Notes under the pieces: model-generated
What the model was told of the DNA's origin: nothing
The model's database searches: none
What the model saw: the letters and a program-made list of their open reading frames with translations, nothing else
In this document: positions 1 through 28,386 of the stretch, piece after piece
How the letters are laid out: each line of letters starts with the position of its first letter
How positions within the stretch are numbered: position 1 is the first letter of the stretch
Translations under genes and position numbers: made by a program
Source: a virus
Reading direction: 5' to 3' (one strand)
DNA length: 28,386 nt
Virus record (IMG/VR): IMGVR_UViG_3300050821_000071
Coordinates: 1 to 28,386 of that record

Positions 1-248
1 CCGTTACGACCATAGAAGAGCATACCCCTGCCGATATTACTACGATCCTCTGGGAACAGTCCAGCCTTCGCACGCTTCTCTGACACGAAATGGTCAGTGA
101 ACTCATCTACGAACAACTCCGCAGCCGCGCGAGCCTTGCGACCAGTGCCGTGCGGATGATCGTAGGCATCGAAACGCATTCCACGGAACTTGATTGGAAT
201 CCTGGATCGATCCCACTTGTTCGCGTAGAACTCATACGGCATCTCCAT
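1..248 (-). CDS. P-loop ATPase, probable DnaC-like helicase loader (3' end cut by window edge)
   Basis: Open minus-strand frame of 82 complete codons that runs off the left edge. It starts MEMPYEFYANKW and reaches the stretch GRGMLFYGRNG, where GRNG fits the first half of a Walker A loop (GxxGxGK[ST]). The rest of the loop and all catalytic motifs lie outside the window. A basic, helical N-terminal part followed by an FxxEDRxxxGRGxLFYG entry into the P-loop is typical of DnaC/IstB-type AAA+ helicase loaders, which place the replicative helicase on DNA. The start is the ATG at 248, preceded by GGAAG; a second in-frame ATG at 242 is too close to a GGAG. It overlaps the end of the upstream gene by 17 bases, as expected in this compact early cluster. 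The P-loop call is fairly sure; helicase loader rather than another AAA+ ATPase is inference. Confidence 0.6.
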   Translation of the reverse strand, partial: MEMPYEFYANKWDRSRIPIKFRGMRFDAYDHPHGTGRKARAAAELFVDEFTDHFVSEKRAKAGLFPEDRSNIGRGMLFYGRN

Positions 249-606
249 ACTTATCTTCCCACTCCTTCTCTAGCTTTGCCCACTTGTCCTCAGTGGGTGC
301 TGGACTGAGCCTAGCATGGATCTGTTCCAGGCGATAGAGGAAGTCTTTCCAGCCTGGATTCTTACCACGCAGGGATGCATCGCTCATGTACAGATCAATG
401 CACTTCTGTATCTTGTCCTCGTCAACCTTACCCTTCCAGCGGTTGAGCTGAGCTGCGAGAGCAACAAGATTAACCATAGCAAAGCCTGACCATTCAGCAC
501 GATCGAATTGCTTCTTAAAGTACTTGGCCAGGTTCATTCCACTAAACGAAACTACGGGGACCTCCTCTTCGGAAGATCCCCATAGCTCCTTGTATAAATC
601 ACTCAA
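232..606 (-). CDS. Hypothetical helical protein, possible replication accessory protein
   Basis: A 124-residue protein using a TTG start at 606, with GGGAGA just upstream. The TTG overlaps the TGA of the preceding small gene (TTGA), so translation is probably coupled. The sequence is mostly alpha-helical, with a central KYFKKQFDRAEW segment and later NPGWKDFLYRLEQIHARL, and an acidic N-terminal stretch EEEVPVV. I do not recognise a family with certainty. The pattern of short helices with conserved-looking Trp and Phe, next to a probable helicase loader, resembles small primosome-associated proteins of phages, but that is only context. No catalytic motif, signal peptide or membrane segment is visible. 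Base use is like that of the neighbours. Confidence 0.7.
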   Translation of the reverse strand: MSDLYKELWGSSEEEVPVVSFSGMNLAKYFKKQFDRAEWSGFAMVNLVALAAQLNRWKGKVDEDKIQKCIDLYMSDASLRGKNPGWKDFLYRLEQIHARLSPAPTEDKWAKLEKEWEDKYGDAV

Positions 607-704
607 CTAGTTCTCCCGAACAATGAAAACAATGCGATGAGTACGAGAACTGGTGACAACATACAGCAAGTTCCCACAAACATCATCAGTGCAATATGAA
701 GCAT
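603..704 (-). CDS. Small membrane protein, 33 residues
   Basis: A small ORF between two larger genes. The ATG at 704 shares one base with the TAA of the upstream gene (TAATG), and its TGA overlaps the TTG start of the downstream gene, so it exactly fills the gap. A GAGGT sits six bases before the ATG. The product is nearly all hydrophobic: it begins MLHIALMMFVGTCCM, has a single predicted membrane segment through SPVLVLIALFSLF, and ends GRTS. Precise start and stop overlaps on both sides are the main evidence that it is real. Function is unknown; a single-pass phage membrane peptide is all that can be said. Confidence 0.55.
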   Translation of the reverse strand: MLHIALMMFVGTCCMLSPVLVLIALFSLFGRTS

Positions 705-997
705 TACTTGACCTCGCTATGAACTATACGAATACGCATCGTGACATCAGTGGGCTGTCCATCCTCGTACAGAACAAGGAAGTTCTTAAGGATGTACTCC
801 CACTTCAACGGCTCGATACCAGGAAAGGACTCACGGTAGTCATACTTGCCCATCTCCTGTGCGAGCTTGAAGCTATCATACAACTCATTGCCTGGGAACT
901 CATCCCACTCCTGGTGAAGCACCTCAAAGACATGTTCCTTAGTTATAGACACTGGTGTACCCCGGCTCCCAAGGGAAGGTAACTCCGTCACCTTCAT
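704..997 (-). CDS. Hypothetical protein
   Basis: A protein of up to 97 residues, acidic and aromatic-rich, with segments such as HQEWDEFPGNELYDSF and KWEYILKNFLVLYEDG. The ATG at 997 would give a 59-base overlap with the upstream gene, much longer than the 1-17 base overlaps elsewhere in this cluster, and no good ribosome binding site precedes it. A GTG at 952, preceded by GGGG, would give an 82-residue protein and a short overlap, so the start is unresolved. No family is recognised and no motif is visible. The next gene begins at its stop codon (TAATG). Its place suggests co-transcription with the replication-like genes further left. Confidence 0.6.
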   Translation of the reverse strand: MKVTELPSLGSRGTPVSITKEHVFEVLHQEWDEFPGNELYDSFKLAQEMGKYDYRESFPGIEPLKWEYILKNFLVLYEDGQPTDVTMRIRIVHSEVK

Positions 998-1190
998 GAC
1001 TATTCAAACGCTCAGCAACTACCTCAGCCAGCTCTAGAGACAGGTGATTACCGTTGTACTCCTTAGGAACACGAATTCCCTTAAGAGTATCCACTACCCA
1101 GAAGCGCCACGGGTACTCCAGAGTGTCTTCAACGATAAAGCGAATGGGGATGGGAGCTACATAAGGCTTAGTCTTCTTGAATTTAAACAT
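939..1190 (-). CDS. Hypothetical protein, 83 residues
   Basis: Starts at the ATG at 1190 (MFKFKKTKPYV), eight bases after GGGAG. The frame is also open upstream of this ATG, but the longer version would overlap the DUF3310 remnant and lacks a ribosome site. The remnant's stop overlaps this start (ATGTTTAA), a normal coupled junction. The protein has a basic N-terminus, a beta-rich middle (IRFIVEDTLEYPWRFWVVD) and a short helix LELAEVVAERLNS. The pattern of a Trp-Val-Asp strand followed by an Ala/Glu helix ending in LN is frequent in short phage proteins of unknown role. No function is assigned. Confidence 0.65.
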   Translation of the reverse strand: MFKFKKTKPYVAPIPIRFIVEDTLEYPWRFWVVDTLKGIRVPKEYNGNHLSLELAEVVAERLNSHEGDGVTFPWEPGYTSVYN

Positions 1191-1358
1191 TCTGCTCCCT
1201 CTCAATGATGCGCTCAATGTAGTGGATAGCCTTCTTCAAGTCTTCCACGCCGTTCTTATCCTTTCGTAGAAGTCAAGACCGTATGCATCAATGATGTCCC
1301 ACGGCTGATAGACATGCTTGGTGTAATGATTGCCGCCAACTTGCATACGATCAGCCAT
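1183..1358 (-). pseudogene. DUF3310-family gene broken by an internal deletion and frameshift
   Basis: The 5' part starts at the ATG at 1358 behind a strong AGGAGG and reads MADRMQVGGNHYTKHVYQPW then DIIDAYGLDFYE, the start of a DUF3310 protein (a small phage family of unknown function). That frame then degenerates to RIRTAWKT and stops at 1236. The rest of the family pattern continues in another frame as LRKDKNGVEDLKKAIHYIER, ending at a TAA that overlaps the next gene's ATG as an intact gene should. The expected central piece, roughly GNxxKYL, is missing. The junction lies at CTACGA, which would occur at both ends of the lost segment (TTC TAC GAA for FYE; CTA CGA for LR). Total length is 176 bases, not a multiple of three. 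It could also be an assembly error. Confidence 0.7.
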
Positions 1359-2463
1359 TGCGAACCTCCTCAACCAGAGCGGCGTAGGTACGGATAGTAC
1401 GAGAGAACGCGTCACCCATGCTGGCAATGTTCTCGCCGAGCTCAACAATCAGTTCGTCACGACGCAACTCTACAGCAGAGGGACGAGCCTTTGCAACATC
1501 GTTCCAAATCTCCTCAGTCGTCACAGGGATCAGCTTCGGAGCAATATCCACAGTGGCGGACAGCTTGAATCCCTGGTTGTCAGTAGGAGTCTCAACCCCC
1601 AGCAGCTCATCAAAAGTCTTTACACCCTCAGGACCAATCTCAGTCACGATCTTAGGCTGTGCCTTGTCACGTGCAACCGCATCAGCAACAAGCTTGTCAA
1701 GACCTGTAAGTGGCTCATCAAGCTTGCCGCACTTGTAGCACACCAGAGGATCGGTGTCCTTCTGATCATCCGCTCGGTAGAAATAGTGAACGCACTCAGC
1801 GTCCATCTCAGACACTACAGCACCCAGCTTGGGCTCAGGTGCCACTGTCTTCTTCGCAGGAGCCTTACGGGGCGCTACAGCCTTCTTAGCAGCCTTCTCA
1901 GCAAGCTCATTCTCTGCAAGCCGCTTCTCAGCAGACTCACGAAGGATACGCTCATCAGTGGACTCGTAACCCTCAAAGACATCAGCCATAAACTCCGCGT
2001 TCAGAGTCTCAAGCCAGGTGTAGTTCTTAGCCTCGCACAGGATCTCAAGATCCGAGAGGTTGTGATCACCCTGAGTGTACACAGACTCCTTGTTGTAGGT
2101 CATGATGAAGACAACCTCGTCGCCAGCCTTCTGGCGCTCAAGCAGAAGCTCAAAGCTCTTCGCAAGAGTCTCGTGCTCAGTGTCCAGACGGATGATGTCA
2201 TCAAGAACCGAAAGCTCCTTGGTCATGCCAGCACCCAGGGTCTGGACAACCTGAACATCCGCCTCAACATCGATAGCCCAGTCCACCATGAAGCGCATCC
2301 CAGGAGTGGGACGGTTCATAATCGGAATGATCAGTCGAACCTCCCGACCGTTCATAGGACCGAACACCCAGTCGTCAAGCTCCTCTCGCAGAGTAGCCTT
2401 GGAAATCTTCCCAGTACCTGCAACCATGATGGTCAGGTCCTTAGAGAAGTCGCGGTCAGTCAT
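1351..2463 (-). CDS. Unknown protein: alpha/beta N-domain, Lys/Ala linker, zinc motif, helical C-domain
   Basis: A 370-residue protein starting at the ATG at 2463 behind GGAGG; the frame extends to a TTG at 2475, but that would place the ribosome site inside the gene. Residues 9-125 look like an alternating beta/alpha fold beginning LTIMVAGTGKISKATL, a glycine turn reminiscent of nucleotide-binding Rossmann or SLOG-type folds; it is not a complete Walker A. Residues 168-212 are a charged helix running into an Ala/Lys/Pro linker (KKAVAPRKAPAKK). A probable zinc site follows: C224, H226, C242, C245. The C-terminus is helical. Related-looking phage proteins are usually annotated only as hypothetical. 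The stop overlaps the ATG of the DUF3310 remnant (ATGGCTGA). Function unknown; nucleotide or nucleic-acid binding is inference. Confidence 0.8.
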   Translation of the reverse strand: MTDRDFSKDLTIMVAGTGKISKATLREELDDWVFGPMNGREVRLIIPIMNRPTPGMRFMVDWAIDVEADVQVVQTLGAGMTKELSVLDDIIRLDTEHETLAKSFELLLERQKAGDEVVFIMTYNKESVYTQGDHNLSDLEILCEAKNYTWLETLNAEFMADVFEGYESTDERILRESAEKRLAENELAEKAAKKAVAPRKAPAKKTVAPEPKLGAVVSEMDAECVHYFYRADDQKDTDPLVCYKCGKLDEPLTGLDKLVADAVARDKAQPKIVTEIGPEGVKTFDELLGVETPTDNQGFKLSATVDIAPKLIPVTTEEIWNDVAKARPSAVELRRDELIVELGENIASMGDAFSRTIRTYAALVEEVRNG

Positions 2464-2473
2464 GTTTCCCTCC

Positions 2474-2513
2474 AAAAGTAAAACCTCGTTGGCAGTAACT
2501 TAGACCAACGAGG
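2474..2513 (-). terminator. Intrinsic terminator downstream of the small membrane gene
   Basis: A perfect 9-bp GC-rich inverted repeat, CCTCGTTGG at 2484-2492 and CCAACGAGG at 2505-2513, with a 12-base loop. On the minus strand it is followed by TTTTACTTTT and then the GGAGG of the next gene. This is a typical Rho-independent terminator shape. Because there is almost no room for a promoter before the next gene, it may be a leaky attenuator rather than a full stop. Confidence 0.6.
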
Positions 2514-2521
2514 CTGAGGTG

Positions 2522-2770
2522 TCAAGGCAGAGGCGGTAGGTTAGACTTGCGCTTCTGCGTTGGTGGCTTAGCTCGTTGGGTCGCTCTGGCGACGAGAAGA
2601 ACTATGCCACAGGGTGCTAGGCAAGTCAAGACGACTGTAGGTAGTAGGCTGAGACCATACGTAAGCGCAGGTAACAGGATGAAGATCAACCAGTCTGGCA
2701 AACTGTCAAGGTATGCGTTAAGGTAGATCCATATGTAGATGATCGATAGTGTCACGAGTAGTAGAGTCAT
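2522..2770 (-). CDS. Small membrane protein with two or three transmembrane segments
   Basis: An 82-residue ORF in the gap between the structural operon's terminator and a second terminator. The N-terminus (MTLLLVTLSIIYIWIYLNAY) is one membrane segment. Residues about 27-61 (WLIFILLPALTYGLSLLP, then a further hydrophobic stretch to VARA) make one or two more. The last 20 residues are basic and proline-rich (RATQRAKPPTQKRKSNLPPL). Small size, multiple membrane segments and a charged tail are holin-like, and lysis genes often follow tail genes, but no endolysin gene is visible beside it, so holin is only a possibility. The ATG at 2770 has no convincing ribosome site, which lowers confidence. 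Confidence 0.5.
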   Translation of the reverse strand: MTLLLVTLSIIYIWIYLNAYLDSLPDWLIFILLPALTYGLSLLPTVVLTCLAPCGIVLLVARATQRAKPPTQKRKSNLPPLP

Positions 2771-2823
2771 GAGCTGATGCTACCACACTTGACACGAAGG
2801 CAGATGCTGTGTACCCTTTTCTT

Positions 2824-2866
2824 TTATAAACAAAAAGAGAGATATAGATTATCTATATCTCTCTTT
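2824..2866 (-). terminator. Intrinsic terminator closing the structural operon
   Basis: A near-perfect hairpin directly after the stop codon at 2874. The arms AAAGAGAGATATAGAT (2834-2849) and ATCTATATCTCTCTTT (2851-2866) are exact complements around one central base; sterically the loop must take a few inner pairs. On the minus strand the second arm runs into TTTTTGTTT. A weaker T-rich tract on the other side could give some bidirectional activity, but no plus-strand gene needs it. Confidence 0.85.
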
Positions 2867-2873
2867 CTTAGTT

Positions 2874-5261
2874 TTATGAAACTGTAATAGGTTGAGCAAA
2901 TTGTAGATTATATGAAGAACCTAATGGAACTACATTAGGAAGAGCTACATTTAATCTATTCAACTTATTAGTGTAATTACTGTAGTAGTAAGACTTACCA
3001 GAAGGGGCAGTGTTTCCAGATTCCCATTGATAGTCAGCTCCAGCAGTATATCCATCGAAGTAAGGATTAGCCGTAGTAGATTCTTCCAGCATAATGTCAT
3101 CTACCCAAAAAGTGAAGTTCTCTCCTGCACCCACATAGTCCTGGTAATTCACATAGAAGAACAATCCCATATCAGGAAGCCCCTGGAAAGGAACTGTAAA
3201 TGTACCTGATATCTGAGTCCAACCGTTTACTGTATTACCTGCTGACTTAGCAGCATTTGTACTAATACCTGAAACTCCATTACCACTGGTACTGAAGTTC
3301 TGGTCTGCGCAAGTCATATAAATATCAGGACATCCTGTTCCCTGCTTTATCCAAGCGGAGATGGTGTACGTATGTCCTACCTTCAATCCCTGGATTACTG
3401 GAGTAGAACCTGAGCCTGAGAATCTGTAAGCAGTTCCTATTCCCATTTGGCTGGTGCTGTTACCCGCCCAAGTTCCTGACGGAGTTGTAAAGGTAACCTT
3501 TGCAGATCCCAGTGAATTGGTACCTACAGTGTTGTCCCACGATAATGTGACAGGACTTGGAGTTCCGGTGGTATTGGTGTTTATCTGTGAGTATAGATTG
3601 ACATTAGTATTGAATCCACCATTCCACACATAGTTGACGCGATCAGCCTTGACATTCACATTCATAGTATTAGGTTGGTTGAATGTTGTAGGGATATCAA
3701 AGTTGTAAAGTTGTGCACCTGTAATACTGTGACCACTTACATAAACATTCTCTATAAGTGAGGAAGGGTTTTGAATAATCGGTACAACTGCTACCCAAGC
3801 AGCAGAAGTTCCTGGAGCTGCTAGCTGTACTGTGGCTGTCTGCCAGACATTCCCACCAGGATGTGTGTAGGCGTTAGGCATAGCAATAGCACTAGTCAAG
3901 TTGAAACTGGAGGAATAGAAGAGCGCTAGCGCTCCCCATACTGTTCCTACTCTAGCTGTTGCAATAGATACAGATGCGAAAAGCTGCTCGCTCAGTCCTC
4001 CATTGATACGGGTAGGAATCATTCCCGCAGCAGTTGGATAAATGTAATATGAGAGAACTCCTGAGACAGTTACTGGTGAAGAACTGCTTGTAATCAGACC
4101 AGAATACTGTCCACTAAGCGGATTAGCAGTCGAACGAGTTACCGTTTGAGTCCCCGGACCTGGGGCAAAATAAGTTCCGGTTACGTAGTTAGCGATATTC
4201 GGATTGTATCTGTTCTTGAATCCTGGAGTGAATTCCATTTGAGCTAGCGTCATGAAATTGTTAGTTGTATCGCCATTAGTCAGTGTGAACAATGATTGAG
4301 CATCCCTGGCTGCTGGGAAGTAGCTGCCATCTCTATATACAGATGGCACAGAGAAAGCATTGTTCGCACGAATCCATGACGTAGTTGGATTGGATACAGG
4401 AACTGTGGGAGGTTGCAGATATCCACCAGTCTGTGTAGTAATGACTGGATCAATATCTTCTGGGACACTGGAGAATCCGAAGTCCGTAAGACCTCCCTCA
4501 GGGATGCCCAGAGAGGCTGTGAACTTGGCTGAGACACCGAACTTGCCATACGTCGTACCGGACAGCGCTAGAGGGTTTGTAACCTGTGCTAGACCCCATG
4601 CAGAGGCTGTGTTGGTGGTTGTAGCGGAGAGCTGTAGTGTGGTTCCTGGCAAGTTGACATGAGAGATCAGCGCATATTGTCCTGAGTTCTCACTGCCATT
4701 GAAACCAGCGAAGAACATAATGCTTACATCAGTAGCGTCCCAGGTGTACGGAACGTTGCCCAGTTCTGTCCATGTAGATCCATCAGGAGATGCATCGAAG
4801 TGGAACAGAATTCCGTCATTGCGAATTCTCCAGTAAGCATGTGCCACTGGATCGTATGTAGGCATAGCAGATGAAGGAAGAACAATCTGATTGTTGTTCG
4901 CTCCGAAAGCACTGAATACACCAGAAGGGCCTACTGACATCTCTACGAAGTTCAGTGCATCAAACTTCACCAGCAGTGCAGTCTGAATAGATCCGCCGCC
5001 CGCAGGTGCGGGTACGATCTTTGCAAAGAAACTATCGTAAGAGATGTCGTAGGCTGTAGCACCTACAAAGCTGGGAGTAGAAGTAGCCTCAACAAAGGGA
5101 AGACCCGTTACCGGATCTATCCCATAGCTACCGCTGTTGGTGTTCCATTGGGGATTGAGCAGTTCAAAGGTACCGCCATAACCACCAGAGCCGAATCCAA
5201 AGGCTCCATAACCATCAGGTAGGAACACATCGATAATAGTGTGAGCCTTTTTGTTTGCCAT
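2874..5261 (-). CDS. Large minor tail protein with jelly-roll carbohydrate-binding domains
   Basis: A 795-residue protein, the last gene of the structural operon. After a glycine-rich start (to about residue 30), residues 65-205 look like a concanavalin/laminin-G type beta-sandwich (VKFDALNFVEMSVG, WRIRNDGILFHFDAS). Two further sandwiches follow, about 375-525 and 537-728. The last resembles CBM_4_9 modules, with NYVWNGGF at its start, GHTYTISAWIKQG in the middle and FTFWVDDIMLE at its end. It is followed by NPYFDGYTAGADYQWE and a short tail, an arrangement familiar from actinobacteriophage minor tail proteins. It most likely contributes to host-surface sugar binding at the tail tip or baseplate. 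It starts four bases after its SD-containing upstream neighbour's last codons (AGGAG, then TAAATG). The family type is well supported; the ligand is unknown. Confidence 0.8.
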   Translation of the reverse strand: MANKKAHTIIDVFLPDGYGAFGFGSGGYGGTFELLNPQWNTNSGSYGIDPVTGLPFVEATSTPSFVGATAYDISYDSFFAKIVPAPAGGGSIQTALLVKFDALNFVEMSVGPSGVFSAFGANNNQIVLPSSAMPTYDPVAHAYWRIRNDGILFHFDASPDGSTWTELGNVPYTWDATDVSIMFFAGFNGSENSGQYALISHVNLPGTTLQLSATTTNTASAWGLAQVTNPLALSGTTYGKFGVSAKFTASLGIPEGGLTDFGFSSVPEDIDPVITTQTGGYLQPPTVPVSNPTTSWIRANNAFSVPSVYRDGSYFPAARDAQSLFTLTNGDTTNNFMTLAQMEFTPGFKNRYNPNIANYVTGTYFAPGPGTQTVTRSTANPLSGQYSGLITSSSSPVTVSGVLSYYIYPTAAGMIPTRINGGLSEQLFASVSIATARVGTVWGALALFYSSSFNLTSAIAMPNAYTHPGGNVWQTATVQLAAPGTSAAWVAVVPIIQNPSSLIENVYVSGHSITGAQLYNFDIPTTFNQPNTMNVNVKADRVNYVWNGGFNTNVNLYSQINTNTTGTPSPVTLSWDNTVGTNSLGSAKVTFTTPSGTWAGNSTSQMGIGTAYRFSGSGSTPVIQGLKVGHTYTISAWIKQGTGCPDIYMTCADQNFSTSGNGVSGISTNAAKSAGNTVNGWTQISGTFTVPFQGLPDMGLFFYVNYQDYVGAGENFTFWVDDIMLEESTTANPYFDGYTAGADYQWESGNTAPSGKSYYYSNYTNKLNRLNVALPNVVPLGSSYNLQFAQPITVS

Positions 5262-7622
5262 TTACAATGCTCCTGTTGCTGAATACTTTTGCATGACACC
5301 TGCGAAGGTACCAGAGGACGGTCCACCAGTATTTAGTCTACCGATTTCAGTAAGAGTACCCTTGCCGTCTCTGGCATAGGCGTAGACCACAATGAAACCA
5401 GCAGAGAAGATATCTACTACCATTCGATCCCCAGTGTTGAGGCGTGTCCAGCTAAGCATCTTGGTTCCTACTCCAGCGACTACCTTCCACAGGCTTTGTC
5501 TAGTAGCGTACCAGAAATTATTGGCATCTACCCAAGCAAAGATAAGACCATGAGTCTTATGTGCTGTATCCATATAGTCACTGCCAAATGTAATACAGTA
5601 TCTACCCAAAAGCTGTGACAGCGTTAGCAATGAATATGCATATGTAGTAGTACCAATGATTGTCTGATTAGGACAAGCCATTCCAAAACTTGTGAACCAA
5701 GAGCCTGCTGTAGATGGTGTGGATGCCCACGGGGCATTGCCTACCAGTCCGTAGCTCACAATACTTGGCTCAGAGGTACCGTTCAGACTCGCGTAGTCGT
5801 TCTGGAATCTGGCAACGAAACCTGTGCCCACCTGAATAGGAGATCCAAATCCATTGGTGTAGAAGTTTCTGATCTGGATACCATTGGCATCATAGAACTG
5901 AACAGCAGACGAAGCAGTAGATGTACCGTTAGCACTAGCAGCCTTGGAGAAGTATGCAGAGCTGTTGATCATAGCCTGAGAAGGACCAAGAGCAATCCAG
6001 TACTTGCTTGAATAGTAGAACCCGCCTGGTTGCTGGTTTATATGATTCAATGCACATTGGTAGATATTACCGTTGAACTGAACTTGCTGACCAGTTGTGT
6101 ATCTGACTGTTGCATTCCAGGAGATAGGTTCAACAAGAGGAGCACCATCCTTGACAAGGTTGGGGCTTGCAGGTTCGTTGATTCCCTGATAGAAGAACGC
6201 CAGCCAGAAGGAACTGTTAGTTCCTGGTGTAATAGCACCATAGGGAGTACCCGGACCAGACGGCTTAGCGGCTCTGTAATAAATTCCGCCTGACAGTACG
6301 TAATTATTCACTACATAATTAGTACCCGATGAATAGTTCGGGGTATTAATTCCTGAGGTGGACTGGAATGTAATAGGTCCAGTGCCTACTCTTACTGCCA
6401 AGGAATTGACATTGAATACAGAACTTGAAATAGGACTGATCTGTCCTGTCATGACTCCATTGAAAGAGGAACCCACTGTTGGTAGACTCCATGTGGAGTA
6501 ACCACCTGTCTGAGGATTCAGAAGTGTGGCTGTGTCAATGACATTGATCTGAACCTGCCAGTAAGTATTGCTGGTGTTAGTTCCTGTTGGGGACTGGCTG
6601 TTTCCAGTAGATTGCTGTAGCGCCTTGTAGTTGTAGTTGTTTAATTGTACCAACGAGTTAGTTGCGTACGTAGTATTGGCGTTCCAAATCGGGTACAACG
6701 GATGCACGAAGTTGGACTGGTCTCCAGATACGTAGAGATTGGAAGCTTCGGATATAGCAGAGTCCCAACCAGCCAGTTGTGCAATCACATTGTGAATGCT
6801 TTGTGGTTCTCCACGTAGCTGGTAGTTGGTAGTGGCAGTCTTGATACGCTGACGACGATCCTGAGGAGAGGACATGTAATCAGTGGCAATACCTAGTTGA
6901 TGTCCCAGAATATCCAGATCAGAAGCAGACACTACGTCTGGATTGTTTATATTGAGAAAGCTGTCGTATCGGTTCTTTAGCATATCCACACCAAAGCCGA
7001 CAACATTCAAGTAATGCTGCAAGGATGGATTGTCTACAGCAGTGTTGCCAAAGGTATCCGATCCTGCAATCTTATAAGGTTGAGGAGTTCTGGTGTACAG
7101 AAGAGAACCGTAACCTTCATTGGCCATAGCCAGTGTTGCTGCATAACCAGCGGGAAACCACACAGGAATATATGGTCCGGTTGCCCACCACACGCCACCA
7201 GGAAATGGTGTGTTGTTTGTGTTGGAACCCTGCAAGCTGGTCCAGTACTCGCCTTGGTAAAGTACCTGAGCGTTAGCTGGATATGTTGTGCCATTGTTCC
7301 ATGCAGCAGTCTCAGCAGCGATAAAGATGGTGTAGTAGTAAATTGTACCCAGAGTAAGACCTGCGTCGTCATAGGTCTTCTGAATAGTACTAGGTGTGAA
7401 TTGCTGTAGAAGTACGCCATCTGCTGGAGTAGCCGCATAGCCGTACGGACTACGTACAAGATTCAATAGCTTCCAGGAGGTTGCGTTAGGTGCAGCCCAC
7501 TGTAGTGTAATCTCTCCGTAGTCCGCTTGAGTAGCTGTAAAAGGAGCGACGCTAAAGTCAGTAGGCTGAGAATATCCATAGAAGGGAACTCCATAGATAT
7601 CTACGCCAAAGCCTTGGCTCAT
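5262..7622 (-). CDS. Tail protein I (P2 gpI-like) expanded with Fn3, CBM5/12-like repeats and a lectin-like end
   Basis: A 786-residue protein. Residues 195-300 match the P2 gpI pattern (ASDLDILGHQLGIATDYM, then DRRQRIKTATTNYQLRG and SIHNVIAQLAGW), a baseplate protein linking the wedge to fibres. Around it are added modules: an Fn3-like domain at 22-105; four short repeats with the aromatic pattern of CBM5/12 chitin or cellulose-binding modules (W-N/Y-x-x-Y-x-x-x-x-x-V near the start and YW or FW near the end) at about 106-150, 311-358, 427-476 and 499-546; and a laminin-G/concanavalin-like C-terminus at 560-786 (GLIFAWVDANNFWYATR). P2 gpI itself is about 176 residues, so this is a large expansion. 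It lies downstream of J, as gpI usually does, with AAGGAG six bases before the ATG. Sugar-binding is inference from the folds. Confidence 0.8.
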   Translation of the reverse strand: MSQGFGVDIYGVPFYGYSQPTDFSVAPFTATQADYGEITLQWAAPNATSWKLLNLVRSPYGYAATPADGVLLQQFTPSTIQKTYDDAGLTLGTIYYYTIFIAAETAAWNNGTTYPANAQVLYQGEYWTSLQGSNTNNTPFPGGVWWATGPYIPVWFPAGYAATLAMANEGYGSLLYTRTPQPYKIAGSDTFGNTAVDNPSLQHYLNVVGFGVDMLKNRYDSFLNINNPDVVSASDLDILGHQLGIATDYMSSPQDRRQRIKTATTNYQLRGEPQSIHNVIAQLAGWDSAISEASNLYVSGDQSNFVHPLYPIWNANTTYATNSLVQLNNYNYKALQQSTGNSQSPTGTNTSNTYWQVQINVIDTATLLNPQTGGYSTWSLPTVGSSFNGVMTGQISPISSSVFNVNSLAVRVGTGPITFQSTSGINTPNYSSGTNYVVNNYVLSGGIYYRAAKPSGPGTPYGAITPGTNSSFWLAFFYQGINEPASPNLVKDGAPLVEPISWNATVRYTTGQQVQFNGNIYQCALNHINQQPGGFYYSSKYWIALGPSQAMINSSAYFSKAASANGTSTASSAVQFYDANGIQIRNFYTNGFGSPIQVGTGFVARFQNDYASLNGTSEPSIVSYGLVGNAPWASTPSTAGSWFTSFGMACPNQTIIGTTTYAYSLLTLSQLLGRYCITFGSDYMDTAHKTHGLIFAWVDANNFWYATRQSLWKVVAGVGTKMLSWTRLNTGDRMVVDIFSAGFIVVYAYARDGKGTLTEIGRLNTGGPSSGTFAGVMQKYSATGAL

Positions 7623-7632
7623 GCGTTACTCC

Positions 7633-8310
7633 TTACATGTTATTCGTTGTAGGCTGAATTCTCTGGAACGTAATAGACATCATAGCAGTAGCAGTAATAC
7701 CAGTTGTCAATGTGTTCTGATATGCAACCATATTTACAGATTGTCCCTGAGTCCAAGGCATTGTAATCGATGCGGACTGGTGATTAGCTCTCTGCCATCC
7801 TTGTGGGAAGTATCCGATCTGATCTACTATCTCGAAGTTGGCTCCCGCAGGCAGACACTTGATACCTAGTGCACCTGAGCGGTTGAATGCTGGCTGCTGA
7901 CTATCATTAGGAAGATTGTCTGCGTGCCATCTGATGTAGATTTCAAATCTATAAACACCCGTTCTTGGACAGGTTAAGTTAGATCCACCAGTGAACATAC
8001 TATGTGTATCCCACGTGATGCTGGTCCAGTTCATAGTAAGTGATCCGTTATAAGGAACCACCACATTATGAGCTTGAGCATTCACATACGGAATAGTTGT
8101 GCCTTCACGTACAGCAGTAATTCTATTACTTACATTAGGCCACTTGACAGTCTTACCATCAATGCTATCCCAGGATGGATTAGCTCCTAGAGTATTTTCG
8201 ATAGATGTTACTTCATCGTACAAAACATTGACATCGGCAGCGTCAACAATATTAGTGAAGTCTTGACGGTATGCGAACTTCTTAATAGCTGACGGATAAA
8301 TCGCAACCAT
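7633..8310 (-). CDS. Short tail fibre or appendage protein with C1q/TNF-like jelly-roll
   Basis: A 225-residue protein. The N-terminal 50 residues contain the motif RQDFTNIVDAADVNVLYDEV followed by an I-E-N-TLG-NP ending, a common attachment segment of phage fibre or appendage proteins. From about residue 85 to the end it is beta-rich with alternating aromatics (GVYRFEIYIRWHAD, VNMVAYQN), as in C1q/TNF-like trimeric heads. It probably forms a short trimeric receptor-binding or decorating appendage on the baseplate, given its place between J and tail protein I. AAGGAG stands seven bases before the ATG. The fold assignment is by pattern only. Confidence 0.7.
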   Translation of the reverse strand: MVAIYPSAIKKFAYRQDFTNIVDAADVNVLYDEVTSIENTLGANPSWDSIDGKTVKWPNVSNRITAVREGTTIPYVNAQAHNVVVPYNGSLTMNWTSITWDTHSMFTGGSNLTCPRTGVYRFEIYIRWHADNLPNDSQQPAFNRSGALGIKCLPAGANFEIVDQIGYFPQGWQRANHQSASITMPWTQGQSVNMVAYQNTLTTGITATAMMSITFQRIQPTTNNM

Positions 8311-8320
8311 TTAGTACTCC

Positions 8321-9856
8321 TTAGAATGGTGACGCGGTTACGGACACTACGATAGTACCAGCAGAAGGTAGCTCATTAGGACGTAGCAAAATATCTGCGG
8401 CACCGGTTTGAGGACTGACATCGCTTCGAATGAACAGGGGAATATTCACATACTGTACTCCTGGAATGTTGTACAGAGCAGAGAACACAGCACTGATAGG
8501 AACTCTCGCTGCAATAGTTGCGTTAGCTGTGGAGAACAGATTCTGAATAGCTTGTGTAGCAGCGATCTGAATAGAAGTGGGATTGTATCTAGAGCTGCAT
8601 GTGATCTGTACTGGAGATGAGTTGTTTCCCACATTGATTGGAATGATAGACGCTGCTGCACAGGTGACTACTGTTCCAGCTAGAGCACGAGCCTGTAGAT
8701 AAGCAGTGGTGCTGTCAATCAATGTCTGAGAAGGAAGCGTATTACCAGTAGCTGCGATATACACAGTGACATTGGAGTATGTGTTGGCTACAGCATTGGC
8801 CTGAGAAATGGAAGCAAGCTGTAGAGCCAGGTTCCCATAATCAGCCAGTGTTACTGCTCTCTGCTGTGTAGTAAAGCTCTTAGGAGCATTCATACGTATG
8901 TGATCAATGGTCTCTGCATCTGCTCCACCTGTCATAGAGGAGGAACCAGAGATGGTCACTCCCAGAATAGGAGAAGCGATATCCACAATGGAGTTAGCGG
9001 ATAGGTTGCCAATGACTCCACCACCTACACGGTAGTTGGCGTAGATAGCCAGTCCTGCTGGTGGAATCTGACCATTAATATTGTCACCGAAATTAATAGT
9101 GGCTACACCAGATGCGTTTACTGTCTCTGACCAGGAAGGATCAGATGATTGTGCAGACTGTAGAGATGCCACCTGGTTCCAGGGAATAATAGGATCAGAT
9201 CCTGGAATGGCAGGAAAGTTAGGATTCTGTACGTAGATAGTAATAGATCCGGTTACTACTGGATTGTTAGCCAGATTGAATGCTTGTAGGGGAGCACCAG
9301 TAGAAGTACCTAGAAGCTCAGTAGTAATTGCTGTAGGAGTTGCTGTTGCATTTCCAATAGTAAATACAGCAGAGCCTTGAGTGATTCCCTGAACAACTGG
9401 AATAGCAAGAGTTCCACCATTACCTGGAACAGTTGCAGCAGAGGTTGTCTCAAAGATAAGAGGACCGTTGATAGAACTGATGAAGTTTGTTGTCACCTGT
9501 GTTGCAGCAGGAACAATAACCGCAGCAGATCCAGGAGCAGTCTGTAGAGTGACTGTACCTGTGGATGCGATAGGCTGTCCTGCTGTATATCCTAGAAGGG
9601 TTGCCAGGTTGAGAACAGACTGTAGCTGAGTGGCTGTACCGATGTATGCCTCTCCTACGAGACGGTCTCCGTAGTAGCTCAGTACGTCAAGCTCTCTGGA
9701 CAACGCTTCCAGGATCATGACTTCAAGTGCACCAGGATTCTGATTGGTCCATTCAGGAAATGCAACAGCAGCATAAGCCAGCATTGCATTCAAGAACCCT
9801 GTGTAGTCCTTACCCGTATAGTCAATTGCGGGTACGCCTGCACTAACTTGTGCCAT
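8321..9856 (-). CDS. Baseplate J-like wedge protein
   Basis: A 511-residue protein of the baseplate_J family (P2 J, Mu gp47, T4 gp6). Family marks are the N-terminal DYTGKDYTGFLNAMLAYA, the NPGALEVMILEALSRELDVL helix, a beta-rich middle, INFGDNINGQIPPAG at about 254-268, and the GGADAETIDHIRMNAPKSF segment at 310-328 followed by RAVTLADY. J forms the wedge ring that surrounds the hub and triggers sheath contraction. The ATG at 9856 lies inside the last codons of the homing endonuclease gene, which also supply its ribosome site (AGGAGGT, eight bases upstream). The gene appears intact despite that insertion. It normally follows the gp25 gene directly, and here it is separated only by the endonuclease gene. 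Confidence 0.92.
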   Translation of the reverse strand: MAQVSAGVPAIDYTGKDYTGFLNAMLAYAAVAFPEWTNQNPGALEVMILEALSRELDVLSYYGDRLVGEAYIGTATQLQSVLNLATLLGYTAGQPIASTGTVTLQTAPGSAAVIVPAATQVTTNFISSINGPLIFETTSAATVPGNGGTLAIPVVQGITQGSAVFTIGNATATPTAITTELLGTSTGAPLQAFNLANNPVVTGSITIYVQNPNFPAIPGSDPIIPWNQVASLQSAQSSDPSWSETVNASGVATINFGDNINGQIPPAGLAIYANYRVGGGVIGNLSANSIVDIASPILGVTISGSSSMTGGADAETIDHIRMNAPKSFTTQQRAVTLADYGNLALQLASISQANAVANTYSNVTVYIAATGNTLPSQTLIDSTTAYLQARALAGTVVTCAAASIIPINVGNNSSPVQITCSSRYNPTSIQIAATQAIQNLFSTANATIAARVPISAVFSALYNIPGVQYVNIPLFIRSDVSPQTGAADILLRPNELPSAGTIVVSVTASPF

Positions 9857-9869
9857 TTGGTGTTACCTC
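9843..9869 (-). repeat. 27-bp direct repeat, copy B (endonuclease end / J start)
   Basis: Encodes the last eight codons and stop of the homing endonuclease and contains the J start codon. It matches the last eight codons and stop of gp25 (copy A, 10406-10432) at 23 of 27 bases. All four differences are at third codon positions, so both proteins end EVTPNGTS. Confidence 0.85.
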
Positions 9870-10343
9870 CTGCTGTCTACGTCTATCATTAGCTGCTGCT
9901 CTACATTTCTTGCAATACCTTATGTTATTCCACATATATGTATTTTCCTCAGTGTACTCATGACCATTTTTACAATGCGTCTTTTTAATACTTAGTGCTC
10001 TAGCTTCTTCTAGAGCTAGAAGTTCATCGATACGTGCTTGACGACGACTTAGCATCCATGGACGTATGGCTAACATGACTTCTTTAGCGTCTTCCATGCG
10101 ACGAATAGTAAAACACCACTGAGGCTTATGATGTTCTTTACCCTTTTTATAGGGACCACGTACAGAACCTACACCTAGAATATTATGCAGTCTAATAAGA
10201 ACATCTTCATCAGTCATATTACAAGTTATAGATAGCTGGTAACCGCCACCTGTTTTAGTTCTTTTACTAGTACTAAAACAACCTTCACCTTCCAGTAACC
10301 CAGCAACCCAGGCCAAATTTTCAGGTGTCCAATTTTTATTCAT
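9843..10343 (-). CDS. LAGLIDADG-type homing endonuclease with C-terminal zinc motif
   Basis: A 166-residue protein. LAWVAGLLEGEGCF at residues 10-23 is a LAGLIDADG helix with its acidic catalytic residue in the EGEG turn. The following strands (YQLSITCNM, GSVRGPYKKG, QWCFTIRRMEDAKEVM) fit the family core. Only one such motif is present, so the enzyme should act as a dimer. Residues 124-147 form a probable zinc site (C124, H128, C144, C147; HCKNGHEY ... YCKKC), as in DNA-binding ends of phage-borne endonucleases. Such enzymes cut an uninterrupted allele so that their gene is copied into it. It lies between gp25 and J. Its last eight residues, EVTPNGTS, are identical to those of gp25. AAGGAG precedes the ATG. 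Confidence 0.88.
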   Translation of the reverse strand: MNKNWTPENLAWVAGLLEGEGCFSTSKRTKTGGGYQLSITCNMTDEDVLIRLHNILGVGSVRGPYKKGKEHHKPQWCFTIRRMEDAKEVMLAIRPWMLSRRQARIDELLALEEARALSIKKTHCKNGHEYTEENTYMWNNIRYCKKCRAAANDRRRQQEVTPNGTS

Positions 10344-10371
10344 AGTATCTCCTTAATAGTTAGTACTATGA
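10340..10371 (-). promoter_or_regulatory. Hairpin enclosing the start of the LAGLIDADG gene
   Basis: An 8-bp inverted repeat, TCATAGTA and TACTATGA on the minus strand, with a 16-base loop. The ATG start codon lies in the 3' arm and the AAGGAG ribosome site lies in the loop. Folding would hide the start codon and limit translation of the endonuclease. The stem is AT-rich and weak, so this is a suggestion rather than a firm element. Confidence 0.4.
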
Positions 10372-10405
10372 TATCAAAAATATAGAGTAACTTATTCCAC
10401 CATTA

Positions 10406-10432
10406 TTAACTTGTACCATTAGGTGTTACTTC
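10406..10432 (-). repeat. 27-bp direct repeat, copy A (gp25 end)
   Basis: The last eight codons and stop of gp25, repeated at 9843-9869. It contains an ATG (10419) at the position equivalent to the J start, followed by a short reading frame beginning MVQV (J begins MAQV). This suggests that gp25 and J once overlapped here. Confidence 0.85.
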
Positions 10433-10825
10433 TGTGACAGTTCCGCCTACTTGAATAGTTACAATGTCAGCCACAGATCGAGCCAGAGATCCTTGAAGGA
10501 TAGGCTGGTAGTTAACTGCGATGGATGCTACTCCACCATTGATCTCGGACATGTTCGGAGTAACAGATACAGCCTTGACACCTGGCTCAAACAGTGATAG
10601 CTGCTTGTCTACCATGGTTGCCAACTCGGCTGCGATGATTGTACTCCCTGTTTGGAATAGAAGTTGGGACAGTGGAAGTCCCATATTGGAACGCATTGCA
10701 CGTCCACCTTGTTCAGTGGACACAATGGCGTTAACCCTCTGGGCCACTTGCACAGAGGGATCTGACTCTACGGATACCGCACCATTCTCAAGAACAGCGA
10801 ACGGTATTGACATTTGAATTCCCAT
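10406..10825 (-). CDS. Baseplate wedge protein, gp25/gpW-like
   Basis: A 139-residue protein with the gp25-like pattern: SIPFAVLENGAVSVESDPSV at the N-terminus, then VQVAQRVNAIVSTEQGGRAM, SNMGLPLSQLLFQTG, and LFEPGVKAVSVTPNMSE. This family is related to T4 gp25 and P2 W and forms the collar of the wedge that contacts the first sheath ring. Two ATGs are possible: 10825 (MGIQMSIPF) and 10813 (MSIPF). The second has GGGAA five bases before it and is equally plausible. It sits between the spike gene and, ancestrally, J, the usual order in myoviruses. The C-terminus EVTPNGTS is duplicated in the neighbouring endonuclease gene. Confidence 0.9.
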   Translation of the reverse strand: MGIQMSIPFAVLENGAVSVESDPSVQVAQRVNAIVSTEQGGRAMRSNMGLPLSQLLFQTGSTIIAAELATMVDKQLSLFEPGVKAVSVTPNMSEINGGVASIAVNYQPILQGSLARSVADIVTIQVGGTVTEVTPNGTS

Positions 10826-10842
10826 ATATTTATTATCCCATA

Positions 10843-11697
10843 CTAGCTAATGGTACCTAGTGGAACATGACCCCAAATCAAATATTGTGTGCTATTTTCA
10901 ACAGGAACTCCAGAGGCGGAGAACAGGTTAATATTTCCAGAAGTAGAAATATACGCATGACCCATCTTCACTATCGTTCCGTTGTAAGACTGAACTGATA
11001 CAGGAATAGATCCATCCAAAGGACGGTACAGAGGTGGAAGCATTGCTACAGGATTGGTAGCTCCTGATGATGAGGAGATGAAGCCTCCGTAGATGAGCAA
11101 GTTGTCATTAGCATCAAGACGAAACTGTAGCTGTTGATATCCTCCAAGGCCATTGAAGGTGGTATTACCGCTCCAGCCGGTTGTGTATCCGGGTAATTGC
11201 CAGGTGTATTTTGTACCTGTGTTATTGGTTTTGATAACCGTACCTGACACAAGTACGTCTGCTGCGGAAGTTCCCAACATATCTTGAATCTTCAGGTAAG
11301 GACCGCTGGTTCCTGTAATCTGTCCACCTAAACCAGATACGAAATAGGTACCTAAAGCATCTACCAAAGATCCTGTGGTCTTGGTAATGATCTGCATGAA
11401 GGAACTGTCAGACGATAGTTGTAGATATGCGTTATTGCTCAGATAGAACGGCTTGGTTATATCTCCACCAGAAAAGCCGAGCCAAACCGTAGCGCCTATG
11501 AAAGGCACCGGATCATATGGATTAGCTGGCTCCGCTGCTCTGATCTCTACTGTCCCAGCGATCTGAGGACATTGAACTCTTATACGTCCAGTGCCTGTGG
11601 GATCAACGTTGGATGTAACCAGCGCACGATAGAACGCATCGTACTTAGGTTGCGTAAATGTTGGCTCCAAGGTTGGATGACCTCCAAACTCCACCAA
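10843..11697 (-). CDS. Baseplate central spike, gp5/gpV-like OB fold with extra C-terminal beta domain
   Basis: Up to 284 residues. Residues 20-90 match the OB-fold of T4 gp5, gpV and VgrG spikes (YRALVTSNVDPTGTGRIRVQ, then PFIGATVWLGFSGGDITKPF). This part docks on the hub at the tail tip. Instead of a long beta-helical needle or lysozyme, the C-terminus (about 170-284) looks like a small jelly-roll: YQQLQFRLDANDNLLIYGGF, then MLPPLYRPLDGSIPV. It resembles receptor-binding ends of other phage tail proteins. The start is uncertain. The listed TTG at 11697 gives a 53-base overlap with the hub gene; a GTG at 11694 and a TTG at 11670, the latter nine bases after GGAGGT, are alternatives. Spike identity is well supported; the role of the C-domain is inference. 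Confidence 0.82.
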   Translation of the reverse strand: MVEFGGHPTLEPTFTQPKYDAFYRALVTSNVDPTGTGRIRVQCPQIAGTVEIRAAEPANPYDPVPFIGATVWLGFSGGDITKPFYLSNNAYLQLSSDSSFMQIITKTTGSLVDALGTYFVSGLGGQITGTSGPYLKIQDMLGTSAADVLVSGTVIKTNNTGTKYTWQLPGYTTGWSGNTTFNGLGGYQQLQFRLDANDNLLIYGGFISSSSGATNPVAMLPPLYRPLDGSIPVSVQSYNGTIVKMGHAYISTSGNINLFSASGVPVENSTQYLIWGHVPLGTIS

Positions 11698-12877
11698 TAA
11701 GAGTGGCTGGTACGGGCTGGTTTACTGAGGATGTTTCGGATAGAGAATCATTGATAGTGGTGTATACCTGATCTCTTCCTAGTACGAGATCCATATAGTA
11801 GGTAGCTGTTACTTTAGAGCCAGCAGGAGAAGGCATCTCAATATAGTGGCAAACCTCTTCTACTATCCAAGCCCCCAATTCATTATCCGGTAATGCTGAT
11901 CCTACCAGATTGATTAAAGTATTTGGCTTTACTCTTGCGTCTCCCCATAGATTAGCTGTAGCTGTATTCCAGTACAGATTTCTATTGACATCTCCTTGGG
12001 TTTTCTGCACTGCTTCAAAGTAAGACTCGGCTGGCAACTCATTGTAGTACTGAGTAATTACTGGAGCGATAGCTGACGGATTAGTAGCAGACGCTGTGAG
12101 ATTTGCAAGGATCTGTGATTGAGTAATCTGCTTGGTCAAAGGATTCAATCCAATAACATTACGGTTAGCAGAGATACCACCATCAGGAGTAATCGTTCCT
12201 ACTACTGGCTTGAAGTCTCGAACAGTGTCATAGATACCCGGACGATTGTAAGACCAGAAGGTTGGGACATTTCTGATGTTCTGCTTGTCAAGAATAAGCT
12301 GAGGATTGACAAAGTAAAGATCAGTATTATCTACATAGAATTTGAATCCGATTTCATGTGCCAATTGATTGAGGAATTTGAAGTCAGAAGAGTTCTGTAG
12401 ACGATAAGGAATAGCCGCATTATATGCATGGATGATAGAGCGCATACCATTTCTGGTAGCAATAGCACCAGCAATAGATGACGGACTGATGTTCTTCCAC
12501 GCCTGGTTGTGTGTACTCTGCATGACCTGAGACGTACCGATGATTGTGTACTGAACAGTAGTTGTAGTCAGGTTGTTGTAACCAGGATCAGCACCTGAGC
12601 GCATGAGCTTGTATGAGCCCACGTATCCAACGAACTGAGCGACATAATGTGGACGCTGCCCGTAGTTAATAGTGACAGGTGTGTGCTCTGGTAGGTACTG
12701 CCAGGAGTTCTGCTGAACATTCTTCAAGAGCTGTCCAACATAGACAACATCTACCAGAGCGATAGCGTGAGCATTGGTCTTCTGTACTATTCTCAAGCAC
12801 TTTGCATACTGTGGCAGCTTTGTATTTCCGTTGTAGAACACATCAAAATACGGGATAGAAGGAGCTGAATTAAGCAC
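11645..12877 (-). CDS. Baseplate hub protein, gpD/gp27-like
   Basis: A 410-residue protein with a GTG start at 12877 overlapping the stop of the upstream LysM gene (GTGCTTAA), so translation is probably coupled. The pattern fits the hub family of P2 gpD, T4 gp27 and the N-terminal half of VgrG: an initial beta domain with YLPEHTPVTINYGQ, then VQYTIIGTSQVMQST, a SSIAGAI helix, FKFLNQLAHEIGFKFYVDNT, and LYFVNPQ. These proteins form the trimeric hub joining the tube to the spike. Its immediate downstream neighbour is the OB-fold spike gene, which matches gp27/gp5 pairing. No hydrolase motif is seen. The family call is by pattern and gene order. Confidence 0.82.
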   Translation of the reverse strand: MLNSAPSIPYFDVFYNGNTKLPQYAKCLRIVQKTNAHAIALVDVVYVGQLLKNVQQNSWQYLPEHTPVTINYGQRPHYVAQFVGYVGSYKLMRSGADPGYNNLTTTTVQYTIIGTSQVMQSTHNQAWKNISPSSIAGAIATRNGMRSIIHAYNAAIPYRLQNSSDFKFLNQLAHEIGFKFYVDNTDLYFVNPQLILDKQNIRNVPTFWSYNRPGIYDTVRDFKPVVGTITPDGGISANRNVIGLNPLTKQITQSQILANLTASATNPSAIAPVITQYYNELPAESYFEAVQKTQGDVNRNLYWNTATANLWGDARVKPNTLINLVGSALPDNELGAWIVEEVCHYIEMPSPAGSKVTATYYMDLVLGRDQVYTTINDSLSETSSVNQPVPATLIGGVWRSSNLGANIYAT

Positions 12878-13151
12878 GCGGTACTCGAATCTGCTGCCCA
12901 GGAATTAGTGAATTCCAGAACAGCACCTCAGGATTTGCGTTAGCAATACGCCACCACTGTGTCTCGTCACCATATGCTGAGTACGACAGGTATTCAATCT
13001 GATCACCTACCTGCCAGGTGTACGTAGAAATACTGTATGTAGTGGCAGAAGTGGGGGCGTTGATAATTATTGTTGGACGTATATTATTCTTGCTGTCCAC
13101 AACAGGAGTAACCACATTGTTAGCATATCGGCTAAAAGGACTAATAGTCAT
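12870..13151 (-). CDS. LysM-like baseplate protein (gp53/gpX-type)
   Basis: A 93-residue protein. The C-terminal half (YTWQVGDQIEYLSYSAYGDE, then WWRIANANPEVL and PGQQIRVPR) follows the LysM fold pattern: a threshold strand, a helix with a Trp pair, then the P-G-x-x-I-x-V-P ending. In contractile tails such small LysM proteins (P2 gpX, T4 gp53-like) fasten the wedge to the hub and tube rather than binding peptidoglycan. It lies between the tube-initiator-like gene and the hub gene, as expected. AAGGAG precedes the ATG. Confidence 0.8.
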   Translation of the reverse strand: MTISPFSRYANNVVTPVVDSKNNIRPTIIINAPTSATTYSISTYTWQVGDQIEYLSYSAYGDETQWWRIANANPEVLFWNSLIPGQQIRVPRA

Positions 13152-13159
13152 TGGTCTCC

Positions 13160-13957
13160 TTACGGTGCGACTAGAGATGAAGTGGTTGTTGGAAGTACAG
13201 TGAACTGGATATCAACGGCACAGCGCTGAGGAACCATGGCGAATGTGAAGTGAGTCCATGTGACATTGAATGAGCTGATGAAACCGTAGTAGTTCAGAGA
13301 CCACTGGTTGGTAGCCCCGAAGTACAGATGGCAAGGAGCCACAGTCATAGTTCCTTGGACCGTAACGTTGCTGGCCTGTGCTCCACCTGTAGGACTGACT
13401 ACGCCACCTGTGATAGCAGAAGTAGGCGAACCATAATTGATTCCCACTAGATTATAGAGGGCTTCTACATCTGTTCGCACACCATACTTACCCGCATCCT
13501 GATCAATATAAGCGGCATCCCACAGCTCAAAGGTTCTATCGAATAACAGAGAGAATCCAACGGTGGTGTTCAGACCAGTTGCGTACTGAGTTGGGTCACC
13601 AATAGCGCGATACTGGCTAGGAACGACACCTGAGTTCAGATCCACCCCACGGGACTCTGTAATAGTGGACGGGTTGTATAGAAAGTTCACCTGGTACTGG
13701 ACGTTACCAAGTGAGTTTCCGTTATAAACATTCTGAGTAGGGTCTGTAAGCAATCTACCTCTTTGCAGATTACCACCTGAATTAAAACCTCGTCCAGTAG
13801 CAGCGGCACCAGCATTGTCTAGCTGAGATAGATTGTTAGGGATATTAAGAATGTTTGGATGGAAAGGGGGATTACTAAAGGTAGTAACCCCAGGCTTTCC
13901 ACTTAACGTAGGATACGGAGTACCCGAGATAGGCGCATTAATCGGTGTTGATGACAT
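13160..13957 (-). CDS. Tube-initiator / CIS-tube-like baseplate protein
   Basis: A 265-residue protein. From about residue 85 it follows the pattern of contractile injection system tube-type baseplate proteins: QVNFLYNPSTITESRGV, GFSLLFDRTFELWDA, GVRTDVEALYNLVG, then LYFGATNQWSLNYYGFISSF and a VTWTHFTFAMVPQRCAVDIQ ending. In related systems these proteins form the adaptor ring between the hub and the first tube ring and often carry a C-terminal LysM domain; here the LysM part is the separate next gene. The N-terminal 80 residues are Pro/Gly/Asn-rich and probably flexible. Its ATG shares a base with the tape measure stop (TAATG), and AGGAG stands upstream. Confidence 0.75.
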   Translation of the reverse strand: MSSTPINAPISGTPYPTLSGKPGVTTFSNPPFHPNILNIPNNLSQLDNAGAAATGRGFNSGGNLQRGRLLTDPTQNVYNGNSLGNVQYQVNFLYNPSTITESRGVDLNSGVVPSQYRAIGDPTQYATGLNTTVGFSLLFDRTFELWDAAYIDQDAGKYGVRTDVEALYNLVGINYGSPTSAITGGVVSPTGGAQASNVTVQGTMTVAPCHLYFGATNQWSLNYYGFISSFNVTWTHFTFAMVPQRCAVDIQFTVLPTTTSSLVAP

Positions 13958-16900
13958 TAGACTCCTACTTGCAAGTTTCTTATACGCAATTGTTCGTTCA
14001 TTGCATCAACGATCATCTTACCAGTGGACTGAGCTTCGCTGGCTGTTCCAGAATATCCAACAGGAAGTTGAACATTGATCTGTCCGATACTTATTGTGGC
14101 ACCACTTGTACGGTTTCCTGATGTAGGAGAGAACATGTTGTTCATAAGTGTCTGACGAATTGTCTCAGCCTGCTTAGCAGGAATGATCATCTCACCAGCG
14201 TGGACGTTAGCCTTCTGATCCTTGTCAATACTCCAAGCACCAACTGCGTAGGAATTATGGCTTTGGTGGTAGGACCATGCTGCATTAGGATCACCGTAGC
14301 GACCCTTGATGTAGTCCATCATCCAACGAAGTTGTGTATCTCCATTGGTGCGCCAGTCGTTACCAGCCTTGGCCATCTTGTTACCTGGTAGAGACTGAGG
14401 AATACCATATGCTCCAGATGAAGGATTGGTAGCAGATACATTCCAACCAGATTCCGACATGACAATCTTGTTGAATGAATCCCATTCTCCGGACCAGCCG
14501 TACTGTCCTAGAAGAGACTTGGCATATGTCTGTAGGGAAGAAATGTCATTCTTACCATTACCATTACCAGCACTACCATTCCCTGTGCCAGTTCCAGAAG
14601 AACCTGACGTAGCAGAATTACTAGTGGAGGTTAGACCCACTGGTCCTGCACCTATGGAACCACTTAGAGCTCCCATGATAGCTGCTAGCTCAGAGGTACC
14701 TCCATAACCGCCAATATCTCCACCAGAATTACCAGCACCTTGAGTAAGGGTTGTTGGTGATTGAGGATTACTGCTGAGCCCCAGATTGCCTACGTTTCCT
14801 ACTATGCGTGTAGCACTGGTGAACTCGGAAGGATTAAGAGCACGTAATCTAACCTTTGCACCAGAATGTGGGGCCTCAATGATGCTACCTCCACCAGCAT
14901 TCATAACAACGTGGTGAGCTGGATTACCTACGAACAACAAGTCTCCTGGCTGAGTGTTGTTCACATTGACTGCTGTTCCTGTACGCTGCTGGTCGGAAGC
15001 TACACGAGGAATCGTTACACCTGCTTGACCATATGCCCATTGTGTCAATCCGGAACAATCGAATGCCTTACCAGGTGATTCCATTCCCCAACCATATGGG
15101 ACACCAAGTTGCTTCTTAGCAAAGTTAATAATCTCTGCATCATTGGCTCCCATATTGGAAGCACCGTTATTGGCAGAACCACCAACTACAGAAGAAACTC
15201 CACCACCACTTCTACCAGTTCCTGGAGCCTGTCCTGAGATTGTTGGATTAGCAGGCGTTCCACCAGCGGAGTAAATATAGTTAGGATTGAAAGTCCCGCT
15301 GGCTGCATCCAGTTTTATTCCCTGTGTAGAGTAGTAATCAGAAGCGGGCTTACCCGTGATCATAGACCATTCAATAGCCTTCTGCTGATTCGTAGCACCT
15401 CTGTGCATACGTACCCATTGACCCATACGACGAGAGATATTCACCTTATTAGTGGTAGGACCAGAGTTCTGTCCAAAGAACGCAACAAGACTAGGTGCCA
15501 AAGTAAGCGCACCTAGCGCAGCACCACCAGCTACTCCAGCCCCAGCGGCAGTACCAGCAGTAGCTGCATCTGCTCCAAGGGTAGTGATGTTGTAGACACC
15601 ATTGGCTCCCTGTGCTCCTAGATTGGATGCTGTAGAAGAGGCAGCACCTTTACCAAACATCTGAGAGAAAAGCCCAAAACCGCCTCCTCCACCGCCGAAC
15701 GCTCTGGACGCAGCCATAATCCCACCGAACGCTCCAAAGGCTCCTGAGAAGCCACCCAGGGCGTTTGCAAAGGGCGCTACGCCTCCTGAGGCAAGACCCA
15801 GGGCTCTGTCTACTCCAAGGTTCTTCATCAAAGAATTAAGAGTATCTGTAAGCTTGTTTACTGCCTTTGTGGATTCCGCGAATGCAGTGGACATAGACTC
15901 ATTGATATCTTCCTGACGAGTCATACGAGAAGAGTTCAGATTTCTCTGTAGCTCGAAATCAGAGGCACCAATGCCAGCCTTACGCAAGGTATTCTGTGCT
16001 GCGTAAGCTTGCTGTCTTGTAATACCAGCGCCTCCACCGGCCTGCGACATAAGTCTGTCGAACTGTGTAGAACCAATACCGTTGCTCTGTGCCTTTACGG
16101 AATCTCGCATATACTGCTGCATCTCAGCAACAGTCGTACCAGACCAACCCATCTGAGCAGCCCAGCTCTGCATGTTGACGTTCAGTCCACCCGTCTGGGA
16201 AAGAGCTGCACCAATGTTCTGAGCAGTGTACTTCTGTCCTGGAAGCAGAGAACGTCTCATCATTGCTTGGGATAGCTGACCCATGGAAGCGTTAGGTCCC
16301 ACACCTAGAAGTGCAGTAGCCATCAGCATGGATCTACCCGAGTGTGTCTGTTGGAATGCATTGGCAGCAGCAGCAGCACCTAGTGTCGGATTGGCATACG
16401 CGAATCCTTGCATCTGCGAGAAAGAAGCATTGTATGCAGCACTCATTGAACCGTTGGCATTTAAAGGATTACCAGCGGCATATTGCATAATCGATGCAGA
16501 CTGCAAAGCATCTTGCATAGACAGCGCACCGTAGTTATTGCTTAGTACCTGGCGTGAAGCTGTGTTGACAGCAGCCTGACTGTACGGTCCTGCTACTCCT
16601 AGTTGAGCCATGTTGCCATAGTAGTTCTGCTGCATCATGCCAGCCATGTTCTGGTTGGCATAGTTGGTAAGTGCACTGCCTATAGCTAGACCAGCTCCCA
16701 CAGTAGCGGACAAACGAGAACCCTTACCATAGTTGCCAAAGAAGCCTCCACCACCGTTAGCACGCCCTCCACCCATGGAACCACCAGAGAAGCGGGCTCC
16801 CCCACCATTGGCTGAGTACTGATTGCGATTGGAGTTTGCATTCCAGGAATATCCAGTTGTTGAGGAAGAGCCGGACATACGGTTGTTGGAACCGATCAGT

Positions 16901-17034
16901 TGGGAGATCCCACCTGCCAGCTTTTCAATACCTAGATCCAGTCTTCCCATCTTGCTTGATAAAGCATCAACCGCCTGCTGGAGACCATTGGTCCCCAACA
17001 AGCGGCTGACTCCGATGTTGTTTTCCTCAGCCAC
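13957..17034 (-). CDS. Tape measure protein with NlpC/P60 and transglycosylase-like domains
   Basis: A 1025-residue protein with a GTG start at 17034 (AGGAGA four bases upstream). Residues 1-520 are helical and rich in Ala, Gly, Gln and Met with hydrophobic glycine stretches (110-130, 415-520), as in tape measures. Residues 630-745 form an NlpC/P60 cysteine peptidase: catalytic C660 in FDCSGL, H708 in AHHVV, and H723 in EAPHSG as the third residue. Residues 828-936 resemble a lytic transglycosylase: E861 in SESGW, NPSSGAYGIPQSLPG, then RYGDPNAAWSYHQ. The end (945-1025) is a short baseplate-binding-like tail. At the usual 1.5 angstrom per residue this length predicts a tail of about 150 nm. 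The hydrolases should open cell-wall peptidoglycan locally on DNA injection. It sits between the assembly chaperone and baseplate genes, as expected. Confidence 0.93.
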   Translation of the reverse strand: MAEENNIGVSRLLGTNGLQQAVDALSSKMGRLDLGIEKLAGGISQLIGSNNRMSGSSSTTGYSWNANSNRNQYSANGGGARFSGGSMGGGRANGGGGFFGNYGKGSRLSATVGAGLAIGSALTNYANQNMAGMMQQNYYGNMAQLGVAGPYSQAAVNTASRQVLSNNYGALSMQDALQSASIMQYAAGNPLNANGSMSAAYNASFSQMQGFAYANPTLGAAAAANAFQQTHSGRSMLMATALLGVGPNASMGQLSQAMMRRSLLPGQKYTAQNIGAALSQTGGLNVNMQSWAAQMGWSGTTVAEMQQYMRDSVKAQSNGIGSTQFDRLMSQAGGGAGITRQQAYAAQNTLRKAGIGASDFELQRNLNSSRMTRQEDINESMSTAFAESTKAVNKLTDTLNSLMKNLGVDRALGLASGGVAPFANALGGFSGAFGAFGGIMAASRAFGGGGGGFGLFSQMFGKGAASSTASNLGAQGANGVYNITTLGADAATAGTAAGAGVAGGAALGALTLAPSLVAFFGQNSGPTTNKVNISRRMGQWVRMHRGATNQQKAIEWSMITGKPASDYYSTQGIKLDAASGTFNPNYIYSAGGTPANPTISGQAPGTGRSGGGVSSVVGGSANNGASNMGANDAEIINFAKKQLGVPYGWGMESPGKAFDCSGLTQWAYGQAGVTIPRVASDQQRTGTAVNVNNTQPGDLLFVGNPAHHVVMNAGGGSIIEAPHSGAKVRLRALNPSEFTSATRIVGNVGNLGLSSNPQSPTTLTQGAGNSGGDIGGYGGTSELAAIMGALSGSIGAGPVGLTSTSNSATSGSSGTGTGNGSAGNGNGKNDISSLQTYAKSLLGQYGWSGEWDSFNKIVMSESGWNVSATNPSSGAYGIPQSLPGNKMAKAGNDWRTNGDTQLRWMMDYIKGRYGDPNAAWSYHQSHNSYAVGAWSIDKDQKANVHAGEMIIPAKQAETIRQTLMNNMFSPTSGNRTSGATISIGQINVQLPVGYSGTASEAQSTGKMIVDAMNEQLRIRNLQVGV

Positions 17035-17070
17035 TTGGTCTCCTATTGTAAGTTCGTTACCTCAATTATA

Positions 17071-17343
17071 TTACCTTCTCAGGTTCATGCCGAGAGGAAT
17101 ACCACCGAATGTAACGCCACTCCCAATAGAGCCAGTAGTGACCTGAGGAGAATTATTAGCGTTATGAAGTTGCTGTTCACGTTGTTCTAGTCTGTGCAAT
17201 TCGCGCTTTACCCAGTGTCTTCTCTCACGAAATGTTAATTCCTTTATTGCTTTAATAGACCACTGGTATGCATCTACTAATTGTTCATAGTCTTTTACTA
17301 GTGATTCATAATTAGATATCGCGAAATAGAAGCCCCACGCTAA
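17071..17343 (-). CDS. Frameshift extension of the tail assembly protein (+1 frame)
   Basis: A 90-codon open frame in +1 relative to the upstream gene, overlapping its last 32 bases and ending 36 bases before the tape measure start. No ATG, GTG or TTG with a ribosome site lies after the upstream stop. The nearest in-frame ATG (17394) lies well inside the upstream gene, and a product from it would begin with an arginine-rich stretch that looks like out-of-frame reading. The body looks like real protein: helical NYESLVKDYEQLVDAYQWSI, KELTFRERRHWVKRELHRLE, then a glycine-rich end. Fusion by +1 slippage at CCC-C would give 367 residues. Overlapping, frameshift-fused genes before the tape measure are a conserved feature of tailed-phage assembly chaperones. 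Confidence 0.65.
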   Translation of the reverse strand, partial: LAWGFYFAISNYESLVKDYEQLVDAYQWSIKAIKELTFRERRHWVKRELHRLEQREQQLHNANNSPQVTTGSIGSGVTFGGIPLGMNLRR

Positions 17344-18175
17344 GGGGAACCAGAACCTCCGCCTCGCACGCGTGACAAGCTGCGACAACCTCATCGTAAC
17401 GCGGTCCTGGCTGTGTGTTGTAGATGAAGTCTTGCAAAGATTTACGATCAGCAAGTCCTAGCTTCTTTACATCTGCGAGACCCGAGCAAGGATGCTCTTC
17501 TCCATTGGCTTCAATGAATGTCTGCACACAGCTTGCAAGAGTAATGGAATTCATCTCTGCTAATGTGTACTGCTTCTTAAACAGCTCAAGCTGTAGCGCA
17601 CCAGTTGGAAGAGTCAAAGTAGCCTTACGTCCCTGACGCAGAGACACAGTGAATACTCTCTTCTCCGGATCATCAAGAGTCTTCATAGGAATATCAGACA
17701 GCTTCATCTTGACATCGTTGGCTTCACCACATTCAGAACATTGAATGTTGAAGACTTCAAACTCGTCTCCGAAGGTGACTCTTCTGATTCCCAGAAGCAA
17801 AGTGTCAAGGTCACCCTGTAGCAAAGAGTTGAGTATCTTCTCTGATGCCTTGGTATCTCCAACAGAAACAGTTCCGCATTGGATAAGTGTGGAGATAATC
17901 TTGGAAGCGTTGTTAGCAGCTCTGGCCTTAGCCAGCTTCTCTTCATCCTCACCAGTCAGCTCACGAACCTCAGCCGTCTGAAACAACTCTCCGTCTACAA
18001 TCAAACCCGCTGGTAGCTGAACAGTAGAGTCTGGTAGGTCTTCGACCTCAGGGGCAGGATTGAAAGAGTGCAGAACCTTCTTAGTCAATGCTGCTAGGTC
18101 TTGAGTTCCAGACTCAACAACCTGCCCCTGTTCGTCATCGAACGTCATACTGTATTGTGGCTTTTCTAACTCCAT
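17312..18175 (-). CDS. Tail/baseplate assembly protein with zinc motifs (T4 gp26-like), upstream frame
   Basis: A 287-residue protein between the tube and tape measure genes, the position of tail assembly chaperones. After a variable N-terminus, PAGLIVDGELFQTAEVREL and the following helices lead to a zinc-like pair CSECGEANDVK (about residue 149), then a second Cys pair CHACEAEV near residue 268, ending LVPLSVGLLFRDI. This arrangement of two CxxC pairs with a final hydrophobic Phe-Arg end resembles the gp26/T4_baseplate hub-assembly family found in many myoviruses. It probably recruits tube and tape measure during assembly. The ATG at 18175 is preceded by AAGGA supplied by the last codons of the HNH gene. 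A minority of ribosomes may shift +1 near its end. The family call is moderate; the position is strong. Confidence 0.75.
   Translation of the reverse strand: MELEKPQYSMTFDDEQGQVVESGTQDLAALTKKVLHSFNPAPEVEDLPDSTVQLPAGLIVDGELFQTAEVRELTGEDEEKLAKARAANNASKIISTLIQCGTVSVGDTKASEKILNSLLQGDLDTLLLGIRRVTFGDEFEVFNIQCSECGEANDVKMKLSDIPMKTLDDPEKRVFTVSLRQGRKATLTLPTGALQLELFKKQYTLAEMNSITLASCVQTFIEANGEEHPCSGLADVKKLGLADRKSLQDFIYNTQPGPRYDEVVAACHACEAEVLVPLSVGLLFRDI
17341..17349 (-). other. Candidate +1 programmed frameshift site (GTT CCC CTT A)
   Basis: On the minus strand the upstream frame reads GTT CCC CTT AGC. A proline tRNA on CCC can move one base forward and still pair with CCC, giving GTT CCC-C TTA GCG. This continues in the second frame, which is open to 17071. 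The upstream frame stops 30 bases later at 17312. Runs of CCC-C or CCC-U are used for +1 shifting in some phage tail genes. Whether shifting really occurs is not shown by sequence alone. Confidence 0.5.
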
Positions 18176-18176
18176 A

Positions 18177-18707
18177 TTAAACTTCCTTTAGTGATTCAGG
18201 TGAGTATTGCTTAAGCCATTCTATAGCCCAGGCGGTCTTGTCTTCTACTCGTTGACCATAAGGTTGAGAACGTGACCACAGTTCAAGATTTTCAATAGAG
18301 TTATCATCTCTTTGACCATTCTTATGATGAACATTTTCGTGGGCTTCCAATGGTCTACCTAGACGCTCAGACATAACTGCTACGTGTTCAAAAATTCTAC
18401 CATTCTTTCTAGCATTAGGATGACCCTGCATATTAGTTAGCTCCACGTAACCAGACTTATCGTAGACTCTTTTTGGAGGAGCCTTAGGTTTAACAAAGTT
18501 TGGATCACCACTACGGAGCCATTTGTAATAGTGGGTCATACAATAGCCTTTTGCCAGATGGGGTTCTGAACAATTTTCCAGAGAACACTCACCACGCACG
18601 TGTACGTTGATTCGCTCAGGATCACCAAACTTTTCCCACCGTTTGTAATGAGTAGAGCACCAGCCTCTAGCTTGTACGCTCTTTGAGCAGCCCTTGATAC
18701 TGCACAT
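18177..18707 (-). CDS. HNH homing endonuclease with two N-terminal zinc-finger repeats
   Basis: A 176-residue protein inserted between the tube gene and the assembly protein gene. The N-terminus has a tandem duplication: C2, C7, C17, H20 followed by YKRWEKFGDP, then C41, C46, C56, H59 followed by YYKWLRSGDP. These are probable small zinc fingers for DNA binding. Residues 104-145 form an HNH_3-like nuclease: GRIFEHVAVMSERLGR, NVHHKNGQRDDNSIENLELW, with H127/H128 and N136/N140 as catalytic or metal-site candidates. Free-standing HNH genes are common intergenic homing elements in phages. The ATG lies four bases after a GGAGG buried in a strong hairpin. Its 3' end supplies the AAGGA of the next gene. 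Both flanking genes look intact. Confidence 0.88.
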   Translation of the reverse strand: MCSIKGCSKSVQARGWCSTHYKRWEKFGDPERINVHVRGECSLENCSEPHLAKGYCMTHYYKWLRSGDPNFVKPKAPPKRVYDKSGYVELTNMQGHPNARKNGRIFEHVAVMSERLGRPLEAHENVHHKNGQRDDNSIENLELWSRSQPYGQRVEDKTAWAIEWLKQYSPESLKEV

Positions 18708-18710
18708 ACT

Positions 18711-18762
18711 GCCTCCAACTTATCTGCTTATTTGACTTAAGTATAGCAGATAAGTTGGAGGC
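18711..18762 (-). promoter_or_regulatory. 18-bp perfect hairpin hiding the HNH ribosome binding site
   Basis: GCCTCCAACTTATCTGCT at 18711-18728 is exactly complementary to AGCAGATAAGTTGGAGGC at 18745-18762, with a 16-base loop containing the palindrome ACTTAAGT. On the minus strand the 3' arm ends GTTGGAGGC, so the only ribosome site of the HNH gene (GGAGG) is fully paired; the ATG follows directly outside the stem. No T-run follows, so it is not a classical terminator. It could act as a translation block or as a 3' stabiliser of tail mRNA. Confidence 0.8.
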
Positions 18763-18784
18763 TCACAAGAACAGTATTAGAATT

Positions 18785-19360
18785 TTAAAACGATACTCCA
18801 TTTAGTCCAATCTTGCTGGCAAGCTTGAAGTCGAAGCCCTCATGCGCTAGGCTCATCTGTTGCATAAGTACAGCGTTGGCTCCAGCGTCTAGGTCAGAGA
18901 AGGCAATGCTTGTTGGCCAAGCGTTATAGACTCTGTAGATTGCCTTGACAGGAACCTGAGAAGTAGTGACAGGGTGATCAAGAACCATGATGTCTACTGT
19001 TGCGCGGAAGTCAGCACCTGGATTGCCAGTTCCTGTTCCCTGCATAACTGCGAATAGTTCTTGTACCCATTGCCATAATGGACCAGATCCAACAGCTACT
19101 CCCTGAGAAAGGGTGATAGGTGCGAAGTCACTCTGCCCTGGCATCTTCTGAGTTGTCGTATTCATTCCACCCTCGCGGTATGGAATAACTTCCGTAGTGA
19201 TATTCAAACCAGATACTGTCATGAATCCCAAAGTTGCGAACCCTGAGATTCTTGGGTGCATAATATTTACATTGAATTTGAAATTTCTTAGAGGATCAGT
19301 AGCTAAATGCGCGATAGATGGAGTAGCACGCAGGATAGGTGCATTACCTGTTGTAGCCAT
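18785..19360 (-). CDS. Tail tube protein (gp19-like)
   Basis: A 191-residue protein of the T4 gp19-type tube family (Phage_T4_gp19). Marks are DPLRNFKFNVNIMHPRISGF, then FMTVSGLNITTEVIPYREGG, the KMPGQSDFAPITLSQGV strand pair, LWQWVQELFAVM, and an AIYRVYNAWPTSIAFSDLDA ending typical of the family, with a final HEGFDFK. Stacked hexamers of this protein form the inner tube through which DNA passes. It follows the sheath gene, the usual order. The ribosome site AAGGAGATATAAATG is strong and shares 14 bases with that of the sheath gene, matching the need for large amounts of both. Length is typical. Confidence 0.93.
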   Translation of the reverse strand: MATTGNAPILRATPSIAHLATDPLRNFKFNVNIMHPRISGFATLGFMTVSGLNITTEVIPYREGGMNTTTQKMPGQSDFAPITLSQGVAVGSGPLWQWVQELFAVMQGTGTGNPGADFRATVDIMVLDHPVTTSQVPVKAIYRVYNAWPTSIAFSDLDAGANAVLMQQMSLAHEGFDFKLASKIGLNGVSF

Positions 19361-19372
19361 TTATATCTCCTT
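19358..19372 (-). promoter_or_regulatory. Strong ribosome binding site of the tail tube gene
   Basis: Minus strand AAGGAGATATAAATG. The AGGAGATATAAATG part is identical to the site before the sheath gene (21285-21298) and close to the well-known strong T7 gene 10 leader AAGGAGATATACAT. Its SD overlaps the sheath stop codon. Confidence 0.7.
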
Positions 19373-21287
19373 AGGCTGACGTAGTTGTAGAGGCAGCCAT
19401 CTGGTTGATGTTAATGACAACGAACTCAGCAGGCGTATTCAAAGCCACACCGACCTGTACGTGAACTTCACCAGCGGCGATTGTGGTTGGGGTATTGATT
19501 CCAGAATCACACTGTACGTAGTAAGCCTGAGATGCAGTGTCTCCCTGTAGAACTCCCTGCTGCCAGATACCTTGTAGGTACTGAGTAACAACCGCAGCTA
19601 GACGAGCCCATAGTGAGGAGTTGTTGTTCTCGAACACTGCGAACTGAGTCAGACTGTTCAGATTGTAGGTGATGTTCAGTAGCGTACGCTCAATAGAAAC
19701 GTAGCGAGTAGGAAGATTTGTCAGAGTAGTTCTTGTACCCATGACACAGAATCCATAAGAAGCTACGTTACGAATAACGTTGATTCCATTTGTGTTCAGT
19801 GTATCAAGGTTTGCATTCTGGAAGGTCAGTTCCGTAGCTGCTACTCGATTAAGTGGAATAGTCACACCAGCAGGGGACTTCTGAACTCCGTAGAGTGCAT
19901 CAGTCTGGCTGACAAGCCCAAGCACAGCACCGCCAGGAGGAAGCGTACGGGTGGCACCAGGAGTCGTAGAGATTGGGTCTGGTACCTGTAGCCATGGGGT
20001 GTAGATTGCAGCCCCAGAAGTCAAAGGAGAGATTGCATTGGTTCCTGCCACCATGGATAGGTAGCTGTTGACTGTTGCTGTTTCGTTAGGAGTAACACCA
20101 TCAGTTCCGATTGTTGCAGCAGGACCATCAACCACTACGAACATGTTCGGAGTAGTAGAGGTGTATGCAAGCAATGGGTTAAGAGTAGCGGTGCTTGTAA
20201 TACCTGGGAAGTTAACATCAAGCGTTCCCTGGATAGTTCCAAGACTCTGTACAGCAGTCAATAGGGATGGCGTCTGTGAACCATCAGCACCAGAGGCAAG
20301 CGCGACTCCGGATTGGGTCTGAGGAGTAATGGCAGAATTCCAGGTGGTGTAAACACCTAGGTCGACTGCGCGAATAAACTTCGAACCCAACAATGTGGAG
20401 TTGAGCATAGCTACTGCGTAACGCTGATCAGTACGATTCATGGACATATCCAGGAAGCGCTCAACGATGTTGGAGTCAGCAGTTCCATTCTGCTTTACGA
20501 TGACATTGAATCTTCCGGCTCCAGTGTTGGAGTCTGTAATGTCAATGTATAGTTGATTTCCCCAAGCACCTACAGAGATGCAAGAAAGCTTAAGGATTGG
20601 AACTGGAGTACCTGTGGTGTTGTACAGAGGAATGGCACCAAGAGGTGTGTAGGTACCGTTGTCTGTGAAGGTCACAGTTGGTGAAGTAACAGAGCTTAGG
20701 AACAGCGGGGTGGATAGTGGTCCACCAGTTGTCAGGTTACGACGGTAAATATTGTAAGCAGTAGCAGTAGCTACAGCAGACCAAGTTAGTACAACATTGT
20801 TGGTATTGGTAAGAGTTTGGTTTGCCACAACCTGAACAGGTACAGAACCGTTGGTCTCACCAGGAGACTTTACAGCGGTTACGGTGTACTCATAGGTGTA
20901 GGAAGGTGTAGTAGTTCCACCAGCTACAGCCCCTAGACCTGTTGGAGAAAGGATAGCTCCGGTTCCAGCCTCACGGTCATTCAGAGTTTCTGTAGCAGCC
21001 ACAGCATCAGATGCAGTTGCTCGAACGACATACGCCTGGTTACCGTTGTTCTGGAAGTACTGCCATACCGCAAAAGGCAAGTAGTTGATAGAGCTGGAAG
21101 CTGTAGCATTTCCGAAGCCACCGAATAGATTCTGGAAATCATTCCAGGACTTTACTAGAGTTGGGACAGTTGGTCCCTGTGTGTGGACCCCTACGAAGGC
21201 AGCGGTAGATTGTCCGGGAGAAGTACTTCCGGTCGTAATCGGGGTCAAGAGCGTATTTACGTATACGCCAGGACGCTGATAAGGCAT
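19371..21287 (-). CDS. Tail sheath protein with an inserted Ig/Fn3-like domain
   Basis: A 638-residue contractile sheath protein. The N-terminus MPYQRPGVYVNT with TAAFVGVHTQGP, the VPTLVKSWNDFQNLFGGFG segment and NQAYVVRA are typical. The C-terminal domain (about 500-630) carries NVIRNVASYGFCVMGTRT, RYVSIERTLLNITYNLNSL, FENNNSSLWARLA and the VQVGVALNTPAEFVVININQ closing strands. Between residues 112 and 228, before LKLSCISVGAWGNQL, lies an extra beta domain (YTYEYTVTAVKSPGETNGS, then TWSAVATATAYNIYRRN) resembling Fn3/Ig-like surface modules. It would project from the sheath surface. The sheath contracts to drive the tube through the cell envelope. The ribosome site is strong and identical in core to that of the tube gene. 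Confidence 0.95.
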   Translation of the reverse strand: MPYQRPGVYVNTLLTPITTGSTSPGQSTAAFVGVHTQGPTVPTLVKSWNDFQNLFGGFGNATASSSINYLPFAVWQYFQNNGNQAYVVRATASDAVAATETLNDREAGTGAILSPTGLGAVAGGTTTPSYTYEYTVTAVKSPGETNGSVPVQVVANQTLTNTNNVVLTWSAVATATAYNIYRRNLTTGGPLSTPLFLSSVTSPTVTFTDNGTYTPLGAIPLYNTTGTPVPILKLSCISVGAWGNQLYIDITDSNTGAGRFNVIVKQNGTADSNIVERFLDMSMNRTDQRYAVAMLNSTLLGSKFIRAVDLGVYTTWNSAITPQTQSGVALASGADGSQTPSLLTAVQSLGTIQGTLDVNFPGITSTATLNPLLAYTSTTPNMFVVVDGPAATIGTDGVTPNETATVNSYLSMVAGTNAISPLTSGAAIYTPWLQVPDPISTTPGATRTLPPGGAVLGLVSQTDALYGVQKSPAGVTIPLNRVAATELTFQNANLDTLNTNGINVIRNVASYGFCVMGTRTTLTNLPTRYVSIERTLLNITYNLNSLTQFAVFENNNSSLWARLAAVVTQYLQGIWQQGVLQGDTASQAYYVQCDSGINTPTTIAAGEVHVQVGVALNTPAEFVVININQMAASTTTSA

Positions 21288-21299
21288 TTATATCTCCTA
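21285..21299 (-). promoter_or_regulatory. Strong ribosome binding site of the tail sheath gene
   Basis: Minus strand TAGGAGATATAAATG, which shares the 14-base core AGGAGATATAAATG with the tube gene. The other structural genes have good but different SD sites, so the shared leader probably keeps the two abundant partners balanced. Confidence 0.65.
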
Positions 21300-21917
21300 G
21301 TTTTGTGGTGGCAGAACGTTGACAGTGTTGACAGTCTTCTGAACCTGCTGGTATGCATTGATCTCTACCGGTAGGAGTTCAGTAGATACACGAACGGTAT
21401 AGACACTGTGAAATAATCTCTTACCATCTGCATCGCGAGTATTCTGTCTCTCTGGACCTGCCATAAGATCCATTCTACGCACCGTACCGTCTTCCGGAAT
21501 GGCTAGGTAGCCATGTCGTACGCTTAGAAAATCCGGACCGGACAATACTGCTGTGAGTAATGTCGAATGATTGTTAGTTCTAGACAGGACTTCTATTTGA
21601 TAATCAATATTATACGGGATTGGAGTGAAAGCCCAGTAAGGGCTATTAGTCACATCCAGATTGCTATCGTTAATCCACTGATCGAATTGCTCAGGTGTAT
21701 ACGGTAGCTGATACCAACCTGACCCAGCCCTCTCTGCGTCGTATGACAGACCTACATTGCAGATAACAATTGAGGGATAGGTCAGGTTGACAAGCTCAAC
21801 GTCAGGGTCCAACCAGATGACCTGTACGGGTCGTCCGGTATCTGGAGCGTTAACGTCAGGTACAACAAGGTTGGAGAACTTGGTCTTCATTGCTCTGTCT
21901 TCATTGAAGATAAACAT
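21297..21917 (-). CDS. Tail terminator / completion protein candidate
   Basis: A 206-residue protein immediately before the sheath gene, where myovirus tail terminators (T4 gp15 or lambda U-like) are often encoded. It has a short helix, IWLDPDVELVNLTYPSIVIC, a beta-rich central part (YWAFTPIPYNIDYQIEVLSR), a helix HSTLLTAVLSG, and a VYTVRVSTELLPVEIN strand near the end. A pattern of central strands reporting on a Y-x-I-x-V-L-x-R core is seen in neck/terminator folds. There is no diagnostic motif, so the assignment relies on size and position. The ATG at 21917 has AAGGAG six bases upstream; a second ATG at 21890 is unlikely. Confidence 0.6.
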   Translation of the reverse strand: MFIFNEDRAMKTKFSNLVVPDVNAPDTGRPVQVIWLDPDVELVNLTYPSIVICNVGLSYDAERAGSGWYQLPYTPEQFDQWINDSNLDVTNSPYWAFTPIPYNIDYQIEVLSRTNNHSTLLTAVLSGPDFLSVRHGYLAIPEDGTVRRMDLMAGPERQNTRDADGKRLFHSVYTVRVSTELLPVEINAYQQVQKTVNTVNVLPPQN

Positions 21918-21925
21918 TGTTCTCC

Positions 21926-24049
21926 TTAGCCAATTGCAGCCCAGTAGGAGAACTGAGCCGTGGCATTGCTTGAAGGTGTAATGGTAGATGGTAGAGCTGA
22001 TAGCCCTGTTCCATTGGTTGCGAATCTGTAGTTAGCCGCTGATGAGATACCCAGATTCATAAAGGCACCGTTCAAGTCCTGTGCACGATATACCTGAGGC
22101 ATTGTCGTTGCATTGAACAGGAAGGCAACCCAATACAGACCTGGGGTTACCGCAGCGCTGATAGTCTCAGTGAACGGACCTGTTGTAGTTACTCTGGCGT
22201 CTACACCTACGCTGGCAAGCTGTGTTCCTGCGGAGTTGTAAAGACCTACGAAATTCTGTCCAGCAGTAATGGTTGCACCTGCTGTGTTGATTCCCCAGTA
22301 CAGCTTTGTAGCGGTAGTGGATCGGTTCACGTAGATTGCAGCAAGGTACATAGTCTGGGCAGTACCAGCCTTACCAGCAATACAGTGTGCAGGATCATAC
22401 GTCCACGCAATCATGCTGTGTGCAGTAGGCTTGACAAGACCTAGAGCGTTACCGCCTACAGATAGGTTATTGTCCGTAGTAAGAACTGTAGCAGCAGAAC
22501 GATAAAGATTCGTATCGAAAGTAGCGTTACCTGGTCCCAGGTTCAACTGACCAGAGGTGTTCAAACCGAAACGGGAATTGGTATCTCCAGATACTCTGGA
22601 CTTGATAATGTAATCCAGTCCTGAGTTACCTGAGGTTAGTTCTACTAGACCATTGTTCAAGTTGGTAAACGTAGAAGCCTGAGTTACCTTGATACCAGTC
22701 TGGTCGTTGGCTACCAGACCAGCAGTGAAGGTGGAACCACTATCTGTTCCCCATGGGTTGTTGTTGTTATATGTAGGGCTCGCAGTAGTTCCTGTAGCCA
22801 ATCCCACATTAGGACCGATACGGAATGCTGTATTTCCTCCACCATTAGTAATAGTATTGGTGATTCCATGAATCCAACCCGTGGCAATATTCACATAAGT
22901 AGCATTGGTTACGCTTACTGCGGTAACTGGGGAAGCTGTTCCAGAACCATCATCGTTAGTTCCTGGGTGAATAGCTACACCATTAATGGTTACTGGAATA
23001 GTCGCACCATTGACATTGATGGAGTTACCTGTCCCATTGGAACCATCACGACGAAGCATCATACCTGTAAAAATCAGCGGAACCGTACCTGTAGCGCTGA
23101 TAGAGAGTCCGTTGTTTACGCTACGATCCGTAGAACAACCAGTGAAGGTCATACCTCCAGAACCGTTGCCAGTTCCCCAAGAACCGTTGAAGCTGTATCC
23201 ACTTCCTCCCGCAAACTCAGCTCGACATCCAATGAAGTGGCTATTAGCTGCGGAGCCTGAGAAGTTGAATCCGTTACCACCTACGCCGATAGCTTCACAG
23301 TCAATCCAGGTGCAGTCAGTAATAGCTGGAGAAAATCCGTGACTACCAGAGGTATAAACAGCTACGCGAGTGAAACGGTGGGAGTAAGAGATACCAGAAC
23401 CGTTGGATACGAAAGCAACTCCATGGTTAGGCGCGTTACGAATCTGTACGTCCTCTACGATAATACCGTGAACAAACCCTTGAGTCTGAATACCGTCAAT
23501 AGTATTTCCAGTAAGCAAAGAACAATCAAGTGTGATATTCATGATGCTCTGCTGGTTGGATGGTAGAGAATAACCACCAGTAGTTTGGTCCACCATAAGA
23601 AGAACAGCAGCACCAGTAAAGCCAGCAGTTGGTTTGATAGAACACGTAGTAGTGTCAATGTGGGAGGAGTGTGTTCCCTGTAGACGCACCTGTGGTGGAA
23701 TGATCAATGGGGAGGAGATTGAGTAAGTACCTGGAGGCATGAACACACTACTTCCTGGTACAGCGGAAGCTGCTGTAAACGCTGCGGTAATGAATGAGGT
23801 GTCATCCTGCACACCATTACCTAGCGCTCCATAATCCTTGACGTTGAAGTTGTTGCCTCCAACAACAGATCCAGCAGTGATACCCAAATTGGTACGTGCC
23901 GCAGGAACGTTGGTTAGGTCAGAAAGATTATTAGCTGCCTGTAGGGAGGAAGATAATACGCTAGATGTATTAGTATCCAACTGCACAAGAATAGAGTTTA
24001 GGGGTGTTCCCCAGTTAAGGGAACCAATTGCAATAGGCGTAATTGTCAT
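21926..24049 (-). CDS. Beta-helix tailspike/fibre protein (pectate lyase 3-like), downstream copy
   Basis: A 707-residue protein. The N-terminal 60 residues end in LQAANNLSDLTNVPAARTNL, a fibre attachment motif shared with the neighbouring spike gene. FNVKDYGALGNGVQDDTSFI at 68-87 opens a right-handed beta-helix, followed by PPGTYSISSPLIIPP and many parallel-coil repeats with Asn and Ser ladders to about 530. This matches Pectate_lyase_3-type phage spikes. The last 165 residues form a separate beta-sandwich (MYLAAIYVNRSTTATKLYWG, GLYNSAGTQLASVG), likely trimerising or sugar-binding. Such spikes often bind or cleave surface polysaccharide; no catalytic residues can be named. AAGAGGT precedes the ATG. 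Confidence 0.85.
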   Translation of the reverse strand: MTITPIAIGSLNWGTPLNSILVQLDTNTSSVLSSSLQAANNLSDLTNVPAARTNLGITAGSVVGGNNFNVKDYGALGNGVQDDTSFITAAFTAASAVPGSSVFMPPGTYSISSPLIIPPQVRLQGTHSSHIDTTTCSIKPTAGFTGAAVLLMVDQTTGGYSLPSNQQSIMNITLDCSLLTGNTIDGIQTQGFVHGIIVEDVQIRNAPNHGVAFVSNGSGISYSHRFTRVAVYTSGSHGFSPAITDCTWIDCEAIGVGGNGFNFSGSAANSHFIGCRAEFAGGSGYSFNGSWGTGNGSGGMTFTGCSTDRSVNNGLSISATGTVPLIFTGMMLRRDGSNGTGNSINVNGATIPVTINGVAIHPGTNDDGSGTASPVTAVSVTNATYVNIATGWIHGITNTITNGGGNTAFRIGPNVGLATGTTASPTYNNNNPWGTDSGSTFTAGLVANDQTGIKVTQASTFTNLNNGLVELTSGNSGLDYIIKSRVSGDTNSRFGLNTSGQLNLGPGNATFDTNLYRSAATVLTTDNNLSVGGNALGLVKPTAHSMIAWTYDPAHCIAGKAGTAQTMYLAAIYVNRSTTATKLYWGINTAGATITAGQNFVGLYNSAGTQLASVGVDARVTTTGPFTETISAAVTPGLYWVAFLFNATTMPQVYRAQDLNGAFMNLGISSAANYRFATNGTGLSALPSTITPSSNATAQFSYWAAIG

Positions 24050-24057
24050 ATTACCTC

Positions 24058-25950
24058 TTAGACGATAAACCAGTTCGTATTAATTCCGCCCTGAGGCACA
24101 ACCTTTACGTGCTGGTACTGAGTGTTTAGTACGACACTGGTAGCGCCATCAATGTGTTGACCTGCTTGAGGCACAACAGTTACGGAATTACCAGAGGAGT
24201 CGATCTTCTTAATGGTGTAAGTATTAGGTGTCCATTGTGCAGAGATCAATGTGATTGTTACTGGACCAGACGTAGCGTCTACCAGAATTGTATCGTCTGC
24301 AACATTAACCGTGTAATTGGCTGTCTTTGTAGTAATAGGATAAGCGTTCTGGCCATTGATAATCTTTAGGCCAGTTGGTGTGGTGGTGATATTTGCTGGA
24401 GTATATAGACCTGTTAGCTTTATGGTTCCAAGGCAGGACGTAAGTGCAGCACCAGACTGTCTGTCAATAAATGTTGGTGCTCCAACTTCTGTGTCCAATT
24501 GAACAATATCAATGAATGGTCCGATACCTGCGGAACCTCCACCAAACACACAGACAACATTTGTTACAGCTTCAATAGAAAGCTGTGAAGCATAGAAGGC
24601 GTGTGTTGCTCCTACGCCACCAAAGTAAGAACCAGCAGGACAATAGCCTGACCAGGAGTAAAGAATACGTGCTGTATCAATTACTGTGTGCTCTGTTGGC
24701 ATGAAGCCGAATGTATAACCACCATGACATGTCAGATTTCTGACTTCGCACATATCGTTATTTCCATTAGCTGGCATCAACCAACCTATAGAAAGACCAT
24801 TAGCATAAGAGCCTCCAGAGTTCAATTCTCCAGAAGGAACTGTTCCAGTAGTTCCATATCCAAAATCTATAAGGGCGCAGTTAGACATTCCACTCATGTC
24901 TCCTGCACTGTAACCCAGACCGTTAGTAGAGTGAGTTGTCAGGATAGACATGTTGGTGAATGTCACACCCATGTTGGAGAAGATACCTGGGGATACACCA
25001 TAACCACCGGGCTGTGAAGGACCACCGATAACGCAAGGATTTCCATTGTTGTTAATGGCATTAGCCTGATTGGTGGAGTTGGAGAACACACCAAAGGACA
25101 CCCAAGTAGATCCGGAGAACTGAGGAACTAGCTGCTGCCAATGCTCAAGCAGTGCACCATTCTGAATACCTCGGAAAAGCAAACCAATCTTGTTTAGGGT
25201 CGTGGCAACAGGTGCCATGTACAACTGAGAATTCCCATTGTGCGCAGTATTCAATGCACCAGCTATGACATAGAACTGATTAGTTGCTGATGGTGTGAAT
25301 ACTTCTGCGGAGCCGTGTATAGCCGCGAAAGCTTGAGCGTTGTTGATGGTTGTCTGAATAGCTGCTGTATCATCAGTACCCCAGAAGAACTTGGTACCAG
25401 ACACAGTGGTTGTTGCACTGGAACTGATAGTGACAGTGGTGGCATTAGTGAAGCCTGTAATGGTTCCTACCAATGCGAACTGCCCTACTGAGGAAGCACC
25501 ATGCATCATAAAAGACTTACCTACATCAGCAAGGACAAACTTTCCAGAGCTTGAGGTAACGATGTTCTGTCCGCTGGTGATAGCAGCGTCGGTAACTACT
25601 TGTCCGTCTCCCTTGGCTCCTGCTGTTTGGATATTGAACTGGTCTACTCGGGCAGGTGCAAACGTACTTGTAGAAGCCGTTGCAGCGGTCCCTAGACCTA
25701 GGTTCGTACGGGCAGTGGACACATTGGTCAAGTCACTCAAGTTATTGGCTGCAACAAGGCTTCCAGGCGTTCCTGTAGTCCATGCTGCTGTAGCTGTACC
25801 TGTCGCTGCTAGTACCTGATTTACGGTAGGAGAATTCGTGACAGTGACACCACTGATCTGTCCTGTTTGGTTGTCTAGGAATAGAAGGGCATCATTAAGA
25901 GTGGTTGCCCAGTCAGCTTGCCCAGGTGTGGGAAGTACAAAGCCTGCCAT
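24058..25950 (-). CDS. Beta-helix tailspike/fibre protein, upstream copy
   Basis: A 630-residue protein. The start MAGFVLPTPGQADWATTLND and the motif AANNLSDLTNVSTARTNLGL (68-87) form the attachment part, matched by the next gene. FNIQTAGAKGDGQVVTDAA at about 105 and GTDDTAAIQTTINNA near 191-205 open a beta-helix of pectate-lyase type that continues to about 540. The final 85 residues (YTVNVADDTILVDATSG, then TYTIKKIDSSGNSVTV and a WFIV end) are a small beta domain very common at the ends of phage fibre and spike proteins. It is probably a trimeric host-recognition spike that may have depolymerase activity. Its place before the tail terminator is unusual. The ribosome site is weak (GGAT). Confidence 0.85.
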   Translation of the reverse strand: MAGFVLPTPGQADWATTLNDALLFLDNQTGQISGVTVTNSPTVNQVLAATGTATAAWTTGTPGSLVAANNLSDLTNVSTARTNLGLGTAATASTSTFAPARVDQFNIQTAGAKGDGQVVTDAAITSGQNIVTSSSGKFVLADVGKSFMMHGASSVGQFALVGTITGFTNATTVTISSSATTTVSGTKFFWGTDDTAAIQTTINNAQAFAAIHGSAEVFTPSATNQFYVIAGALNTAHNGNSQLYMAPVATTLNKIGLLFRGIQNGALLEHWQQLVPQFSGSTWVSFGVFSNSTNQANAINNNGNPCVIGGPSQPGGYGVSPGIFSNMGVTFTNMSILTTHSTNGLGYSAGDMSGMSNCALIDFGYGTTGTVPSGELNSGGSYANGLSIGWLMPANGNNDMCEVRNLTCHGGYTFGFMPTEHTVIDTARILYSWSGYCPAGSYFGGVGATHAFYASQLSIEAVTNVVCVFGGGSAGIGPFIDIVQLDTEVGAPTFIDRQSGAALTSCLGTIKLTGLYTPANITTTPTGLKIINGQNAYPITTKTANYTVNVADDTILVDATSGPVTITLISAQWTPNTYTIKKIDSSGNSVTVVPQAGQHIDGATSVVLNTQYQHVKVVPQGGINTNWFIV

Positions 25951-25962
25951 GTATATCCAATC

Positions 25963-26730
25963 TTAGGAAGTAGGTGGTCCTCCGCCATAGCCATTCTGAC
26001 CATAGAGTCCTTCACCGTATCCGTACTGTGGGTACTGAGAGTACGCTCCGGATAGTTGTGGTCGGATCTGACGTAGTTGACGTGCGAAGTTATTTGCTGG
26101 AGAAGGAGTCTTGTAATCCAATGGGAATACATTCTGTCCCGCATTGTATGGATCGTACTGAGCCACGTTGACATTCCATCTCTGTGAGAAGTTGTCGCCG
26201 CTCTGGGAGATATGAGGTGTTGCGTACTGGGAGAATTGAATATCATTGACCATCTCATCAGGCTTCACCTCAGTAGCATCAATAGCTACTATGATGTCCT
26301 TCTGCTGAATCTGGCCAAGTACCTGGAAGCTTGTTACACGGAATACCTTGGAGTCATAGACGAATCTATCCTTCAAGTAGTTCTGTGTATTGATATCCAT
26401 TCGATTGAGACCCATGCGCTTTATCTGATCAAAGGATAGAGTGACATGGGCTCTGTCATTGAAGTAGAAACCGTCCTCTGTGTTCTCGTTATCACCTTCT
26501 ATGTGAATAACGTGCAGAGCAGGAATCAGATTAGGACCGAAGTAAACACGTCCAAGTGGAGCGGTTGCTTCTCCATATGTTGGATCGACTGTGGACTGGT
26601 CATAGGAGAATCTGTAATAGTAGATATTGTCTCCGGTCCATCTCTGCCAATCACGAAGACCCCCATAGATAGAGGCAGTTTCGAAATCGACAGAGAAGCG
26701 TCCACCTTTCCACCCAGCTCTGTCCTGCAT
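25963..26730 (-). CDS. Head-tail connector / neck protein candidate with Tyr/Gly-rich tail
   Basis: A 255-residue protein. The N-terminus is aromatic-rich (WQRWTGDNIYYYRFSYDQST), followed by beta strands around LIPALHVIHIEGDNE and a strand-loop pattern VYDSKVFRVTSFQVLGQI, QKDIIVAIDATEV. The latter resembles stopper or neck proteins, in which a small beta-barrel coats the connector. The last 26 residues are low-complexity Tyr/Gly (QYPQYGYGEGLYGQNGYGGG). It comes after the adaptor-like gene and before the spikes. A 60-base gap precedes it; the ATG at 26730 has only a weak GAAAGAGA site. Neck function is inferred from order and size, not from a diagnostic motif. Confidence 0.6.
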   Translation of the reverse strand: MQDRAGWKGGRFSVDFETASIYGGLRDWQRWTGDNIYYYRFSYDQSTVDPTYGEATAPLGRVYFGPNLIPALHVIHIEGDNENTEDGFYFNDRAHVTLSFDQIKRMGLNRMDINTQNYLKDRFVYDSKVFRVTSFQVLGQIQQKDIIVAIDATEVKPDEMVNDIQFSQYATPHISQSGDNFSQRWNVNVAQYDPYNAGQNVFPLDYKTPSPANNFARQLRQIRPQLSGAYSQYPQYGYGEGLYGQNGYGGGPPTS

Positions 26731-26790
26731 AACTGTCTCTTTCTATGAGGGTCTTCAATAGTTTGTCTCCACATACCACAGACTGTGGAA

Positions 26791-27615
26791 TTAGAGGCCC
26801 CACATGCCTCCAAAAATCGGTGATTGCAGATTGCTCTCGTCCTCGTCGCGATGATCGATTGGAGGCAACTGACGATGTGGCTGCTCGTAGTCGTCGTACT
26901 CACGGTCTTCGAAGATAGGTACAAGACGATTAGTCGTTCTAGATACACGACGGATCTTGGACATTTCGATTGCGTTAAGTCCCACGTTAAGCATAGCGCA
27001 AAGTTGATTATATCTGGCAGTCATGCCATCAATCTGTTCACGTATCTGCTGATAACGCTGACTACGAGGAACTGTAGTTCCATCAGCACTGGAGATGTCA
27101 ATATCAGTGCTGGCATCTGTAGCCAGAGCCCATAGTGCATCTATGGATGCTCTGATTGCTACGAGTGTACCTTCTATATCTGGAAGGTTGGACAGATCCA
27201 TTGGTATACGGTTGTACTTGATGAATCCGTTGGAGTCCTTGAAGCGAGTGACTACCGTTCTTCCATTGATATGTTGAAGAGCTGCATCATTGATAAAGTC
27301 TGTCAACTCATCGTCTGAGAACATTCCGCCTGCCTGGCCAGAGACTACTATGGTGTCTCCTTGTGGCAGAGGAGAGGAAGTACCCTGTAGAAAGATTCTT
27401 CCTTCCTGAGCATTCAATATATAGTCAGTTCCCTGAACCAATAGAATCGGCGACTGGTTATGAATCCAAGTGACCGTAAGATTCCATACGTTGAAATCTG
27501 TCAGGTCATAAGTAGAAACCATTCCAGTACCTAGGAATGTGTCAGAGAACGGTGCACCTGTGTCTCCCAACTCAATACGGACTCTTTGAAGAATGTCCTG
27601 TGTTGTGAAGCCCAT
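26791..27615 (-). CDS. Head-to-tail adaptor-like protein
   Basis: A 274-residue protein. The ATG at 27615 is chosen because GAGG lies five bases before it; a GTG at 27621 is also in frame. The N-terminus FTTQDILQRVRIELGD is the usual opening helix of connector adaptors. It is followed by a beta-rich insert (WNLTVTWIHNQSPILLVQGT, YILNAQEGRIFLQG) and FSDDELTDFINDAALQHING, the helix pair typical of adaptor proteins. Residues about 145-215 are helical. The C-terminus is charged and proline-rich (YEQPHRQLPPIDHRDEDES). It likely binds the portal and starts the neck. The assignment is by pattern and place. Confidence 0.65.
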   Translation of the reverse strand: MGFTTQDILQRVRIELGDTGAPFSDTFLGTGMVSTYDLTDFNVWNLTVTWIHNQSPILLVQGTDYILNAQEGRIFLQGTSSPLPQGDTIVVSGQAGGMFSDDELTDFINDAALQHINGRTVVTRFKDSNGFIKYNRIPMDLSNLPDIEGTLVAIRASIDALWALATDASTDIDISSADGTTVPRSQRYQQIREQIDGMTARYNQLCAMLNVGLNAIEMSKIRRVSRTTNRLVPIFEDREYDDYEQPHRQLPPIDHRDEDESNLQSPIFGGMWGL

Positions 27616-27624
27616 GGCCACCTC

Positions 27625-28077
27625 TTACTGTTGTGTGAGGGTAAGATTACCGATTGGGATAGTGATGGATTGATTCTGAGGTGCTAGTACTGGAATATCC
27701 CATTGCCAGGTAGCGATTACCTCACCAGTTGTTCCGGATGCCACATTGACCAAGGCACCGAATGTAGTGGTAGTAGCAGAACCAGCCGCTCCTGTGAAGG
27801 GACCAAAGGTCACCAGGTTGGCGTTCTGAATCTGAGATGTTCCACCTGTAGGAGTAGTTGCGGCAGTAAACGTAACCACCTGACGTGAGTAGCCTGTAGC
27901 TACTAGTTCAGTAAGCTCAGAAAGCTGGGGGTTAGTCGGTACTGCTGATGTCGTAGTTGGGTCTGCTGTCAAGAGCATCAGATATGCAGTTGAAGGAGGA
28001 GTCCAGCCACCAAGCGAAGTTCCCGTGATCCAGTTAAGGATGGCACGATCTGTCGTGTCTGTTAGATTACCTGACAT
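27625..28077 (-). CDS. gp80-like accessory virion protein (head or tail decoration)
   Basis: A 150-residue protein with a pattern common in phage virion proteins: an N-terminal helix ending NWITGTSLGGWTPPSTAYLM, then LLTADPTTT, a LTELVATGYSRQVVTFTAAT segment, an N/V/T-F-G-P-F-TG strand region, and a closing W-x-x-D/L strand pair (IATWQWDIPVL). This set (L-T/S-x-D-P, GYxRQ, TF) marks a small beta-sandwich family found as decoration or fibre-tip protein in many tailed phages. Its place next to head genes suggests a head decoration or neck fibre role, but this is inference. AAGGA precedes the ATG by seven bases. Confidence 0.7.
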   Translation of the reverse strand: MSGNLTDTTDRAILNWITGTSLGGWTPPSTAYLMLLTADPTTTSAVPTNPQLSELTELVATGYSRQVVTFTAATTPTGGTSQIQNANLVTFGPFTGAAGSATTTTFGALVNVASGTTGEVIATWQWDIPVLAPQNQSITIPIGNLTLTQQ

Positions 28078-28087
28078 TAATTAATCC

Positions 28088-28366
28088 TTAGCGAATGTAT
28101 CCACCGGTCCATAGAAGTCCCTTTAGCTCAAGGTGCTTAGCAAGCTCAAGAGGTACAACGTACTTGCGTCCCTCTTCGAAGTTGTAGTGCTTGCCAGCTC
28201 CGAAGGTCATTGACTCTAGGGTGGTGTTAGGGATGATAGTGCGAGTAGGAGCCTCAAGCTCAATATCGCCAAGGACAGTCAAGTCGTCCTCTACTGGCTT
28301 TACGATCGGACCATTGGAGTAGTCAACAGGTACAGCATCTTCCTCAGCAGAAACCTCAGCCATCAT
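28088..28366 (-). CDS. Small structural-module protein, unknown function
   Basis: A 92-residue protein, or the end of a longer one: the frame is open to the window's right edge (RAKEIA upstream of the first Met). The ATG at 28366 has AAGGA seven bases upstream, so a full-length gene is plausible. Acidic N-terminus, then TRTIIPNTTLESMTFGAGKH and a short C-terminal motif KYVVPLELAKHLELKGLLW. A basic/aromatic strand followed by V-P-x-x-x-A-x-H-L-x-x-x-G-L-x-W is often seen in small proteins beside phage capsid or connector genes. Function is unknown; probably a minor virion or assembly protein. Confidence 0.6.
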   Translation of the reverse strand: MMAEVSAEEDAVPVDYSNGPIVKPVEDDLTVLGDIELEAPTRTIIPNTTLESMTFGAGKHYNFEEGRKYVVPLELAKHLELKGLLWTGGYIR

Positions 28367-28386
28367 GGCGATTTCCTTGGCACGCT

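What the first reader, a model, noticed from the sequence alone, without database searches (positions are those of the whole stretch)
9843..10432. LAGLIDADG endonuclease gene inserted at a gp25/J overlap and flanked by a 27-bp duplication
gp25 and the endonuclease both end EVTPNGTS, encoded by 23/27 identical bases with all differences at third positions. The second copy also contains the J start and gives J a better ribosome site (AGGAGGT) than copy A could. The first copy keeps a vestigial ATG followed by MVQV, matching MAQV of J. This suggests gp25 and J once overlapped and the element arrived with, or created, a duplicate that keeps both genes whole. It is a neat way for a selfish gene to sit in an essential overlapping operon.
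Basis: partly seen in the sequence, partly recalled or inferred. Interest (0 to 1): 0.6.

Follow-up and report, generated by a model that had tools for sequence, protein, structure and literature searches.

The report
Endonuclease gene duplicating its neighbours' junction
A selfish DNA-cutting gene sits exactly where two essential phage tail genes normally overlap, and a copied stretch of that junction on either side of it keeps both genes whole; at least four other phages carrying relatives of this enzyme show the same trick at other genes.

Summary
gp25 and the endonuclease both end EVTPNGTS. The two 27-bp copies match at 23 positions, all four differences are synonymous third positions, and none of 300 shuffles reached 23. 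Copy B is therefore the ancestral junction, and the endonuclease now overlaps J by the same 14 nt. Copy A is the substitute gp25 tail; it lost the ribosome site and keeps a dead J start whose next codons (VNNG) match another lineage (L044), suggesting foreign origin. The protein is a single-motif LAGLIDADG nuclease with a Cys/His zinc-finger-like tail. Among 128 distinct relatives I found further cases: ThyX C-terminus (L315), DNA polymerase C-terminus (L207), an upstream gene's C-terminus (L143), ThyX N-terminus (L102/L103), plus weaker ones. Such terminus capture is known for fungal mitochondrial endonuclease genes; I found no phage description. Best reading: homing repaired by homology on one side only, carrying in a spare gene end.

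The parts
10406..10825 (-). gp25-like baseplate wedge gene, 139 aa, ending EVTPNGTS
   Evidence: Pfam GPW_gp25 above cutoff; PHROG 43
10406..10432 (-). copy A of the junction: substitute gp25 tail, ribosome site lost (AGAAGT)
   Evidence: 23/27 to copy B
10366..10419 (-). dead J start left in copy A: MVQVNNGGISYSIFLIS*; bases 10395-10407 match the L044 J start at 11/13
10344..10405 (-). AT-rich leader of the endonuclease gene with AAGGAG; start codon in a predicted hairpin
9843..10343 (-). free-standing single-motif LAGLIDADG endonuclease gene, 166 aa
   Evidence: Pfam LAGLIDADG_1, profile to solved LAGLIDADG enzymes, model and fold match to I-CvuI/I-CreI
10281..10310 (-). LAGLIDADG motif WVAGLLEGEG
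   Evidence: invariant columns in alignments A1 and A4
9903..9974 (-). Cys/His zinc-finger-like tail CKNGHEY...YCKKC
   Evidence: shared with phage HNH endonucleases
9843..9869 (-). copy B: ancestral gp25/J junction, now the endonuclease C-terminus and stop plus the J start
   Evidence: 24/27 to the empty junction of L001
9865..9871 (-). J ribosome site AGGAGGT, retained from the empty junction
   Evidence: GGAGGT at the same place in L001/L002
8321..9856 (-). baseplate J gene, 511 aa; overlaps the endonuclease by 14 nt, as gp25 overlaps J in relatives
   Evidence: Pfam Baseplate_J; overlaps

Best explanation
A free-standing LAGLIDADG homing endonuclease gene invaded the overlapping gp25/J junction. 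The ancestral junction (a 14-nt overlap, with J's ribosome site inside gp25's last codons) survives as copy B. It now forms the endonuclease's own C-terminus and stop, and still starts J. gp25 lost that end and received a replacement end, copy A, which came in with the element. Inferred mechanism: the enzyme cuts at or near the junction of an empty phage during mixed infection; the gp25 side is repaired by homology with a donor carrying gp25 tail plus endonuclease, and the J side is joined with little or no homology. The result is native gp25 body, donor gp25 tail (A), endonuclease, native tail (B), J. Shown: the insertion, the empty site, the duplication, which copy is ancestral, and recurrence in relatives. 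Inferred: cleavage, donor origin of copy A, one-sided repair.
For: Empty junctions in 32 distinct relatives, 25 overlapping by 8-14 nt, none with the gene. Closest relative has TEVTLNGAS*/MAQVSAGVPA with GGAGGT. Copy B matches it better than copy A does (24/27 and 12/15 beyond, against 21/27 and 5/15). Copy A continues into a different J start type, 11/13 to L044, P about 7e-4 under drift from B. LAGLIDADG fold. Same architecture in L315, L207, L143 and L102/L103, scattered over the family tree. In L315 and L102 the non-functional copies differ mostly at third positions and keep open frames, so the copies diverged under selection before they met.
Against: No cleavage or homing data. The foreign origin of copy A in the window rests on 13 bases chosen after inspection and on small identity differences at the end of gp25. 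The enrichment in the family is modest (7/128 against 5/470, P 0.005, weaker at other cutoffs; not significant without the position rule), and one non-endonuclease gene shows the same pattern (L244). No second phage with this element at gp25/J was found.
Confidence: 0.72

Rival explanations
1. Local tandem duplication. The junction was copied by slippage or end repair at the break, the gene landed between the copies, and copy A then drifted at positions neutral for gp25 because it no longer served J.
For: All four differences are synonymous for gp25 and remove only J's signals, which drift under gp25 constraint also predicts.
Against: The 13 bases after copy A match another J start type at 11/13 (P about 7e-4 under drift). 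In L315 and L102 the dead copies diverged under protein-level constraint, which local duplication does not explain.
Confidence: 0.22
2. Mirror image: copy A and gp25 are native, and the element brought copy B with the 5' end of J from an L001-like donor (N-terminal capture as in L102).
For: N-terminal capture does occur in the family (L102/L103).
Against: L001 is the nearest relative over J as a whole, over most of gp25 and over the gene after J, with no drop along J that would mark a foreign 5' tract.
Confidence: 0.12
3. Transposon-like target-site duplication of 27 bp by a staggered cut.
For: Two direct copies flank the gene.
Against: Copy A ends 62 bp before the gene and copy B lies inside it; the copies differ at 4/27 and carry different continuations. 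LAGLIDADG enzymes make 4-nt overhangs (own knowledge).
Confidence: 0.02
4. Chance or convergence: two genes ending EVTPNGTS by accident.
For: Copy B is constrained by the J start.
Against: 23/27 is beyond 300 shuffles (max 21), and the same sequence is the ancestral junction in relatives.
Confidence: 0.01

Closest known systems
Mitochondrial mobile ORFs carrying a gene C-terminus (Allomyces macrogynus atp6; Glomus atp6, atp9, cox2, nad3; PMC3630166)
   Same: An endonuclease gene follows a foreign copy of the cut gene's C-terminus that is fused to the gene, and the displaced native C-terminus lies beyond the endonuclease; the copies differ mostly at synonymous positions.
   Different: Phage rather than mitochondrion; inserted at two overlapping essential genes; the displaced end is reused as the endonuclease's C-terminus and the next gene's start signal; N-terminal capture also occurs in this family (L102/L103).
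T4-type free-standing endonuclease genes (seg and mob genes; PMC2988022)
   Same: Not in an intron, sits between conserved phage genes, overlaps a neighbour, start codon in a predicted hairpin.
   Different: Those are GIY-YIG or HNH enzymes and the review contains no word for duplication; no duplicated gene end is described there.
Mycobacterium phage BaboJay gp90
   Same: Related LAGLIDADG gene in an actinophage, its frame overlapping the next gene.
   Different: It splits the RNA ligase gene in two (intact in Filch and many others) with no duplicated end found.
Single-motif LAGLIDADG homodimers I-CreI, I-CvuI, I-MsoI
   Same: Fold and motif; one motif per chain.
   Different: Those are encoded in group I introns; this gene is not in a detectable intron and has an extra zinc-finger-like tail.

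Membership tests
LAGLIDADG endonucleases | LAGLIDADG motif and fold | tested here: met
   Pfam LAGLIDADG_1 28.9 bits against cutoff 23.1; profile E 1.5e-10 to I-HjeMI; Foldseek E 5e-6 to I-CvuI
LAGLIDADG endonucleases | site-specific double-strand cleavage | not testable with these tools
   needs the purified protein; acidic motif residues EGEG are present
Free-standing homing endonuclease gene | own start, not in an intron or intein | tested here: met
   own ATG and ribosome site; neighbours not interrupted; no Rfam intron match
Free-standing homing endonuclease gene | present at a site that is empty in relatives | tested here: met
   32 distinct empty junctions
Free-standing homing endonuclease gene | inherited preferentially in mixed infection | not testable with these tools
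   needs a cross
Terminus-capturing endonuclease gene (Allomyces/Glomus type) | gene end duplicated on both sides of the endonuclease gene, upstream gene left whole | tested here: met
   copies A and B, both neighbours whole
Terminus-capturing endonuclease gene (Allomyces/Glomus type) | the displaced copy resembles the close relative; the fused copy is foreign | tested here: inconclusive
   copy B is closest to L001; copy A resembles L044/L037 but over a short stretch
Transposon-type target-site duplication | identical short repeats flush with the element ends made by a staggered cut | tested here: not met
   copy A ends 62 bp before the gene, copy B lies inside it, and the copies differ at 4/27

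The most novel reading that the evidence does not exclude
Terminus capture is a regular way for phage LAGLIDADG genes to invade essential genes without splicing. Homing is repaired by homology on one side only, so the element carries in a spare foreign end of the gene it cuts. Here, at overlapping genes, the displaced native end is recycled as the endonuclease's own C-terminus and the next gene's start signal.
Probability: 0.55. Interest if true: 0.7.

Novelty: new variant of a known kind. Interest (0 to 1): 0.56.

Why it matters
Free-standing homing endonuclease genes have no splicing to hide behind, and how they settle in packed phage operons with overlapping essential genes is poorly explained. 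This case and at least four other independent ones show a concrete solution: an extra copy of the cut gene's end arrives with the element. It predicts where the enzymes cut, gives a sequence signature for finding more, and suggests that these elements can swap gene ends between phages. It extends to phages a mechanism described in fungal mitochondria.

Tried and rejected
Group I intron or other known RNA over 9600-10900: no Rfam match at E<=1. Transposon-type target-site duplication: rejected by position and divergence. A translated search for flanking duplications was too noisy in GC-rich loci, so DNA-level tests were used. The version without a position rule was not significant (P about 0.1); the version requiring copies next to the gene is. 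L101/L327 12-mer TACGGCAGCCGA: read as chance, different frames. L160 and L117: not convincing. L011 matched only the zinc-finger tail. Twenty-six bacterial genome loci gave no further capture case. A scan for other VNNG J starts found only L044. Searches for a published phage precedent found none in the open library; subscription papers are not covered.

Full report
Observation. The three genes lie on the minus strand as described: gp25 10406-10825, endonuclease 9843-10343, J 8321-9856. The 27-bp copies (A 10406-10432, B 9843-9869; start spacing 563 bp) share 23 positions; the four differences are all synonymous third positions. In 300 dinucleotide-preserving shuffles of the 701-bp region the best 27-mer match was 21. 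The window is an IMG/VR virus fragment whose annotated relatives are Streptomyces phages BRock, GiJojo, Alone3, LuckySocke and pSt2308.

Empty sites. Viral contigs gave two gp25 relatives and 44 J loci; annotated phages gave more. Among 32 distinct gp25/J junctions, 18 overlap by 14 nt, 7 by 8 nt, 3 by 1 nt, and 4 are 2-15 nt apart; none has the endonuclease. The closest, L001/L002 (80% aa in J, 68% in gp25), reads ACGGAGGTAACACTAAATGGCGCAAGTTAG: gp25 ends TEVTLNGAS* while J starts MAQVSAGVPA. It also shows that the good ribosome site was there before the insertion. Copy B kept it and copy A (AGAAGT) lost it. The endonuclease now overlaps J by exactly the 14 nt by which gp25 overlaps J in relatives.

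Which copy is old. Copy B matches L001 at 24/27 and its J continuation at 12/15; copy A matches L001 at 21/27 and 5/15. After copy A the sequence continues GTTAATAATGGTG, a J start of the VNNG type found in L044 (11/13 over the 13 bases after the repeat). In simulation, drift from copy B reaches such a match to any of the 32 junctions with P 7e-4, random sequence with 3e-4. Those 13 bases were chosen after inspection, so this is moderate evidence. L001 is the nearest relative over J, most of gp25 and the gene after J, but over the last 19 gp25 codons L037 (79%), L035 (75%) and L057 (74%) exceed L001 (70%). Copy A is therefore probably a donor tail; this is inference.

The enzyme. Pfam LAGLIDADG_1 matches above its cutoff, and a family profile hits I-HjeMI and I-CvuI. 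The AlphaFold model (mean pLDDT 92) matches I-CvuI, I-CreI and I-MsoI. There is one motif, so a homodimer is expected. A Cys/His tail like those of phage HNH enzymes follows. The captured residues at the very end have the lowest confidence in the model, as expected for a tail kept for J's sake. No intron was found. The gene has its own AAGGAG site under a modest predicted hairpin (z -2.7; not significant in a longer fold), reminiscent of T4 endonuclease hairpins (PMC2988022).

Recurrence. I collected relatives of the enzyme from viral contigs and tested the DNA on both sides of 128 distinct genes for copies lying next to the gene, with 470 other ORFs as control. Clear cases: L315, a complete ThyX (Pfam Thy1), then the endonuclease gene, then a displaced ThyX C-terminus of 50 codons without its own gene start; L207, DNA polymerase A, endonuclease, then FPYLADVSIGHTWGDL again; L143, where as in the window the endonuclease itself ends in the upstream gene's tail (DQPLPIDVPLLN, 7 synonymous and 0 non-synonymous codon changes); and L102/L103, a truncated 46-codon ThyX N-terminus upstream and a whole ThyX downstream, with L250 carrying a similar remnant further upstream. 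L119, L141 and L111 are weaker. At score 16 or more the counts are 7/128 against 5/470 (P 0.005); at other cutoffs P is 0.01-0.06, and without the position rule the difference is not significant. In L315 and L102 the non-functional copies differ from the functional ones mainly at third positions and keep open frames, so the copies diverged under selection in different genomes before they were brought together. The cases are scattered over the family tree. Related genes in BaboJay and L101 instead simply split an RNA ligase.

Mechanism. I propose a cut at the junction, repair by homology on the side where donor and recipient gene are alike, and joining with little homology on the other. The homologous side carries in a spare gene end, and the native end is left beyond the element. 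Homology upstream gives C-terminal capture (window, L315, L207, L143); homology downstream gives N-terminal capture (L102/L103).

Known or new. C-terminal capture by endonuclease genes is described in fungal mitochondria (PMC3630166, which cites the Allomyces atp6 case). I found no phage description in the open library. I class this as a new variant of a known kind: a phage setting, overlapping essential genes, and reuse of the displaced end as the endonuclease's C-terminus and J's start signal.

Noticed in passing
L244:3250-3645: A 131-aa Cys-rich gene that is not an endonuclease is flanked by a 43/46 repeat of the upstream gene's C-terminus (VEMVKRTIEERR), so terminus duplication may not be limited to endonuclease genes.
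   Followed up: partly
window 10325-10384: Predicted hairpin with the endonuclease start codon in the stem and AAGGAG in the loop, z -2.7 on 60 nt, not significant on 121 nt.
   Followed up: partly
L035, L036/L067, L053, L056 gp25/J junctions: Four relatives have gp25 and J separated by 2-15 nt without any endonuclease, so the overlap has been undone several times by small changes.
   Followed up: no
L078:2444-3464 (Rhizobium phage RHph_N3_13): An endonuclease relative sits directly before a thyX that is only about 25% identical to the thyX at the same place in RHph_I3_11, as if the whole gene had been swapped with it.
   Followed up: partly
L315, L102, L078, L105: Endonuclease relatives next to thyX genes group together on the tree, which hints at a thyX-targeting subgroup.
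   Followed up: partly
L119:2055-3105: A short array of paralogous small genes starting MIEEPT; the endonuclease gene lies inside it after a truncated copy.
   Followed up: no
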